Shown piece by piece: positions 1 through 64,000 of a stretch of DNA of 64,000 nt. The stretch is from Sinorhizobium mexicanum (GTDB lineage: Bacteria > Pseudomonadota > Alphaproteobacteria > Rhizobiales > Rhizobiaceae), in contig NZ_CP041238.1 in the NCBI RefSeq assembly GCF_013488225.1, positions 2,753,501 to 2,817,500 of the forward strand, in the 5' to 3' direction. Under the pieces are notes generated by a model. The model had not been told where the DNA came from. It did not search any database and saw only the letters and a list, made by a program, of their open reading frames with translations. A program made the position numbers and the translations under genes. Positions within the stretch are counted from its first letter, which is position 1; the number at the start of each line of letters is the position of its first letter.

Positions 1-1589
1 GCGTCGCCGATGCTTTCCCCGAACCATTTCGAGTAGTCGCCGCCCCGCAAATGATGCTCCCAGGTCTCGTCGTTGATCCCCTCGGCAATCTGCAGGAAGA
101 TCATCAGGTTGTGGGCGCGCAGGTTCATCTCCTCGTCCGGACCGCGGAAATAGAAGCTCGCCTCCTCGTCCAGATGGCCTTCGGCATATTTCAGCGTGTG
201 GCGCTTCCGGACCTGCCGCGGCTTTTCAATCCGGATATGCCGCACGGGCGCGGCGCTCGATCGCGGCCAGAAAAGAACCTCATCGTGCGCCGGCGCCTCG
301 TCAAGACAGTCCGGCGGCGCTTCTTCTTGAACCGCGCAAACAGCTTGGATCGCCTCGCGCGCCTTCGGACCGAGTGCCGCGACGGCAGTGACTGCCGCAA
401 GCACGTCCGGAGAAACGGACTCCGGATGAACGGTGATCATGATCATGCCCGAACGATCGTCCGCCAGAGCGAGCGAGGCGCTGTCGCGTGACGCCGGCAG
501 GGCGAGATGCGCCTCGTCGATGACCAGCCAGTGCGGCCTGCCTGTCTTGGCGCGAAAGGCAGAAAGGGCCGGCATCAGCTCGGCGAAGAACGCCGGGCGT
601 TCCTCGACTTCAAGACCGAGGGCATTGATCACGACATTGTTGTCCGGATTGGCGAGGAGTTCCACGACCTCGCCGTCGGTGGGCGGCACCAGATTGCTGC
701 CCGCGGTCACGGTACCTTCGAGCCCCTCATAGTCGCCTTCCGCATCGAAGACGCAGAACTGTGAACGCCGCTCCTGCAGCCGCTCCGAAAGCGCCGTCAC
801 CAGCCTCGACTTGCCGCTGCCGGAGCTTCCGGCAATCAGCAGCACGTCGCGCGGCCCGATTTCCACTGCCCCGTCGCCATCCTCGCCGATCGGAACCCGG
901 TGCCGCTCGTTGATGCAAAGCGCGTGGTCGCGTTCGATGATCGCCGCGATCAACTCCTCGACGCCTTCGCCGCGCGCGCCGACGAGCACGAGATCGGCGG
1001 TATCCTTCAGCGCCGGCAGGGCATTTGCCACCGCAGCACCGCAACCGGCCGTCCGCAGCAGCGCGTGATCGTTCTCGGCATCGCCGACAGCCACGACGTT
1101 CAGGAAGGAAAGCTGCATCTCCTCGAGTGCAGATTTGAGCCCGGTCGCCTTGTTGACGCCGGTCGGAAGCACCATCACCGCACCCTTGTTGAAAATGATC
1201 TCGAGTTCGAGACCCAGTTCGTTGATCGCTTCGAGCGCGGCAGCCTGATGTGGCTCCCAGGTGGCGACGACAGAACGCCCGACCGATATGTCGTCGACGC
1301 CCTTCTGCCGCAGGCGTTCGACAAATTCCGGCGGCGGCGCCGGGGCGACCGGCTTCTCTTCCTCGCTGTCGGGCGAATAAAGCAAGGCGCCGTTCTCGAC
1401 GACGATCTTGTCGAACAGGTCCGTGTGAGGAAAGACCCGCTTCAAATCCGGCAGCTCACGCCCGGTGACGAGCAGCAGCCTGCGCCCGGTCTCCTTCAGT
1501 CTCTTCAAGGCCTCAAGCGTTTCCTGCCGAACCACGCCGTCCTCTGCCAGCGTGCCGTCATAATCTGTCGCAAGGGCCATGAGATACAT
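1..1589 (-). CDS. HAD-family phosphatase fused to a P-loop ATPase (3' end beyond window)
   Basis: The reading frame stays open to the left edge, so only about 529 residues are visible. The N-terminal ~220 residues are a Cof-type HAD phosphatase: nucleophile motif DYDGT (D9, D11), motif II VTGR, the Lys region NKATGL and the acidic motif GDAENDHALL. A second domain follows with Walker A GSSGSGKS (about 810-840) and a Walker B-like WLVIDEAH, giving a FtsK/HerA-like ATPase look. Cytosolic, with no signal peptide. The start is the ATG at 1589 (MYLMALATDYDGT); an in-frame ATG at 1580 is possible. Fusions of these two domains exist in rhizobia, but I know no assigned substrate or role, and the ATPase subfamily is an inference. 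Confidence 0.8.
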   Translation of the reverse strand, partial: MYLMALATDYDGTLAEDGVVRQETLEALKRLKETGRRLLLVTGRELPDLKRVFPHTDLFDKIVVENGALLYSPDSEEEKPVAPAPPPEFVERLRQKGVDDISVGRSVVATWEPHQAAALEAINELGLELEIIFNKGAVMVLPTGVNKATGLKSALEEMQLSFLNVVAVGDAENDHALLRTAGCGAAVANALPALKDTADLVLVGARGEGVEELIAAIIERDHALCINERHRVPIGEDGDGAVEIGPRDVLLIAGSSGSGKSRLVTALSERLQERRSQFCVFDAEGDYEGLEGTVTAGSNLVPPTDGEVVELLANPDNNVVINALGLEVEERPAFFAELMPALSAFRAKTGRPHWLVIDEAHLALPASRDSASLALADDRSGMIMITVHPESVSPDVLAAVTAVAALGPKAREAIQAVCAVQEEAPPDCLDEAPAHDEVLFWPRSSAAPVRHIRIEKPRQVRKRHTLKYAEGHLDEEASFYFRGPDEEMNLRAHNLMIFLQIAEGINDETWEHHLRGGDYSKWFGESIGD

Positions 1590-1691
1590 GTGCGCGCCGC
1601 CTCTGTTGGTGGCGGTGCGCACGGTTCCTCCCGGCCGCCGCCATTTTCGTGCTGCTGAGAGGAACGTGCAGGCCCGGTGCTGGTTCCCTGG

Positions 1692-1800
1692 CTACAGCGC
1701 CGCGCGTCTTGTAAGACGCGCAAAGGATGCTGCAGCACTTTGGACTACTGCATGCTTTTGTCCTTAAATCGGCTACGACTTAAGGAAAACATGCAGTAGA
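1692..1800. repeat. Rhizobial composite palindromic intergenic repeat, copy 1
   Basis: Two linked palindromes: GCGCGTCTTGTAAGACGCGC, then a larger one with arms CTGCATG...CCTTAAAT and ACTTAAGG...CATGCAG. The same two-part layout recurs at 10051-10132 and 10370-10475, and the second half alone at 23757-23814. It lies between the divergent-free ends of the HAD gene promoter and the GST gene. Dispersed repeat by internal comparison; the published family name is uncertain to me. Confidence 0.75.
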
Positions 1801-1839
1801 CCTTAAGTCCGATACGTGAGGAACAGAGCGAGGCGTCGC

Positions 1840-2448
1840 TCAAGCATTCCAGCTCGGCCGGCTCCTGACCCGCTCGTTCCAGCGCTTCACATTCTCGAGC
1901 GAATCCGGGATTTCCATGCCGAAGGCTTCGCCCAGCCAACCGCAGACGCCGGCGGTAATGTCGGCGATCGAAAAATGCTCGCCGGCGAGGAATGGCCGGC
2001 CATCGGCAAGCTCGCGATCGAGCCAGGCCCATTTCGTCGGCGCCGCCTTGCGCTCGGTTTCCGCGAAGGCCGGAAACTGCGCCAGGCGATCCTTGAAGAA
2101 GTCTTCGGTGTGGAGCGCGACATTGCCGATGGTCGTGAAGATCACCAGTTCCGCCCGCCGGTTCCACATCTCGACCTTGGCGCGGCTGACGGCATCGGTG
2201 CCGAAGAGCGGCGGCTCGGGATGCGTCTCCTCGAGATACCGGCAGATCGCCACGCTCTCGGTGATGATCGTGCCGTCATCGAGCGCCAGCACCGGGATCT
2301 GTCCGAGCGAATTGAGCTTAAGGAAGTCCGGCGCCCTGTGCTCGCCCTTAAAGAAATCGATGTCCACCATCGGCAGTGTGATGCCCTTTTCCGCCATGAA
2401 GATGCGCACGCGATAGGAATTCGGGCCGATGCCCTGGTAGAGCTTCAT
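1840..2448 (-). CDS. Glutathione S-transferase family protein
   Basis: 202 residues, the usual GST length. The N-terminal thioredoxin-like half begins MKLYQGIGPNSYRVRIFMAEKG and carries the GSH-binding NSLGQIPVL (cis-Pro) and TESVAICRYLEE segments; the helical C-terminal half contains the N-capping box FSIADITAG. The frame extends upstream, but the ATG at 2448 is chosen because AGGGAGGAAACA sits directly before it and the GST fold starts there. Catalysis would be glutathione conjugation or a related thiol reaction in the cytosol; the substrate is not evident. It stands alone, one of three GST-fold genes in the window. Confidence 0.88.
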   Translation of the reverse strand: MKLYQGIGPNSYRVRIFMAEKGITLPMVDIDFFKGEHRAPDFLKLNSLGQIPVLALDDGTIITESVAICRYLEETHPEPPLFGTDAVSRAKVEMWNRRAELVIFTTIGNVALHTEDFFKDRLAQFPAFAETERKAAPTKWAWLDRELADGRPFLAGEHFSIADITAGVCGWLGEAFGMEIPDSLENVKRWNERVRSRPSWNA

Positions 2449-2632
2449 TGTTTCCTCCCTTGTTTGGTCAAGTACCCGCATTATCGCATCATTGATTGCA
2501 AATAGCAACCAGTTACCTTTTTGATCCAGTATCAGCGATCGAGGCTCCATCCTCACGTCATCACGGACGGGCCGTTCCATCATCGTCGGCTGACCATCCG
2601 TATCTCCGCGTCAGGCTCAAAACCTACCCACT

Positions 2633-2736
2633 CCGTCATCCTCGGGCTTGACCCGAGGATCCAAACGCAAGGCATTCAAAACGCTGCCAATAAAATCCCT
2701 TGATGATGAATCCTCGGGTCAAGCCCGAGGATGACG
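2633..2736. repeat. Inverted pair of CCTCGGGCTTGACCCGAGG elements
   Basis: The unit GTCATCCTCGGGCTTGACC runs forward at about 2633-2664 and its reverse complement at 2708-2736. Each copy is itself a hairpin (CCTCGGG/CCCGAGG), and the pair flanks about 45 bases. Further copies lie at 18981-19020, 19121-19151, 19201-19230, 25471-25505 and 25546-25582, always intergenic. Confidence 0.85.
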
Positions 2737-2802
2737 ACAGGAGAGATCATGCACCTGCTTGCGGCACCCTCTCGCAACCAGGCCTGGCACCCAGCGCCAA
2801 CC

Positions 2803-3858
2803 TCAAAGCCGCCAGCCGCCCGCGATCACGAACGGCACCGCCTGCCCCTCCGCGATCGCCACGCTGCTGAAGGCCTTCAGGCGCTGGCCGTCGGGAAGCG
2901 CGAGGTCGAGTGCGAAACGCTCTCCTTCGAAGATGCACGACACGACCCGCATCCGAACGCCGTCGGTGCCGCGGTGGACGTGTTCCGGCCGCACAAGCAC
3001 ATCGGCAAGCGGCACATCGGCAACCGGCCCGCCGGCCGCGCCCATGGCATCACGCGGCCCGAGCGCCTCGCGCAGCACAGGCCAGCCGAGCTGCCGCTCC
3101 CCGGTCTCCGCCAGCGGCAGCCGCAAAATGCTGCCGCGGCCGATCAGGCCGCCGACGACGCGGCCCTCGGGCCTGGCGTAAATCTCCGCCGGCGACGCCA
3201 CCTGCAGGAGCCGGCCTTCCGACATCACCGCGACGTCGGTCGCAAGCGCCATCGCCTCCGCCTGGTCGTGGGTGACGTAGACCATGGTGGCGCCGGAGCG
3301 CTCGTGGAAGGCGCGGAACGTCTCCTCCATCGCCTTCCTCAGATGCTGGTCGAGATTGGCGAGCGGCTCGTCGAGCAGCACCACATCCGGCTGCGTGACG
3401 AGGCAGCGGGCGAGCGCCACCCGCTGGCGCTGGCCGCCGGAAAGTGCCGACGGCCTCCGCTCGGCAAAGTCGGTGAGTTTGACAAGCGACAGCGCCTCGC
3501 CCACGAGTTTCCGCCAGGCCGCACCGGAAATGCCCCTCACCTTCAAGGGATAGCCGACATTCTCCGCGACCGTCATGTGCGGCCAGAGCGCGTAGGACTG
3601 GAACACCATCGCCATGTTGCGTTTTTCCGGCGGCAGCGCACGCTCGGCATCCGAAAGCCGCCGATCGCCATAGAAGATCGAGCCGTCCGACGGCTGCTCG
3701 AAGCCGGCGATCATCCGGAGCACCGTCGTCTTGCCGCAGCCGGAGGGGCCGAGGAGCGCGAGGAAGGCCTGGCGGCGCAGCGTCAGCGAGACGTCGGCCA
3801 CCGCCGGCCTGCCATTCCCGAAAGACTTGGTGAGGTGATTGAGGATCAGTGGCGCCAC
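2803..3858 (-). CDS. ABC transporter ATP-binding protein, Fbp/Afu type
   Basis: 351 residues. The nucleotide-binding domain fills the first ~240 residues: Walker A GPSGCGKTT, Q-loop MVFQSYALWPH, signature LSGGQRQRVALAR, Walker B DEPLANLD and switch His VTHDQAEAMAL. The ~110-residue tail resembles the TOBE regulatory domain of the MalK/FbpC/PotA class. It powers import by the permease at 3846-5861, whose 3' end it overlaps by 13 bases, giving an operon order binding protein, permease, ATPase. Ferric iron is the classical cargo of this family, but related Afu systems carry sugar phosphates, so the substrate is open. Confidence 0.9.
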   Translation of the reverse strand: MAPLILNHLTKSFGNGRPAVADVSLTLRRQAFLALLGPSGCGKTTVLRMIAGFEQPSDGSIFYGDRRLSDAERALPPEKRNMAMVFQSYALWPHMTVAENVGYPLKVRGISGAAWRKLVGEALSLVKLTDFAERRPSALSGGQRQRVALARCLVTQPDVVLLDEPLANLDQHLRKAMEETFRAFHERSGATMVYVTHDQAEAMALATDVAVMSEGRLLQVASPAEIYARPEGRVVGGLIGRGSILRLPLAETGERQLGWPVLREALGPRDAMGAAGGPVADVPLADVLVRPEHVHRGTDGVRMRVVSCIFEGERFALDLALPDGQRLKAFSSVAIAEGQAVPFVIAGGWRL

Positions 3859-5861
3859 GGCAGCACGCCCTCCGGCAGGTACTTTGCAAAAAATTCCAGC
3901 GCCGCCATCAGCGCGATCACCAGCACGACAACGAGCACCGAGAGCGCCGAGGCGAGATCGGAGGAGCCGCTGTCATCGAGATTGAAGATCGCGACGCCGA
4001 GCGTCTGCGTGCCCGCCGACCAGAGCAGCGCCGAGACCGTCAACTCGTTCGCCGCGATCAGGAAGACGAGGATGACGGAGGCGCCGGCGGCAGGCGCGAT
4101 CAGCGGCAGCAGCACGTCGCGCATGCGGCGGGAAAAGCCCGCCCCGGCAAGCCTTGCCGCCTCCTCGAGCGAGGGGTCCATCTGCAGGAACGCGCTCATC
4201 ACCGGCTTCAGGCTGACGGCGAGGAAGGAGGAGAAATAGGCGGCGAGAATGATCCAGATCGTGCCATAGAGCGACAGGCCGATGAGGGGCAGCGGCGCGG
4301 CGAAGGTGAGGATGAAGGCGACGGCGAGCACGATGCCGGGTAGCGCATAGGGGATCTCGATCAGGATGGCGATAAGATTGGCGAGCGCGCCCGAGCGCCG
4401 CGTCAGGAGATAGGCCGCCGGCACCGTGACGGCGAGCAGCCCGAGCGCCGCGGCCGAGGCGAGGAACAGCGAATTTTTCAGCGCCGTCAGTGTGATCGAC
4501 TGGCGGAACAGGATTTCGCCATAGGCGCTGAGCGACATGGTCTTGAGATTGAGCGGCACGCCATAGGCCGGCACCAGCGAGCTTGCGACGAGCGCCAGCA
4601 GCGGCGCGACCAGCACCAGCGCCAGCACGGCCCAGAGCAGCGCTTCGACTGCGATGCGCAAGCGCCCGAGCGCGAAGGCGGCGCGTGCGCCGGTGTGGCC
4701 GATCAGGCGATAGTCGCGGCCGGAAAGTGCCCGCTGCTGCACGAGAAGCCCGCCGGCGGAGATCGCCGCAATCAGCGTGGAAATCAGCGCGATCTCGCCG
4801 AAGGTGGCGGCGCCAAAACTCGCGAGCCGGCTGAAGATCAGCGTCGGCAAGGTCTCGATCCCGGCGGGAATGCCGAGGATCGCCGGAATGCCGAAATTGC
4901 CGATGCCGGAGACGAAGGCGATCGCCCCGCCGGCAATCAGTCCCGGAAGCCCAAGCGGCAGCACGATGTCGCGAAAAACCCGCAGCGGGCCGGCGCCCGC
5001 AAGCCGCGCCGCCTCGATGCCGTCGCGCGGGCTCGCCGCAAGCCCGGCTTTCAGCGCCAGGAAGACGAGCGGCGCATGCTGCACGCCGAGGAGCAGCGCG
5101 ATGCCGGAAAGGGAATAGAGCGGCTGCGGGCTGCCGAGCGGCGGCGCAAGCCCGAGCGTCTTCAAAAGCGGGCTCGCCGGCCCGGACATCTCGACCCAGG
5201 CAAGCGCCGTCACCTGCGGCGGGATCATCATCGGCAGCATGAAGGCGAAGCTTAAGGTGAGCTTGCCCCTGATGTCGGTGAGCGCCACCGCGAAGGCGAA
5301 GAGCGAACCGAGGAGAAGCGAGACGACCATGCCGCCGGTGGCGGTGACGAGCGTGTTGCGGAGCGCCGCGAAGGTCGCCGGCTCGAAGATCAGCCGCGCC
5401 GCCTCACCGCCGACAAGTCCGCTCAAACCCGCCCCGGCCAGACGGGCGAGCGGCAAGACGGAAAGCAGGAGCACGGCACCAAGCACGAAGGGCAGCAGCC
5501 AGGCCGGCTCGCCGGACACTGATCCCCGCCTTAGCGAGCGGAAGGTGAACCACCGCCCTGCCCGGCCGCCGCGCGGCACCTTAGCCTTGGGGAAACCATC
5601 CTCCGTAACGTGAGGCATCGCCGGCAGCTCGACGCCGCGCAGCGTCCGCGTCAATGCGTCCGGCAGCTTTGCGGAAGCGGTTTGGGGAGGCAGGCTTTCC
5701 GCCGCCTCCCCGCCGCCGAAGAAAAACCGCAATGGGCCGAACCGCCGCGCCCTGGACAAAAAGCGTCGAGGCGGCTCCAGAAACCCGGCGCCGCCTTCCG
5801 CATCAGCTTCCGCCGGCGCGCTTGAGCGCCGGCTGCGGGCGATCTCGTCCGCTCGTGTCAT
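3846..5861 (-). CDS. Fused two-domain ABC permease, FbpB/AfuB type
   Basis: 671 residues with two tandem permease domains, the FbpB architecture. Each half carries an EAA loop for ATPase docking: EAARLAGAGPLRVFRDIVLP and EEAARLAGAGFSRRMRDVLLP (shown in part), each in about six membrane helices. The ATG at 5861 lies seven bases after the binding-protein stop; no strong ribosome site is visible. The first ~118 residues before the first helix (GEPAWLLPFVLG) are Arg/Pro/Gly-rich, hydrophilic and unlike a permease, so the true start could be internal, for example the ATG at 5618. It forms the channel for the importer encoded on either side. Confidence 0.87.
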   Translation of the reverse strand: MTRADEIARSRRSSAPAEADAEGGAGFLEPPRRFLSRARRFGPLRFFFGGGEAAESLPPQTASAKLPDALTRTLRGVELPAMPHVTEDGFPKAKVPRGGRAGRWFTFRSLRRGSVSGEPAWLLPFVLGAVLLLSVLPLARLAGAGLSGLVGGEAARLIFEPATFAALRNTLVTATGGMVVSLLLGSLFAFAVALTDIRGKLTLSFAFMLPMMIPPQVTALAWVEMSGPASPLLKTLGLAPPLGSPQPLYSLSGIALLLGVQHAPLVFLALKAGLAASPRDGIEAARLAGAGPLRVFRDIVLPLGLPGLIAGGAIAFVSGIGNFGIPAILGIPAGIETLPTLIFSRLASFGAATFGEIALISTLIAAISAGGLLVQQRALSGRDYRLIGHTGARAAFALGRLRIAVEALLWAVLALVLVAPLLALVASSLVPAYGVPLNLKTMSLSAYGEILFRQSITLTALKNSLFLASAAALGLLAVTVPAAYLLTRRSGALANLIAILIEIPYALPGIVLAVAFILTFAAPLPLIGLSLYGTIWIILAAYFSSFLAVSLKPVMSAFLQMDPSLEEAARLAGAGFSRRMRDVLLPLIAPAAGASVILVFLIAANELTVSALLWSAGTQTLGVAIFNLDDSGSSDLASALSVLVVVLVIALMAALEFFAKYLPEGVLPWRH

Positions 5862-5868
5862 CAGGCGA

Positions 5869-6849
5869 TCAGTTCGTCCCGAAAATGCCGGAGAAGGTCT
5901 TGAGATCCGTTTCGGAATTCTTGACCGCCGCGGCGGCATCGACCGGCAGCACCTTGATCGTCTCGCGGGCCGGATAGCCTTCCGGCAGCGCCACGCCGTT
6001 GCGGGCCGGGATATAGCCCATCTTCACCGCCACCTTCTGGCCTTCCTCGGAGATGAGAAAGTCGACGAATTTCTTCGCGGCGTCGACGTTCTTCGCGGTC
6101 TTCAAAATGCCGACCGGCTCGGTGACGGCGGAAACGCCCTCGGCCGGGAAGACAAACTCCACCGGCGCGCCCTTGGCCTTCTCGCGGATCGCCATGAAAT
6201 CGACGAGCATGCCATAGGCCTTCTCGCCGGTCGCGACCGCCTTCAACACGCCGCCATTGCCGCCGGCGGCCGTCGCGCCGTTTTCGGCGAGCGCCTTGTA
6301 ATAATCCCAGCCGAGGCCGGGAATGGTGGCGAGCGTCTCGGCATGAATCAGCGCCGCCCCGGAGGTAAGCGGGCTCGGCATGGTGACGAGGCCCTTTGCC
6401 TCGGGCTTGGCAAGATCCTGCCAGCCTTCCGGCTTCATCTCAGCAGACGTGTTGTAGACGATGCCGGTGGTGATCATCTTGGTCGAATAATAGGCTCCAT
6501 CCGCATCGTAGAGCGCAGCATCATAGCCCGCCGCCTCGGGCGACTTGTAGGGAAGCAGATGCCCGCCCTCCTTCAGCCGCTGCATCGTCACCGTATCGGC
6601 GATCAGAAGCACGTCCGCCACCGGATTGCCCGCCTCGATCTCGGCCATCAGCTTGGCCATGATCTTCGTCGTCCCCTCGCGCACCCACTCGACCTCGACG
6701 CCCGGGTTCGCCGCCTTGAACGCATCCACCGTCGCCTGCGCATCCTCGTTCGGCTGGCTGGTATAAAGCACCAGGCTTTCGGCATAAGCCGCGGTGGACA
6801 TGAGACCGGCGACGGCTGCTGCGGCAACGGCGGAGAGAAGCGTTTTCAT
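5869..6849 (-). CDS. Periplasmic substrate-binding protein of an Fbp/Afu-type importer
   Basis: 326 residues with a Sec signal peptide (MKTLLSAVAAAAVAGLMSTAAYA, cleavage near A23). The mature protein opens ESLVLYTSQPNEDAQ and continues as a type II periplasmic binding protein of the iron/spermidine/thiosulfate cluster, with GAYYSTKMITTGIVYN in the region where ferric-binding members place Tyr ligands. Start ATG at 6849, preceded by GAGGGCAAATCC. First gene of the three-gene importer operon. Iron is the default annotation; sugar-phosphate or phosphonate-related ligands are real alternatives in this family. Confidence 0.88.
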   Translation of the reverse strand: MKTLLSAVAAAAVAGLMSTAAYAESLVLYTSQPNEDAQATVDAFKAANPGVEVEWVREGTTKIMAKLMAEIEAGNPVADVLLIADTVTMQRLKEGGHLLPYKSPEAAGYDAALYDADGAYYSTKMITTGIVYNTSAEMKPEGWQDLAKPEAKGLVTMPSPLTSGAALIHAETLATIPGLGWDYYKALAENGATAAGGNGGVLKAVATGEKAYGMLVDFMAIREKAKGAPVEFVFPAEGVSAVTEPVGILKTAKNVDAAKKFVDFLISEEGQKVAVKMGYIPARNGVALPEGYPARETIKVLPVDAAAAVKNSETDLKTFSGIFGTN

Positions 6850-7006
6850 GGATTTGCCCTCGGTGGGAGAAAGATCGCGCCGAGGGATAGAGCGGGTGTT
6901 TTACAGGGGTGTGACAGGAGGGCGGGAGCGGGTGACAAGCTTTGCAGTCGTCATCGCGCGAGTGCGGTGCAGCGTGCGCGACCACTTTCACTTGAGATGA
7001 TCAATA

Positions 7007-7906
7007 TCAATCGGGAATATGCTCCATGATGATTTGCGTGTGCAGCATCGGCGCTTCGGATCCGAAATAGGTTTCCAGCAGCGGTAGAAAATCCTCCGAC
7101 ATATAGAACTCCGTCAACGCACGATCGGCCAGCAAGCGGAAGTCGGCGTCGTCGCGCGGCAGGGCTATCGCATAGGGTTCATGCGTAAACAGCCGATCGC
7201 CGATATGGAGCGAGGACGGATCGCGCGCCCGCTTGGCCAGGCTGATGAGCAACACCTGATCGGCGATATAGGCATCGATCTTGTGATCCTCCAGCGCCGC
7301 AAGCCCTTCCTCGTGCGTTTCGAAATCGGCAAGCTTCGTCTCCGACACCTGGGTTGCCAATGCCTCGCGCAGCGTTGTTCCCGTTGTCGTGCTCGCACGC
7401 ACTCCGATTACGCGCGTGGATGCGACAGGCTGGTCAACGGAGAGAACAGCAGGCTTATCGATAAAAAGAGTCTGCAGATAGTCAGGCGAATCTTTGCGGA
7501 GCAGCGCGGTCGCTCCCGTAAGAAAGATCGGTTGTGAGAAGTCGACGATTTCTCGCCTCTTCAAATTGACGGTGATCGCACCGCAAAGCAGATCGACCTG
7601 TCCATTTTTCACTGCATCGAAGCCGTTAGCGAGCGTCATCTCAATGTATTCGCGCTCCAGTTGCGGCACCTGATGCTCTATTTCATCGACGATCTTGCCA
7701 CACAGGTCGATGGCATATCCCACCGGATCGGCGCCCGGCTTGGTGGAGGAAAAGGGCGCCTCATCGGCGATGTAGCCGATGCGCACGCTGCCGCGCTGGG
7801 TGAGCGTGTCGAGCGTCGCAGCGCCTGCCGCGGCAGCGGAAAGCCAAAGGACAACATTCGCCAGCAGAAATCGTCTCATGCACTTTGCCATGGGCATGAA
7901 CCTCAT
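7007..7906 (-). CDS. Orphan amino-acid-type ABC binding protein (SBP family 3)
   Basis: Up to 299 residues: signal sequence (MRRFLLANVVLWLSAAAAGAA), then RGSVRIGYIADEAPFSS and the family 3 signature region VDLLCGAITVNLKRREIVDF. These proteins bind amino acids or small organic acids in the periplasm. Four Met codons lie close together (7906, 7897, 7891, 7879); a GGAG sits before the first and GATGAGG before the second, so the exact start is uncertain. No permease or ATPase gene is nearby, so it either serves a transporter elsewhere or acts as a sensor-type binding protein. Confidence 0.83.
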   Translation of the reverse strand: MRFMPMAKCMRRFLLANVVLWLSAAAAGAATLDTLTQRGSVRIGYIADEAPFSSTKPGADPVGYAIDLCGKIVDEIEHQVPQLEREYIEMTLANGFDAVKNGQVDLLCGAITVNLKRREIVDFSQPIFLTGATALLRKDSPDYLQTLFIDKPAVLSVDQPVASTRVIGVRASTTTGTTLREALATQVSETKLADFETHEEGLAALEDHKIDAYIADQVLLISLAKRARDPSSLHIGDRLFTHEPYAIALPRDDADFRLLADRALTEFYMSEDFLPLLETYFGSEAPMLHTQIIMEHIPD

Positions 7907-8146
7907 CTCCGAAGAAAACGGGGCGATCTAAAAGGCGTACGCGCAGATTATGGGCCGTCCGCCATTTGTCAACTGAACGCGCCTCGCTCCCGGTGGAACT
8001 GAAATGCCATACTTGCACTGCGTTCGGGATCGGATCGATGTGTGAAGAACCGTTGAGCGCCATTGTAGGGTGGATGGGTGACCGCTTATGGCACTATTGT
8101 GCGTGGCACGATTCAGCGCTGTATTCGCCGACCGAGGTAAACAATA

Positions 8147-8563
8147 TTGCACACAATCCGCATCGCCGCCGCCTTGCTACTCCGCCCCGACGGGCAAACG
8201 CTCCTCGTGCGCAAGCGCGGGGCGAGCGCCTTCATGCAGCCGGGTGGAAAGATCGGCCCCGGTGAAACGCCGGATGCGGCCTTGGCCCGGGAACTCAGGG
8301 AAGAGATCGACCTTGACGTCGAGCCGGCGTCGTTCGAGGTCCTGGGTGAGTTCCATGCCGAGGCAGCCAATGAACCGGGACACCGCGTCCATGCGGATGT
8401 CTTCCTCGTCAGGACGGAGCAGGTTCACTTTCACCCCGCGGCCGAGATCGAGGAGGTAAAATGGGTGTCGCCCTTTGACGCCGGCGGGCTGGCGCTCGCG
8501 CCGCTGACCGCGGATCACATCTTTCCGCACTACCGGGAGATGGTCGGGCGCAGCTCCTTATAA
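8147..8563 (+). CDS. Nudix hydrolase
   Basis: 138 residues. The Nudix box is clear: G34, five residues, E40, seven residues, then REL-R-EE-I-D-L (R48-L56), matching GX5EX7REUXEEXGU except that the usual Gly is Asp (D55). Such enzymes hydrolyse nucleoside diphosphates linked to another group, using Mg in the cytosol. The start is TTG at 8147, with GAGG thirteen bases before it; no ATG gives the full first strand. The C-terminal half (PGHRVHADVFLVR...EEVKWVSPFD) is typical of MutT-like members. Monocistronic and divergent from the orphan binding protein; substrate unknown. Confidence 0.85.
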   Translation: MHTIRIAAALLLRPDGQTLLVRKRGASAFMQPGGKIGPGETPDAALARELREEIDLDVEPASFEVLGEFHAEAANEPGHRVHADVFLVRTEQVHFHPAAEIEEVKWVSPFDAGGLALAPLTADHIFPHYREMVGRSSL

Positions 8564-8646
8564 TATTACGACTGTTCCAGCGCCCTTCCCGGATCGTATT
8601 TCCGCGTCCCCAAAACCGGCCTTCCCGATTAAAATCCCCCGGTCCA

Positions 8647-8674
8647 TTGCATATCCGGCAACAGCGTCTATATA
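8647..8674 (+). promoter_or_regulatory. Putative sigma-70 promoter of cspA
   Basis: TTGCAT (8647-8652), 16-base spacer, TATATA (8669-8674). It would start transcription near 8681 and leave a leader of about 120 bases before the cspA ATG, which fits the long structured leaders known for cold-shock genes. Inferred from spacing and position only. Confidence 0.4.
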
Positions 8675-8800
8675 AGGTCCATCGAACATTGCTTGTGACC
8701 TTTGCCTGAGCGCCGACGCGCTCGTCAGATTTCCTCTCAAATATCGATCAAGTCGGATGAATATTCGTCCGGGAACTCCAGCGATTGAAAGGAAATCGTC

Positions 8801-9010
8801 ATGAATTCAGGCACTGTAAAGTGGTTCAACAGCACCAAGGGTTTTGGTTTCATCCAGCCCGACGACGGCACGACGGATGTGTTCGTGCATATTTCTGCCG
8901 TTGAACGCGCCGGAATGCGTTCGCTCGTCGAAGGCCAGAAGGTCAGCTACGACATCGTGCAGGACAGAAGGTCCGGCAAGAGTTCGGCCGACAACCTGCG
9001 CGCCGCGTAA
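8801..9010 (+). CDS. cspA: Cold-shock protein, CspA family
   Basis: 69 residues, the standard single cold-shock domain. Both RNA-binding motifs are present: RNP1 KGFGFI and RNP2 VFVHI, with the conserved opening [20 protein letters not shown]. Binds single-stranded RNA and DNA and acts as an RNA chaperone in the cytosol. ATG at 8801 with AAAGGAAATCGTC before it. It has its own likely promoter and long leader upstream and a good terminator downstream, so it can be expressed alone ahead of the small gene and rpsU that follow. Paralogue number within rhizobial csp families cannot be told from here. Confidence 0.95.
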
Positions 9011-9073
9011 TTTGTCATTCGCCGCCGCTGACCACGGATGTACTGGCAGCGGCTGGCGCGGATGACAGGAAGA

Positions 9074-9104
9074 GGTCGGGGTAATGCCCGGCCTTTTTGT
9101 TTTG
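9074..9104 (+). terminator. Rho-independent terminator after cspA
   Basis: Seven-pair stem GGTCGGG/CCCGGCC (one G-U pair) with loop GTAATG, followed by TTTTTGTTTTG. Lies 64 bases after the cspA stop and before the next gene. Confidence 0.8.
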
Positions 9105-9166
9105 CCTCCGGGAGTTCCCCCGCGCCGGAAGTTTTGCGCCGGAAGTTTCGGATAAAGGAGATGGCG

Positions 9167-9454
9167 ATGAGCCGCAGCAGCTACAGTGTTGGCGATACGG
9201 TCGTGCTCAGGGCCGACCTCACCCGGACCGCGAGCGCCGACAGAAAGTGCCGCATCGTCGGGATTCTGCCGGCAGCCGAGTACGGCGAGCCGCAGTATCG
9301 CATTCGCTTCGGCACCGAGAATTTCGACCGGCGCATCTTCGAGGGTGACATCGATGCCTCCGAAACGGCGTTGCCGGTTCGGCAGGGCGACGCGGCAGCG
9401 ATGGTGAGCGGCCGGCCCTGGCTGAAGCCGTTGAACATCAAGACGTCCAGGTGA
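9167..9454 (+). CDS. Small conserved hypothetical protein between cspA and rpsU
   Basis: 95 residues, cytosolic, opening MSRSSYSVGDTVVLRADLTR and containing CRIVGILPAAEYGEPQYRIRF, a small beta-rich SH3-like look; the second half (RIFEGDIDASE) is acidic. I do not recognise a named family. A longer frame runs upstream from 9038, but AAAGGAG at 9154-9160 is six bases before the ATG at 9167 and directly abuts the ATG at 9161, so 9167 is chosen. Position between a cold-shock gene and rpsU suggests a link to translation or stress; that is inference. Confidence 0.7.
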   Translation: MSRSSYSVGDTVVLRADLTRTASADRKCRIVGILPAAEYGEPQYRIRFGTENFDRRIFEGDIDASETALPVRQGDAAAMVSGRPWLKPLNIKTSR

Positions 9455-9550
9455 AGCAAAAGAGGGACATTCCCTCTTCAAATCAAGACGAAAACCACTT
9501 TCGACCAACGCAAAAACACGGCAGATGCCATTGAAAAGGAAGGATAGCCT

Positions 9551-9787
9551 TTGCAAGTACTCGTCCGAGACAACAATATCGAGCAAGCCCTTCGCGTTCT
9601 GAAGAAGAAGATGCAGCGCGAGGGCATTTTCCGCGAAATGAAGGCGCGCAGCGCCTACGAAAAGCCGTCGGAAAAGCGTGCGCGCGAAAAGGCGGAGGCC
9701 GTTCGCCGCACCCGCAAGCTGGCCCGCAAAAAGCTCCAGCGCGAGGGTCTGCTGCCGGGGCCAAAGAAGGTCGCCCGCTCCCGATAA
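9551..9787 (+). CDS. rpsU: 30S ribosomal protein S21
   Basis: 78 residues, highly basic. Opens [20 protein letters not shown] and ends in a long Lys/Arg tail typical of alphaproteobacterial S21. S21 joins the small subunit near the anti-Shine-Dalgarno region and helps initiation. The start is TTG at 9551 with GGAAGG nine bases before it. Rhizobial genomes often carry more than one rpsU, with one beside a cold-shock gene as here; which copy is the main one cannot be seen. Confidence 0.93.
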
Positions 9788-9800
9788 CGGAAGACCGGCG

Positions 9801-9830
9801 CCGGCGAAGGGATCTTGATCCTTGCGCCGG
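9801..9830. terminator. Hairpin after rpsU, no U-run
   Basis: Arms CCGGCGAAGGGATC and GATCCTTGCGCCGG pair almost completely around a two-base centre, 14 bases after the rpsU stop. No T tract follows, so it may protect the mRNA 3' end rather than terminate. Confidence 0.5.
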
Positions 9831-9953
9831 ACATGCCCGAATCGATGCAGTTCACTGCTGCAATGAGCGTGCGCGCCTCACTACACAGTACACGACAGGA
9901 ACTCCGTCTCGCAGAAACGCAAACGCTGACAGAGTCGTGGAGCATAATTCTCC

Positions 9954-10001
9954 CGCGCCCAAGGACTTGGGCGCGCTGGTTTCCTGTGAAAAACACAGGA
10001 A
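9954..10001. other. Two adjacent hairpins in the rpsU-perM intergenic region
   Basis: First stem CGCGCCCAAG/CTTGGGCGCG (9954-9963 and 9966-9975). Second stem TTCCTGTG/CACAGGAA with loop AAAAA (9981-9988 and 9994-10001). Both are perfect and five bases apart, which is unusual for unstructured intergenic DNA. They could be part of a small RNA or leader; no T tract follows and no gene is within 480 bases downstream. Confidence 0.45.
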
Positions 10002-10050
10002 TGAGGAGCGTGTGTGGCCGTATGCCCAACATGCAAGTGGCACTGCGATC

Positions 10051-10132
10051 AGGCGCGCGAAAGGCGCTGTAGCACTCTGAATTTCTGCACGTTTTTTTCC
10101 TTAAATCAGTGACGATTTAAGGGAATATGCAG
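10051..10132. repeat. Rhizobial composite palindromic repeat, copy 2
   Basis: Carries GGCGCGCGAAAGGCGCTGTAGCAC, shortened relative to copy 1, then TTCTGCACG...CCTTAAAT and GATTTAAGG...ATGCAG. Confidence 0.7.
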
Positions 10133-10245
10133 GCGCGTCGCAGTTCCCCGACCCTTCCGGACGCCGCGCGTCTGGCGGCATCTTCCCGCCGCCTCACCCC
10201 CGCTGTACACTCCGCTTCCGCCTGATCCCGTCCTCACCCGGACGC

Positions 10246-10315
10246 AGAGCAATTCCAGGAAAAGTGTCTAACGGTTTTTCCGTCCAGAATTGCGTAGCTT
10301 CAAAGAATTGGATCA
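10246..10315. repeat. RIME1-like repeat, partial copy
   Basis: AGAGCAATTCCAGGAAAAGTG, then ACGGTTTTTCCGTCCAGAATTGCG and CAAAGAATTGGATCA. Matches the copies at 22820-22918 and 54506-54609 but lacks their final hairpin half. Rhizobium-specific intergenic mosaic elements of this type are established knowledge. Confidence 0.7.
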
Positions 10316-10369
10316 CGCGGGCCAGCCAGCCGCTGCCGGGGCAAGCAGCGGCGGGCGTTGTGCGCGCCC

Positions 10370-10475
10370 CTACAGCGCCGCCGTGTCTTATCAGATGCGC
10401 AAAGGACGCTGTGGCACGTTGAATTGCTGCAATGCTTTTATCCTTAAATCGGTTAGGATCTAAGGATACATGCAG
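10370..10475. repeat. Rhizobial composite palindromic repeat, copy 3
   Basis: CTACAGCGCCGCCGTGTCTT through ATGCAG, same order of parts as copy 1. Its right end contains the ATG at 10470 that would otherwise be read as the start of the next gene. Confidence 0.75.
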
Positions 10476-10490
10476 TCGGGGGGAGCTACC

Positions 10491-11612
10491 GTGGACGATG
10501 TTCAAACGCCGCTGAAAACGGACACCGGCGCAAGCGGTCCGGCCAGCCCGCCTTCGATCGAGCCGCGGGTGACCGAGTTTTTGCGGCTCGGCGTGCTGGC
10601 GCTCTTCGCCTACTGGTCGCTGACCCTTGTCGCCCCCTTCGCGATCATCGCGATCTGGGCCGGAATCCTCACCGTCGCGCTCTACCCGGCGTTCAAGGCG
10701 CTCGCGGCCCTCCTCGGCGGCCGGCCTCGGCTTGCCGCCGCGACGATCACGCTGCTTGCGCTCGCGGTGATCGCCGGCCCGCTGGCGGCGATCGCGCTGA
10801 GCTTCGCCGAAACGGTGCAGGCGCTGCTCGGGAAACTGGCGGCCGGCACCTTCGCCGTGCCGGCGCCGCCGGATGCCGTGCGCGACTGGCCGCTGATCGG
10901 CGACTGGCTCCACACCGCCTGGACCCAGGCCTCCGGCAATCTCGAAGCGACGCTGCAGCGCCTCGCGCCGTCGCTGCTGCAGGCGGGCGGCACGGTGCTT
11001 AGCAAGATCGCCGGCATCGGCCTCGATCTCATCGGATTCATCGTTTCGGTCATCATCGCCGGCTTTCTCTTCCGCCCCGGTCCGCGGCTCGGCGAAGGCC
11101 TGAAGCTTTTCGCCCGCCGGGTCGCCGGCGAGCGCGGAGCCGGCTTCGTCGATCTCGCCGCCGCAACGATCCGCAATGTCGCCCGCGGCGTAATCGGCGT
11201 GGCGCTCTTGCAGGCGCTGCTTGCCGGGCTTGCCTTCTCGCTCTTCGCCATTCCCGCGGCCAGCGTGCTCGCCTTCGCCGTGCTCATCTTCTGCATCGTC
11301 CAGATCGGCCCGGCCCCGGTGCTGCTGCCGGTCGTCATCTGGGCGTGGATGTCGATGGAAACCCGCGCCGCCCTCGGCCTGACGCTGATCCTCCTTTTCA
11401 TCGGGCTGATCGACAACGTCTTGAAGCCGATGCTGGTCGCCCGCGGGCTGAAGACGCCGATGCTCGTCATCCTCGCCGGTGTGATCGGTGGCACGCTCTC
11501 CTACGGTCTGATTGGCCTCTTCCTCGGCCCGATCGTGCTCGGTGTCTTCTACGATCTCGTCGTCGCCTGGATGGGCTCGACCCGGCGGGAGGACGAGGCG
11601 AAGCCGGTTTGA
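10491..11612 (+). CDS. AI-2E family (PerM/UPF0118) membrane protein
   Basis: 373 residues, inner membrane, about eight helices arranged as in PerM: two near residues 40-80, one after a hydrophilic middle section (about residues 185-205), the rest in the C-terminal half (GVIGVALLQALLAGLAFSLF, then several). It ends with the conserved region IDNVLKPMLVARGLKTPML. The family includes the E. coli TqsA exporter and Na/H antiporters, so transport is likely but the cargo is unknown. GTG at 10491 is chosen: GGGGGGAG lies six bases upstream, while the earlier in-frame ATG at 10470 is inside a dispersed repeat. Confidence 0.85.
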   Translation: MDDVQTPLKTDTGASGPASPPSIEPRVTEFLRLGVLALFAYWSLTLVAPFAIIAIWAGILTVALYPAFKALAALLGGRPRLAAATITLLALAVIAGPLAAIALSFAETVQALLGKLAAGTFAVPAPPDAVRDWPLIGDWLHTAWTQASGNLEATLQRLAPSLLQAGGTVLSKIAGIGLDLIGFIVSVIIAGFLFRPGPRLGEGLKLFARRVAGERGAGFVDLAAATIRNVARGVIGVALLQALLAGLAFSLFAIPAASVLAFAVLIFCIVQIGPAPVLLPVVIWAWMSMETRAALGLTLILLFIGLIDNVLKPMLVARGLKTPMLVILAGVIGGTLSYGLIGLFLGPIVLGVFYDLVVAWMGSTRREDEAKPV

Positions 11613-11753
11613 GGCACTCCCTACAACTAAGCTGTCGATAACCGATCAATCTGAAGTTGCGTGACTTGCCAGGGCGGAAGTGCTCTGATTTCAAATACTC
11701 CAGCGGAGAATAAGGGCCGCCTCAAGCTGTTTCGTTCATAGGGAGGACGTTGC

Positions 11754-12878
11754 ATGCGTGGTTCGAGGATCCTGGCTGCCGCCCTTTCATCGGGCTTGCT
11801 TGTCGCAATCAACATCTCATCGCAAACGGCCCTCGCCCAGCAGGCGCAGGCACCGGCGCCTGCCGTGGTCGTGGCGCCGGCCGCGATCATGGATCTGCGC
11901 GAAAGCGCGGATTTCACCGGCAAGGTCGTGGCGATCCAGAGGGTCGATATTCGCGCGCGCGTTTCCGGCTTCCTGGAGAAGGTCAACTTCACGGAAGGCG
12001 ATAAGGTCACCGCCGGCACCTTGCTCTATGAGGTCGAGGACGGCACCTATCGGGCTGCCGTCCAGGAGATCCAGGGCTCGATCGAGGCCGCCGAGGCAGC
12101 CCGCGACCTTGCCGTGCTCGAGCGCGACCGCGCGCAGCGGCTGATCTCCAGCAACACGGTCGCACAGGCAACGGTCGACACCGCCAATGCGCAGGTTAAA
12201 AAGGCCGAGGCCGATATCGTCCGCCTCACCGGCAGCAAGCAGGCGGCCGAACTCAATCTCTCCTATACCCGGATCGTCGCGCCATTCGAGGGTGTCCTCG
12301 GCCTTACCACCGTCGACGTCGGAGCGCTGGTTGGGCCGGACTCCGGCGCACTCGTGACGCTGACGCGGCTCGACCCGATCAATGTCGAGTTCCCCGTCGC
12401 CACCGCGCTATTCCTCGAATACCGCCAGCGGGCGCTTCGAGGAGAAGTTGGTCGCGATGCCAATGTCGAGCTTCTTCTGCCGGACGGCACGACTTATCCA
12501 AAGAAGGGCACGATCAACTTCGTCTCCAGCAACGTCGCGGCGGGCACCGACACGATCACGGTCAGGGCCGAGTTTCCGAACCCCGATGCCCTCCTGCTCG
12601 ATGGCACGCTGGTAAGGGTCACGCTCGAGGCAACCGACAAGCAGGAGGTGCTGGCGGTTCCCCAGCAGGCGATCCAGCGCGACCAGCAGGGCGCCTTCGT
12701 CATGGTGGTCGGGGCGGACTCGAAGGTCGAGCTTCGCCGTGTCGACGTCCAGCGCACAGCCCGCGGCCAGGCGGTCATCGCCAAGGGCCTCAAGGAGGGC
12801 GAGCGGGTGATCACCGACGGTGTCGGCAAGGTCAGGCCGGGCATCGTCGTCGATGCGGCACTGGCAACGGGCGGCTGA
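11754..12878 (+). CDS. RND efflux periplasmic adaptor (membrane fusion protein)
   Basis: 374 residues. Signal peptide to about residue 28 (TALAQQAQAP), then the split lipoyl domain (IQRVDIRARVSGFLEKVNF and TRIVAPFEGVLGLTTV) around a short alpha-helical hairpin (IEAAEAARDLAVLERDRAQR), followed by beta-barrel and membrane-proximal domains. It bridges the inner-membrane pump and an outer-membrane channel. ATG at 11754 behind AGGGAGGACGTTGC. The pump gene starts three bases after this stop. No outer-membrane channel gene follows, so a TolC-type partner must be elsewhere; no local regulator is seen. Confidence 0.93.
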   Translation: MRGSRILAAALSSGLLVAINISSQTALAQQAQAPAPAVVVAPAAIMDLRESADFTGKVVAIQRVDIRARVSGFLEKVNFTEGDKVTAGTLLYEVEDGTYRAAVQEIQGSIEAAEAARDLAVLERDRAQRLISSNTVAQATVDTANAQVKKAEADIVRLTGSKQAAELNLSYTRIVAPFEGVLGLTTVDVGALVGPDSGALVTLTRLDPINVEFPVATALFLEYRQRALRGEVGRDANVELLLPDGTTYPKKGTINFVSSNVAAGTDTITVRAEFPNPDALLLDGTLVRVTLEATDKQEVLAVPQQAIQRDQQGAFVMVVGADSKVELRRVDVQRTARGQAVIAKGLKEGERVITDGVGKVRPGIVVDAALATGG

Positions 12879-12881
12879 GCC

Positions 12882-15800
12882 ATGATCTCCGAAATCTTCA
12901 TCGATCGTCCCCGCTTCGCCGCGGTCATCTCCATCGTCCTGACGCTCGCGGGGCTGATTGCGCTCACCGCGCTGCCGGTCGCGCAGTTTCCCGATATCGT
13001 GCCGCCGCAGGTGAGCGTGACGGCCAGCTATCCGGGCGCCGGCGCCGAGGTGGTCGAGTCGACCGTCGGCCAGCCGATCGAAAGCCAGATCGTCGGCGTC
13101 GACGACATGCTCTACATGAAGTCGACGAGCGGCGCCGACGGCTCCTACACGCTGACGGTGACCTTCGCCGTCGGCACCGATCCGGATATCGCCACCGTCA
13201 ACGTGCAGAACCGCGTCTCGCTCGCCGAGGCGAGGCTCCCCTCCGAAGTCAAGCAGACCGGCGTCAGCGTGCGCAAGAAATCCTCCGCACTGATGCAAGT
13301 GATCGCCATCTATGGCGAGGGCGAGAACAACAGCTTCGACAACCTGTTCCTGTCGAACTACGCCACCATCAACGTGATGGACACGATCAAGCGCGTGCCG
13401 GGCGTCGGCGACGCCTCGCTCTTCGGCGCGCAGGATTATTCGATGCGGGTCGTGCTCGACATCGACCGGCTGACGAGCCTCGGCATGACGCCGACGGACG
13501 TGATCAATGCGCTGAAAGCGCAGAACATCCAGGCGGCGATCGGCCGCATTGGCGCCCAGCCGATGACCAACGATCCGCTCTTCCAGCTGAACCTCCAGAC
13601 CCAGGGCCGGCTCACCGATCCGTCGCAGTTCGAAAACGTCGTGCTGCGCGCCGAGGACAATGGCTCCTTCGTGCGCATCCGCGATGTCGCCAAGGTGGAG
13701 CTCGGCGCGGCGAGCTCGGATTCGAGCGCCCGCTTCAACGGCAAGCCGGTGGCGATGATCGGCACCTATCTGGCGCCGGGCGCAAACGCGCTTGAAGCCG
13801 CCGAGGGCGTCCGGGCCGCGCTCGATCGCCTGTCGCAAGCCTTCCCGGAAGGCCTCACCTACAAGATTTCCTATGACACCTCCGAATTCGTCGAGGCGAG
13901 CGTCGAAAATGTGGTGCAGACGCTGATCGAGGCCTTCGTCCTGGTGATCATCGTCGTCTTCCTCTTCCTCGGCAACTGGCGCGCGACGCTGGTTCCGCTC
14001 GTCGCCGTGCCGGTCGCCCTCGTCGGCACCTTCGCGGTGATCCTCGCCATGGGCTTCTCGCTCAACACCGTGTCGCTGCTGGCGCTGGTGCTCGCAATCG
14101 GCATCGTCGTCGACGACGCGATCGTCGTCGTCGAAAACATCGAGCGGGTGATGGAGGAAAACCCCGGCATGCAGGCACCGGAGGCCGCGCGGCTTGCCAT
14201 GGGCGAAATCACCGGCGCGATCGTCGCCATCACGCTCGTTCTCTTGTCGGTGTTCGTCCCGGTCGCCTTCATACCGGGCCTGAGCGGCCAGCTCTTCCAG
14301 CAGTTCGCGGTCGCCGTCTCGGTATCGATGGTGATCTCCGCCATCAACGCGCTGACCTTGAGCCCTGCGCTCTGCTCGATCCTCTTGAAGCCGCATCACG
14401 GCGAGAAGCGCGGCATTCTCGGCTGGCTCTCGCGCCGCATCGACAACGGCCGCGACGGCTATGTCTATGTCGCCGAAAAGATCGCCCGGCGCGCCATCAT
14501 CGGCCTCCTCCTGATCGCGGTCGCGATCGGCGCCACGGGCTGGCTGTTCCGTATCGTGCCGACCGGCTTCCTGCCGAGCGAAGACCAGGGCATGTTCTTC
14601 ACCGAAGTGCGCCTCCCCGAAGGCGCCTCCTACAACCGCACCAATGTCGCGCTGCGCCAGGTCGAAGCCTTCCTCAGCGGCATCGAAGGCGTGCAGGACG
14701 TGACCAGCGTCGCCGGCTACAGCTTCCTCGACGGTATTTCGAAGTCGAACAGCGCGTTTGCGGTCGTCACCATGAAACCCTTCGCCGAGCGCGAGGCGGC
14801 GTCGGCTTCGGTCACCAGCGCGGTCGCCACAGCCATGGCCAAGGGCGTGACGATCCGCGAGGCGCAGGTCTTCGCCTTCAACCTGCCGCCGATCCTCGGG
14901 CTCGGCACCGGCTCCGGCTTCGAATTTCAGTTGCTCGACCTGCAGGGGCGCTCGGCGGCCGACCTTTCCGCCACTGCCGGCGGGCTGATCATCGCCGCCA
15001 ACCAGAACCCGAAGCTCGGGCCGACCTACACCACCTATTCGGCAAGCTCGCCGCAGCTCTATCTCGATATCGACCGCGACCGCGTGCAGGCGCTCGGCGT
15101 CTCGATCAGCGATCTTTTCGCGACGCTCCAAGGCACACTCGGCTCCTACTACGTCAACGACTTCAACCTTTTCGGCCGAAGCTGGAAGGTGAACCTCCAG
15201 GCGTCCGAGGCCGACCGCGATTCCGTCAACGATATCCAGCGCCTGCATGTGCGCAACGCTTCTGGCGGCATGGTCCCCGTCGCCTCGGTCGCGCGTGTCG
15301 ACTATATCGTCGGCCCGCAGACGATGGTGCGCTACAACAACAACCGCTCGATCACGCTCAACGGCCAGCCCGCCCCCGGCGTCTCCTCGGGCGAGGCGTT
15401 GCAGGCGATGGCCGCGCTTTCCGCCACCACGCTGCCGCCCGGCTACAGCTACGCGTGGACCGGCACGGCATTGCAGGAGCTCGAGGCTGCCGGCCAGACC
15501 ACGGTGATCCTCGCGCTCGCGGTGCTCTTCGCCTATCTCTTCCTGGTCGCGCTCTATGAGAGCTGGACGATCCCGATTCCGGTGCTCTTGTCGGTGACCG
15601 TCGGCGTCGCGGGCGCCCTGGTCGCGGTGCTGATCGCCGGCCTCTCCTTTGACATCTACGCCCAGATCGGCCTCGTCGTCTTGATTGCGCTCGCCTCGAA
15701 GAACGCGATCCTGATCGTTGAATTCGCCAAGTTCCAGCGGGAAAAGGGCGCGGGCATCGTCGAGGCGGCCGTCCAGGGGGCGCGCACCCGCTTCCGCGCG

Positions 15801-16118
15801 GTGATGATGACGAGCTTCGCCTTCATCGTCGGGTTGATCCCGCTGGTGACGGCTGAAGGCGCCGGCATGCTCAGCCGCCGCGCCGTCGGCACCGGTGTCG
15901 CCGGTGGCATGCTCGCCGCCTCCCTCCTCGGCATCTTCGTCATCCCCGCCCTCTACGTCGCCTTCCAGTGGCTGCGCGAACGCGGCCACAAGCTCGCCGG
16001 ACTGGGAGAGCACAGGACAGGCGTACCTCCAGCGGCAAGCGAGGCGGCCGAGACCCGGAAAGAGCACGGGGAGACTGGCGAGACAGAGCGGGCCCCGGCG
16101 CCGGTCGGGCAGGACTGA
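12882..16118 (+). CDS. RND multidrug efflux pump, HAE1 (AcrB/MexB-like) family
   Basis: 1078 residues, full length for the family, with twelve predicted helices and two large periplasmic loops. Opens [20 protein letters not shown]. The proton-relay Asp pair in helix 4 is present ([14 protein letters not shown]411 and D412), and a Lys in helix 10 is in [16 protein letters not shown]. The pump captures drugs or other amphiphiles from the periplasm and membrane and passes them to the channel using the proton gradient. The C-terminal tail after the last helix (about 50 residues, Glu/Thr/Ala-rich) is hydrophilic and longer than usual. A 1280-codon open frame on the opposite strand is an artefact of GC-rich coding DNA. 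Confidence 0.95.
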
Positions 16119-16425
16119 GGCGACGAACACGCGCTCAGCGCTCATGTCATCAATCAGTTGCCCGATCGACGACCTCGTCAACTTGGTTCGCCCGGCGCAC
16201 TCACCCGCCTCAAATCCCCTGACCCCAAACATTCTCCCTATTCCCTTCACCCGCCCTTAACGTGCGCCCGTCTATTTTCGGCCGTTCGATCGGATGCATC
16301 AGGCATCGTTCCGTCCGCATCATGCGGGGTCGAAGAAAATCCTTGCCGTTTTCCGATCCGAGGCTTCCGCTTCATGCGTTCCCTCCCCGTCCCGCATCAA
16401 CGCTTTTCCTGAAAGGTGCCGCACC
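16119..16425. other. Intergenic region ahead of the first degenerate-GGDEF gene
   Basis: 307 bases without a convincing gene. About 16258-16290 reads CTTAACGTGCGCCC, then GTCTATTTTCGGCCGTTCGA; this aligns with ATTAATGAACGCGC, then GCTTACTCTAGGTTGTTCGA before the second paralogue, so the promoter region seems to have been duplicated with the gene. Confidence 0.4.
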
Positions 16426-17502
16426 ATGGCTGTCGTGAGCCCTTCCCCGAAACACATTGCGCAGCAGATCCGCCGGGACGTCTATTACAATGCCTTCGCC
16501 ACGCTGGAGCGACTGCAGATCGATGCCTCGCCGGTCAATTACGAGCTGATGTGCGAAATCATCAGCGGCAACAATCCGGAACTGCGCGAGAAATTCGCCC
16601 GGCTCGGCCGCGACGTGACCGAGGAGGATCTGGACATTCTGGCGCGCATGTACCTGCCGCACCATTTCGGACAGTCGAAGATAGAGGAGTCTGCCACCCG
16701 CATCCAGAGCGAACTCTCGACCTTGAAGGAGTCGCTGCAATCGGGCCAGCATTCGCTTTCGAGCTATTCGACCATGCTCGGCCAGGCGAGCGGCAATTTC
16801 TCCTCGATCGATCCGGGTGATACCCAGAGGATCCAGTCCGAACTGCAGGCGATCCGGGCGGCGACCGACGTCCAGCGCTCGAAGAGCGACGAGATGCTGG
16901 AAAGCGTTTCGACCCATGTCTCGGCGGTGACCGCGATTTCCGGCGATCTCGACGAGTTCGAGCGGGCGAAATTCACCCACGCTGCCACCAATCTCGCCAA
17001 CCGGCGCGGCTTCAACCGCAAGCTCGCCGAGCTTTACGGTGGCGAGCGCTATCCGGACGGCGCGGCGCTCATCCTCTGCAATCTGCTGGCGCTCGAACCT
17101 TTCGAGAAGAAGGAGATGATCAAGCTCAAGGAAGCGATCCTGCAGCGGCTCGGCTCGGTTGTGTCACAGGTCGTTCACGCCACCGATTTTGCCGCCTGGC
17201 TCGACCGGCCGCAGATCGGCATCCTCGTCGCAACCACCAGCGAAGCGGAAATCCAGCGGGTCGCCGAGCATATCCGCGTGAGCTGCCTGCGCGCCTTCAG
17301 CGGCCAGCGGCCGGGCATGCCCGCCGTCACGGCGCATTTCGGATGCAGCACGACCTATGACGCCGATACAGCGGCGAGCCTTTTCCTCCATGCCGAAACG
17401 GCGCTCGAAACCGCCACCGAACAGGCCGACGAAGCCGTAGCCTTCTTCTTGGACAGCAAGGCCGGCGGCCAGCGCAAAGACTGGTCGCTCTACAAGCGCT
17501 GA
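16426..17502 (+). CDS. Degenerate GGDEF-domain protein, tandem paralogue A
   Basis: 358 residues, soluble. Residues ~15-60 (SPVNYELMCEIISGNNPELR) match the N-terminal module common in alphaproteobacterial diguanylate cyclases. A Ser/Gln-rich probable coiled coil follows (about 85-165), then a GGDEF fold beginning THAATNLANRRGFNRKLAEL. The catalytic features are gone: the metal-binding Asp segment reads LILCNLLALEP and the GG(D/E)EF loop is replaced by AWLDRPQIGIL. Cyclic di-GMP synthesis is therefore unlikely; a scaffold or sensor role is inference. ATG at 16426 with GAAAGG nine bases before; a longer frame from 16294 lacks such a site. Same length as the next gene. Confidence 0.82.
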   Translation: MAVVSPSPKHIAQQIRRDVYYNAFATLERLQIDASPVNYELMCEIISGNNPELREKFARLGRDVTEEDLDILARMYLPHHFGQSKIEESATRIQSELSTLKESLQSGQHSLSSYSTMLGQASGNFSSIDPGDTQRIQSELQAIRAATDVQRSKSDEMLESVSTHVSAVTAISGDLDEFERAKFTHAATNLANRRGFNRKLAELYGGERYPDGAALILCNLLALEPFEKKEMIKLKEAILQRLGSVVSQVVHATDFAAWLDRPQIGILVATTSEAEIQRVAEHIRVSCLRAFSGQRPGMPAVTAHFGCSTTYDADTAASLFLHAETALETATEQADEAVAFFLDSKAGGQRKDWSLYKR

Positions 17503-17867
17503 CCTTTTCCAGCCGGGACGTTCGCCGCTCTCGCGCTACTCCCCTAGTTCCAGGCTGCATTCCCCAACCGGATCGGTTGAGGGAGCGTGCAGCCATTCCT
17601 GTTTCACGGCCGCGTCCCCTCTCTCCGCACCGCCTCGTCATTTCCGATCGACCGCAGTTTCTAATTTACCAGCCATTAATGAACGCGCGCTTACTCTAGG
17701 TTGTTCGACGAGACGCAGTCGCGTCAATCAAACCGCATGAATGGCGGAGCCGAACGCGATACTCTCGCTGCTGCATATCGATACGAGGCTCCGGCCTCAC
17801 GCGTACCTGTCCGACCGTCGTCCCAGGTGCATTTGCCTGAGACGCTTCATGCGAAAGGCGCTGCATT
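17503..17867. other. Intergenic region between the two degenerate-GGDEF paralogues
   Basis: 365 bases, no gene seen. Holds the promoter-like block around 17675-17710 that resembles the block before paralogue A. Confidence 0.4.
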
Positions 17868-18944
17868 ATGGCGATTGCGAATTCATCCCCGAAACAGCTT
17901 GCGGAGCAGAACCGCAAGGAACTCTGCTACACGGTCTTTGCCACGCTGAACCGGCTGGAGATCTATGCCTCTCCGGTCAATTACGAGCTCATGTACGAGA
18001 TCATCAGCGGCAACAATCCGGAGCTGCGGGAGAAGTTTGCCCGCCTGGCCAAGCCGATCCCGGAGGAAGAGCTCGACGCGCTCGCACGTGCCTATCTGCC
18101 GCATCATTTCGGCAAATCGCTCGTCGATGAATCGACCAACCGCATCCAGAGCGAGCTTTCGACGCTGAAGGAGTCGCTGCAATCGGGCCAAAGCTCACTC
18201 TCCAGCTACTCAAGCCTGCTCGGCCAGGCGACCGGCAAGATCTCGTCGATGGACCCGAGGGACACGAAGTCGATCCAGTCCCACCTGCAGGCAATCCGGC
18301 AACTGACGGAGGTCCAGCAGTCGAAGAGCACGCAGATGCTCGAAAGCGTTTCGACGCAAATCACGGCCGTCGCGGCCATTGCTAGCGACGTCGAGGAATT
18401 CGAACGCACGAAATTCACCCACCTCGCTACCAATCTCGCCAACCGCCGAGGCTTCAACAAGAAGCTCGCCGAACTCTATGGCGGCGAGCGTTATCCCGAA
18501 GGCGCATCGCTCATCCTCTGCAATCTGCTGGCGCTCGAACCCTTCGAGGCCAAGGAACTCGTCAAGCTCAAGGAAGCGATCCTGGAACGGCTAGGCTTCG
18601 TCGTGTCGCAGATCGTGCAGACGACTGATTTCGCCGCATGGCTTGACCGGCCGCAGATCGGCATTCTTGTCTGGACGAGCGCCGAAGCAGAAATCCAGAA
18701 GGTGGCAGACCAGTTGAAGAAGAGCTGCCAGAGCGCATTCGACAGCCGCCAGCGCCGGATGCCGGTGGTTCTCGCCCGCTTCGGATGCAGCACCACCTTC
18801 GACGCCGGCACCGCCTCCGAACTGGTCGGCCACGCGGAAAAGGCCCTGCAAACCGCCACCGAATCCGCGAGCGACAAAGTCGTATTCTTCGCCGACAGCG
18901 AAGCCGGAGGCGCGCGAAAGGACTGGATGCTCTACCGGAAGTGA
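17868..18944 (+). CDS. Degenerate GGDEF-domain protein, tandem paralogue B
   Basis: 358 residues, same length and domain order as the preceding gene and clearly homologous throughout: SPVNYELMYEIISGNNPELR, a coiled-coil middle with IQSELSTLKESLQSGQ shared exactly, then THLATNLANRRGFNKKLAEL. The same losses are shared: LILCNLLALEP in place of the metal Asp segment and AWLDRPQIGIL in place of the GGDEF loop, so the degeneration predates the duplication. The C-terminal FGCSTTFDAGTASELVGHAE keeps the shape of the last GGDEF helices. ATG at 17868; GCGAAAGGCGCTGCATT precedes it, like the site of its twin. Likely binds a partner or nucleotide without making c-di-GMP. Confidence 0.82.
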   Translation: MAIANSSPKQLAEQNRKELCYTVFATLNRLEIYASPVNYELMYEIISGNNPELREKFARLAKPIPEEELDALARAYLPHHFGKSLVDESTNRIQSELSTLKESLQSGQSSLSSYSSLLGQATGKISSMDPRDTKSIQSHLQAIRQLTEVQQSKSTQMLESVSTQITAVAAIASDVEEFERTKFTHLATNLANRRGFNKKLAELYGGERYPEGASLILCNLLALEPFEAKELVKLKEAILERLGFVVSQIVQTTDFAAWLDRPQIGILVWTSAEAEIQKVADQLKKSCQSAFDSRQRRMPVVLARFGCSTTFDAGTASELVGHAEKALQTATESASDKVVFFADSEAGGARKDWMLYRK

Positions 18945-18980
18945 GTCCGCGGGCGAGGCAAGGAAGCAAAGCGGCACCGC

Positions 18981-19230
18981 GATTCTGGATCCTCGGGTCA
19001 AGCCCGAGGATGACGGAACGAGAGGAGCGCCCAGCGGCAAACAACAATGTGAATAAGGCAGCGGGCCGTTCGTTCCCACGATCAACGCCGCAGCGTGGCC
19101 TCCGTCATCTCCGCACTCCACCGTCATCCTCGGGCTTGACCCGAGGATCCAAACACAGGCAGCCGACGCCTCGTGAGCCATGCCGTGGCGCTCGACCTTG
19201 CGTCCTCGGGTCAAGCCCAAGGATGGCGGA
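18981..19230. repeat. Cluster of three CCTCGGGCTTGACCCGAGG elements
   Basis: Reverse copy at 18981-19020, forward copy at 19121-19151, and a degenerate reverse copy at 19201-19230 (CCTCGGGTCAAGCCCAAGG). They fill most of the 387-base gap between paralogue B and the GST gene; I see no coding sequence among them. Confidence 0.85.
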
Positions 19231-19331
19231 AAGAGAAAGCCCACCAGCAAAACAACAATGCGGCGTGCTCATGCGAACTCGCAGGAAGCCACCACAACCC
19301 GCTGATCCGACGTCCTAACTACGCTACCCCA

Positions 19332-20021
19332 TCACCGCTGACCCCGCACATAACTGATATAGCCGCGAACGTCCGCCGCCGGCTCGCTATAGGCGCTGCC
19401 GAGCGCCTCCTCCATCGACGTCATATAGTCCTTGGCCCAGGCCGGCAGCGGATAGTCGATCACCGCGAGGAATTCGAGGGTCGCAGCCAGCCTGATGTCG
19501 GCGATCGAGGGCTTCGCGCCGCCGATGAAGGACCTGTCGCCGATAAAGAACTTGCGGAACACCTCGAGCGGTTCGGCCAGCGCCTCGGTCGCCGCCATGC
19601 GCGCATGCTCCTTCGTCACCGGGTCGGCATCGCTGTAGCCGACTTCGCCCGGATATTGCGGGAAATTGAGCGCCGGATAGGTGGCGCGGGCGAGATAGGG
19701 ATAGAAAGTGCCGATCAGATAGAACATGGCGCTGTCGATCATCGCGCGCGCCTCCGGGTCCTTCGGGTAGAGATGATCGAGGCCGTTCTTGTTGCACAGA
19801 TACTGCATGATCGCGCAGCTCTCCCAGAGCGCCCCCTGCGGCAGGCAGCCCATTTCGATCATCGGCGTCAGATGCGACGGCGCCTTCGCAAGGTATTCGG
19901 GCGTGCGCGTCTGGCCGAAGACGTCGTTCTCGTTGAAGTCGAGGCCGGCCGCGCGCATGAAGACACGCGCCGTCATGTTGTTGACGCTGGGCTTGATCAC
20001 GTTGAGCTTGATTTCAGGCAT
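19332..20021 (-). CDS. Glutathione S-transferase-like protein of the citryl-CoA lyase operon
   Basis: 229 residues. N-terminal thioredoxin-like half (MPEIKLNVIKPSVNNMTARV; THLTPM-type cis-Pro region SHLTPMIEMG; ESCAIMQYLC for gamma-Glu binding) and helical half with the FIGGAKPSIADIRL capping box. Insertions around residues 100-130 (FYPYLARATYPALNFPQYPG) are longer than in ordinary GSTs, pointing to a specialised member. ATG at 20021 with GGGAGGACCAACC before it. Last gene of a four-gene minus-strand operon; GSTs in such settings can act as isomerases or ring-opening or dehalogenating enzymes, but nothing here shows which. Confidence 0.82.
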   Translation of the reverse strand: MPEIKLNVIKPSVNNMTARVFMRAAGLDFNENDVFGQTRTPEYLAKAPSHLTPMIEMGCLPQGALWESCAIMQYLCNKNGLDHLYPKDPEARAMIDSAMFYLIGTFYPYLARATYPALNFPQYPGEVGYSDADPVTKEHARMAATEALAEPLEVFRKFFIGDRSFIGGAKPSIADIRLAATLEFLAVIDYPLPAWAKDYMTSMEEALGSAYSEPAADVRGYISYVRGQR

Positions 20022-20051
20022 GGTTGGTCCTCCCTTTTGTTCCCACTCTCA

Positions 20052-20633
20052 TCAATAGGGGTTCTTCGGCGTCCGATCCGCCGACAGCGACCCCCGCGTC
20101 CGTTCGATCAGCGCTTCGATCGCATCGGCAAGGTGCGCCTCGGCGATGTTGTAGTCGCCGCGCGCCACCCGCACTTTGTGCGCCTCCATCAGCACCTCGG
20201 CGTGGGTGTGGCCGGCCGGCGGCTCGAAGCGATAGGAAGCGAGCTCGACGAGCAGCCCGAGCGGATCCTCGAAATAGATCGAATCCATGAAGCCGCGATC
20301 CTTGACCCCGCTGTGGCGGATCTCCCGCTCGTTCAGGCGCTCGACCGCCTGCTGGAACGTCGCGCGCGAGACGGCAAAGGCGATATGGTGCACGCAGCCG
20401 ATATCGGTCGAGGTGCGCTTTGGATCGGGCTTGCGGTTCTCGTCGGTGAAGACGGTTATCAGCCGGCCGTCGCCCGGGTCGAAATAGAGATGGCTTTCCG
20501 TCGCCCGGTCGAGGTTCGGCTGCTCGAAGATGAAGGGCATGCCGAGCAGGCCTTCCCAGAAATCGATCGATGTCTGCCGGTCCGCGCCGACCAGCGTGAT
20601 GTGATGGACCCCTTGCGCTTGCAGCTTTCGCAT
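20052..20633 (-). CDS. VOC-fold metalloenzyme (glyoxalase/extradiol dioxygenase superfamily)
   Basis: 193 residues. The paired beta-alpha-beta-beta-beta modules give metal ligands HHI (residue ~10), HHIAF (~82) and the late Glu in LGLLVELASY. The FWEGLLGMPFIFEQPN and VFTDENRKPDPKR segments resemble ring-cleaving or glyoxalase-like VOC proteins. The C-terminal ~55 residues form an added helical tail (AEVLMEAHKVRVARGDYNIA). The frame runs back to 21065, but GGGAGG is six bases from the ATG at 20633, and the fold starts there. 30 bases separate it from the GST gene. Substrate unknown; probably acts on an intermediate made by the CoA ligase or lyase upstream. Confidence 0.83.
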   Translation of the reverse strand: MRKLQAQGVHHITLVGADRQTSIDFWEGLLGMPFIFEQPNLDRATESHLYFDPGDGRLITVFTDENRKPDPKRTSTDIGCVHHIAFAVSRATFQQAVERLNEREIRHSGVKDRGFMDSIYFEDPLGLLVELASYRFEPPAGHTHAEVLMEAHKVRVARGDYNIAEAHLADAIEALIERTRGSLSADRTPKNPY

Positions 20634-20695
20634 CGTCATCCTCCCGTTTTCGTTTCGCAGCACGTAGGCGGAAGCCACGCCGCGCCAGCCTGATT

Positions 20696-22003
20696 TTACT
20701 CCACCCTCTGCACCAGTTTCGATTTGTATTCGCTGCGTTGAAGCGACCCCCAGGGCAGGACCTCTATCCGCGTCGAGACGACAAGGACCTCGCGGATGCG
20801 CTTCTCGATGTTCGCGGCGAGTCCCGGGCCGCCTTCGCTGTCCTTGCCGAGTTCCACCGAAACCGGCAAAGGCGGCTCCTGTCGCGGGCCGGTCGCTATC
20901 GGCCGCACCAGGATCACGCCGCTGACTGCCGGCGCAAATTCGTTGACCACGTCGCGGATTGCCGAGGGAAAGACGTTGACGCCGCGCACGATCAGCAGGT
21001 CGTCGGTGCGACCGATGCAGCGCACCCGCGGCGCCGTCCGCCCGCAGCGGCAGGTGGACGTCCACATCTCCACATGGTCGCGCGTGCGAAACCTGAGCAT
21101 CGGCGCCGCCCGGTGCTGGAGATGCGTCAGCACCAGTTCGCCGCGCGCGCCGTCCTCAAGCGCGATAGGCGCAGCCGTTTCCGGGTCGATCAGTTCGGCA
21201 TGCACGAAGCCGCGAGCGCCGAGATGCATGCCGCATTGTTCCTCGCATTCGCCCCAGAGCGACACGCCGATATCGCCGATGCCCATCGCCTCGGTCACCT
21301 TCGCGCCCCACGCCTCTTCGAGCCGCGCCCGGAATTTCGGCTCACCGCCGCCGGGCTCGCCGGCGACCAGCAGCCGCCTGACGCTGGAGCCTCTCAGGTC
21401 GAAGTCGCGCTCGGCCGCCCACTCGCCGAGATAGACCGCATAGGAGGGCGTCATCACCGCAGCCGCGGGCCGCAAGAGGCGGATCGCCGCCATCAGCCGC
21501 TCGGTGTTTCCGGTGCCGACCGGGATATGGCACAGGCCCATCCGGTCGAACGCGGCGAGTGCCGCGCCGGCCACAAACGGCCCGGCATTGTAGGTCGAAA
21601 CGATCACATCGCCCGGCCGGATGCCGGAGGCGGAATAGCTGCGCGCGGAGGTCGTCACCCAGTTGTCGAGGTCCCCCGCCGTCAGTGGAATGTAGCTCGG
21701 CGTCCCCGTCGTTCCGCTGGTCGAATAGATCCGCACGATCTCGCTGCTCGGCGCGGCCACATGCGTTCCCATCGGGTCGGCGGCGCTGCAGTTTGCGCGG
21801 ATTTCGCTCTTCTCGGTGAGCGGTAGTTCAGCGATGGCGGCAAGACCGCCGATCTTGTCGGCGGTGGCGAAGCCGGCGGCCTCCAGCTTTCTCCGGTAAA
21901 AGCGCGAACGGGCGAGCAGATATTCGATCTGCTGTCGATAGAACTGATCGTCGAGCCGGACCTGCTCGCGCCAGGGCAGCGTTTCGATCTCGGGGTCAAA
22001 CAT
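20696..22003 (-). CDS. Phenylacetate-CoA ligase-like (PaaK-type) acyl-CoA synthetase
   Basis: 435 residues, the usual PaaK length. Carries the AMP-binding motif YSTSGTTGTPSYIPL, the EAMGIGDIG segment, the LRFRTRDHVEM hinge region with D, and the C-terminal GRTDDLLIVRGVNVFPSAI typical of PaaK. It activates a carboxylic acid, aromatic in characterised members, to its CoA thioester with ATP in the cytosol. A Cys cluster (WTSTCRCGRTAPRV) is as in the family. Its ATG is two bases after the stop of the upstream lyase gene, so the two are co-translated. Which acid is activated is not visible. Confidence 0.87.
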   Translation of the reverse strand: MFDPEIETLPWREQVRLDDQFYRQQIEYLLARSRFYRRKLEAAGFATADKIGGLAAIAELPLTEKSEIRANCSAADPMGTHVAAPSSEIVRIYSTSGTTGTPSYIPLTAGDLDNWVTTSARSYSASGIRPGDVIVSTYNAGPFVAGAALAAFDRMGLCHIPVGTGNTERLMAAIRLLRPAAAVMTPSYAVYLGEWAAERDFDLRGSSVRRLLVAGEPGGGEPKFRARLEEAWGAKVTEAMGIGDIGVSLWGECEEQCGMHLGARGFVHAELIDPETAAPIALEDGARGELVLTHLQHRAAPMLRFRTRDHVEMWTSTCRCGRTAPRVRCIGRTDDLLIVRGVNVFPSAIRDVVNEFAPAVSGVILVRPIATGPRQEPPLPVSVELGKDSEGGPGLAANIEKRIREVLVVSTRIEVLPWGSLQRSEYKSKLVQRVE

Positions 22004-22005
22004 GG

Positions 22006-22803
22006 TCAGCCGCCGCCCTCCTTTTCGTCGTCCCGGTAGATGACCGCCGCCTCCGCCGCCGAGGCCATGGCGAAGCCGATCGGGTTTGCCCGTTCTTCCG
22101 TCAGGTGCGCGAGGATGCCGCCAGCCCGGGCGAGCAGCGGCACCGCCTTGATCATCGTCACCAGGAAGCCGAGGTCGAGCAGCACGGCGGCAATCGGCAT
22201 CGACACGTTCATCACCAGCGGCTTGCCCCAGACTTCGGCGGCGATCGTGCGCATCAACCGTGCCAGCGCCACATGGGTGCCGCTTACGCCACGCTCATCG
22301 GCAAGTTCGAGAATGCGCTCGGCGCGCGGATCGACGGGCCGGTGCACCGGATGACCGAAACCCGGCAGCCTGCCGCCCGCCTCGCGAATATCCTTGACCA
22401 GCGCGCGCACCACCGCATCGGCATTCTCGCCGCCCGCGATGCGCGCCTCGGCCTTGGCCAGCAGCGCGCCGCAGAGCTCGGCGGTTCCGACCAGCACGGG
22501 CCCGCAGCCGAGAAGGCCGGCTGCGAGAGCGCCCTGCAGCGAGCCTGGATCGGCGGCAAGCGTCATCCGCGCCGCCTGTACGGTCGGCATCATGCCGTGT
22601 TCGGCGATCGCGATCAGCAGCAGATCGAGAAAATAGCGCTGGTCCTCCGTCGGTTCCCGGCCGGTCGCCAGCAGGTGGAAGTATTCCGTAAACGTCAGCC
22701 GTCCCATCAGGTCGCGGCAGAGATCGCGGCCGCGCACCTCGACCCGATCCGCGCTCACCGTTGAGATCCGGCTCGTCGCCGTTCTTTGTTTGCCGATTTG
22801 CAT
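22006..22803 (-). CDS. Citryl-CoA lyase-like / short citrate-synthase-fold protein
   Basis: 265 residues, much shorter than citrate synthase (about 430) and lacking its N-terminal part. Active-site His segments are present: IAEHGMMPT (H69) and PGFGHPVHRPVDPRA (H151), with the KPLVMNVSMPIAAVLLDLG small-domain region. Short members include citryl-CoA lyases, which cleave a 3-hydroxyacyl-CoA retro-aldol fashion. Start ATG at 22803 follows GGGGGAGCGC. First gene of the operon with PaaK-like ligase, VOC protein and GST, suggesting a CoA-dependent catabolic route in which this enzyme makes the carbon-carbon cleavage; that order is inferred. Confidence 0.8.
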   Translation of the reverse strand: MQIGKQRTATSRISTVSADRVEVRGRDLCRDLMGRLTFTEYFHLLATGREPTEDQRYFLDLLLIAIAEHGMMPTVQAARMTLAADPGSLQGALAAGLLGCGPVLVGTAELCGALLAKAEARIAGGENADAVVRALVKDIREAGGRLPGFGHPVHRPVDPRAERILELADERGVSGTHVALARLMRTIAAEVWGKPLVMNVSMPIAAVLLDLGFLVTMIKAVPLLARAGGILAHLTEERANPIGFAMASAAEAAVIYRDDEKEGGG

Positions 22804-22819
22804 GCGCTCCCCCGGGACC

Positions 22820-22918
22820 TAGAGCAATTCCAGGAAAAGTGTGTAGCGGTCTTCCGTAAGAAAATTGCGTAGTTCCAAAGAGTTAGAGCATTTCGCTGTT
22901 TTCAGTGAAATGCTCTAA
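22820..22918. repeat. RIME1-like repeat, full copy
   Basis: AGAGCAATTCCAGGAAAAGTG...TTGCGTAG...CAAAGAGTTAGAGCATTTC, ending in the hairpin AGAGCATTTC/GAAATGCTCT. The right end overlaps the stop codon of the methyltransferase gene at 22915-22917. Confidence 0.85.
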
Positions 22919-23727
22919 CGGCTTGCCGTCACGACATGAGCCCGGATCCGCCCGTCGATTGCGCCCTCGCCATGGCGCCGGCGAAGGGCATCGGTTGCCG
23001 CCCGCGTCGCCGCGCCGAGGCCCGAAGGATCGCGCGCCTCGATTTCGTTTCTAAGCGGCGTTCCCTGGCAGAAGCCGGTCGCGATCTCCTCGGCCGAAAG
23101 CGCGCCGCTCTTCTTTTCCAGCGTCTCCAGCGTGATGTCGCGGAAACCGGCCGCCTCCAGGTCGGCACGAAGCAAGGCTGGGTCGCCGTAACCATGCGGC
23201 GTCCTCGCCAAGAAGCGCGGCGGGTCGGCGGGGAAATGCTCGGCCAGCGCCTCAGTCACGGTCAACGGCAATTCGTTCGCCTCGATCGCGTCCCAGACAT
23301 TGAGGAGAAAATAGCCGCCCGGCTTCAGCACGCGATGGACTTCGCGGTAGGCCTGCACCCTGTCGGGGAAGAACATCACGCCGAACTGGCAGAGAGCGAC
23401 ATCGAAGCTCCAGGCCGGGAACGGCAGCGCCAGCGCGTCCGCCTGCCGCCAGGTGATCCGCGGATCGTCGCCCTGTTTTTCTGCCGCCAAGTCGAGCATC
23501 GGCTGGTTGAGGTCGGTGGCGACGAGCCGCGCATTCGCATCCATCTGCGGTGCGAGCGCGCGGGTGACGACGCCGGTTCCGGCCGCGATCTCCAGAATGT
23601 CATGGGGCTTCAGCCTGGCCACGCGCCCGGCAAGGTCGCGCGCGTAATCCGAGAAGATAAGCGGCACGAGCAGCCGATCGTAAAGATCCGGTATCGCCCC
23701 CGCGAAGACCTTGTCCATTTCCGCCAT
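22915..23727 (-). CDS. SAM-dependent methyltransferase (UbiE/MenG-like)
   Basis: 270 residues, class I Rossmann methyltransferase: motif I EIAAGTGVVTRAL, acidic motif ATDLNQPMLDLA, motif III-IV DVALCQFGVMFFPD and post-motif VLKPGGYFLLNVWD. Transfers a methyl group from SAM to a small molecule or quinone-like acceptor in the cytosol; substrate unknown. ATG at 23727 behind GGGAGG; M4 at 23718 is a less likely start. The stop codon TAG is contributed by the RIME1-like repeat that ends the gene. The repeat element at 23757-23814 lies just upstream and could influence expression. Confidence 0.88.
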   Translation of the reverse strand: MAEMDKVFAGAIPDLYDRLLVPLIFSDYARDLAGRVARLKPHDILEIAAGTGVVTRALAPQMDANARLVATDLNQPMLDLAAEKQGDDPRITWRQADALALPFPAWSFDVALCQFGVMFFPDRVQAYREVHRVLKPGGYFLLNVWDAIEANELPLTVTEALAEHFPADPPRFLARTPHGYGDPALLRADLEAAGFRDITLETLEKKSGALSAEEIATGFCQGTPLRNEIEARDPSGLGAATRAATDALRRRHGEGAIDGRIRAHVVTASR

Positions 23728-23756
23728 CGTGCCCGCCTCCCGTCAAACAGATGACC

Positions 23757-23814
23757 TACTTTGAATCGCTGCATGCCTTGTCCCTAAACCGGCTCCGATT
23801 TAGGGAAACATGCG
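23757..23814. repeat. Rhizobial palindromic repeat, right half only (copy 4)
   Basis: CTTTGAATCGCTGCATGCC, TCCCTAAACCGG and CCGATTTAGGGAAACATGC; stem TCCCTAAA/TTTAGGGA. Lacks the GCGCGTCTT part seen in copies 1 and 3. Confidence 0.65.
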
Positions 23815-23869
23815 CGATCATACGCCGGTCGGGGGGAGCGCGGAAGGTGGATGCGAACTCCGCGGATGC

Positions 23870-24778
23870 TTATCGGTATCCCGTCGCGTCCGCCGGTTTG
23901 CCGGGATCCATCACCTCGTCCATGTAGCGCCAGCAATCGGGTCGCGAGCCGTCGAGATCGGTGAAGCCGTAAACCTTGGCAAGGCCGCCGCTCGAAAGAG
24001 ACTTGCCGTTCCAGCGGGCCTTGTCCGGGTCGGCAGCGAGTGCTGCGACCGCGCGGCCAATGAAATGCGGTGTCTCGGAGATGACGAAGTGCGGCTGCTT
24101 CTCGGCCGCGTCACGCCAGTTGGCCTCCGCCACGCCGAAAGCTTCCAGCATCATTTCCGAGCGCAGCCAGCCGGGCGTCAGCGAAACCGCCGTCGCCCCG
24201 TGCGCCGCGAGATCCTTCGCATGTGCCCAGGCCATCCGGTTCGCCGAAACCTTGGCGAGATCGTAGAAAGGCGAGAGCCGATAGTGTTCGGCATTGTATT
24301 CGGCCGTTCCGTCCGTCACCTCCACAAGAAGCCCGCCCGGTCGCTCGATCATCAGCGGCAGCGCGTAATGTGCGGTGATCAGATGCGTGTCGATCGCAAG
24401 CCGCAAGATCCGGAGGCCGTTTTCGAGATTGTGATCCCAGACCGGCTTGTTCCACTCGAACAGCCGCTCGCCACCCCAGATGTCGTTGACGAGAATGTCG
24501 AGCCGGCCGCGCTCCTGGCGGATGCGGTCGACAAGCGCCCTCACCTGGTCCGGCTGCAGATGGTCGACCTGGACAGCGATCCCGACGCCGCCGGCCGCCG
24601 TCACCCGCTCCGCCGTTTCCTCGATCGTCTCCGGCCGTTGATACTCCGATTGCTCCGTGCGCGTCGTCCGCCCGGTGACATAGACGGTCGCGCCCGCCGC
24701 CCCGAGTTCGACCGCGATCCCGCGCCCCGCGCCGCGTGTTCCCCCGGCGACCAGCGCCACTTTTCCCGTGAGCGACAT
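23870..24778 (-). CDS. Short-chain dehydrogenase/reductase (SDR)
   Basis: 302 residues. Cofactor motif AGGTRGAGRGIA, the NNAG-equivalent NDIWGG, and catalytic YDLAK (Tyr/Lys) within SPFYDLAKVSANRMAWA. The TGRTTR at the end of strand 2 suggests NADP. It oxidises or reduces an alcohol or ketone in the cytosol; substrate unknown. The ATG at 24778 follows GGTGGAGGAGAGA; a GTG four codons upstream lacks this. It is divergent, by 81 AT-rich bases, from a TetR gene that probably represses it. Confidence 0.88.
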   Translation of the reverse strand: MSLTGKVALVAGGTRGAGRGIAVELGAAGATVYVTGRTTRTEQSEYQRPETIEETAERVTAAGGVGIAVQVDHLQPDQVRALVDRIRQERGRLDILVNDIWGGERLFEWNKPVWDHNLENGLRILRLAIDTHLITAHYALPLMIERPGGLLVEVTDGTAEYNAEHYRLSPFYDLAKVSANRMAWAHAKDLAAHGATAVSLTPGWLRSEMMLEAFGVAEANWRDAAEKQPHFVISETPHFIGRAVAALAADPDKARWNGKSLSSGGLAKVYGFTDLDGSRPDCWRYMDEVMDPGKPADATGYR

Positions 24779-24859
24779 TCTCTCCTCCACCGAAAATCAT
24801 TGGCATTCGTCGTGACTTACATATATAAACGCTTATTCGGTTATAAATAAAGGTCCAAA

Positions 24860-25435
24860 ATGCCTCGCCCCAAAACCTTGCCCGACGAAGACGTGCTCGA
24901 CATGGCGCTCGCGATCATGCGTGAGGACGGACCGGACGCCCTCACCTTTGCAGCGCTTTCGGCCGGCTGCGGCCTTTCCGCCTCCACGCTGGTGCAGCGC
25001 TTCGAAAGCAAGGCCCGCCTCATCCAGGCAGCGCTGTTGCAGGCCTGGGATCGGCTCGACCGCCTGACGCTTGAGCTGGCCGAGAACATGCCAAAGACAC
25101 CGGAGGGCGCAGTCACACTGCTTGTCGGGCTTTCGGGCGATTACGGCGGCATCGAATCCTATGCCGACGACCTCATGATCCTGCGCGAGGATCTCCGCGA
25201 TCCGGACCTGCGCGCCCGCGGCGCGCACTGGCGGGACGTGCTGTCTGAAGCGATCGAGGCTCGCTTCTCCGGCGTGCCGGCCGCTCCGGCCGGCATCGGC
25301 CTGATGATGGCCTCCCAATGGCAGGGCGCCCTCCTTTGGTGGAGTTTTGACCCGCGCGTGCCGGTGCAGGACTACGTCCGCCAAAGTCTCGAAGGCTTTG
25401 TCGCGGCCTTCACGGAAACATCTTCGGGGCCATGA
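24860..25435 (+). CDS. TetR-family regulator, probably of the divergent SDR
   Basis: 191 residues. N-terminal helix-turn-helix DALTFAALSAGCGLSASTLVQRFESKARLI, with Leu-Val-Gln in place of the usual LYYHF recognition segment, then a helical ligand domain. The shared 81-base gap to the SDR gene holds an AT-rich stretch (ATATAAAC...GTTATAAAT) that could hold both promoters and an operator. Ligand unknown. ATG at 24860; GG(T)CC before it gives only a weak ribosome site. Confidence 0.85.
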   Translation: MPRPKTLPDEDVLDMALAIMREDGPDALTFAALSAGCGLSASTLVQRFESKARLIQAALLQAWDRLDRLTLELAENMPKTPEGAVTLLVGLSGDYGGIESYADDLMILREDLRDPDLRARGAHWRDVLSEAIEARFSGVPAAPAGIGLMMASQWQGALLWWSFDPRVPVQDYVRQSLEGFVAAFTETSSGP

Positions 25436-25470
25436 AGGCATCGGTTCTCCCTCCGTCATCTTCGCATTCC

Positions 25471-25582
25471 TCTGTCATCCTCGGGCTTGACCCGAGGATC
25501 CAGAACACGGACAGCCGACAATCTTCGCGAGGCTGAAGTGGCGCTGGATTCTGGATCCTCGGGTCAAGCCCGAGGATGACGG
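25471..25582. repeat. Inverted pair of CCTCGGGCTTGACCCGAGG elements
   Basis: Forward copy at 25471-25505 and reverse copy at 25546-25582, both with the flank GATCCAGAA / TTCTGGATC, enclosing about 40 bases. Occupies most of the 295-base gap between the TetR and GST genes. Confidence 0.85.
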
Positions 25583-25730
25583 AGCAAGGGGAAGCCGCGG
25601 ATAAAAGCCCCCTGGTTGCTGACGGCGAGACGCGCCGCGGCTGGAACCCTCCGGCTCCCCTTTTTCCCACCGCGATTGCGCCCTATAGTCATGGCGCGAC
25701 GGCATCGGCCCGAACACGAGGGATTTCGAC

Positions 25731-26405
25731 ATGGCGCTTACACTCTATCTCCATCCGCTCGCCTCCTTTTGCCACAAGGTGCTGATTGCACTTTACGAGA
25801 CCGGAACGCCCTTCGAAAACCAGCTGGTCGACCTCGCGGATGCGGACGAGCATGCCCGCTTCCTCGACCTCTGGCCGGTCGGCAAGATTCCGGTGCTGCA
25901 TGACGACGCCCGCCACCAGACTGTGCCGGAAACCTCGATCATCATCGAATATCTCGAACGCCACTATCCCGGCAGGAATCCGCTTATTCCGCTCGACGCA
26001 GCGCAGGCCCTCGAAGCGAGGCTCTGGGATCGCTTCTTCGACCTCTATGTCCAGGTGCCGATGCAGAAGATCGTCACGGACAAGCTGCGGGCGACCGGCG
26101 AGAACGACCGACGCGGCGTCCTCGATGCGCGCGCGGCACTCCCTGTCGCCTATGACATGCTAGAACGGCAGGTGGCCGACAGGACTTTCGCAATCGGCGA
26201 GAGCTTCACGATTGCCGACTGCGCCGCCGCTCCCGCCCTCTTTTATGCCGGCATCGTCGTGCCTTTCGACGGCACGCATCCCAATCTCGCCGCCTATTTC
26301 GAACGCCTGCTCGAACGCCCCTCCTTTCAGCGCACGCTCGCCGAGGCGCGACCTTACTTCCCCTTGTTTCCTTACCACGACGCGATTCCCGCCCGCTTCC
26401 TTTGA
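25731..26405 (+). CDS. Glutathione S-transferase family protein
   Basis: 224 residues. N-terminal half MALTLYLHPLASFCHKVLIA (Ser/Cys active-site region), cis-Pro WPVGKIPVL and GSH-binding PETSIIIEYLE; helical half with FTIADCAAAP capping box. The ATG at 25731 follows GAGGGATTTCGAC. Cytosolic conjugation or thiol chemistry; substrate unknown. It precedes an aldo/keto reductase gene by 77 bases on the same strand, so the two may be transcribed together. Confidence 0.88.
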   Translation: MALTLYLHPLASFCHKVLIALYETGTPFENQLVDLADADEHARFLDLWPVGKIPVLHDDARHQTVPETSIIIEYLERHYPGRNPLIPLDAAQALEARLWDRFFDLYVQVPMQKIVTDKLRATGENDRRGVLDARAALPVAYDMLERQVADRTFAIGESFTIADCAAAPALFYAGIVVPFDGTHPNLAAYFERLLERPSFQRTLAEARPYFPLFPYHDAIPARFL

Positions 26406-26482
26406 TTCACGGGTGCCACCGCCGCCGGCAATATGCGGTAGAATGCACACGACACGGTCGAAAACCACGGAAGGATCGGGAA

Positions 26483-27532
26483 ATGGAATACCGCCTGCTC
26501 GGCCGCTCGGGCCTGAAAGTCTCGACGATCACCATGGGCACCATGACCATCGGCGGCGAAGGCAAGTTCGCCCAGGTCGGCAATGTCGGCCTCGACGAAG
26601 CGCGCCGCTATGTCGATCTCTGCCTCGATGCCGGCGTCAACCTGATCGACACCGCCAATGTCTATTCCGCCGGCGCATCGGAGGAGATCATCGGTGAGGT
26701 GCTCGGCGGCAAGCGCAAGAACGGCGTGCTGATCGCCACCAAGGCGCGCTTTTCCATGGGGCCGGGCCCGAACGACGGCGGCCTCTCGCGCCATCACCTG
26801 ATCAGCGAATGCGAGGCGAGCCTGAAGCGGCTGAAGACGGACGTCATCGACCTCTACCAGGTGCATCAATGGGACGGCCAGACGCCGCTCGAAGAAACGG
26901 TTGCCGCGCTGGACACGCTCGTCAACCAGGGCAAGGTGCGCTACATCGGCTGCTCCAACTATTCCGGCTGGCACATCATGAAGGCGCTCGGCATCAGCAC
27001 GCACGAGCATCGCCAGCGCTTCGTCAGCCAGCAGATCCACTACACCCTCGAAGCCCGTGAGGCCGAATACGAGCTGATCCCGATCGCGATCGACCAGGGT
27101 CTCGGCGTGCTCGTCTGGAGCCCGCTCGCCGGCGGCCTGCTTTCCGGCAAGCACCGCCGCGGCCAGACGCCGGAAGGCACGCGCCAGCTCGCCGGCTGGA
27201 ACGAGCCGCCGATCCGCGACGAGCAGCGCCTGTGGAAGATCGTCGACATGCTGGTAGCGATTGCCGGCGAGCGCGGCGTCTCGCCCGCGCAGGTGGCGCT
27301 CGCCTGGCTTATCGGCCGCAAGGGCGTCACCTCCGTCATCATCGGTGGACGCAAGGAGGAACAGTTCCGCGACAACCTCGCCGCCGCCGGCCTCAAGCTC
27401 ACCGACGAGGAGCGCGAATTGCTCGACGCCGTCAGCCTGCCGCCGGTGATCTATCCCTATTGGCACCAGCTATGGACCGCCAAAGACCGCCTCGGCGAGG
27501 CCGACCTGTCGTTGCTCGGGCCGCATGTCTGA
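26483..27532 (+). CDS. Aldo/keto reductase
   Basis: 349 residues, TIM-barrel AKR. Tetrad residues are visible: Asp and Tyr in NLIDTANVYSAGASEE, Lys in VLIATKARFSMG, His in DLYQVHQWDG; NADPH-binding region in VIIGGRKEEQFRDNL. Similar to the YajO/YakC-like group that reduces aldehydes and ketones. The frame opens at 26402, but the fold begins MEYRLLGRSGLKVS at the ATG at 26483. Convergent with the adenylate cyclase gene, 18 bases apart. Confidence 0.9.
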   Translation: MEYRLLGRSGLKVSTITMGTMTIGGEGKFAQVGNVGLDEARRYVDLCLDAGVNLIDTANVYSAGASEEIIGEVLGGKRKNGVLIATKARFSMGPGPNDGGLSRHHLISECEASLKRLKTDVIDLYQVHQWDGQTPLEETVAALDTLVNQGKVRYIGCSNYSGWHIMKALGISTHEHRQRFVSQQIHYTLEAREAEYELIPIAIDQGLGVLVWSPLAGGLLSGKHRRGQTPEGTRQLAGWNEPPIRDEQRLWKIVDMLVAIAGERGVSPAQVALAWLIGRKGVTSVIIGGRKEEQFRDNLAAAGLKLTDEERELLDAVSLPPVIYPYWHQLWTAKDRLGEADLSLLGPHV

Positions 27533-27550
27533 GGAGACATTGCGGCATGC

Positions 27551-29401
27551 CTACTTCGCCGCCGCCTTTAGAAGCTCCTGGAAACGTGGGTGATCGCGGA
27601 TCGAATCGAGATCCGAATCGTTCCAGATCCAGGCGTGAAGTTCAGGCGAGACGAGCGGAAGGGAGTGTTCCAGCAGCTCCATAGCCAGCTCGCGCTCTCC
27701 AAGCAGCGCGTAGGCGCAGGCGTTGTTGTAGCATGCCCGCGCGTCCTCCGGGTCGATGGCGTTGACCCGCGCAATCAAGTCCAGCGCGCGCTCGCGGTCT
27801 CCGAGCGCCGCGCATGTGCATGCCCCAAGTTGGGCGGCATCGGAGCTTTCCGGGTGCAACACCATGCTCCGCTCCACACGCTCCAGGCCAATCCTGATGA
27901 GCCTTTCCTTCTCTTCCCACTGGCCGAGACGGTCCAGCGCGTTTCCGGCAAGAACGGGAGAGCGGTAGTCGTCGGGGCGGATCTCGGCGGCGCGCTCGTA
28001 ATGCGCGACTGCTTTCTCGTAGTCGCACCGGACAAAGCAGTGGCGTGCATAGAAATAGTGCGCTTCGTGGGAGTTCGGATCAAGCGCGAGCGCCCGCTCG
28101 AAAGCGAGGGCAGCCTCCTCGTAGCGCCCCACCGTCGAGAGCGCGTAGCCGTGGGATGCGTGCACCTCCGGTAGATCGGGATCGAGCTCGAGTGCCTTGG
28201 CGCAATTTTCGAGGAGGTATTCCGGCGGGATATTTACGCCGTGGAATCCGCAAAGGAAGGAGTCGCAGTCGGCAATACCGGCATAGGCGCGCGCGAAACG
28301 CGGATCGAGCTCCGCCGCGTAGGTGAACATCCGCCGGGCATGCTGCAGCGAGGCTTTCGTCATCGTGTGGAAAAGCTCTCGCCCCTTGAGGCAATAGTTG
28401 TAAGCCTCGACGCTTGCCGTGGCAGGCTGTTCGATCGCCTTCCTCTCCCTCGGCAGCAGCCTGATCCTTAGTTGCGTGACGATCGCCTCGGTGATCTCGT
28501 CCTGGATGTCGAAGATGTCGGTGAGGTCCCGATCGTAACGCTCGGCCCAGACGTGCCGCCCGTCGCTGCCATCGATCAACTGTCCGGTGATGCGTACACG
28601 CTGGCCCGCCTTGCGCACACTTCCTTCCAGCAGGAAGCTGACGCCGAGTTCGGCGGCGACGCGCTGCGCCGTCACCCGCGTGCCTTTGTAGGCGAAGACC
28701 GTGTGCCGGGCGACGACGGAAAGGCCCGAGATTTTCGAGAGATCCGTGATGATGTCCTCGGTAATGCCGTCCGAAAAATACTCCTGCGCGGGATCATCGC
28801 TCATATTGTTGAACGGCAGCACGGCGATGGACGGCTTGTGCGCCGTTGCCGGCACCCGGTCAGATCGGTCGCTTGCCGCTTGCGAGGCATCGATAACGAC
28901 ATTGTAGACCCTGACCGGACGTTCGATGTTCTTCAGGAGCTGTTCGCCGGCATCCTCGAAGATGAGATCGAGCCGGTTGCCGACATGTTCGCGCACGGCC
29001 GCCGACACCGCCACGCCACCCGGCGTCGCGAAGCTCTCGATCCGCGCCGCAATGTTGACGCCGTCGCCGAAGATGTCGTCATTCTCGACGATCACGTCGC
29101 CAATGTTGACACCGATGCGAAACTCGATCCGCCGGTCCGCCGGCACGGCCGAATTGCGCGCACGCATCCCTTTCTGGATCTTGGCGGCGCAATCGACAGC
29201 GCTTACCACACTCTCGAACTCGACCAGCATGCCGTCGCCGATCAGCTTGACGATGCGCCCCTGATGGTCTGCGACCATGGCGTCCACGAACTCCGCCCGA
29301 TGCGCCGTCAGCGCCGCGAGCGTTTCCGCCTCGTTTGCTCCCATGAGGCGACTGTAGCCGGCCACGTCGGCCGAAAGGATCGTGGTGAGGCGACGCTTCA
29401 T
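27551..29401 (-). CDS. Class III adenylate/guanylate cyclase with TolB-like and TPR domains
   Basis: 616 residues, soluble. Cyclase domain at ~1-175: first metal Asp in TILSADVAGYSRLM (D12), second in KLIGDGMLVEF, and the transition-state Asn/Arg in GDGVNIAARIE. A TolB/CadC-like segment follows (PSIAVLPFNNMSDDPAQEYF, about 195-330), then TPR repeats to the end (for example YEEAALAFERALALDPNSHEA). Rhizobia carry many such cyclases; they make cAMP in response to unknown partners sensed through the TPRs. All catalytic positions look intact, so activity is likely. Not part of an operon. Confidence 0.9.
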   Translation of the reverse strand: MKRRLTTILSADVAGYSRLMGANEAETLAALTAHRAEFVDAMVADHQGRIVKLIGDGMLVEFESVVSAVDCAAKIQKGMRARNSAVPADRRIEFRIGVNIGDVIVENDDIFGDGVNIAARIESFATPGGVAVSAAVREHVGNRLDLIFEDAGEQLLKNIERPVRVYNVVIDASQAASDRSDRVPATAHKPSIAVLPFNNMSDDPAQEYFSDGITEDIITDLSKISGLSVVARHTVFAYKGTRVTAQRVAAELGVSFLLEGSVRKAGQRVRITGQLIDGSDGRHVWAERYDRDLTDIFDIQDEITEAIVTQLRIRLLPRERKAIEQPATASVEAYNYCLKGRELFHTMTKASLQHARRMFTYAAELDPRFARAYAGIADCDSFLCGFHGVNIPPEYLLENCAKALELDPDLPEVHASHGYALSTVGRYEEAALAFERALALDPNSHEAHYFYARHCFVRCDYEKAVAHYERAAEIRPDDYRSPVLAGNALDRLGQWEEKERLIRIGLERVERSMVLHPESSDAAQLGACTCAALGDRERALDLIARVNAIDPEDARACYNNACAYALLGERELAMELLEHSLPLVSPELHAWIWNDSDLDSIRDHPRFQELLKAAAK

Positions 29402-29628
29402 CGAAAGGCCTCTCCTTCGGAGAGATGAAACTTATCAGGTTTAAGCCCGGAACGGCACCAGAATCAGGTTTGCGTCCAACGGCAGCGGCGCGCCGGTTAG
29501 AGCCGTCCGCATCGCGATTGCGGGCGTTGAAAAGAAAGGCGGCCGCGACAACCTTGGCGCGGCCGAGCGCAGGTCATGATATACAGTTAGCAACAGGAAG
29601 CGGCGCCCTCGTCTTGATGGAGGATGTG

Positions 29629-30360
29629 ATGCAGGCAATCATTGTCGATGCGAAGCCTCAACCGGTCTCGATTGATCCCGCAAAGGCCGCGATTCTCGTC
29701 GTGGACATGCAGAATGATTTCGGCTCCGAAGGAGGCATGTTCCACAGGGCCGGAATCGACATTTCGGGCATTCGGCAGGCCGTCGGCCCGACGGCGACCG
29801 TCATAGCCGCCGCTCGCGATCTGAACATTCCCATCGTCTATCTGAAGATGGGCTATCGTCCCGACCTCTCCGACCTAGGCTCGTCGGACGCCCCCAACCG
29901 GCTGAGGCACCTCCATCTCTTCGGGGTCGGAGAAACGATCACTGCCCCGAACGGCAAAGATGGCCGCATTCTGATCCGCGACACATGGGGAACGGACATC
30001 GTCGACGAACTCGCGCCGGCGGCAGGCGATGTCGTTCTCTACAAAACCCGGTTCAGCGGCTTCTACGAGACCGAGCTCGATGCCGTTCTGAAGTCGGCGG
30101 GCGTCAAGCACCTCATCGTCACCGGATGCACGACAAGCGTATGTGTCGAGTCGACCATCCGCGATGCCTTCTTCCGGGATTATCACTGCCTTCTGCTCAC
30201 CGATTGCACCAGCGAGCCGATCGCTCGCGACGCCCCGAGAAGCAATCACGATGCCTCGGTCACGCTCGTGGAAATACTCTTCGGCTGGACATCGACCTCC
30301 GACCACTTCCTCCAAGCGGTCGGGACGCGTGCACAGGGCAGTCTTGAAGTGGCCGAATAG
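29629..30360 (+). CDS. RutB-like cysteine hydrolase (isochorismatase fold)
   Basis: 243 residues. Catalytic triad D26 (ILVVDMQNDF), K139 (VLYKTRFSGF) and C172 (TTSVCVESTIRDAF), in the spacing of E. coli RutB, and the rest aligns well with RutB-type (peroxy)ureidoacrylate amidohydrolases (SEGGMFHRAGIDIS, LFGWTSTSDHF). It would hydrolyse an amide in a pyrimidine- or related N-catabolic step. No other rut genes flank it, so the physiological substrate may differ. ATG at 29629 preceded by GGAGG; a frame reaching 29425 lacks a ribosome site and homology. Confidence 0.87.
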   Translation: MQAIIVDAKPQPVSIDPAKAAILVVDMQNDFGSEGGMFHRAGIDISGIRQAVGPTATVIAAARDLNIPIVYLKMGYRPDLSDLGSSDAPNRLRHLHLFGVGETITAPNGKDGRILIRDTWGTDIVDELAPAAGDVVLYKTRFSGFYETELDAVLKSAGVKHLIVTGCTTSVCVESTIRDAFFRDYHCLLLTDCTSEPIARDAPRSNHDASVTLVEILFGWTSTSDHFLQAVGTRAQGSLEVAE

Positions 30361-30420
30361 CGCTCGGCAGCTTTGGTCCGCCGCATAGGCAAAAATATCG
30401 TCCCTTGAAATGCGAGATTT

Positions 30421-30434
30421 ATATCATATGATAT
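30421..30434. promoter_or_regulatory. Palindromic operator ATATCATATGATAT before the toxin-antitoxin operon
   Basis: Perfect 14-base palindrome 26 bases before the antitoxin start, in an AT-rich promoter region of otherwise GC-rich DNA. Xre-type antitoxins commonly autoregulate by binding such sites; specific binding here is inferred. Confidence 0.6.
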
Positions 30435-30460
30435 GATGAAGCAAGTCAGAGGAGACGATC

Positions 30461-30865
30461 ATGTCGAACCTTCAGCGCGCGATCGTCCCGGATCGCGGCG
30501 CGGCGAAACAGGAAGAAGCCGTCATCGTCAAGGCGGTGGTGCGCGCCTGCGAGTTCTGGAAGCTGACCAACAAGGAGTCAGCCGAGCTCTTCGACGTGCC
30601 GATCGCCACCTGGAACCGCATGAAGGCCGGCGACTTCCGGGGCAAGCTCGACCAGGACAAGCGGACGCGCGCGAGCCTGATCGTCGGCATTTTCAAGGGA
30701 CTGCGGCTCTTCTTCAACGGCCCCCTCACCTATGACTGGCCGAAATCGGCCAATACCGGCCCGGTCTTCAGCGGCAAGACGCCGGTCGCCACGATGATCG
30801 AGGGCGGTATCCCCGCGATGCTCCGCGTCCGCCGCTATGTCGACGGCCTGCGCGGTGGTCTATGA
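30461..30865 (+). CDS. Xre/MbcA/ParS-type antitoxin (DUF2384)
   Basis: 134 residues. HTH region LTNKESAELFDVPIATWNRM, then the DUF2384 tail with GLRLFFNGPLTYDWPKSANT and GGIPAMLRVRRYVDGLRGG that plugs the toxin active site in characterised pairs. Upstream palindrome ATATCATATGATAT is a likely autoregulatory operator. ATG at 30461 behind AGAGGAGACGATC. The last four bases overlap the toxin start (ATGA), the standard order antitoxin then toxin. Confidence 0.88.
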   Translation: MSNLQRAIVPDRGAAKQEEAVIVKAVVRACEFWKLTNKESAELFDVPIATWNRMKAGDFRGKLDQDKRTRASLIVGIFKGLRLFFNGPLTYDWPKSANTGPVFSGKTPVATMIEGGIPAMLRVRRYVDGLRGGL

Positions 30866-31563
30866 TCCCCGAGATCGACTTCACCGATCCCGCCACCGTC
30901 CGGCTGATCTCGACCGCCTATATCACAGAGCCGGCAGTAAAGCCGCTTTGCGACAACGAGGACGAGCTGGAGATCCTCAACCGGCTGGAGGCGCAGACCT
31001 CGGCGCGGCTGAGTCCTGTTGCGCTTCCGTCCGGCGTGAGCCCGGCCGAACTCTTGAATGAATCCTTCGGCTATGGCTGGTCGCTGATCAACGCCGCGTT
31101 CTGCCATGCCCGTCCGCCGGGCAATCGCTTCAATGGCGAGGAGCGCGGCGCCTGGTATTGTGCTTTCGGGACGTTGGCGAGCGAGACCTGCCAGGCGGAA
31201 ATCATCTTCCACCGCACGCGGGCGCTACGCGACGCCGGCAATTTCCACGACATCGGCCACTATCGCGAACTGATCGCCGGCTTCCTCTGCCGCTTCCATG
31301 ACGTGCGTGGCGAAACCGGCGCGGCCTATCTCGATCCCGATCCGGCAATCGCCTATCCGGCCGGCCAGGCGCTCGCCGGCACCATCCTCGCAGAGGGCGG
31401 CAATGGCGTGATCTACCCCTCGGCCCGCCATCCAGAAGGCGAATGCCTTGCCGTGTTCCGCCCCTCGGTCATCCAGAAGATCCGCCAGGGCCGCACGATC
31501 ACCTTCGAATGGACCGGCTCGCCAGTGCCGAGGGTCTTGAGCGATATGGCTAGAGCGGAATGA
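30862..31563 (+). CDS. RES-domain toxin
   Basis: 233 residues. The RES domain (named for conserved Arg-Glu-Ser) is recognisable from residue ~75: FCHARPPGNRFNGEERGAWY, ETCQAEIIFHRTRA and GNGVIYPSARHPEGECLAVF. Characterised RES toxins (MbcT, ParT) break down or use NAD+, stopping growth until the antitoxin is restored. Cytosolic. ATGA overlap with the antitoxin shows translational coupling. An N-terminal ~70 residues ahead of the core (IDFTDPATVRLISTAYITEP) is usual for the longer members. Confidence 0.88.
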   Translation: MIPEIDFTDPATVRLISTAYITEPAVKPLCDNEDELEILNRLEAQTSARLSPVALPSGVSPAELLNESFGYGWSLINAAFCHARPPGNRFNGEERGAWYCAFGTLASETCQAEIIFHRTRALRDAGNFHDIGHYRELIAGFLCRFHDVRGETGAAYLDPDPAIAYPAGQALAGTILAEGGNGVIYPSARHPEGECLAVFRPSVIQKIRQGRTITFEWTGSPVPRVLSDMARAE

Positions 31564-31564
31564 G

Positions 31565-32251
31565 CTAGGCCGCAAGAAACGCACGGGCAAAGCCTGGTTC
31601 CGTGACCTGAATAGATCCTTCCGGGAGTTTCAGAACCCGCTCCACAGCCAGACCATAGCTCTGCATCCAACTATCGAGCATGGCCGCAGCGCTCTCGACG
31701 TCGCCGGCTTCCGCCTGCTGCAGGGCGCGGTACATGACCTTCGCGACACCGAGCCTCAGATTGAGCAGCATCAGTGCCATCGCTTCGGGATCGGGTGCAT
31801 CAAGGCTTCCCTCCTCCTGGCCCCGCCTCAGGATTTCCGTCATGAACGGCAGGGTGACCTCGGTCAGCGCCTCGTCGATGCGATGGTAAAGCACGGTGTT
31901 TTCAGGTTTGAAGAGCGCATTGAACGTGTTCTTCAATTGCGGGGCCATGTCCACCTTCATGCGCCGCGAATTGGCAAAAAGCGCGTTCAGGCGGCCGACG
32001 GCGTCGAGAGACGGATCCTCGATGAGCGGCCGCATCTCGTCCAGGCTCTGACGGGCCATCCGCGCCGCAAGCGCCTCCAGCAGCGCCTCCTTGGATGCGA
32101 AGTAGTGGTAGAAGGCGCCTTTGGAGAGACCCGCCTCCCGGATGACGTCGTTGACCGTGGTATTCTCGTATCCATGTTCGAAGAAGAGACGCTGCGCGCA
32201 ATCGATAAGCTCGTTCGTTCGAACATCCGGCGATTTTATAATTCGGGGCAT
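31565..32251 (-). CDS. TetR-family repressor of the adjacent exporter
   Basis: 228 residues. HTH TTVNDVIREAGLSKGAFYHYFASKEALL is canonical; the C-terminal domain is helical and hydrophobic-ligand-like. It is divergent from an MFP/permease/ATPase exporter across a gap with a 25-base palindrome, so it very probably represses both directions and is released by a cargo of the pump. Its stop is three bases beyond that of the toxin gene on the other strand (convergent). Confidence 0.9.
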   Translation of the reverse strand: MPRIIKSPDVRTNELIDCAQRLFFEHGYENTTVNDVIREAGLSKGAFYHYFASKEALLEALAARMARQSLDEMRPLIEDPSLDAVGRLNALFANSRRMKVDMAPQLKNTFNALFKPENTVLYHRIDEALTEVTLPFMTEILRRGQEEGSLDAPDPEAMALMLLNLRLGVAKVMYRALQQAEAGDVESAAAMLDSWMQSYGLAVERVLKLPEGSIQVTEPGFARAFLAA

Positions 32252-32332
32252 GGGTCGTCCTGGAATGGGGCCGCGACGTCCTTATAGGTGATATCGAGCC
32301 GTGCGAAACCCTGCAGTGGAACTATCACTTGA

Positions 32333-32357
32333 TAATAGACCGACGGTCGGTCTATTA
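32333..32357. promoter_or_regulatory. TetR operator: 25-base palindrome with 12-base arms
   Basis: Arm TAATAGACCGAC, one central base, and its exact reverse complement GTCGGTCTATTA. Lies between the divergent TetR (start 32251) and MFP (start 32470) genes. The half-site ATAGACCGAC is typical of TetR/AcrR-type operators. Confidence 0.85.
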
Positions 32358-32469
32358 CTAGAGTGCCTCTGGCTCCCGAGGTGAATGCTCCAGATCAAAG
32401 CCGCATGCGCGCTTTGCGCGTTTAATCGAGGCGATCTGAGGCAGGCATCGGGTTTCGTGGAGAGATTTC

Positions 32470-33480
32470 GTGCGGTTGAAGCGTTATGCAATCGGTTTTG
32501 CAATGGCCGCGGTGGTAGGTGCGGCGGCTTACTGGTACGTCTCCCGTCCGGCGCCCGTGACAGTGGTGACGCCGAAGCGCGGCGATGCGGCCGAAATCGT
32601 CTATGCCAGCGGCGTCGTGGAACCGCGTATCTGGGCGAAAGTCACCCCCACCGTGCGCGAGCGGATCGTCGAGCAATGCAATTGCGAGGGCGAGCGCGTG
32701 GAGAAGGGCCACGTGCTCGCACGCCTCGACGACACCGAGGCGCGCGCCACGCGCGGCGAACTCCAGGCGCGCCTGTCGCTGGCGCAGGAGGAATATCGCC
32801 GCAAGCTCGCTCTTTCGGCGCGCAACACGATCAGCGTGCAGGAGGTCGACAGGGCCCGCACCGAAGTGGCGCAGTTGGAAGCATTGGTGGCGGCCCAGCA
32901 GGCACGGCTCGCAAGCTACGTGCTGCGCGCGCCGAGCGCCGGGCAGGTGCTGCGCCAGGACGGCGAGATCGGCGAGGTCGCGGAACTCGGCACCGTGCTC
33001 TTCTGGGTCGGCGAACCGAAGCCGCTGATCGTCACGGCCGAGGTGAACGAGGAGGACATCCCACGCGTCGAGGTAGGCCAGCGGGCGCTGTTGCGGTCTG
33101 ACGCGTTTGCCGGCCGTGAACTGGAGGCGGTCGTCGACAGCATCACGCCGAAGGGCGATCCCGTTACGAAGACCTACCGCGTCCGTTTCCGCCTGCCCGA
33201 CGACACGCCGCTCAGGATCGGCATGTCCACCGATGTCAACGTGATCGTGCGCCAGTCGCCGAACGCATTGATCCTTCCCTCGGGCGCAGTCAGCGGCAAG
33301 CGGGTCGCCGTGGTCGAGGGCGACGACGTGCGCTTGCGCGAGATCGAGATCGGCATACGCGGCACGGGCGGCGTCGAGGTTCTTTCAGGACTTGAGGAGA
33401 CAACACAGGTCATCGCCCCCTTCCCCGCTGAGCTTGCCGAGGGCACGCGCGTGACCATTGCGGGAGGCGGCAGCAACTGA
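32470..33480 (+). CDS. HlyD/MacA-like periplasmic adaptor of an ABC exporter
   Basis: 336 residues. Single N-terminal anchor (MRLKRYAIGFAMAAVVGAAA), then split lipoyl motifs (EPRIWAKVTPTVRERIV and VLRAPSAGQVLRQDGE) around a coiled coil (~75-135), a barrel domain and a C-terminal extension. Couples an ABC permease in the inner membrane to an outer-membrane or periplasmic acceptor. Start is GTG at 32470, behind GGAGAG. First gene of a three-gene operon with FtsX-like permease and ATPase (seven bases and ATGA overlap). Confidence 0.88.
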   Translation: MRLKRYAIGFAMAAVVGAAAYWYVSRPAPVTVVTPKRGDAAEIVYASGVVEPRIWAKVTPTVRERIVEQCNCEGERVEKGHVLARLDDTEARATRGELQARLSLAQEEYRRKLALSARNTISVQEVDRARTEVAQLEALVAAQQARLASYVLRAPSAGQVLRQDGEIGEVAELGTVLFWVGEPKPLIVTAEVNEEDIPRVEVGQRALLRSDAFAGRELEAVVDSITPKGDPVTKTYRVRFRLPDDTPLRIGMSTDVNVIVRQSPNALILPSGAVSGKRVAVVEGDDVRLREIEIGIRGTGGVEVLSGLEETTQVIAPFPAELAEGTRVTIAGGGSN

Positions 33481-33487
33481 GGCCATC

Positions 33488-34729
33488 ATGCACCTGATCC
33501 TCGATATCGCCTGGACGCATATCGCCGGACGCGGCCGCCAGACCGTCGTCGCGATAGTGGGCGTGGCGGTCGGCGTCGGCTTCTCCATTGCGATGGCGGC
33601 GCTGATGCAGGGCGGCCAGGACGATTTCGTTCGCCAGCTCGTAGATACCATGCCGCACGTGGAGGTGAGCGACGAGCAGCGTTCGGCGCGCCGGCAACCG
33701 GCGGAGGACGTCTTCGAGGTCGCCGCCATATCGGGCTTGCGGCCGCGCGACGACCGCCGCGGCATCATCAACCCGACGGCCGCGCAATCCTGGCTCGATG
33801 AATGGATCCCGGGTCGGTTCGCCGCAACGCTCCATGCAGAGGGCGTCATCCGTTATTCCGGCCGCGAGGTCGGCGCCGTGGTGATCGGCATCGATCCGGA
33901 GAGGGAAGCGAGCGTCTCGCCGATCGTCGAGGATTTCCGCGAGGGAAGCTTCGCCGCGCTCACCGCCGGCGGCAACAATGTCGTGATCGGCGATACGATG
34001 GCGTCGAGACTGGGCGCCGGGCTCGGTGATACGATCACCGCGGTCTCGTCCGAGGGGCTCACCCGCAACTTCAAGATCGTCGGACTGTTTCACACCGGAA
34101 CCACCGCGCGCGACGAGGGCGAGGCCTATGTGCTGCAGAAGAATGCCCAAATCCTGTCCAACCGGCCGAACGCGATCAACCGGATCAGCATCAAGCTCGA
34201 CGATCCAAATGCCGCCCCCACGATTGCACGACGCGTCGAGGCGGAACTCGGCTACAAGGCGGTTGCCTGGCAAGAAGCGAACGAATCCATTCTGGAGGCG
34301 CTCGTGGTCCGCAACATCATCATGTACACGGTCGTAGCCGCCATCATGCTTGTCGCCGGCTTCGGCATCTTCAATATCATCTCGACCATCACCCACGAGA
34401 AGGCGCGCGACATCGCCATCATGAAATCGCTCGGCTTCTCGGAAGCCGACATGCGGCGCCTCTTTGTGCTCGAAGGGCTGGCAATCGGCGGCGCCGGTTC
34501 GCTCCTCGGTTGGGCGCTCGGGTTCTCGATCACCTACGCGCTTTCTCTCGTGCACTTCGAAATCGCTGCGACCGGCCAGGAAATGACGCGGCTGCCGATT
34601 GCCTGGAGCATGCTCCACTACCTGATTGCGACGGCCTCCGCGGTCGGCTCCGCGGCGGTTGCCGGCTACCTGCCGGCCCGGCGCGCGGCCCATCTCAATC
34701 CGGTCGACATCATAAGGGGCGCGACATGA
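33488..34729 (+). CDS. FtsX/MacB-type ABC permease
   Basis: 413 residues. One N-terminal helix (ILDIAWTHIAGRGRQTVVAI), a large periplasmic domain (~45-270), and three C-terminal helices with the family's VAGFGIFNIISTITHEKARDIAIMKSLGFS hallmark (shown in part). It is a LolC/MacB-type mechanotransmission permease that works with the adaptor and the ATPase to extrude a substrate such as a peptide, lipid or drug. Start ATG at 33488, a few bases after the adaptor stop; the last bases overlap the ATPase start (ATGA). Confidence 0.9.
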   Translation: MHLILDIAWTHIAGRGRQTVVAIVGVAVGVGFSIAMAALMQGGQDDFVRQLVDTMPHVEVSDEQRSARRQPAEDVFEVAAISGLRPRDDRRGIINPTAAQSWLDEWIPGRFAATLHAEGVIRYSGREVGAVVIGIDPEREASVSPIVEDFREGSFAALTAGGNNVVIGDTMASRLGAGLGDTITAVSSEGLTRNFKIVGLFHTGTTARDEGEAYVLQKNAQILSNRPNAINRISIKLDDPNAAPTIARRVEAELGYKAVAWQEANESILEALVVRNIIMYTVVAAIMLVAGFGIFNIISTITHEKARDIAIMKSLGFSEADMRRLFVLEGLAIGGAGSLLGWALGFSITYALSLVHFEIAATGQEMTRLPIAWSMLHYLIATASAVGSAAVAGYLPARRAAHLNPVDIIRGAT

Positions 34730-35424
34730 CGACCCTGATCGAGACGACCGACCTCACACGCATTCTCCACGAGACGGTGCCGGTCACGCTGGTGAGGGAT
34801 GTCACCCTCAGCATCGGCGAGCGCGAATTCGTCGCGGTGACCGGCCCCTCCGGGTCGGGAAAGTCGTCGCTCCTCTATCTCCTGGGCCTGCTCGACCGAC
34901 CGAGCGCGGGAACACTCAAGATTCGCGGCCGCGATGCCGAACCGATGAGCGAGAAGGAGCGTGCCGCGACGCGCCTCGCCAATATCGGCTTCGTTTTCCA
35001 GTTCCATTTCCTGCTGCCGGAGTTCACCGCGCGCCAAAACGTCGAGATCCCGATGCGCAAGCTCGCCCGCCTCACCCGCGGCGAGATGCGCGAGCGGGCG
35101 ACAGCACTGCTCACTTCGCTCGGGCTCGAAGGTCACCTCGACAAGCGGCCCGACCAGCTTTCCGGCGGCCAGCGCCAGCGGGTGGCTGTCGCCAGAGCGC
35201 TCGCCAACGATCCGCCGCTCATCCTCGCCGACGAGCCGACGGGCAGCCTCGACAGCAAGAGTTCGGAGCAGGTCTTCGCGATCCTGGAAGCACTCGTCAA
35301 CGAGCGCGGCAAGACGGTCGTTGCCGTCACCCACGACCTCGACATGGCCGCCCGCATGCATCGACGCATCCATCTCGTGGACGGCCGGATCAGCCAGGAA
35401 GAAGGCGCCAGAGCCGGCCTTTAG
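34726..35424 (+). CDS. ABC exporter ATPase, MacB/LolD type
   Basis: 232 residues, one complete nucleotide-binding domain: Walker A GPSGSGKSS, signature LSGGQRQRVAVARAL, Walker B ILADEPTGSLD, switch AVTHDLDMA. The Q-loop region (FVFQFHFLLPEFTARQNVEIP) is of LolD/MacB type. ATG at 34726 overlaps the permease stop. Third gene of the TetR-controlled exporter. No outer-membrane gene follows. Confidence 0.93.
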   Translation: MTTLIETTDLTRILHETVPVTLVRDVTLSIGEREFVAVTGPSGSGKSSLLYLLGLLDRPSAGTLKIRGRDAEPMSEKERAATRLANIGFVFQFHFLLPEFTARQNVEIPMRKLARLTRGEMRERATALLTSLGLEGHLDKRPDQLSGGQRQRVAVARALANDPPLILADEPTGSLDSKSSEQVFAILEALVNERGKTVVAVTHDLDMAARMHRRIHLVDGRISQEEGARAGL

Positions 35425-35484
35425 AGGCGTCCCAAGATGGCAGCGTGCCGCCCGACAATGCGGCTCCCGCACTTCGCGCACAAG

Positions 35485-37479
35485 CTACTTGTTCCGGGCC
35501 GCGCCAACGATCGTCTCTCCGAAAATCGCGCGTTGCAGAGGAGCCGCGAGCGATTCCGCGTAGGGCGTGGCGATGTGGTGACGATCGCGGAAGGTCAGTT
35601 TGCCGTCGATGACCGCGGGGCAAGTGGTCTTGCTGCAGAAGAGGTCGACGACGTCGACATAGGAGGCGTGGCCGACTTCCGACACGACCTTCCGTTCCGC
35701 TGCCGGGATCGTCTCCTCCACGGCCTCGTTGCGCGGTGTGTCGCAAACGCTGGGGCTGTCGTCCTGCCACAGGGCACGCGCGACACATTTGTCGAGGTAG
35801 GATTTGTGCAGCGGGCCGTCCCGGAGCACGACGACGACGCTGCCGGTGTCTTTCAACGTCTCGACCGTACGCTTGATGCCCTTCGCCCAGTCGCTGACCT
35901 CGATCTGATAGCTGGATATGTAATTGATGTCGTTTCGGACGTAGCTCGAGGAATACTCCGAAAGAATCACGACATCGGGCTTCAGCGAGGCAATCTGGCC
36001 GAACACCAGCTTCCTCCACTCGTCGCACTCGCTGTAGTTCCGCGCCAACACGGTGTTCCAGGTCGTCACACTCGCCGCCGGGCATGACGACTTCAGATAG
36101 GTGACGAGCCGCCAGCCATTGTTCTCGGCAATTCGCTTGAGCGGCGTCGACCAGTGATCGGCATGGGAATCGCCGAAGAGAACGATGGTCTTTTTCGAAT
36201 TCTTGGCGCCGAATTCACAGGCCTTTGGCGCGATCTGGTCCCTTTCGAGCACGCAGGCCGAATCGAATTCCCGCGCCGCCGACTTCCGCTCGGCGCTTGT
36301 GAGGACCTGCCGCTGCTCGGAATCGAGGTTGTAGTTTGCCAGGGCTGCGCTTCCGTAGGCGACCGTCGCGCCCGTCGCTGTCAGCATCGCCGCGAGCCCC
36401 AGCGACCGGCTGGTCTTGGCCGCCAGCCAGCCGCTATGGCGCACCGGATTTTCGATGAAATGATAACTGAGAAGCGAAAGAACGAGTGTGAGCGCCAGAC
36501 ACAGGAGCCGATCGGCGATCGTCAGGTCCAGATCGAGGATCCCCGCATAGACGATCACCGGCCAGTGCCAGAGATAGAGGGAATAGGAGAGCTTCCCGAT
36601 CTCCTGGAATGGCTGCAGGGCGAGAACGGATCTCGGCCCGATGCGGCTTTCATGCGCGCCGCTGAGAAGCACCATCACCGTGCCCAACACCGGCACCAGG
36701 GCAATCGAGCCCGGAAAGGGAATATCCTCCGTGACGGTCAGATAGGCCGCCGCGATCAGGGCGAGCCCAAGCCAGCCGAGGGCGGGCGAAAAGCGGAACC
36801 GCCTTGCCCATTCCTGCGAGACCGCCATCGAAGCAAGGCCACCGGCAGCGAACTCCCAGGCTCTCAGCGGCGAGAAATAGAATGCCCAGGGCTGGGAAAT
36901 CGCAGTCATCCGCCAGCAAAGCGCAAGGGAAACCACGGCCACGGCAGCAAGCAGAAGGAACGGGTTGCGCTTGCCCGGAAGAAACCGCGCAAGGGCCAGG
37001 AGAAGCGCAGGCCAGACGAGATAGAACTGCTCCTCGACCGAGAGAGACCAGTAATGGATAAACGGGTTGTTCGACGCGTCCGACGCAAAATAATCCACGG
37101 TCCAGCGAATGAGCCACAGATTGATCATGTAGGACGAAGCAAACAGCGATCCCTTCGAATAAAACTGCTGCTCCGACGGCGAGAGAATGAAGTAGCCGAA
37201 AAGCAGCGTCACCAGGATGACGAACAGTGAGGCCGGGAGCAGGCGGCGGGCGCGCCGGGCGTAAAAGCGCCAGAGATTGACCGTGCCGCTCCTGGCGATC
37301 TCCTGCTGCAGATGCCTGGTGATCAGGTACCCGGAGATGACGAAGAAGATATCGACGCCGATGAAGCCGCCGGGCAGACCGGTCATGCCGAAATGAAAGG
37401 CGACGACACCGGAGACTGCCAAGGCGCGCAGTCCTTCGATGTCCGGGCGAAAGCTTCCTGGGGCCGCTTGCATACTCAT
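35485..37479 (-). CDS. OafA/YrhL-type membrane acyltransferase with SGNH domain
   Basis: 664 residues. N-terminal ~370 residues are an acyltransferase-3 domain of about ten helices with RPDIEGLRALAVSGVVAFHF (catalytic-type His) and the RRLLP loop; the C-terminal ~280 are an SGNH/GDSL hydrolase-like domain with GDSHADHW (Ser) and late D-x-x-H in RDRHHIATPYAE. The pair transfers acetyl or similar groups from a cytosolic donor to an extracytoplasmic polysaccharide, such as LPS, EPS or peptidoglycan. Two in-frame starts exist (37515 and ATG at 37479); the latter fits the family. No polysaccharide cluster is adjacent. Confidence 0.87.
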   Translation of the reverse strand: MSMQAAPGSFRPDIEGLRALAVSGVVAFHFGMTGLPGGFIGVDIFFVISGYLITRHLQQEIARSGTVNLWRFYARRARRLLPASLFVILVTLLFGYFILSPSEQQFYSKGSLFASSYMINLWLIRWTVDYFASDASNNPFIHYWSLSVEEQFYLVWPALLLALARFLPGKRNPFLLLAAVAVVSLALCWRMTAISQPWAFYFSPLRAWEFAAGGLASMAVSQEWARRFRFSPALGWLGLALIAAAYLTVTEDIPFPGSIALVPVLGTVMVLLSGAHESRIGPRSVLALQPFQEIGKLSYSLYLWHWPVIVYAGILDLDLTIADRLLCLALTLVLSLLSYHFIENPVRHSGWLAAKTSRSLGLAAMLTATGATVAYGSAALANYNLDSEQRQVLTSAERKSAAREFDSACVLERDQIAPKACEFGAKNSKKTIVLFGDSHADHWSTPLKRIAENNGWRLVTYLKSSCPAASVTTWNTVLARNYSECDEWRKLVFGQIASLKPDVVILSEYSSSYVRNDINYISSYQIEVSDWAKGIKRTVETLKDTGSVVVVLRDGPLHKSYLDKCVARALWQDDSPSVCDTPRNEAVEETIPAAERKVVSEVGHASYVDVVDLFCSKTTCPAVIDGKLTFRDRHHIATPYAESLAAPLQRAIFGETIVGAARNK

Positions 37480-38051
37480 ACCGCTGATTGTATTTCTCTC
37501 AGGCGCCCCAGTCATTCATCGCATGAACAGACCTGGAGGCAAAGGCGTGACTTGACGCGACGCAACATTCTCCGCCGCAACGCAGCACGTCGTCGTGAGG
37601 TGATCCTGACCGAAAATGAGGCGGCAATATGGGGCTTTTTTCAATTTTTCTGAAGTTTGCGCAGCTGCCCGCTCGCGAGTAGCTCTCACGCCGTCCGGCG
37701 AAACCGGATAATTGTTGCGCGGGCGCCCCTCGGTACCACGCCGCCAAGATGCAATCATTGATTGATCTGCCCAAATAACACGCCCCCTCAAAAAAGGAGG
37801 GTCGGCGCGTCGAAAACGCAAGAAACTCAGCGCCCGGCAGCCCTGCCCGACTCGGCGCAGTTACGCAGGGCCTCTCTCAGCGGCACCCGGGATTATTGCC
37901 GCTGACGAAGATAGGTAGAGAGACATGCGACTTTGCCGCGCCCGCGGGTCGCTGGCGCTTCCAGAGCTTCAGGAGACACTTGCTCTGCAGCGCCCCGGAT
38001 CTGATCGCCACGCATGGCGACGAGACCGCCGTGGCCGTGCTACAGGCCCGC
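37480..38051. other. Non-coding gap upstream of the acyltransferase
   Basis: About 570 bases between the acyltransferase start and the SnoaL-like gene end. I find no gene with a ribosome site. A weak stem (CCCCCTC...GAGGG around 37790) is the only structure. The minus-strand promoter of the acyltransferase must lie here. Confidence 0.3.
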
Positions 38052-38501
38052 CTACGTCGTCACGACAATGCCCGCAAGCGGCACCGACGTGTCCATCGCG
38101 GTCGCCACCTCCATCAGCTGCAGTGTGTCGACAAATTCCATGATCTCCACCATCAGCCCGTCCCTGAAGGTGACCTTGTCGATAAATTCGGTTTCGAAAC
38201 GGGCATCGCTCGGGACGAACCGGACCTCGCCGGCGCGATGGGCGCAAACCGTCTCGCCATCGATATGAAGAGCGAGCGTCGCCACCCTGGAAAGGTCCCA
38301 GACGTCCATCAATTCCTTGAAGTTGAGGCGCACGGCATCGCCGCCTTCGATCTTCCGGCACATCGGACCGAGCCGATCGCTTCCGGCGATGCGGAAGCTG
38401 CAGGCGGGGTGTACATAGGCCATCAGGGCGTCGAGGTCGTTGTCGTCCCGCGCCTGGTAGATCGCCTGCATGATGTTTTCGAGTTCGCTTCGATCGGTCA
38501 T
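38052..38501 (-). CDS. SnoaL-like (NTF2-fold) protein
   Basis: 149 residues. NTF2-like cone fold opening MTDRSELENIMQAIYQARDDND, with HPACSFRIAGSDRLGP and the later GLMVEIMEFVDTLQLME strands. Such proteins are isomerases, hydrolases or ligand-binding modules; catalytic residues vary, so no reaction can be assigned. ATG at 38501 preceded by AAGGGGAGGACTGCC, so the longer frame from 38531 is not used. Stands alone. Confidence 0.8.
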   Translation of the reverse strand: MTDRSELENIMQAIYQARDDNDLDALMAYVHPACSFRIAGSDRLGPMCRKIEGGDAVRLNFKELMDVWDLSRVATLALHIDGETVCAHRAGEVRFVPSDARFETEFIDKVTFRDGLMVEIMEFVDTLQLMEVATAMDTSVPLAGIVVTT

Positions 38502-38681
38502 GGCAGTCCTCCCCTTTCGGTTACTGCACAACGCACATGAATCGGAAACGATGACAGCCGGCTCCGCTCGTCATGCGAGAGGCTGGGCTGGCTCGCAAGT
38601 TTGCCGTCAATCGCCACGGCTGGCAACAGCGAAAGAGACCGCAGGCCCCCGCCACGGCGATCGCGGAGCAGGTACTGCCGA

Positions 38682-38713
38682 CAAAGAGAAAGGCCCGGCG
38701 TTTCCGCCAGACC
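38682..38713 (-). terminator. Rho-independent terminator of the aminotransferase gene
   Basis: On the minus strand GGTCTGGCG/CGCCGGGCC (two G-U pairs) with loop GAAA, then TTTCTCTTTG. Begins 29 bases past the aminotransferase stop. Confidence 0.75.
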
Positions 38714-38741
38714 CTTGAAATGCTCGCCTTGTCCTTCGGGC

Positions 38742-39968
38742 TCAGGCCGCCTCGGCGACCTCACCGCGGATCAAGTCTCCTAGCCGGCGGATGCCCTCTT
38801 CGATCATCTTGTCGTTGGCGCAGGAGAAGCTCAGGCGCAGCGTGTTTTCGCCGGACCCGTCGGCGAAGAAGGCGCGGCCGGGGACGAAGGCAACCTTCGC
38901 CGTCTGGATCGATTTGGCGAGAAGCGCGGCCCCATCCGTGCCCTTGGGCAGCGTCACCCAGACGAACATGCCGCCTTCCGGCTTGGTCCAGGTCACATCT
39001 GCCGGCATGTATCTTTCGAGTGCGGCCAGCATGGCGCTGCGGCGATGCTTGTAGACCTTGTGGATCTTCGCCACCTGCTCGTCGAAGCCGCGCTCGGCAA
39101 CGGTGCAGATCGCCATCTGGTTGATCGTCGAGGAATGCAGGTCGGCGGCCTGCTTCATCAGCACCAGCTTGCGGATAACAGCTTCGGAGGCGCAGACCCA
39201 GCCGACGCGAAGTCCCGGTGCCAGCGTCTTGGAGAAGCTGCCGCAATAGATCGTGCGGGCGCTGTTGATGTCGCCCTTGCGGGCAATTTCCAGCGCCAGG
39301 ATCGGCGGGATCGCCTCGCCGTCGTAGCGCAGCGACTGATAGGCCGCATCTTCGATGACCGCGACGTCCAGCTCTTCCGCAAGGTCGAGGACACGCTCGC
39401 GGCCGGCACGGTCCACCGTCTCGCCGGTCGGGTTGGCGAAATCGGCGGAGAGATAGGCGAACTTCACCCGGCCGCCCGCCTCGGCCGCCTGCTGCCGGTA
39501 GGCTTCGGGCGTGCGGTTGCCGCCGGGGTTCAACTGGTCGTAGGCCGGCTCATAGGCATTGAAGGCCTGCAGTGCGCCGAGATAGGTCGGCCACGTGACG
39601 AGCGCGGTATCCTTCGGCGACAGGAACAGCTTGCCGAGATAGTCGAGCGCCTGCTGCGAGCCGGAGGTGATGAAGATGTTGTCGACCGTCGCCGGAATGC
39701 CAAGCGCCGCCATCTGCTTGGCCAGCCACTCGCGCAGCGGCCGGTAACCCTCGCTTACCGAATACTGCAGTGCCGCGCTGACCGCCGGGCCGCCGAAGAT
39801 CTCGGCATAGGCCGCCTTGAATTCAGCGTCGGGGAAGAGTTCGGGATCGGGAATGCCGCCAGCGAAGGAAATGATATCGGGACGATCGAGCAACTTCAGA
39901 AGCTCACGGATTTCAGAGGCGCGCATCCGGCTCGAACGCGTCGCGAAGATATGGTCCCAATTCAGCAT
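38742..39968 (-). CDS. PLP-dependent aminotransferase (class I/II, LysN/2-aminoadipate-like)
   Basis: 408 residues. Schiff-base Lys is K247 in GSFSKTLAPGLRVGW; NPTGETVDRA substrate-carboxylate region and Arg in ENTLRLSFSCA; opening ISFAGGIPDPELFP is typical of the 2-aminoadipate/valine-pyruvate (MocR-domain-like) group without a HTH. Transfers amino groups between amino and keto acids in the cytosol. ATG at 39968 after GAGGAAACCGCCC. Divergent, by 310 bases, from a Thr/Ser dehydratase gene that also uses PLP; exact substrate unknown. Confidence 0.9.
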   Translation of the reverse strand: MLNWDHIFATRSSRMRASEIRELLKLLDRPDIISFAGGIPDPELFPDAEFKAAYAEIFGGPAVSAALQYSVSEGYRPLREWLAKQMAALGIPATVDNIFITSGSQQALDYLGKLFLSPKDTALVTWPTYLGALQAFNAYEPAYDQLNPGGNRTPEAYRQQAAEAGGRVKFAYLSADFANPTGETVDRAGRERVLDLAEELDVAVIEDAAYQSLRYDGEAIPPILALEIARKGDINSARTIYCGSFSKTLAPGLRVGWVCASEAVIRKLVLMKQAADLHSSTINQMAICTVAERGFDEQVAKIHKVYKHRRSAMLAALERYMPADVTWTKPEGGMFVWVTLPKGTDGAALLAKSIQTAKVAFVPGRAFFADGSGENTLRLSFSCANDKMIEEGIRRLGDLIRGEVAEAA

Positions 39969-40077
39969 GGGCGGTTTCCTCGAGATCTTTGCAACGGGAC
40001 CACGGAAGAAGAGGATTTCCGACGTCCCGCGTTTCTTTGTCGATTGTCCGGCGACAGGATCACGTCCGCTATTTTAT

Positions 40078-40092
40078 GTCAACGTTATTGAC
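40078..40092. promoter_or_regulatory. Possible operator between divergent aminotransferase and dehydratase genes
   Basis: GTCAACGTTATTGAC: arms GTCAA/TTGAC around a five-base centre, in the AT-rich middle of a 310-base divergent gap that otherwise shows no gene. A second loose pair, GTTAC...GTAAC, sits near 40135-40160. Position suggests control of one or both genes. Confidence 0.35.
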
Positions 40093-40278
40093 CTAAATCA
40101 GTTCTTTTTTCGTGGTCCAAGGCTTACAAAACAGGTTACTGCCGCATGGTTACTTGCGTGACGTAACGTGAGACATTGGCACATCGCATAGCGCTCGGAG
40201 ATGTCGCGGGCTATGCTAAATTTCCGAACTCGTGCAAGGTCCTTCAATCCGTAGTGATCCGCTTTCGGGGAGGTTTTC

Positions 40279-41271
40279 GTGAACGACACGTCGTCAGCGT
40301 CCGCTTCGCTCAGGATTCCGACATTCGAGGATGTGCAAGCGGCGCGACAGCGCATTTCCGGCGCCGCGCACCGCACCCCCGTTCTGACATCGCGGACAGC
40401 CGACGGAATGGCTGCGGCGTCTCTCTTCTTCAAGGCGGAGAACCTGCAACGCGCCGGCGCCTTCAAGTTTCGCGGCGCGTACAACGCCATTGCCGCACTC
40501 GACGAATCTTCCCGACGAAACGGCGTCGTGGCTTTCTCCTCCGGCAACCACGCCCAGGCGCTGGCCTATGCGGCGAAGCTGCAAGGCGTTCCGGCAACGA
40601 TCGTCATGCCGACGGACGCGCCGGAGATAAAGATCGCCGCGACGAAGGCCTATGGAGCCGAGATCCATTTCTATGACCGGTATACGGAGGATCGTGAGGA
40701 AATCAGCCGGCGCCTCGCCGCCGAGCGTGGTGCAGTCTTGGTCCCGCCCTTTGATCATCCGGATGTGATTGCGGGACAGGGTACCGCCGCACTGGAGCTG
40801 ATCGAGGAGGTCGGAGAGCTCGATCTGCTCGTCGTACCGCTCGGCGGAGGCGGCCTGCTCGCCGGCAGCGCGCTCAGCGCCCGCGCGCTCTCACCCGCCT
40901 GCAGGATCATCGGCGTCGAGCCGGAGGCGGGCAACGACGGCCAGCAGTCGCTCAAGAAGGGCGAGATCGTGCGTATCCCGGCGCCGAAATCCATCGCCGA
41001 CGGCGCGATCGTCACCCACATCGGCGAGCGCAACTTCGCCATCCTGAAACCTACGGTCGACGAGATCGTAACCGTTACCGATCCGCAACTGGTCGAGACC
41101 ATGCGGTTCTTCGCCGAACGCATGAAGATCATCGTGGAGCCGACCGGTTGCCTCGCCGCAGCAGCCATATTGCAGGGTGTGCTGCCCTGCCCCGGTGCGA
41201 GAGCAGGCATTCTCCTCAGCGGCGGAAACGTCGATCTCAAGACGTTCAATGCACTGTTGAGCGCGCGCTAA
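40279..41271 (+). CDS. Threonine/serine dehydratase (PLP fold type II)
   Basis: 330 residues, no ACT domain. PLP Lys is K63 in AGAFKFRGAYNAI; SSGNHAQALAYAA binds the amino acid carboxylate and GGGGLLAGSAL binds PLP phosphate. It would convert Thr or Ser to the keto acid and ammonia (catabolic type, since the regulatory domain is missing); serine racemase or hydroxyaspartate dehydratase are close alternatives. Start is GTG at 40279 behind GGGGAGGTTTTC. Divergent from a PLP aminotransferase. Confidence 0.9.
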   Translation: MNDTSSASASLRIPTFEDVQAARQRISGAAHRTPVLTSRTADGMAAASLFFKAENLQRAGAFKFRGAYNAIAALDESSRRNGVVAFSSGNHAQALAYAAKLQGVPATIVMPTDAPEIKIAATKAYGAEIHFYDRYTEDREEISRRLAAERGAVLVPPFDHPDVIAGQGTAALELIEEVGELDLLVVPLGGGGLLAGSALSARALSPACRIIGVEPEAGNDGQQSLKKGEIVRIPAPKSIADGAIVTHIGERNFAILKPTVDEIVTVTDPQLVETMRFFAERMKIIVEPTGCLAAAAILQGVLPCPGARAGILLSGGNVDLKTFNALLSAR

Positions 41272-41371
41272 GCTCTTTCGAGAGATCGCGCATCGGTTCA
41301 AGGCCGCGTGAGCCGCTTGTCCGGCATCACTGCCCGTCTTATCAGATGCCCAATAGCGACAAGGAAACGAG

Positions 41372-41986
41372 ATGCCGCCGCTCCGCGACGAGACGAATGC
41401 CTTCTACCGCGACAATGCGGCAGCCTATGCAAATCGGGAGCGCAAGGCGCCGGCGGCGCGCCTTGAACACTTCCTCGCAAGGCTCACGCCCGGTGCCCGG
41501 ATTCTCGAACTCGGCTGCGGCGGCGGACAGGACAGCGCCTATATGCTTGCCAAGGGATACGATGTGGCGCCAACCGACGGCTCACCGGAGCTTGCGGCCG
41601 AGGCAGAGCGTCTTCTCGGGCGGCAGGTCGACGTCGTCCGGTTTGACGAGATCGCATGGCGCGACGTTTTCGACGCGGTCTGGGCCGAAGCGTGCCTTCT
41701 TCACGTGCCGCGTGCCGAGCTTGCTGGCGTGCTTGCCCGCATCCTGCGCGCACTGAGAGGCGGCGGGATTCTTCATGCCAGTTTCAAGGCTGGAAACGGC
41801 GAAGGCCACGATCGTTTCGGACGCTACTACAACTATCCTTCGCGGGACTGGCTGATGCCGCTGTTCAAGAGGAACGGTTGGGCGAACGTGGATATCCTGG
41901 AAGCGGATGGGGGCGGCTACGACGGAGAGCCGACCCGCTGGCTGCACGTGTCGGCCGCAAAACCGATTTCATCAGAACAACAGTGA
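41372..41986 (+). CDS. SAM-dependent methyltransferase
   Basis: 204 residues. Motif I ILELGCGGGQDSAYML, then DVAPTDGSPELAAEAER (acidic end of strand 2), AVWAEACLLHVPRAEL and ALRGGGILHASFKAG. Similar in outline to TehB/UbiE-like small-molecule methyltransferases. ATG at 41372 after GGAAACGAG. Substrate unknown; about 100 bases follow the dehydratase gene, so co-transcription is possible. Confidence 0.85.
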   Translation: MPPLRDETNAFYRDNAAAYANRERKAPAARLEHFLARLTPGARILELGCGGGQDSAYMLAKGYDVAPTDGSPELAAEAERLLGRQVDVVRFDEIAWRDVFDAVWAEACLLHVPRAELAGVLARILRALRGGGILHASFKAGNGEGHDRFGRYYNYPSRDWLMPLFKRNGWANVDILEADGGGYDGEPTRWLHVSAAKPISSEQQ

Positions 41987-42037
41987 ATACGGCCGGACCA
42001 TGTCCGGCCAGCAAGGCTTTCAGCCTGGATATCGCTC

Positions 42038-42139
42038 TCAGGCCTCCCCCTCGTCCCAGTAGCTGCAGATCAGCAGGAAGCAGATCGCAACCAGGATGAA
42101 GAAATCGAAGAGAGCGAAGTGCTGCAGAATCGTCGTCAT
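42038..42139 (-). CDS. Small single-span membrane protein (33 aa)
   Basis: Reading the minus strand from ATG at 42139 gives 33 residues: a short polar start (MTTILQHFALFD), a strongly hydrophobic run of about 16 residues (FFILVAICFLLIC) and an acidic end (SYWDEGEA). The ribosome site GGGAGGAA lies five bases before the ATG, stronger than for many of the neighbours. This is too short for ordinary gene finders. Function unknown; size and layout resemble small regulators of membrane complexes (CydX, KdpF type), but the sequence is not one I recognise. Convergent with the methyltransferase. Confidence 0.6.
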   Translation of the reverse strand: MTTILQHFALFDFFILVAICFLLICSYWDEGEA

Positions 42140-42241
42140 TACGCTTCCTCCCGCCAACAAACACATCAGAACACAAATCGGGCTCCACAGGAAGAAGAAA
42201 TTCCGAATAATACTTGAAGCATTTATTGTTTAGCAAAGTAT

Positions 42242-42278
42242 ATACTGCGTCGCACAATAAAATACTGCAACGCACAAT
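42242..42278. promoter_or_regulatory. Direct repeat of 17 bases at a 20-base period
   Basis: ATACTGCGTCGCACAAT (42242-42258) and ATACTGCAACGCACAAT (42262-42278), differing at two positions. A 20-base period places both copies on the same face of DNA, as for tandem regulator sites. It lies between the divergent 33-residue membrane protein and the DUF4239 gene, in the AT-rich part of a 320-base gap with no other gene. Confidence 0.55.
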
Positions 42279-42459
42279 GCACTGTTCGCGGCAAGGATGG
42301 ACCGATTTAGCCAGAACTAGCGCACGGAAAGGCACGCGGCTTCCCTGCCGAGACTGCGTGTCAAAGATATTTTCCCGCTGAGCCCGCGGATTCCACGCTT
42401 GCAATATTGAGGACATAGCGTGCAAAGCTGTCGGTCAGCGAGCGCGCAAGGGTACAAAC

Positions 42460-43221
42460 ATGACCGCGTTGATTATTTCGTCCGCCGTCTTCGTGAGTTT
42501 GTGCATTGCGTCGTTTGCCACCATGCACTTCCACCCGAAACTTCCGCTGCGGCACCGGGACGACGATACAAACACCGTCGTGCGACTCGTTGCGAATATT
42601 TTCGTGGTCATGACCTCGCTGGTCTTCGGTCTCATGATCAATTCCGCGAAAAACACGTTTGAAAACATCGACGCCAATGTTCATTCCTATGCGACCAATC
42701 TTATCCTGCTCGATAGGACGCTGAGGACGTACGGTCTGGGCGCAAACGACGCCAGGCAGCATCTCATTCGCTACGTCGAAGAGGCGATCGCAAGTCCCGC
42801 ACGCGCGGACGACACGCTCCGAAACGAAAGGGATACGGCCCGATTTCGCCTGGATATGCTCGGGGAAAGCCTTGCCGCGATCACACCGTCCGACAGTTTT
42901 CATGAGTCCATGTTTGCGGGCGCGCGGCAGCAATACAATCGCATCGTCGAACAGCGCTGGACGATTGTCGAACAGTCGGAGGGCGCAATCCCCATGCCGC
43001 TCATCGGGATGCTGGGTGCATGGCTGACGCTGATTTTCGCGAGCTTCGGTTATCGGGCGCCGATGAACACCGTGGTCGCCACGATGTTCCTCGTGTCGGC
43101 TCTGTTGATCGCCGCTTCCGTCTATCTCGTCCTCGACATGGACATCCCCTTCAGCGGAGCCATCCAGATTTCCGATGCGCCACTACACAGGGCGCTGGCG
43201 GAAATGAAAAGCGGAACATGA
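42460..43221 (+). CDS. DUF4239-type integral membrane protein
   Basis: 253 residues. Two N-terminal helices (ALIISSAVFVSLCIASF and ANIFVVMTSLVFGLM), a soluble helical domain (about 75-185) and two C-terminal helices (LIGMLGAWLTLIFASFG and ATMFLVSALLIAASVYLVLD). Matches bestrophin-like DUF4239 proteins, of unknown activity; channel function has been proposed for the fold only. GG at the ATG gives a modest ribosome site. Divergent from the 33-residue membrane protein. Convergent with the lipoprotein gene. Confidence 0.75.
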   Translation: MTALIISSAVFVSLCIASFATMHFHPKLPLRHRDDDTNTVVRLVANIFVVMTSLVFGLMINSAKNTFENIDANVHSYATNLILLDRTLRTYGLGANDARQHLIRYVEEAIASPARADDTLRNERDTARFRLDMLGESLAAITPSDSFHESMFAGARQQYNRIVEQRWTIVEQSEGAIPMPLIGMLGAWLTLIFASFGYRAPMNTVVATMFLVSALLIAASVYLVLDMDIPFSGAIQISDAPLHRALAEMKSGT

Positions 43222-43266
43222 TGACGCGGCGGGCGGAAGCCCGTTACGCCTTTCTCGGGATTGATC

Positions 43267-43587
43267 TCAGGCCGGCTGCACCGATTTGACGCTGCCGCTG
43301 CTGTCGACGACGCAGTTGAACTTGCGCCCGCCGGCATCGACATCGACGGCAAATGTCGTTGCATCGAGCTGGCGCGAACTCATCGGCAGAACCCTGGCGC
43401 CGCTGGCTTGCGCAACGACGGCATTGGCGCAGATGAGCTGCAGGTCCGCTGGAGCGGTCTGCAGGCTTGTGCGGGCCATGTTCTGGGGCTCAGGCGTCGA
43501 TGACTGGCATCCGCCGAGAAGCGAGAGGCCGACGACAACAAATGCGCAGCGCGCGATCGAATATGCGTTCAACTTGGTCGTCGACAA
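43267..43587 (-). CDS. Small lipoprotein
   Basis: 106 residues. Lipobox LLGGC (Cys at ~27) after a hydrophobic signal (ARCAFVVVGLSL) places it as an inner- or outer-membrane lipoprotein. The mature part (LQLICANAVVAQASGARVLP...FNCVVDSSGSVKSVQP) is short and beta-rich with two further Cys that could pair. I do not recognise a family. The gap to the next gene is 77 bases; it may share a transcript with the L,D-transpeptidase. Confidence 0.75.
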   Translation of the reverse strand: MSTTKLNAYSIARCAFVVVGLSLLGGCQSSTPEPQNMARTSLQTAPADLQLICANAVVAQASGARVLPMSSRQLDATTFAVDVDAGGRKFNCVVDSSGSVKSVQPA

Positions 43588-43664
43588 ATCCTCACCTCCA
43601 GATGTCGCCTTCGCTGGCCCTTGTTTACACGCCCTTGCTCACACGCCCTGTTCAGACGCCCTGT

Positions 43665-44315
43665 TCAGACGCCCTTGTAGAGCGCCGCCCCCTGCATCAG
43701 CACGATGACCTTGGCGCCAATTTTGACGCGGGAATGCAGATCGACGATGTCGTCGTTGTTCATCCGGATGCAGCCGGAGGAAACGTCGAGACCGATCGTC
43801 CAGGGCTCCACCGTGCCATGAATGCGGTAGATCGTGTCGTTCTCGCCTTCGTAGAGGTAGAGCGCCCTCGCCCCCAGCGGATTGTCCGGCCCGCCCGGCA
43901 TGCCGGCCGCCCATTTTGCCGCGTTCGGGTCACGCGCCACCATCTCGGCGGGCGGCGTCCAGGTCGGCCACTCAGCCGTACGGCCGACGCGAACGATGCC
44001 TGCCCAGCCGAAGCCCTCGCGTCCGACGCCGATGCCATAGCGGATCGCCTGGCCGCCGGGCTGGACGAGATAGAGGAAATGCTGGTTGCCATCGATGATG
44101 ATCGTGCCGGGCGGCTCGGCGGTGCGGAACGTCACGACCTGGCGGCGAAAGGCCTCCGGCACCTGCTTGTTGCGCGCGAAATACTGCCGCGCCTTCCGCT
44201 TGTCGTAGTCGACCCATTTCTTCGTGCGGGCGTCGTAGATCTGCGTCGCGGCGAGCGCCGCCAGCGGCCCGAGGCACAGGCCGGCGGCAAGCACGATCAA
44301 GCCGATTTTCCGCAT
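43665..44315 (-). CDS. L,D-transpeptidase (YkuD/ErfK)
   Basis: 216 residues. Signal sequence MRKIGLIVLAAGLCLGPLAALAA; YkuD catalytic motif H166-G...S-S-G-C182-I-R-M (RIHGTVEPWT and DVSSGCIRMNNDD). The enzyme makes 3-3 crosslinks or attaches protein to peptidoglycan in the periplasm; rhizobia use L,D-crosslinks heavily. Start ATG at 44315 is chosen because the signal peptide begins there; an earlier ATG at 44366 overlaps the stop of the upstream binding-protein gene and would add 17 charged residues. The overlap suggests joint expression with that gene. Confidence 0.85.
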   Translation of the reverse strand: MRKIGLIVLAAGLCLGPLAALAATQIYDARTKKWVDYDKRKARQYFARNKQVPEAFRRQVVTFRTAEPPGTIIIDGNQHFLYLVQPGGQAIRYGIGVGREGFGWAGIVRVGRTAEWPTWTPPAEMVARDPNAAKWAAGMPGGPDNPLGARALYLYEGENDTIYRIHGTVEPWTIGLDVSSGCIRMNNDDIVDLHSRVKIGAKVIVLMQGAALYKGV

Positions 44316-44362
44316 CGTCCCGCCACGTTTTACGTCGCCCTCGAGGCTGTCCCGGATCACCG

Positions 44363-45322
44363 TCATTGCTTTGCCCACCCGTCTATGCGTGCTGCGTTGC
44401 CGTCGACCCATTTCTTGGCGTAGTCGGGGGGCGTCTGGCGTTCCACCTCCAGCGCGTAGCTCATCGCCGTCACCTCGTCCGGCGAGAAATCCACCTCCTC
44501 CAGGAACTTCGCGATATCGGGATGCTTCTTGCCGAAGGCCGCCGCATAGGCGATGTGGAAATGCGCCGTATCCCAGCCGGTGGCCGCGCTCGACTTGGTG
44601 ACCCACAGCGGATCGTCCGCCGGCACGATCTTCCATTTCGCCGGGTCATGTGCCGGCTCCTCGATACGTGTGAGCTTGTGCAACTCGAAGACGTGGTGCG
44701 GCGCATAGCAATAGAACACCATCGGCCGGGCGGTCGCGACCGCCGCATCGACCGCCGCCATCGCCACCTCCTCCTCGGTTTCGACGAGCGTCAGGTTTGC
44801 GGCATAGCCGTAGCTGTTCGCCCGTACGCGCTCTATCCCCGTCGAAAGCCAGGTCGGCGCGCCGATCCACACTTCGCCGCGTCCATCCCCGTCGGTGTCG
44901 AGCACTGCGGTCTTCGCCGGATCGCTGAGGTCGGCGATCGTCTTGAGGCCGGCAGCGGCTGCCTCGGGCGTGGCGCAAAGGCCCTGCCACGCCGGAACGG
45001 CGCGCCCGCTCAGGACGACGGCACCCTTGTCCGTCACGTATTTCTTGATGAGATCCTCGAAATTCGGCCGCCACACTTCGGGCTGGATGTCGACCTCGCC
45101 CTTTTCGAGCCCGACAAAGGCGCTGATCGTGCCGAGTTCGCGCACGTCGGCCTCGAGCCCGAACTTCTTGGCGATGCTCAATTTGAGAATATTGGCCGTT
45201 GCCTGTCCGGACGGCCAATTGGGCATGGCGATCACCAGGTCGGCCGCCTCAGCCGGCAGAGCAACAGTTGCGGCGAGCGCGGCTGCGAAGGCGGCCACGC
45301 GGAATTTCATGCTTCTCTTCAC
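44363..45322 (-). CDS. Glycine betaine/proline-type ABC binding protein (OpuAC/ProX-like)
   Basis: About 319 residues. Signal peptide (FRVAAFAAALAATVALPAEA) and a type II binding fold with VIAMPNWPSGQATANILKL and EKGEVDIQPEVWRPNFED, as in quaternary-amine binding proteins; aromatic cage residues include W in YCYAPHHVFELHKL-type region. A short DTDGDGRGEVWIG segment resembles a Ca loop. No permease or ATPase gene flanks it, so the transporter is elsewhere or it works alone. Either the GTG at 45322 (behind GGAGGG) or the ATG at 45310 can be the start. Confidence 0.83.
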   Translation of the reverse strand: MKRSMKFRVAAFAAALAATVALPAEAADLVIAMPNWPSGQATANILKLSIAKKFGLEADVRELGTISAFVGLEKGEVDIQPEVWRPNFEDLIKKYVTDKGAVVLSGRAVPAWQGLCATPEAAAAGLKTIADLSDPAKTAVLDTDGDGRGEVWIGAPTWLSTGIERVRANSYGYAANLTLVETEEEVAMAAVDAAVATARPMVFYCYAPHHVFELHKLTRIEEPAHDPAKWKIVPADDPLWVTKSSAATGWDTAHFHIAYAAAFGKKHPDIAKFLEEVDFSPDEVTAMSYALEVERQTPPDYAKKWVDGNAARIDGWAKQ

Positions 45323-45477
45323 AGTGCCCTCCGAACAGATTCCCCGAATGCTGCGGCTGATGTCTTGTGAATGAATGCTATGAGTCGAGTCGAAACTTGG
45401 AACGTCGCGCTATGTCGGACGCGACCTACGCGTATGCACGCACTTGATCTGACTGCGGGTCGAGGCGACCCGGAGTA

Positions 45478-45612
45478 CTATACAGGCATATCTTGACGGT
45501 CGGCAGGATGCACCAGCTTCTTCCCATCCGTCAACTTATCGTTGCTGAGTTTTGGGATTCCTCGCTCCCGTTGGCCCTTGAGGAGCACAACGATCGCCGC
45601 AGCGAGGATCAT
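45478..45612 (-). CDS. Possible small membrane protein (44 aa), overlapping region after CBS gene
   Basis: On the minus strand an ATG at 45612 opens MILAAAIVVLLKGQRERGIP and runs to a TAG at 45478-45480. One hydrophobic segment then a basic tail. The frame is open further upstream (adding about AAHVLGPLLFEL) and no good ribosome site precedes the ATG, so expression is doubtful. Rest of the 325-base gap between the binding protein and CBS gene shows nothing else. Confidence 0.3.
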   Translation of the reverse strand: MILAAAIVVLLKGQRERGIPKLSNDKLTDGKKLVHPADRQDMPV

Positions 45613-45647
45613 GAGCTCGAACAATAGAGGACCAAGAACGTGGGCCG

Positions 45648-46310
45648 CTAAATCTCCTGTTCCACGACCAGCCTGTCGACATAACTTTCAACGCCGTTGA
45701 TATTCTCCATCAGCACCTTGATCGCGCGACGCTCCAGCTCGCTCTTCAACTTGCCTTCAAGCACGGCGCGGCAAGCTTCCACGGTGACCGTGATGTTGCG
45801 CAGATCCAGGCCGAGGTCGGAGCGAAGGCGCGCGCGGATCGCGACGGCAAGCGCCTCGTCTCCCCTGACCGCGCCCTCACCGGGAACGTCGACGATCGCA
45901 CGCAAAAGGTCGACGCGGCTGATGATGCCTACCAGCGTGCCATTGTCCACGACCGGCACGCGCTTTATCTTGTGCTCGAACATCAGTTCGGCAACGGCGC
46001 CGATCGGCGCGTCGCGTCCGACGGTGACGACCTCGGTCGACATCAGATCGGTGATGCGCCAGCTGTTGCTGCGGATGTAGCGGTCGAGGTCGACGAGGGC
46101 GCTTTCGGCCGCGCCAGTGCCCCCGCCCTTGCCGAGTTCGACACGGCGCAAAAGGTCGCCTTCCGTCAGCATGCCAGCGACCGCACCATCGTCGTCGATG
46201 ACAGGCAGACCGCTCAGCCCTTTCGTCACCATGGTTTCGATCGCGTGACGTACGCTGCTTGCCGTACTGATCGTCGCCACGTTTGTTGTCATGATTTCAT
46301 CGGCGCGCAT
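45648..46310 (-). CDS. Protein with two CBS domains and a C-terminal BON-like domain
   Basis: 220 residues. CBS pair in tandem (MTTNVATISTASSVRHAIET...GLPVIDDDGAVAGMLTEGDLL and MSTEVVTVGRDAPIGAVAEL...RVPVVDNGTLVGIISRVDLL, shown in part), then a ~70-residue BON-like domain (LAVAIRARLRSDLGLDLRNI...GVESYVDRL). CBS pairs bind adenosyl ligands such as ATP or AMP and sense energy state; BON domains bind membranes. Target protein unknown. ATG at 46310 has GGAGG five bases before; the longer frame from 46346 lacks it. Confidence 0.87.
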   Translation of the reverse strand: MRADEIMTTNVATISTASSVRHAIETMVTKGLSGLPVIDDDGAVAGMLTEGDLLRRVELGKGGGTGAAESALVDLDRYIRSNSWRITDLMSTEVVTVGRDAPIGAVAELMFEHKIKRVPVVDNGTLVGIISRVDLLRAIVDVPGEGAVRGDEALAVAIRARLRSDLGLDLRNITVTVEACRAVLEGKLKSELERRAIKVLMENINGVESYVDRLVVEQEI

Positions 46311-46442
46311 TTTGGCCTCCACCTGTTGCGGGAGAAACGAAAGCACTTTCTGCCTGACGGATTTGTCTGAGAGGAGGAAAGATGCAGGAAATGCCGAACA
46401 TTTTCAAATCTTTCCGAAGGGCCTAAGCGCGAAATCGGCTTC

Positions 46443-46691
46443 CTACGGCGCAACGGCAATACCCGCCTCCCTCGATGCATCAAGAAAAGTGATCCGGGCG
46501 ACGTAAGCCGGGAGATGGCCGCTCAACACCTCCTCGCATGCGGCAACAGCAGTGTGATAGGCAGGCCCCCTCCGCTGCGGCCAAGCCTCCTGCAGCAGGG
46601 CGAGAGCCTCGCTTGTGGTCGACACAAATGCCAAACCGCCTTCGCCAGACCTCACGACGACACATTCGTTCCAGGGACCGGCACTCATCAT
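46443..46691 (-). CDS. DUF982 protein
   Basis: 82 residues. SAGPWNECVVVRSGEGGLAF, STTSEALALLQEAWPQRRGP and AACEEVLSGHLPAYVARITF match the DUF982 family common and multicopy in rhizobia, of unknown function and with no known motif for catalysis. Two ATGs (46691 and 46688) follow AACGGGAGACGA. Small, soluble and probably cytosolic. The frame is open upstream but the conserved family starts here. Confidence 0.8.
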   Translation of the reverse strand: MMSAGPWNECVVVRSGEGGLAFVSTTSEALALLQEAWPQRRGPAYHTAVAACEEVLSGHLPAYVARITFLDASREAGIAVAP

Positions 46692-46906
46692 TCGTCTCCC
46701 GTTGGGCAGCGCAACTGGACACCGTTGTAAGTAACGTAGCAGCCGCGTTTTTGAAGTCGTGCCCGGGACAGGGAGTGCTGAAAATCTTTGGAACCCGACC
46801 ATCCTCGCGACCGTCGGCCACTCACGGTTGGGAGATGCGGCGCGAGCACACGGGCGCAAGCGGCGGCGGTGCGCCGCAGGGGTTGGGCTTCAATCTGCCC
46901 GGGCCA

Positions 46907-47761
46907 TCAGCCCAGTTGCAGGCCCGCCGCCCGGGCCGTCTCGCGCAGGAACGGCAAGCCGACCTCGATGACGTCGCGCGGGTCTTCGGCGACCGGTCGC
47001 CAGATTGCCAGCCCGCCGGCGATGTCCTGGTCGACATGGTTCATGCTCTCGAGCGTGATCGGGCCCTCGTAGCCGATGTCGGCGATCGCCTTCATGCAGG
47101 CCTGCCAGTTCAGCATGCCGCGCCCCGGCACCCCGCGGTTGGCCTCGGAGACATGCACATATCCGAGATAGGGCGCCGCTGCCTCGAACCCGGCGCCAAA
47201 GCTCTCCTCCTCGATATGCATGTGATAGGTGTCGAGATGGATGAAGATATTGTCGGCACCGATCCGTTCGATGATCCGCGCGGCGTCGATGCCGCGGTTG
47301 ATGAGATGGGTCTCGTAGCGGTTGCAGGGCTCGATGCCGAGCTTCACGCCGTGCGACCTTGCCGCCTTCGCCGCCCGCTCGAGGAACCGGCACATGCCGT
47401 CGATCTCCCTGGTCGTCGCGGCGCGGCCGGTGGTCTTGCCGATCGAGCCATAGGTGACGCCGGCGAGCCCGAAGCTGCCGACCTCCTCGCAGACCCGGAA
47501 GGCCGGCTCCAGGAAATCGAGCCCGTCTTGTGGGTGCGCGCCGATGTCGAGCGCCCGGGGCAGCCCGAGCGACGGTATCAGCTCGACGCCATAATGGCCG
47601 GCAAAGGACCGCGTCCGCCGGGTGTCGATTTCCCTCGGCCTCAGCAGCGGAATTTCCAGGAGCCCGACGCCGAGCTCCTTGAGGCGATCCATTTGCGGCT
47701 CGATGCGCGAGAGATCCCAGACAGGCGCGATCGCGAAAGTGTGCAGTCCGAAGGTATTCAT
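46907..47761 (-). CDS. Sugar-phosphate isomerase/epimerase-type TIM barrel
   Basis: 284 residues. Metal ligands E144 (LGIEPCNRYE), D177 (FIHLDTYHMH), H203 (YVHVSEANRG) and E238 (ITLESMNHVD), as in D-tagatose/psicose 3-epimerases. Opens MNTFGLHTFAIAPVWD. Interconverts ketoses or related sugars with a divalent metal in the cytosol. Last gene of the sugar importer operon, four bases after the ATPase stop, so it likely handles the imported sugar first or second. Substrate unknown. Confidence 0.87.
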   Translation of the reverse strand: MNTFGLHTFAIAPVWDLSRIEPQMDRLKELGVGLLEIPLLRPREIDTRRTRSFAGHYGVELIPSLGLPRALDIGAHPQDGLDFLEPAFRVCEEVGSFGLAGVTYGSIGKTTGRAATTREIDGMCRFLERAAKAARSHGVKLGIEPCNRYETHLINRGIDAARIIERIGADNIFIHLDTYHMHIEEESFGAGFEAAAPYLGYVHVSEANRGVPGRGMLNWQACMKAIADIGYEGPITLESMNHVDQDIAGGLAIWRPVAEDPRDVIEVGLPFLRETARAAGLQLG

Positions 47762-47765
47762 GAAG

Positions 47766-48542
47766 TCAGCCCCGTTGTTCGTGCATGGCCGCAGCCGAAA
47801 GGTCGCCGCCGCCGACGATGCGGCTGACGACCTCGCTCATGTTGGTTCCGGCGGTGGCAAGATTTGCGTCGGCCCGCCCGTGACGCAGGACGACGATGCG
47901 GTCGGTGACCGCAAGCACGTCGTTCAGGCGATGAGAGATCAGGATCACGGCAATGCCTTCCGATTTCAGCCGGCGGATGAGATCGAGCACGCTTTGCACC
48001 TCGCGCACGGCAAGGGCCGCTGTCGGCTCGTCCATGATGACGAGCTTCGGATTGAAGGTGAGCGCCCGGGCGATCGCCACGGTCTGCTGCTGGCCGCCTG
48101 AAAAGGAGCCGACCGAGCGGTTTATCGACGGCAGGTGGGCGCCGAGCCGCGCGATCATGCTTGCCGCCTCGCGGTCCATCCGGGCCTTGTCGATGAAGCC
48201 CGGAAACAGCCCGAACAGCTTCCGCGTCGGCTCGCGGCCGAGGAAGATGTTACTCGCCACGTCCTGCTGTTTCGCCAGCGACAGGTCCTGATAGATCATC
48301 TCGATACCGAGTTCGCGCCGTGCGCCGGGGTCGAGCGGCAGTACGTCCCTGCCGTCGAACTCGATCGAGCCGGCGTCGGCCCGGTAGATGCCGGTGATCG
48401 TCTTCATCAACGTCGACTTGCCGGCGCCGTTGTCGCCGACGAGGCCGACGACCTCGCCCTTCTCGACGGAGAGATCAACGCCATGCAGCACGTCGACAGC
48501 GCCAAAGCTCTTGCGGATGCCGGAAAGCGTGAGAAGGGTCAT
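47766..48542 (-). CDS. Sugar ABC importer ATPase (single domain, FrcA-like)
   Basis: 258 residues. One nucleotide-binding domain rather than the two of RbsA/XylG: Walker A GDNGAGKST, Q-loop MIYQDLSLAKQ, signature FSGGQQQTVAIARAL, Walker B IMDEPTAAL, switch ISHRLNDVL. Single-domain versions are known for fructose (FrcA) and related importers in rhizobia. The start overlaps the permease end (ATGA). Confidence 0.92.
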   Translation of the reverse strand: MTLLTLSGIRKSFGAVDVLHGVDLSVEKGEVVGLVGDNGAGKSTLMKTITGIYRADAGSIEFDGRDVLPLDPGARRELGIEMIYQDLSLAKQQDVASNIFLGREPTRKLFGLFPGFIDKARMDREAASMIARLGAHLPSINRSVGSFSGGQQQTVAIARALTFNPKLVIMDEPTAALAVREVQSVLDLIRRLKSEGIAVILISHRLNDVLAVTDRIVVLRHGRADANLATAGTNMSEVVSRIVGGGDLSAAAMHEQRG

Positions 48543-49531
48543 ACGCGGCTCTCCCTGCGCACCTGATACTGGTCGATGAAGACCGCGAGGATCAGCACCG
48601 CGCCGATCGCCATCTGCTGGTAATAGGATTGCACCGCGAGCAGGTTGAGCCCGTTCTGCAGCACGCCCATGATCAGCGCGCCGATCATGGTGCCGAGTAT
48701 GGAGCCGCGGCCGCCGAAGAGATTGGTGCCGCCGATGATCGCCGCGGTGATCGCCGTCAGTTCGTAATTGAGCCCCGCCGTCGGATCGCCGGAGTTGATG
48801 CGCGCCATGAACAGCATGCCGGCAAGCCCTGCGAGCGCGCCGGAAAGCGTGTAGAGGATACGCCTATGGCGCTCGACGCGGATGCCGGCGGCGCGCGCAG
48901 CACTTTCGGAATCCCCGAGCGCCATCGTGTGTCGGCCGAATTTCGAATAGGCGAGCACGCAATGGGCGACGATCGCGGTGACGACGAAGATGATCACCGG
49001 CATGGGAATGCCAAGCGGTCGCCCCTGGCCGACATAGACCATCACGGCCGGCAGGCCATAGATCACCCGCCCGTCGGAAATCACCAGCGCAAGCCCGCGC
49101 GCAAGGCCCAGCATGCCGAGCGTGACGATGAAGGCCGGGACGAAGGCGCGCGTGATCAGCTGGCCGTTGACATAACCGGCGGCCGCCCCGGCAAGAATGC
49201 AGGTGGCAAGCCCCACGGGCGAAGGCGCACCGAGATTGACGGCGACATAGGCGCCCGCCACGCCGGAAAGCCCCATCACCGAGCCGAGCGACAGGTCCAG
49301 CCCGCCGGACCCGATGACATAGGTCGCGGCGATCGCCAGCACGCCGATCGTCGAGGTGGCCAGCAGGATGTTCAGAAAATTGCTGAGCGACAGGAAGAAC
49401 GGCGACAGCACGGCCATGACGGCGCTGAGCACGATCAGGACGATGAAGGATTCCAGCCGTATGTGCAGTTGCTCGACCGATGTTCGCTGCGCCCGCGCCC
49501 AAAGCCCGGGCTGCGCCGTTTCATGTGTCAT
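48539..49531 (-). CDS. Sugar ABC importer permease (ribose/xylose/fructose type)
   Basis: 330 residues, about nine to ten helices. Carries YVIGSGGLDLSLGSVMGLSG and the C-terminal ITAAIIGGTNLFGGRGSILGT hallmark of this class. Forms the channel for the importer. Start ATG at 49531 with GGTGGGAACG before; a GTG nine bases upstream is an alternative. Operon order: binding protein, permease, ATPase, epimerase. Confidence 0.92.
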   Translation of the reverse strand: MTHETAQPGLWARAQRTSVEQLHIRLESFIVLIVLSAVMAVLSPFFLSLSNFLNILLATSTIGVLAIAATYVIGSGGLDLSLGSVMGLSGVAGAYVAVNLGAPSPVGLATCILAGAAAGYVNGQLITRAFVPAFIVTLGMLGLARGLALVISDGRVIYGLPAVMVYVGQGRPLGIPMPVIIFVVTAIVAHCVLAYSKFGRHTMALGDSESAARAAGIRVERHRRILYTLSGALAGLAGMLFMARINSGDPTAGLNYELTAITAAIIGGTNLFGGRGSILGTMIGALIMGVLQNGLNLLAVQSYYQQMAIGAVLILAVFIDQYQVRRESRV

Positions 49532-49594
49532 CGTTCCCACCCACTACAAGAGGCAGCTGGCGCAGTATGGCGCGCCAGCCGGGTTCGGCAAAGC

Positions 49595-50578
49595 TCACTT
49601 GACGTATTGAAGCATCGGCTCCTTGCCGGCATCGAGCACGTCCTTGGTCAGTACCAGCGTTGGCACGGCGATGTCCGCCGTGACGCTTTCGCCGGCGATC
49701 GCCTTCTTGACGTTCTCGACCGCCTGTTTTCCGACGAGATAGGGAAGCTGGGCGACCGAGGCGTTGAGCCTGCCGTCCTTGATCGACTTCACCGCATCGG
49801 AGTTGCCGTCGACGCCGATGATCGTCACCTGGTCGCCCTTGCCGGCGGCATAGACCGCCTCGACTGCGCCGAGCGCCATGCCGTCATTGGCGGCGAAGAT
49901 GCCGACGAGGTCCGGGTTGCGGGTCAGGATATCGTTGGTGATCGAAGCCGCCTTGCCGCGGTCCCAGTCACCGGGAAGCGAGGCCACAACCTCGAGGCCT
50001 GGCGCCTGTTCCTTCAGCCGTGCAGCAAAGCCTTGCGCGCGCCTCTGCCCGGTCACGTTGCCCGACAGGCCCTCGATCACCAGCACCGGCCCCTTGGCAT
50101 CCTTGCCGAGCTTCTCGACGAGATAATCGGCACCCTGCGCGCCTGCCGCGACATTGTCCGAGCCGATGCGGAAGGTGATCTTGATGCCTTCCTTGTCGAG
50201 CACCGCCTGATCGAGGTTGCCGTCGAGATCGACGACCTTGATACCGGCGTCCTGCGCCGCCTTGAGGCACGGCAGGAGGTTGGTCGAGTTGATGGCGGCG
50301 GTGATCATCGCCACCGGCTTGCGTTCCAGCATCGTGTTGCAGAGATTGAGCTGCGGCTCGGCTGCCTGGTCGCTCTCGGCGGCTTGCAGGAAATATTTCA
50401 CGCCGGCTTCCTTGGCGCCGTCCTCGACCCCCTGGCTCATGGCGCCCCAGAACGGATTGGCGAGCGTTTTCATCAGGACGCCGTATTCGCCGTCTTCGGC
50501 GATAGCAGGCGCGGCGAAGGCCATTGCAACGCCCAACGCCAAAGTAAATCGATTTATCTTTGCGACAAATGGTTGCAT
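49595..50578 (-). CDS. Periplasmic sugar-binding protein (ribose/allose type)
   Basis: 327 residues. Signal peptide (INRFTLALGVAMAFAAPAIA), then type I binding fold: YGVLMKTLANPFWGAMSQGVEDGA, NPDLVGIFAANDGMALGAVEA and TIIGVDGNSDAVKSIKDGRL. Binds a pentose or hexose for the adjacent permease. ATG at 50578. A LacI-type operator word lies inside its first coding bases (50544-50556). The LacI gene ends 77 bases upstream on the same strand, so the regulator and importer may be one transcript. Confidence 0.92.
   Translation of the reverse strand: MQPFVAKINRFTLALGVAMAFAAPAIAEDGEYGVLMKTLANPFWGAMSQGVEDGAKEAGVKYFLQAAESDQAAEPQLNLCNTMLERKPVAMITAAINSTNLLPCLKAAQDAGIKVVDLDGNLDQAVLDKEGIKITFRIGSDNVAAGAQGADYLVEKLGKDAKGPVLVIEGLSGNVTGQRRAQGFAARLKEQAPGLEVVASLPGDWDRGKAASITNDILTRNPDLVGIFAANDGMALGAVEAVYAAGKGDQVTIIGVDGNSDAVKSIKDGRLNASVAQLPYLVGKQAVENVKKAIAGESVTADIAVPTLVLTKDVLDAGKEPMLQYVK
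50544..50556. promoter_or_regulatory. LacI-type operator word inside the binding-protein start
   Basis: Reverse-strand GATAAATCGATTT, with perfect palindrome TAAATCGATTTA at 50545-50556, within codons 8-12 of the binding-protein gene. The same 13-base word is at 51765-51777 in the divergent gap before LacI. Confidence 0.55.
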
Positions 50579-50655
50579 CGTTTCCTCCAGTTGATGTCAC
50601 GCACCGTGAGTTCCAGCCAGATACGGTGCTTGCCTTCCGTCTTCGACAATCGGGG

Positions 50656-51717
50656 TCATTGCCGTTTTCCTCCCCCGGAATGCGGTCCGCTACCTGGCGA
50701 CCCAACGGATTCCCGCATCAAGACCTTGCATGGTTCGAGCCGCGCCATCGGCGGCCCCCCTTCCCCTTCGATCCGGCGAAACAGCACGTCCATCGCCTCG
50801 ATGGCGATCTGCCGGACCGGCTGCACGACCGCCGCGATCGCCGGCCACGTCACCTGCATCCACTCGGCATCGTCGAAGCCGACGAGGGAAATGTCGTTCG
50901 GGCAATGCCAGCCGCGCCGGCGGAATTCGCTGAGCGCGACCAGCGTACCCCTCAGGAACAGGGAATAGACGGCGGTCGGCCGCTCGCCCTTGGCGAAATA
51001 ATCTCGCAGCGAAGACCGCAGCGGCTCGACGTCGCTTTCGGAAAGGATCACGTCGACGCGGGTATCGGCGGCGAGTTGCTGCGCGCGCTCGCGAAAGCTG
51101 TCCAGCCGGGCGCGCACCGTTGCCGCCTGCTCGCCAAGCCCCAGCACCAGGATATGGCGGTGGCCTCTCTCGACGAGCTCGCTGGCCACCTCGGCGCTCG
51201 CCGAAACACTGTCGGCCGAAACAGTGTCGAACGAGTCGTCCGCAAGCACCCGGTCGATCAGCACCCCGGTCATGCCGTTCTTCTTCATGAACCCTGCCGC
51301 CGGTCCGTGCTCGTTGCGCACCGGCGCCAGCACGACGCCGGAGACGCGCCAGTCGTGCATGCGGGCGAGGATTTCCTTTTCGCGCGTTTCCGACTCCCGG
51401 CTCGACGCCGCGACGAGCGCATAGCCGCGCTGTTCGGCCAGCCGCTCCAGTTGCGTGATCACGGAGCCGAAGAACTCGCTTTCGAATTCCGGAACGATCG
51501 CGCCGATGATGCGGCGCTTGGCGCGCCTCAGGTCCGAGGCGAGCGGATCGACGCGATAGCCGAGCAGTTCCACCGCGTCGAACACGCGCTGAACGTTCTC
51601 GGGCTTTACCGTCGAGACACCTTGCAGGACTTTCGACACCGTCGCGGCAGAGACGCCGGCGCTATTCGCCACGTCGTGGATCGACGGCCGCCGCGCATGC
51701 GCTTCCCGATGAACCAT
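50656..51717 (-). CDS. LacI-family regulator of the sugar locus
   Basis: 353 residues. N-terminal HTH SIHDVANSAGVSAATVSKVL and the hinge YRVDPLASDLRRAK, then a periplasmic-binding-like sugar domain with IGAIVPEFESEFFGSVI and ISLVGFDDAEWMQ. Sits between the importer operon and the divergent dehydrogenase, so it likely controls both sides. The ATG at 51717 follows GGGAGGAGAGG; the frame is open further to 51762. Confidence 0.92.
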   Translation of the reverse strand: MVHREAHARRPSIHDVANSAGVSAATVSKVLQGVSTVKPENVQRVFDAVELLGYRVDPLASDLRRAKRRIIGAIVPEFESEFFGSVITQLERLAEQRGYALVAASSRESETREKEILARMHDWRVSGVVLAPVRNEHGPAAGFMKKNGMTGVLIDRVLADDSFDTVSADSVSASAEVASELVERGHRHILVLGLGEQAATVRARLDSFRERAQQLAADTRVDVILSESDVEPLRSSLRDYFAKGERPTAVYSLFLRGTLVALSEFRRRGWHCPNDISLVGFDDAEWMQVTWPAIAAVVQPVRQIAIEAMDVLFRRIEGEGGPPMARLEPCKVLMRESVGSPGSGPHSGGGKRQ

Positions 51718-51764
51718 CCTCTCCTCCCGAGAGCAAGCAGTCTGCCGAGTGTCGCACAACAAGC

Positions 51765-51800
51765 GATAAATCGATTTTTCCGTATTGTAAATCGTTTCAT
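51765..51800. promoter_or_regulatory. Putative LacI operators in the divergent gap
   Basis: GATAAATCGATTT at 51765-51777 (palindromic core AAATCGATTT) followed by TAAATCGTTTC at about 51788-51798. Lies between the LacI (51717) and dehydrogenase (51874) starts. Confidence 0.6.
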
Positions 51801-51873
51801 TCGGCGTACAACCTGTGCGTCAGCGGTACATGTACCGAATGCATCGGAAGGAGCCGACCGGGAGGAAGAAGCC

Positions 51874-52905
51874 ATGTCCGACAATTCGCTGCCGCTGGTG
51901 ATCAGCGCGCCGGAACCGCGTACGCTCGACCTCATTTTCACCCCGCCTTCGCTTGCCCGGCTTCATGCCGGCTACCGGATCGTCGAGACGACCGACCGGG
52001 ACATTGCCGCGCTGCCGGCCGACGTTCTCGCCGCGGCCCGCTACATCATCGGCCAACCGCCGATTTCGGGCGAATTGCTTGACCGGATGCAGTCGCTGCG
52101 CTGCGTCTTCAACGTCGAGACCAACCTGATCAACAACATGCCCTACGAGACGTTGTTCGAGCGCGGCATCCACGTGGTGACGACCGGCGCGGTCTTTGCC
52201 GAGCCCGTGGCCGAGCTTGGCCTTGCCATGGCGATCAATCTCGCGCGCGGGATCGTCGATGCGGATCTCGCGTTTCGCGAAGGCGAGGAATTGTGGGGCG
52301 GCGACGGCAACCGCACGGCGCGGCTCATATCCGGCGCAGATGTCGGCATCATCGGCTTCGGCGACCTCGGCAAGGCGCTGAACCGCCTGCTGTCGGGTTT
52401 CCGTACCCGCACACGGGTCTTCGATCCGTGGCTGCCGCCATCGATGCTGATAGAACACGGGGTGGAGCCGGCCTCGTTGGACGAGGTACTCTCCGAGAGC
52501 GACTACGTCTTCGTCGTCGCTTCGGTCACCAGCGAGAACCAGGGGTTCCTCGGCGCCGACGCCTTCGCGAAGATGCGCGAAGGCGCCGCGTTCATCCTGC
52601 TCAGCCGGGCCGGCGTCGTGGATTTCGAGGCATTGATGGATGCTGTAGGCACGAAGCACATCATTGCGGCCAGCGATGTCTTTCCGGAGGAGCCGCTCAG
52701 CCTCGATCATCCCGTCCGCACGCTACCGGGCTTCCTGCGCTCGGCCCACCGCGCCGGCGCCCTCGATGTCGCCTTCAAGCGCATGGGGGACATGGTGCTC
52801 GAGGACATGGACCTGATGGACCGCGGCCTGCCGCCGCTGCGCTGCAAGCGCGCCGAACGTGAAACCGTCTCGCGCATGCGCTCGAAGCCGGTGGACAGGA
52901 ACTAG
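51874..52905 (+). CDS. D-isomer-type 2-hydroxyacid dehydrogenase
   Basis: 343 residues. NAD-binding GIIGFGDLGKAL (GxGxxG), catalytic Arg in LLSRAGVVDFEAL, Glu in VFPEEPLSL and His in LRSAHRAGALD: full triad. Oxidises a 2-hydroxyacid or reduces a 2-oxoacid with NAD(P). Start ATG at 51874 with GGGAGGAAGAAGCC before; the frame extends far upstream but antisense to LacI. Divergent from LacI and followed by an aldo/keto reductase, it probably processes an acid derived from the imported sugar. Confidence 0.88.
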   Translation: MSDNSLPLVISAPEPRTLDLIFTPPSLARLHAGYRIVETTDRDIAALPADVLAAARYIIGQPPISGELLDRMQSLRCVFNVETNLINNMPYETLFERGIHVVTTGAVFAEPVAELGLAMAINLARGIVDADLAFREGEELWGGDGNRTARLISGADVGIIGFGDLGKALNRLLSGFRTRTRVFDPWLPPSMLIEHGVEPASLDEVLSESDYVFVVASVTSENQGFLGADAFAKMREGAAFILLSRAGVVDFEALMDAVGTKHIIAASDVFPEEPLSLDHPVRTLPGFLRSAHRAGALDVAFKRMGDMVLEDMDLMDRGLPPLRCKRAERETVSRMRSKPVDRN

Positions 52906-53036
52906 CCCGGCCCCATGAACAGCCCTCGATTGCGAGCCGCTGTCTTGTTTGACTTCGCGTAGCCGAAACCTAGGTAGAAGGCGACCTGCAAAACCGATCG
53001 CTCCTGCCCCTTTCAATCCCATCTGAGAGAAAAGCG

Positions 53037-54008
53037 ATGCACTACAGAACACTCGGCCGTACCGGCCTCAGCGTTTCCGAAATCGGTTATGGTGCCTGGG
53101 GCATCGGCAACAGCGGCTGGCGGGGCGCCGACGACGAGGAGTCGGGCCGCGCGCTTAACCGGGCGATCGACCTCGGACTCACCTTCATCGACACGGCGCT
53201 CGGCTATGGCGAAGGCCACAGCGAAAGGCTGGTCGGCAAACTGCTCAAGGAACGCTCGGAGACGATCCACGTCGCAACCAAGATCCCGCCGAGGAACCGG
53301 GTGTGGCCGGCCCGCCCCGGCACGCCGGTCGAGGATGGGTTCCCCGCGGACCACGTCATCGCCTGCACTGAAACGAGCCTCAGGAATCTCGGCGTCGACA
53401 CCATCGACGTGCAGCAGTTTCACGTCTGGTCGGACGAATGGGTCGGCCGTGGCGACTGGCTCTCGGCGGTCGAGCGCCTGAAGCGGGATGGCAAGATCCG
53501 CTTCTTCGGGGTCTCGATCAACGACTACGAGCCGGAAAACGCCCTCGCCCTCATCGAAAGCGGCGTCGTCGACAGCGTGCAGGTGATCTACAACGTCTTC
53601 GAACAGACGCCCGAGGAAAAGCTGTTTCCGGCCTGCGAGCGCCACAATGTCGGCGTGATCGTGCGGGTGGCCCTGGACGAGGGCGGCCTCACCGGCCAGA
53701 TCCGCGCCGACACCTTCTTTCCGGAGGGAGACTTCAGGGCCAATTATTTCCGCGGTGACCGCAAGGCCGAGGTCGAGCGGCGCGCGCGCAAGATCGTCGA
53801 TGACCTGGCGATCGCCCCCGACGCGCTCGCCGAGATGGCGCTGCGCTTCGTGCTCAGCCACCCGGCCGTTTCCACCGTCATCCCCGGCATGCGCTCGGTG
53901 CGCAATGTCGAGCGCAATTGCGCTATCGGCGACGGACGCGGCCTTCCGGCCGAGCAGCAGGAGAGACTGCGCGCGCACAAATGGCCGCGCAATTTCTATC
54001 GCGATTGA
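53037..54008 (+). CDS. Aldo/keto reductase of the sugar locus
   Basis: 323 residues. Tetrad: Asp and Tyr in [15 protein letters not shown], Lys in [11 protein letters not shown], His in [11 protein letters not shown]; cofactor end [17 protein letters not shown]. Reduces a sugar aldehyde or oxidises a sugar alcohol with NAD(P). Similar to the L-glyceraldehyde/sugar-type bacterial AKRs. 131 bases after the dehydrogenase stop and presumably co-regulated. ATG at 53037. Confidence 0.9.
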
Positions 54009-54191
54009 ACCTTCGATCGACGTTTCGCAACGCTCGAACCGCCTTCCCAAGGCCGCCGGCGCCCCACGGACGCTCGCGGCCCGCGCCTACGCTCACGACA
54101 AGCCCGTCCCGAGGGAACGGAAGCGGCGCATGATGGTTGGAACTCCACGTATTGCACGCGAAGTGCAGAGAAGAACATTGGAGGTTCCACC

Positions 54192-54446
54192 ATGTTGAAC
54201 AGAGTGTTGGTTGCGGCTGCGATGCTCACGGTTGTTGCGTCGCCCGTCTTTGCACAGGCCGATATCAAGTGCGATCAGGCGGGGATGACGAAGCTCGAGA
54301 CCGACGTCAGCCAGATCACCGATGCGATGAAGAAGGACTACGCCAACAAGGAACTCGCCATGGCTAAAAAGGCGATGAACGCCAAGGAGATGGACAAGTG
54401 CAAGACGCACATGTCCAACGCGATGAAGGGTAACGAGCCGATGTAG
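54192..54446 (+). CDS. Small secreted helical protein
   Basis: 84 residues. Signal peptide MLNRVLVAAAMLTVVASPVFA, then a charged mature part of ~62 residues rich in Lys, Met and Asp with two Cys (IKCDQ and MDKCKTH). Likely periplasmic and helical. I do not recognise a named family, though similar small Lys/Met-rich secreted proteins are frequent in rhizobia. ATG at 54192 behind GGAGGTTCCACC, a strong ribosome site. Confidence 0.75.
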   Translation: MLNRVLVAAAMLTVVASPVFAQADIKCDQAGMTKLETDVSQITDAMKKDYANKELAMAKKAMNAKEMDKCKTHMSNAMKGNEPM

Positions 54447-54505
54447 CGGCCGGCAAGCGCAAGGGCGCGCGACCCTCTGCGGAGGCGGCGCTCCCTCGCA
54501 CATTG

Positions 54506-54609
54506 AGAGCAGTTCCACGAAAAGTGTGTAACGGTTTTCCGTCCGGAATTGCGTGGTCTCAAAGAGTTAGATCATTTCACTGTTTCAATGAAACAATGAA
54601 ATGATCTAG
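54506..54609. repeat. RIME1-like repeat, full copy
   Basis: AGAGCAGTTCCACGAAAAGTG...TTCCGTCCGGAATTGCG...AAAGAGTTAGATCATTTC, ending in the hairpin TCATTTCAC...GAAATGATCTAGA. Its right end holds the stop codon of the TauE-like gene. Confidence 0.85.
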
Positions 54610-55436
54610 AGCCATCCGATTAGCTCGAGCGTCTGGTAGCCGGCCAAAAGCGTGATCAGGGATCCGACGAGCCGCAGGAGCGTCTTCTCTTGCAACGCCT
54701 TGACGACCCATCCTGCAAGAGGCGCCGCAAAAACACCCCCGATGATCAGGCCGCCAACAGACGTGAAGTAATGGTGGGATTCACCGGCTTGTTCCCAATG
54801 GCCGGTTACAATCGTGGCGAGGAAGCTCAGCGACACTGAAAGTGCGATCAGGAATTCGGTCGCATTGACCGTTCCGATCACGTATCGCGGCTGTCCACCG
54901 GCGCCAAGCAGACCGGTGGTGGCGACAGGCCCCCAGCCGCCACCGCCCGCCGCATCCAGAAATCCGGCGATTGCGCCGAGCGGCGCTACAACTCTCAGCT
55001 TCACGGGATTGGTGGGAATACGACGAAACGACCGCAACAACAGCCAGCTCCCAACGACAGCGAGATAGGCTGTGACGAATGGCTTGACCTGATCTCCCTC
55101 AAACGAGGTAAGGACAAAAGCACCGAGCATACCCCCGCCAACACCAAACGGGATCAGTCGCCGAAACAGCTTCCAGTCGATGTTGCGATGATAAAGATGA
55201 GCCGACCCCGAAGCGGCGGTGGTGAACAATTCCGCGGCATGCGCTGAAGCTGACGCTTGCGCCGGCGGCACCCCAAAGGCGAGGAGCACCGTCGAAGAGA
55301 TCACCCCATAGGCCATCCCAAGAGCACCATCGACCAATTGGGCCAGAAACCCGACTACCGCAAACAGCAGGAAGTCTTCTATCAGAGGCTCCGCCCATAA
55401 GTTGCGTCGCAGCAGCCTGGCGTATGCAACGCACAC
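54606..55436 (-). CDS. TauE/SafE-type sulfite/anion exporter permease
   Basis: 276 residues, about eight helices in two internally similar halves: VGFLAQLVDGALGMAYGVIS and APLGAIAGFLDAAGGGGWGP carry the family Gly motifs. Moves sulfonate, sulfite or related anions across the inner membrane; substrate unproven. The start at 55436 is a GTG (VCVAYARLL); a later start near LIEDFLLFAVVG is possible, as the family begins there. The last codons and the stop come from a dispersed repeat. Confidence 0.8.
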   Translation of the reverse strand: MCVAYARLLRRNLWAEPLIEDFLLFAVVGFLAQLVDGALGMAYGVISSTVLLAFGVPPAQASASAHAAELFTTAASGSAHLYHRNIDWKLFRRLIPFGVGGGMLGAFVLTSFEGDQVKPFVTAYLAVVGSWLLLRSFRRIPTNPVKLRVVAPLGAIAGFLDAAGGGGWGPVATTGLLGAGGQPRYVIGTVNATEFLIALSVSLSFLATIVTGHWEQAGESHHYFTSVGGLIIGGVFAAPLAGWVVKALQEKTLLRLVGSLITLLAGYQTLELIGWL

Positions 55437-55620
55437 ACGGAGGCCCTATGGCTCGACCAAGTTGCAGTCGGAATGCTCTTGGCAAGCAGAAAACGGACCA
55501 TGCGCCGGGCTTGTTCCCGGGATGTGGCCAATTTCAGCGCTTGGCGCGGAAGGAAGGCGTGAGCGGTTTTCCACTCGTACTCCGCTTAAGCCATTGAAAT
55601 CGAGTACGAACTGGCCGCCA

Positions 55621-55660
55621 AAGAAGAAAGCCGGGGCAAAACACCCCGGCTTCCTTTTGC
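55621..55660. terminator. Bidirectional rho-independent terminator
   Basis: AAGCCGGGG/CCCCGGCTT (55628-55636 and 55644-55652) with loop CAAAACA; T-rich on the plus side (TTCCTTTTG) and A-rich on the minus (AAAGAAGAAA), so it can end ilvC reading leftward. Confidence 0.85.
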
Positions 55661-55730
55661 CTCTTGGGAGGTAGGGGCATGCCGCGCCACGCATCCAGGA
55701 TGCACAAGGGACGCGGCACGCTTGCAAATG

Positions 55731-55773
55731 GCGCATAACCCCGAAAATCGATGCGATTTTCGGGGTTATGCGC
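55731..55773. repeat. Perfect 20-base inverted repeat with three-base loop, beside the ilvC stop
   Basis: Arm GCGCATAACCCCGAAAATCG, loop ATG, then its exact complement. Six bases beyond the ilvC stop. Intergenic hairpins of this sequence type recur across rhizobial genomes in my knowledge; only one copy is in this window. Confidence 0.8.
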
Positions 55774-55779
55774 GTCCTC

Positions 55780-57557
<1,778 letters not shown>

Positions 57558-57575
57558 TTCGCCATCGCTCCGTCA

Positions 57576-57589
57576 GTACCGTACGGTAC
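57576..57589. promoter_or_regulatory. Palindrome GTACCGTACGGTAC before the TetR gene
   Basis: Perfect 14-base palindrome with an overlapping ACGGTACGG continuation (to about 57592). Likely operator of the adjacent TetR. Confidence 0.6.
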
Positions 57590-57702
57590 GGTTCGCATGT
57601 TTTTAGTGCGATGGCGCGGGAGCGTCAAGGCGATTTTGTGAGGAAATGAATGCGGCGGGGAAAGTGCCAGCAACCGGTGGCCGGCCATGCGTCTCGACGA
57701 GG

Positions 57703-58911
57703 TCAGACCTTCACGAGCATCGCCGTCCCGTACATGAAGGCGACGCCCGTCGTCAGCCCTGCGATCGTGGCCGGCGCGAGGAGCGCCGTTGTCCCACGTC
57801 CGTCGGACCGCATCAGATAGGCGGCGACCTCGACTATGACCTGCAGTATGGCTCCCGCTCCGACTGCCAGAGCCAGGGCCGACCATTGTGGCGCGTAGGC
57901 AAGGCTGCCGATCCAGAGACCGACGACGGCGGGTCCTCCGGCGAGCAAGGCCAGCGCCGCAAAGATCCAGAGCGCCGGCCGCTTCTTCAGCAGCGGCGCC
58001 GAAATTCCGATGCCTTCGGTGATGTTGTGCGCCATGAACCCCAGCACCAGGAACGAGCCCAAACCCGCCGCTCCTGCCGCGAAGGCCGCACCGATTGCCA
58101 ACCCTTCGCCGAGATTATGGAGGCCGATGCCGAGCGCGATGAAGGTTGCAAGCGCCACCCCGCTCGGCGCGCCCTGACGTCTGCCGACTGCCATCAGCAA
58201 AAGGAAGCTGGCGGCCGCCGCAAGCCAGACCATCGCCTGCCCCTGGAAGATGGCCGCCGCCTCGCCCGCCAGCTCGAACGCTTCTGCCGTGGCATCGACG
58301 AGAAGGAACGCCAGCAGCCCGACGGTCAGTGCGAGCAGGAAATCCATGCCGTCACGGCCGACGCCACGGAGGGCGGGATAGAACATCATTCCGATCGTCA
58401 CGGGTACGAACCCGACAAAGACGCCGAGCAGCGCTTGCGACAGAAGGCTCGTGGCGTTGTGCGCCGGCGTCGGCACGGCGACTGCGATTTCATGCTCGAA
58501 CGTCGCCCCAGTGTTGGTGACGATGTTGATCGCGTGCGCCTCCCCCAGCACCCACGGGAACGGCAAATGAATCCAGGCCGTCGACCCACGGCTGATCGGC
58601 CCGGGCGGATCCTGCGTGAACTGCCAATAGGCGTCGTCGACCTGGACCTGGGCGATCGTCATCGGCTCCGAACCGCCGGCGCGGACGAGGACGCGGATAC
58701 CGTCATCCGACAGGATCGTCCGCTCGAAGGTCAGGGTTTCGACAGGTGGGGCGCCATTGCCGAAGCGCTGCAACGGATTGGTAACCACAAGCCAGACGAT
58801 CGCCAGGCCAAGTGCGGCCATGGGCAAAATGAGCCACAGCAGCGCCGCACGGGATTTGCGCGCCGGGCCGGCGGTCTGGTCGGCTGCCGTTATGCGGGAG
58901 ACCTCGTTCAT
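57703..58911 (-). CDS. ZIP-family metal permease with extracytoplasmic N-terminal domain
   Basis: 402 residues. One helix (LLWLILPMAALGLAIVWLVV, ~25-45), then a ~100-residue beta-rich extracytoplasmic domain (LTFERTILSDDGIRVLVRAG...HEIAVAVPTPAH), then about eight helices with both ZIP metal motifs: GIGLHNLGEGLAIGAA and MAHNITEGIGISAP. ZIP proteins import divalent metals such as Zn, Fe or Mn. The start overlaps the multicopper oxidase stop (ATGA), so the two proteins are made together; an MntR-like regulator is divergent. Metal specificity is not shown by sequence, but the regulator points to Mn or Fe. Confidence 0.85.
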   Translation of the reverse strand: MNEVSRITAADQTAGPARKSRAALLWLILPMAALGLAIVWLVVTNPLQRFGNGAPPVETLTFERTILSDDGIRVLVRAGGSEPMTIAQVQVDDAYWQFTQDPPGPISRGSTAWIHLPFPWVLGEAHAINIVTNTGATFEHEIAVAVPTPAHNATSLLSQALLGVFVGFVPVTIGMMFYPALRGVGRDGMDFLLALTVGLLAFLLVDATAEAFELAGEAAAIFQGQAMVWLAAAASFLLLMAVGRRQGAPSGVALATFIALGIGLHNLGEGLAIGAAFAAGAAGLGSFLVLGFMAHNITEGIGISAPLLKKRPALWIFAALALLAGGPAVVGLWIGSLAYAPQWSALALAVGAGAILQVIVEVAAYLMRSDGRGTTALLAPATIAGLTTGVAFMYGTAMLVKV

Positions 58912-60029
58912 GCGATCGCCTCCACGACATCAAACATGCCCGACCAGCCGAGTTCGGTGAACTCCGATTGGTGCGGATGGAACATGTAGAGGCCGGGCTC
59001 GTGGTCCTTGAACGAAAATTCGATGATGCCGCGCTGGGCCTGGCACTGGGTGATCAGGTCCACTGTCTTGAGGGTCGGTGCCAGGGTCGTTCCCTGGTCG
59101 AAATAATCGAAGAAATTGCCGTGCAGGTGGAACGAGTTGATCGGGTCGAATTCGACGATGTTGGCAAGATAAATGCGAACCGGCCTGTCCCGCACGATCC
59201 GGATCGGCCGCTTCATGTAGGCATGCGCGACCGTGTTCACCGCGTAGACTTCGTTCTCGTTGTCGAAATTGGTGTCGAAGCCGTTCATCACCATGGCGAA
59301 TTCCTGCCACTCGGCGTTTTCCGGCGTGCCGAGAAGGCGGGAACGGGCAATGTCGGTGAGCTCTGGATGCCTGGCGGGATCGGGGTCGATGACGAAAAGG
59401 CCGTACATGCCCTTCTGGATGTGCCGCTTCAGCGGAAGCGCATGGCAGTGGTAGAGATGGCAGCCGAACGGCCGCGCGTCGAATTCGTACACGAACTCGT
59501 CGCCGGGATCGATCAGGCCCGCGCCGGGAACGCCGTCCATGCGCGCCGCGTGAATGCCATGGAAATGCATTGAATGAGGGTGCGAACCCAGGTTCCTGAA
59601 GACGATCCGTAGCCGGTCACCCTCGGTCGCCCGGAGCGAGGGGCCGGGCACGCGCCCGTTATAGGTCCACGCCGGGAACATGATCCCGGGCGCAATTTCG
59701 ATTTCCCTGTCGATCGCCTCCACTTCGAATGTACGAAGGTTCCGGCCGTCGGGCAGCCGGGAAACGGTACCCGTATCCCACTCCGTCAGCAGCTTCGCGG
59801 TCTCGAAACCATTGCGCGCTTCATCGACGTCACCGACGGTGATCATCGCTCCGTGGGCCGAACCATGGCCCAGCAAGGGCGAAGCGGCCGTATGCGCTGA
59901 ATGGCCGGCCGAATAGTCTGATTGAGCGAGCGACGATCCACTCGCACAGATCACGCTCCCACCGGCAGCCGAAACGCCGCCCCAGAGCAGTCCACGTCTG
60001 GTGATTTCAAACGGCCCCCATTTGGTCAT
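58908..60029 (-). CDS. Two-domain multicopper oxidase, Tat-exported
   Basis: 373 residues. Twin-arginine signal (EITRRGLLWGG) and a His-rich stretch after it (AGHSAHTAASPLLGHGSAHG). Copper sites: HPHSMHFHG (H152, H155, H157), HLYHCHALPLKRHIQKGM (H191, H194, C195, H196, H203, M208 with type 1 Cu ligands), FHLHGN (H301, H303) and MFHPHQSEF (H351, H353). With two cupredoxin domains and the type 1 site in domain 1, it is a small-laccase-like oxidase, probably trimeric. It oxidises a substrate such as Mn(II), Fe(II), Cu(I) or a phenol using O2 in the periplasm. Operon with the ZIP permease; divergent MntR-like gene. Confidence 0.88.
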   Translation of the reverse strand: MTKWGPFEITRRGLLWGGVSAAGGSVICASGSSLAQSDYSAGHSAHTAASPLLGHGSAHGAMITVGDVDEARNGFETAKLLTEWDTGTVSRLPDGRNLRTFEVEAIDREIEIAPGIMFPAWTYNGRVPGPSLRATEGDRLRIVFRNLGSHPHSMHFHGIHAARMDGVPGAGLIDPGDEFVYEFDARPFGCHLYHCHALPLKRHIQKGMYGLFVIDPDPARHPELTDIARSRLLGTPENAEWQEFAMVMNGFDTNFDNENEVYAVNTVAHAYMKRPIRIVRDRPVRIYLANIVEFDPINSFHLHGNFFDYFDQGTTLAPTLKTVDLITQCQAQRGIIEFSFKDHEPGLYMFHPHQSEFTELGWSGMFDVVEAIA

Positions 60030-60082
60030 GCGGGCACTCCATCGTTAGTACGATCAAATAAAATAAGCACAAGACAGGAAAT

Positions 60083-60096
60083 ATAGCAATGGCTAA
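60083..60096. promoter_or_regulatory. MntR-type operator, copy 1 (before multicopper oxidase)
   Basis: ATAGCAATGGCTAA, 54 bases before the oxidase start. It is the exact reverse complement (14 bases) of copy 2 and has internal arms TAGC/GCTA around four bases. Confidence 0.7.
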
Positions 60097-60149
60097 GTCA
60101 TGAGACAGGGTCCGGTTCGATGCGCGGGAGTTCACAGGGTGAGACATTT

Positions 60150-60163
60150 TTAGCCATTGCTAT
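60150..60163. promoter_or_regulatory. MntR-type operator, copy 2 (before the regulator)
   Basis: TTAGCCATTGCTAT, 43 bases before the regulator start and inverted relative to copy 1, so each copy faces its own gene. Confidence 0.7.
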
Positions 60164-60205
60164 GATTTCGACAGAGGCCTACGATGTCGCGCAAGGAGCC
60201 ATACG

Positions 60206-60676
60206 ATGTCCGACCAGACAGCCAGATCTGAAGAGATCACGATGCCCCTCATCGACCCGGAAACCCAGGTCGAGAGCTTCCGCCAGACCCGGAGCAACCG
60301 GCGGACGGAGCTTGTCGAGGACTATGTCGAGCTGATTGCCGACCTGATCGATGACAACGGTGAGGCAAGGCAGGTCGAGATCGCGCAGCGGCTTGGCGTT
60401 GCCCAGCCAACGGTGGCGAAAATGCTGAAGCGGCTGGCCGCCGAAGAATTGATCGTCCAGCGGCCGTACCGTGGCGTTTTCCTGACGGCCGCCGGACGGG
60501 AAATCGCCGAAAGGTCAAAGGCGCGCCACGAGATCGTCGTCTCGTTTCTCCTCGCGCTGGGCATCAGCCCAGCCACCGCCCGCATCGATGCCGAGGGCAT
60601 CGAGCACCACGTCAGCGACGAAACGCTCGAAGCCTTCGGGCGCTACATCCGCCGCGCGGACCGCAAGGCGCAGTAA
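60206..60676 (+). CDS. mntR: MntR/DtxR-family metalloregulator
   Basis: 156 residues, MntR length. Winged [43 protein letters not shown] and [20 protein letters not shown]; dimerisation/metal half with [20 protein letters not shown] (Glu and His of the Mn/Fe site). These proteins bind Mn(II) or Fe(II) and repress metal uptake genes. The paired 14-base sites between it and the oxidase indicate that it controls both itself and the oxidase-ZIP operon. ATG at 60206 with AAGGAG seven bases before. The N-terminal ~30 residues are a low-complexity extension. Confidence 0.88.
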
Positions 60677-60742
60677 TCCTCAAGTGCTGCTCCTTTGCGC
60701 GTATGAGCAGACGCGTGGCGCTGTAGTCACCTCATCGCCGTC

Positions 60743-61594
60743 TCAAGGTCGCCAGCCATGCACCGCCGCCTCCACGAAGGCGGCGACCGCAGCGACGCTC
60801 GGCACGCGCGCCCTTTCGGGATGGATCATCAGATAGGCGGGCCGATCAGCCACGGTGGCCGGCTCGTCGACGATCTCGAAGCGCGGATCGTGCCGGACGG
60901 AGAGCTCCGGCAGCATCACCTCGGCGCCGAGCGCAAGCGCGGCTTCGGTCAGGATCTCGAGTTTATCGGCGGTGAGCACGACGCGGGCCTCCGGCCTTGC
61001 CCGATCGAGCGCCAGCATTTCCGGTACATGCGCAAGCGTATCGCGGTAGCGCACGACCGGATGCTCGCCCGGCAGAAGGCCGGCGGGGCGGCAGAGCCGG
61101 AAGCGGATCGCGCCGATGCGCTTGATCCGCGTCGTGTCCTCGCCGGTGCGGCCGAGGCGCACGGCGATGTCGGCCTCGCGGCGCTCGAAGCTCAGCGCCT
61201 GGTCGTCAGCCACGAGGTCGAGGGTGATCCCGGGATGGCTGCGCTCGAGCTCGCCAAGCGCCGGCGCAATGATGTGGGCGAGAACGAAGCTGACGCTCGT
61301 CATGCGCACATGGCCGTGAAGCTCGGCCGTCGCCCGCTTCAGCGCTGCCATCGACAGCGACGCCTCCTCCGAAATTGTCTGCAGCCGGTCGAGCACCGTG
61401 GCAAGCACCGGTGTCGGCGTAAGCCGTCCACCGATGCGGTCGAAAAGCGCCGCCCCGATCCGCCGCTCGAGCGCCGCGAGCCGGCGTGCAATCGTCGTCT
61501 GGTCAACGCCGAGAGTGCGCGCGGCGGCACTCAGTGTCCCGCCCCGAATGATGTGGTCGAGCAATTCGAGGTCAGCCCAGCTCTCTGCATTCAT
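60743..61594 (-). CDS. LysR-family regulator of the divergent hydrolase
   Basis: 283 residues. N-terminal winged HTH LLDHIIRGGTLSAAARTLGV with DQTTIARRLAALERRIGAAL, then a periplasmic-binding-like effector domain. Divergent from an isochorismatase-fold hydrolase by 85 bases, the classical LysR layout, so it probably activates that gene in response to a small molecule. ATG at 61594. Confidence 0.9.
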   Translation of the reverse strand: MNAESWADLELLDHIIRGGTLSAAARTLGVDQTTIARRLAALERRIGAALFDRIGGRLTPTPVLATVLDRLQTISEEASLSMAALKRATAELHGHVRMTSVSFVLAHIIAPALGELERSHPGITLDLVADDQALSFERREADIAVRLGRTGEDTTRIKRIGAIRFRLCRPAGLLPGEHPVVRYRDTLAHVPEMLALDRARPEARVVLTADKLEILTEAALALGAEVMLPELSVRHDPRFEIVDEPATVADRPAYLMIHPERARVPSVAAVAAFVEAAVHGWRP

Positions 61595-61679
61595 GCAGGT
61601 TCATCTCCGAAAACTTCGACTTCATCGGCGTTTTCGCGGAGCATAGGGTGAAGCATCCGAACAGGCAATGGAGCCCGCC

Positions 61680-62291
61680 ATGACGACCTCGCCCTTCACC
61701 CTCTTCTCCCTCGCCGGCCGCGAGCCCGTGCCACCGGCGCTTGGCGAAGCCACGCTGATCCTTATCGACTATCAGAACGAGTATCTTTCCGGACCGCTGA
61801 CGCTCGTCGCCGCGGAAGCCGCCGTCGGGCACGCCGGCGTCCTGCTTGCCGCCGCGCGGCAGGCTGGCGCGAAGATCATCCATGTCGCGCACAAGGGTGC
61901 GGCTGGCGGGCCCTTCGATCGTGCCGCCGAACGGGGCGCGTTCATCGACACGCTGAAACCGCTTCCCTCCGAGGCGATCGTCGAAAAGCCGCGTCCGAAC
62001 GCCTTCTCCGGCACCGGCCTTGCCGATCTCGTCGGCCCCTCCGGCACGAAGGTCGTGATCGCCGGTTTCATGACCCACAACTGCGTGTCCTCGACGGCGC
62101 GTGCCGCGCTCGATCTCGGTTACGAGATCACTATCGCGGGCGATGCCTGCGCCACCCGCGACCTCCCTTCGCCGGCGGGCCCCGTCACGGCGCGTGAACT
62201 GCATATCGCCGAACTTGCCGCACTCGCCGATCGCCATGCCTGCGTCACCGACGTCGCGACACTCACCCTCCGGAAAGGCGAGGCAGCCTAA
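61680..62291 (+). CDS. Isochorismatase-fold cysteine hydrolase
   Basis: 203 residues. Triad D30 (LILIDYQNEY), K103 (IVEKPRPNAF) and C135 (THNCVSSTARAAL). Hydrolyses an amide or related bond; nicotinamidase or N-carbamoylsarcosine-type enzymes are among relatives, but the substrate is unknown. The ATG at 61680 is chosen because GGAG is seven bases before it; an in-frame ATG four codons upstream is part of that same site. Under the divergent LysR. Confidence 0.85.
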   Translation: MTTSPFTLFSLAGREPVPPALGEATLILIDYQNEYLSGPLTLVAAEAAVGHAGVLLAAARQAGAKIIHVAHKGAAGGPFDRAAERGAFIDTLKPLPSEAIVEKPRPNAFSGTGLADLVGPSGTKVVIAGFMTHNCVSSTARAALDLGYEITIAGDACATRDLPSPAGPVTARELHIAELAALADRHACVTDVATLTLRKGEAA

Positions 62292-62436
62292 GCTGTTGGT
62301 GAAGATGACATTTCGGGCGCCGGCCATCCGCCGGCGCATCGGACACATTACAAAAATATAATGATCTCAATGCTTTTCGCTGATCTCGTTCATCTCTATT
62401 TTGAGAAGCAATGAACGCAAGCGAAGCGGTGAGGCC

Positions 62437-63699
62437 ATGAGCAAGGCAGCGAAGACGATCAGGGACGAGGCGACGGCGCTCAAGCCCACCCCCGCCAATG
62501 TGCGTGTCATCCCGGCAGCCGCGCCGCCGGTTCGCCGGAAGCGCCGCTCGCGCCTCTGGATCGCCGTGCCCGTTATCCTCGCCGTGCTCGGCGCGGGCTA
62601 TTATGCCTGGAGCCAATACGGGTCAGAGCCGACGACCGCCATGATCACGCAGGTCGTCGCTCGCGGCGACATCGAGGACAACGTCACGGCCGTCGGCACC
62701 CTCGACGCCATCAACTCCGTCGATGCCGGCGCACAGGTTTCCGGCCAGTTGAAATCGCTCCATGTCGAGATTGGCGACAAGGTCGAAGCAAACCAGCTTG
62801 TCGCCGAAATCGACCCGGCCACGATCGAAAACCGCATCGAAATCGACCAGGCGGAACTCGCTAATCTCGAGGCGCAGCTCGTCTCGAAGAAGGCGCAGCT
62901 CGTGCTGAAGCAGGCGAATATCGAGCGCCAGCGCAATCTGGTCGCGACCAACAGCGTTTCGCAATCGACGCTTGACCAGGCGGTCGCCGATCATGCTGCC
63001 GCCGGCGCCGATGTGAAAGCCATCGAGGCGCAGATCCGCAAGCAGAAGGCGACGCTCGCCGGCGACAAGGTCGATCTCGGCTACACCAAGATCTATGCGC
63101 CGATGGCGGGCACGATCGTCGCCAATCCGGCCAAGGAAGGCCAGACCTTGAACGCCAACCAGACGACGCCGACGATCGTCACCATCGCCGATCTTTCGAC
63201 GATGACGGTGAAGGCGCAGGTCTCCGAGGCTGATGTCGGCAAGCTCAAGATGGGCATGGACGCCTATTTCACCCTGCTCGGCCAGCCCGGCAAACGCTTC
63301 ACCGGCAAATTGCGGCAGATCCAGCCGATGCCGGACACGGAAAACAACGTCGTCCTCTATTACGCCCTCTTCGACGTGCCCAACCCGACGGGCGAGCTGA
63401 TGATGTCGATGAGCGCCCAGGTCTTCTTCGTCGAGGCTGCGGCCAAGGACGTCCTCGTCGTCCCGAGCGCAGCGATCCATGCGAACGGCGAAGGCAGGGC
63501 GCAGGTGACCGTCGTCACGCCCTCGGGCGCGACCGAGAACCGCGCAGTCGAGGTCGGCATCCGCAACCGCGTCAGCGCCGAGATCGTCAGCGGTCTTGAG
63601 GAAGGCGACCGCGTCGTCGTCGACGCGGCGTCCGCCTCGACCGGCGACAGCGCCCGCGGTAACCGTGCGCGCGGCATCCGCATGCCGCCGATGTTCTGA
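62437..63699 (+). CDS. macA: MacA-like periplasmic adaptor
   Basis: 420 residues. A ~50-residue cytosolic start, one helix ([19 protein letters not shown]), split lipoyl ([20 protein letters not shown] and [19 protein letters not shown]) around a coiled coil (~120-185), then barrel and membrane-proximal domains. Works with MacB, whose gene starts nine bases later, to export macrolides, lipopeptides or similar. The ATG at 62437 has GAGG before it; a frame from 62401 lacks one. Confidence 0.9.
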
Positions 63700-63707
63700 G
63701 CGCGCCC

Positions 63708-64000
63708 ATGACCACGCTTCTCTCGCTCAGGGACGTCAGCAAGACCTATTTCAACGGCGATCTCGCCGTCGAGGTGCTGCACGATATCTCGCTCGACATC
63801 GAGGCCGGCGAATTCGTCGCGATCATCGGCCAGTCCGGCTCCGGCAAGTCGACGCTGATGAACATTCTCGGCTGCCTCGACCAGCCGACCTCGGGCGAAT
63901 ACCTGATCGATGGCGAACGGGTCTCCGGCTTCGACGGCGACGAGCTGGCGGCGCTGCGCCGCCGCACCTTCGGCTTCGTCTTCCAGGCCTACAACCTGAT
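63708..64000 (+). CDS. macB: MacB-like ABC exporter, N-terminal part (cut by right edge)
   Basis: About 97 residues are visible: [20 protein letters not shown], Walker [13 protein letters not shown] and Q-loop [10 protein letters not shown]. Matches the ATPase domain of MacB; the permease part would follow beyond the window. Nine bases after MacA, so one operon. Confidence 0.9.

Follow-up and report, generated by a model that had tools for sequence, protein, structure and literature searches.

A two-domain multicopper oxidase and a ZIP-fold permease as a probable manganese-acquisition pair under MntR in Sinorhizobium mexicanum

What does a bacterium gain by encoding an exported multicopper oxidase (MCO) together with a metal permease beside a manganese-type regulator, and which metal does the pair handle? 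This question is raised by a locus in a 64,000-nucleotide stretch of Sinorhizobium mexicanum DNA (contig NZ_CP041238.1; hereafter, the window). The first-pass annotation of the window reported an oxidase gene and a ZIP permease gene overlapping by ATGA, with a divergent MntR-like gene next to them, and the sequence confirmed this arrangement; 176 bases separate mntR from the MCO-ZIP operon. The features of the locus are as follows.

57703..58911, minus strand: ZIP-fold permease gene (402 aa; a single TM at the N terminus is followed by an exported beta-sandwich domain and by an 8-TM ZIP domain)
57709..58455, minus strand: 8-TM ZIP domain of the permease (residues 153-401)
58471..58755, minus strand: residues 53-147 of the permease, its exported N-terminal beta-sandwich domain and a candidate docking domain for the oxidase
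58908..60029, minus strand: two-domain MCO gene (373 aa)
59994..59999, minus strand: R11 and R12, the twin arginine in the Tat-type leader of the MCO (RR columns invariant in a 38-sequence alignment)
60080..60088, minus strand: extended -10 (TGC-TATATT) on the MCO-ZIP side, read from the sequence, overlapping the MntR box
60083..60096, minus strand: MntR box on the MCO-ZIP side, a copy of the inverted 14-mer and predicted operator
60150..60163, plus strand: MntR box on the mntR side, a copy of the inverted 14-mer and predicted operator
60158..60166, plus strand: extended -10 (TGC-TATGAT) of mntR, from a promoter scan, overlapping the MntR box
60206..60676, plus strand: mntR, divergent, encoding a DtxR-family regulator of the MntR type (156 aa)

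The oxidase has the residues of a copper enzyme. Eight histidines (H155, H157, H194, H196, H301, H303, H351, and H353) are invariant in the 38-sequence alignment, and by analogy we take them to be the ligands of the trinuclear cluster. The T1 copper site, formed by C195 with H152 and H203 (all invariant), is found in domain 1 only; the FHPH motif of domain 2 lacks a Cys, and the axial M208 is replaced by Leu in some homologues. We classify the protein as a two-domain MCO of type C, with predicted oxidase activity. It matched two structures of the same enzyme family, 7rab (a dodecamer from M. hydrothermalis; 560.7 bits) and 3gdc (322.2 bits). By eye, the 3gdc chain matches the MCO of an Arthrobacter FB24 plasmid (locus L022), encoded directly upstream of a ZIP gene. 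Our search of the accessible literature found no link between 7rab or 3gdc and a transporter or Mn regulation, and no physiological role for this oxidase branch with its two solved structures.

The permease is best assigned, from its sequence, to a divergent branch of the ZIP fold, because it has the eight-TM fold and the metal sites (H265 N266 E269 G270 and H295 N296 T298 E299 G300, unchanged in all 11 homologues of an alignment) but falls short of the Pfam Zip cut-off (25.8 bits against 35.1). Among five related permeases scanned with the same model, those of loci L021 and L022 passed and three did not. Like BbZIP and ZupT, the latter with its H-N-x-x-E-G motif, the window permease combines the TM fold with H-N-x-x-E-G sites; it differs from both by the additional N-terminal TM and exported beta-sandwich. 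A further difference is the lack of Pro in the HNxxEG motifs, seen in all 11 permeases of the alignment; ZIPs usually carry a Pro there. The extra exported domain may dock the oxidase. MCO-ZIP fusions were sought as proof of contact and none was seen: where a long open frame extends upstream of ZIP, it is not in the reading frame of the MCO, and in loci where the frame upstream of ZIP is that of the MCO, it is closed within 45 codons.

The mntR product scored 232.5 bits against profile NF008273, above the curated cut-off of 153, and 169.6 bits against 2h09, the MntR structure from E. coli. Its residues D39, E42, H108, E130, E133, and H134 align with positions 8, 11, 77, 99, 102, and 103 of MntR 1on1, with the numbering shifted by 31 throughout; these are the metal ligands of MntR. 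The first-pass annotation had also seen the same 14-base word twice, inverted, in the intergenic gap, and the exact pair indeed outdid 1000 of 1000 shuffles. The word fits the consensus WTAGCN4GCTAW, and both copies lie across part of an extended -10. On the mntR side the promoter scan gave a single match (60139-60166; 0.3 expected).

If these are operators, they should accompany the regulator in other genomes. A box with at most one mismatch lies upstream of the MCO in 35 of 36 loci with a neighbouring MntR, which is divergent in all 36, compared with 17 of 54 loci without it (background 0.017 per 450 bp). Among 47 genomes, the exact box was present in 24 of 31 with MntR (and missing from seven) and in none of the 16 without. 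This cross-genome footprinting strongly supports the earlier proposal that MntR controls the operon through paired operators. Where MntR and Nramp lie together in these genomes, the boxes between them are weaker: of 18 cases, 3 have an exact box, 7 have one at up to one mismatch, and 15 have one at up to two mismatches (background 0.36 per 480 bp). Four further WTAGCN4GCTAW sites in the S. mexicanum genome were rejected as chance matches, since they lie in or beside open reading frames unlike Mn transport genes (judged by eye in all but one case); one of the extra sites overlaps the start codon of a gene for a methionine sulfoxide reductase (PF01625). A genome-wide scan at one mismatch gave 93 matches and was too noisy for use.

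In genomes without MntR, another site usually stands in front of the pair. A Fur/Mur-type palindrome, defined post hoc from the compared sequences and by itself unable to separate a Mn-responsive Mur from an Fe-responsive Fur, occurs in 15 of 16 MntR-minus against 3 of 31 MntR-plus genomes (background 0 in 489,026 bp). It was also present in four of five later loci for which upstream DNA was available and the stretch contained no MntR, and in L058, an MntR-plus locus with no box at one mismatch. By sequence, the MntR box is swapped for a Fur/Mur-type box in MntR-minus genomes. Neither site was found in six non-alphaproteobacterial plasmid loci (L019-L024), and an annotated Mn regulator was absent beside the pair at several of these and at other loci.

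These palindromes speak for an iron module, in which a ferroxidase would work with a ZIP that imports or recaptures Fe, the Fur/Mur/DtxR-type regulators would be iron regulators, and MntR would be a secondary input, as a bacterial equivalent of Fet3-Ftr1. A Fur-family neighbour of the Microvirga type in 9 of 90 locus rows (eight distinct records) points the same way, and ZIPs as a family carry Fe(II). We nevertheless consider this reading unlikely: MntR is a neighbour in 36 of the 90 loci, and next to the pair in Arthrobacter, Rubrobacter, and Halobaculum lie MntR-like DtxR-family regulators whose scores are higher with the MntR than with the DtxR model, although all are below the cut-off. Moreover, Mur, the Fur-like regulator of R. 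leguminosarum, is a Mn-responsive repressor of sitABCD and mntH (PMC5575495). A similar Fur/Mur-type site, with two mismatches to the core, precedes the sitA-like gene of the S. mexicanum genome itself. The MntR-MntH and Mur-SitABCD systems of Alphaproteobacteria offer the same regulator and similar operator types, with repression by Mn expected; the window differs from them in having a permease of another family and an added oxidase.

The position of the boxes indicates how the genes would respond. A box lies on a -10-like hexamer on the MCO side in 14 of the 36 MntR-neighbour loci, and all 14 belong to the 16 loci with two boxes. The same holds for 12 of 12 further loci of the same genus. 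The 20 MntR-neighbour loci that are not of the two-box type have no box on such a hexamer, so the repressor geometry applies to the two-box lineage of the window. Within the genus, 12 of the 32 other genomes sampled carry the pair. In all 12 carriers MntR is divergent and the two boxes are present, a single box showing one mismatch.

Taken together, we assign a probability of about 60% to the MCO-ZIP pair being a manganese-acquisition module under MntR. With sufficient Mn, Mn-loaded MntR would bind both boxes in the gap, cover both -10s, and repress MCO-ZIP and mntR. With scarce Mn the operon would be on, yielding the Tat-exported oxidase and the ZIP, whose beta-sandwich would hold or receive the oxidase. 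The role of the oxidase is the least certain step; most likely it would act at the mouth of the ZIP on a periplasmic metal, Fe(II) or Mn(II), and the oxidation would either make the ZIP substrate or remove competition between Mn(II) and Fe(II) or Cu(I). From the box pattern we expect an importer that is switched on by Mn starvation; the pattern speaks against a role in storage or detoxification. The first-pass annotation had suggested import or storage; import fits, whereas storage fits poorly because both boxes lie on the -10s, as for a repressor that silences its genes when Mn is plentiful.

An alternative reading is a manganese oxidase that oxidizes Mn(II) to detoxify it or to form mineral, with a ZIP that supplies or recovers Mn. 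JGI labels 3 of 120 oxidase homologues, among the matches listed, as manganese oxidase, and one carrier (L063) bears the name Pseudaminobacter manganicus. However, boxes on the -10, as in the lineage of the window, mean that the genes would be off at high Mn, and the two-domain enzyme is unlike the MnxG- and MoxA-type Mn oxidases. We regard this reading as very improbable.

The pairing itself is highly constant. The order MCO then ZIP held in 90 of 90 loci compared; the pair reaches several phyla; an ATGA or GTGA overlap joins the genes in 72 of 80 named loci; and both genes occurred in the same 7 of 289 genomes of the class (S. mexicanum included), adjacent in all seven. This rule of overlap with the ZIP, together with operators that look like Mn-regulator sites, speaks against a copper or laccase module, in which the oxidase would detoxify Cu(I) or oxidize phenols and metal transport by the ZIP would be unrelated. 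A P-type ATPase signature (DKTGT) in 15 of 80 loci, one example being a heavy-metal ATPase by Pfam, and a neighbour cluster with a PCu(A)C example in 11 of 80 agree with such a module, but the signature is absent from the other 65 loci, some of which are short stretches. Laccase activity is reported for the M. hydrothermalis enzyme (PMC10673308). On balance, a copper or laccase module seems rather improbable.

Exported copper or redox proteins encoded with a permease for metal uptake are known from Fet3-Ftr1 of yeast and from the bacterial iron importers FtrABCD and EfeUOB. The MCO-ZIP pair resembles these systems in that arrangement. It differs in that the permease has the ZIP fold and not that of FTR1/OFeT, the oxidase is a two-domain MCO, and the regulators are MntR or a Fur/Mur-type site. 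By sequence, the pair is not a member of this group and is at most an analogue, because its permease is of the ZIP fold and its Pfam matches are to Zip only. A bolder version of the manganese reading, which we offer tentatively as a possibility, is an oxidase-gated Mn importer, the Mn counterpart of Fet3-Ftr1. Here the oxidase, docked on the exported domain of the ZIP, would oxidize Mn(II), or Fe(II) as a selectivity filter, at the mouth of the ZIP, and the pair, carried by plasmids as well as chromosomes, would have spread among bacteria and haloarchaea, coming in many hosts under whichever Mn regulator was present.

The idea that the ZIP replaces Nramp as a rule was rejected, since 30 of 48 carrier genomes have both. 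No Nramp match was obtained in the S. mexicanum genome, and sitAB-like and znu genes are present there. Given Nramp in those 30 carriers and the sitAB-like and znu genes here, the gene content indicates that MCO-ZIP can be no more than one importer among several.

We found no description of the MCO-ZIP-MntR gene set in the open-access literature searched, in agreement with the first-pass annotation, although a description may exist elsewhere. Probably, then, MCO-ZIP is a little-known route of Mn import. If so, rhizobia and their relatives would have a third kind of Mn importer in addition to SitABCD and MntH, and its uptake of Mn would draw on oxygen and copper. The pairing with a ZIP and the operators of Mn-uptake type suggest for this oxidase branch a specific possible role that can be checked cheaply.

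The genes lie where the first-pass annotation had placed them. MCO and ZIP are on the minus strand, joined by an ATGA overlap, and mntR is divergent on the plus strand.

57703-58911, minus strand, ZIP-fold permease gene (ZIP)
58908-60029, minus strand, two-domain multicopper oxidase gene (MCO)
60083-60096, minus strand, WTAGCN4GCTAW site (box)
60150-60163, plus strand, WTAGCN4GCTAW site (box)
60206-60676, plus strand, MntR-type regulator gene of the DtxR family (mntR)

The gap shared by MCO and mntR is present, with a length of 176 bases and not the 177 first counted, and the inverted 14-base word described in it was recovered once, and once as its reverse complement, in the whole window. When the gap was shuffled 1,000 times with dinucleotides preserved, no inverted repeat above 10 arose. 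The word is nearly palindromic, has the form WTAGC-N4-GCTAW, and closely resembles the MntR box of E. coli; this form occurs six times in the 7.14 Mb genome, and two of these are in the gap. With −10-like hexamers at TATATT towards MCO and TATGAT towards mntR, each box covers a −10, as expected of a repressor site.

Further conservation separates the MntR box from the start of MCO (60030-60079) and is also present upstream of MCO in loci L018, L026, L059, and L071. By eye, it has GTGCT or ATGCT some 12 bases along, followed close to the MCO start by a GCTAA-like word; neither MntR nor Fur/Mur explains it. Another exact WTAGCN4GCTAW site in this genome (L123 1611-1624; G000:C2:360810) lies across the start codon of a gene for methionine sulfoxide reductase (L123 1617-2129, PF01625); this is probably chance and possibly a second MntR target. 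Also in the window, adjoining minus-strand genes at 54606-55436 and 55780-56880, a TauE/SafE-family transporter (listed first; PF01925) and a ketol-acid reductoisomerase (listed second; PF07991), are ordinary in look.

MCO and ZIP form a unit. Among 289 genomes sampled across the class, including the window's own, MCO (E ≤ 1e-50) and a ZIP of the window's kind (E < 1e-100) were present in the same seven genomes and adjacent in all seven; weak permease matches only, which we take to be ordinary ZIPs, were found in six other class genomes and, for an additional gene, in one of the seven carriers. MCO directly preceded ZIP in 90 of 90 compared loci (the top 80 out of at least 577 in a genome scan and 10 hand-picked plasmid loci, one record being in both) and, according to annotation, in all five plasmid loci obtained later. 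The genes overlapped by ATGA or GTGA in 72 of the 80 scan loci, and MCO and ZIP distances correlated with r = 0.93 over 87 of the 90 loci, shared ancestry uncorrected. MntR was a neighbor in 36 of the 90 loci and not in 54. The pair is patchy within the genus (13/33 sampled genomes, own included) and was found in 5 of 398 genomes of a phylum sample, own included; plasmid matches came from Alphaproteobacteria, Cyanobacteria, Actinomycetota, Bacillota, and Halobacteria.

The stretch of about 420 bases before MCO was scanned in all 90 loci (background 0.017 per 450 bases). Where MntR is a neighbor, divergent in all 36 cases, 35 of 36 loci have a box with no more than one mismatch, versus 17 of the 54 loci where it is not. 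For a genome-level comparison, 50 of the 80 loci were put in, giving 48 genomes, 47 of them with upstream DNA. An exact box was present in 24/31 MntR-plus versus 0/16 MntR-minus genomes (Fisher p 1.6e-7, kinship uncorrected), and with up to one mismatch in 30/31 versus 3/16. Eight genomes, several of them Mesorhizobium, had an exact box at the pair locus and MntR only elsewhere, beside Nramp.

Like the window, 16 of the 36 MntR-neighbor loci have at least two boxes, and in 14 of the 16 a box ran into the MCO-ward −10-like hexamer (at least 5/6 match to TATAAT); such overlap was absent in the remaining 20 (19 one-box, one no-box). The box-on-−10 repressor geometry is seen in the two-box layout, not in the single-box type. 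The latter, a separate layout of the operator, has a divergent MntR and one TTAGCC..GCTAA-type box bearing no −10-like hexamer (L025, L079, L080, L084, L093, L095-L099, L102, L105-L108, L110-L112, L115). In three class members (L030, L032, L033) MntR is on the same strand downstream of ZIP, and MCO-ZIP-MntR may form one operon. Pseudaminobacter manganicus JH-7 (L063), whose species name refers to manganese, also has MCO-ZIP together with a divergent MntR and both boxes.

A palindrome, TGCRAATNATTYGCA, a Fur/Mur-type operator, was common to the MntR-minus loci (15/16 versus 3/31 MntR-plus genomes, at most two mismatches), having been defined post hoc from sequences already seen; it was found 0 times in 489,026 bases of flanks. 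Eighteen later loci were then examined. In all 12 of the same genus, MntR was divergent and two boxes were present, one of them in one locus carrying a mismatch; the MCO-side box lay on a −10-like hexamer in each, and all 12 lacked the palindrome. The six others had the palindrome in four, neither site in one, and upstream DNA missing in one, with no MntR within the short stretch examined. A similar palindrome (two mismatches to the core) precedes the sitA-like gene of the window's genome, and in Rhizobium leguminosarum the Mn-responsive repressor of sitABCD and mntH is Mur (PMC5575495). Most of these Alphaproteobacteria thus have MCO-ZIP linked to a site of a manganese-uptake type, either the MntR box or the Fur/Mur-type palindrome. 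Fur and Mur sites were indistinguishable by sequence here.

Outside Alphaproteobacteria, MntR-like DtxR regulators, scoring under the model cut-offs, adjoin the pair in Arthrobacter, Rubrobacter, and Halobaculum; in several loci no Mn regulator is annotated beside it, and neither box nor palindrome was found upstream of MCO in L019-L024. Other neighbors were found in cyanobacterial, actinobacterial (Rhodococcus, Rubrobacter), haloarchaeal, and two Bacillaceae loci.

L019 6155-6586, L023 6185-6604, L125 5103-5549, L020 6835-7296, Rieske-type 2Fe-2S protein, after or near MCO-ZIP, cyanobacterial, Rhodococcus, and Rubrobacter loci
L127 5192-5554, plastocyanin-like protein, following MCO-ZIP in Halobaculum
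L126 5156-5332, TatA, directly after ZIP, Cytobacillus plasmid
L021 6719-7682, TatA and TatC, after ZIP and one small gene, Peribacillus plasmid

The last two look as if the module carried its own export machinery. The presence of these Tat and Rieske or plastocyanin-like genes near the pair suggests export and electron-transfer partners.

Where an MntR or Mur site is known to cover the −10, the gene concerned serves uptake. Since such a site accompanies a ZIP permease here, the simplest reading of the pair is manganese import in Mn starvation. The window's genome had no Nramp match and has one MntR, sitAB-like genes, and znu genes, which would make MCO-ZIP a second Mn route. MCO retains the ligands expected for oxygen reduction, and we prefer, with modest confidence, the idea that it would oxidize metal at the mouth of ZIP. 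Counting against Mn import are a P-type ATPase signature within 15/80 loci, the weaker boxes that the same genomes carry between MntR and Nramp (exact in 3/18, up to one mismatch in 7/18), Nramp also in 30/48 carrier genomes, the loci lacking an annotated Mn regulator, and the Fur/Mur ambiguity.

A description of the MCO-ZIP pair was not found in a search of open-access papers, covered mostly as titles and abstract openings. Oxidase-permease uptake is known for iron; a ZIP-based form regulated by manganese would be a novel variation on it.
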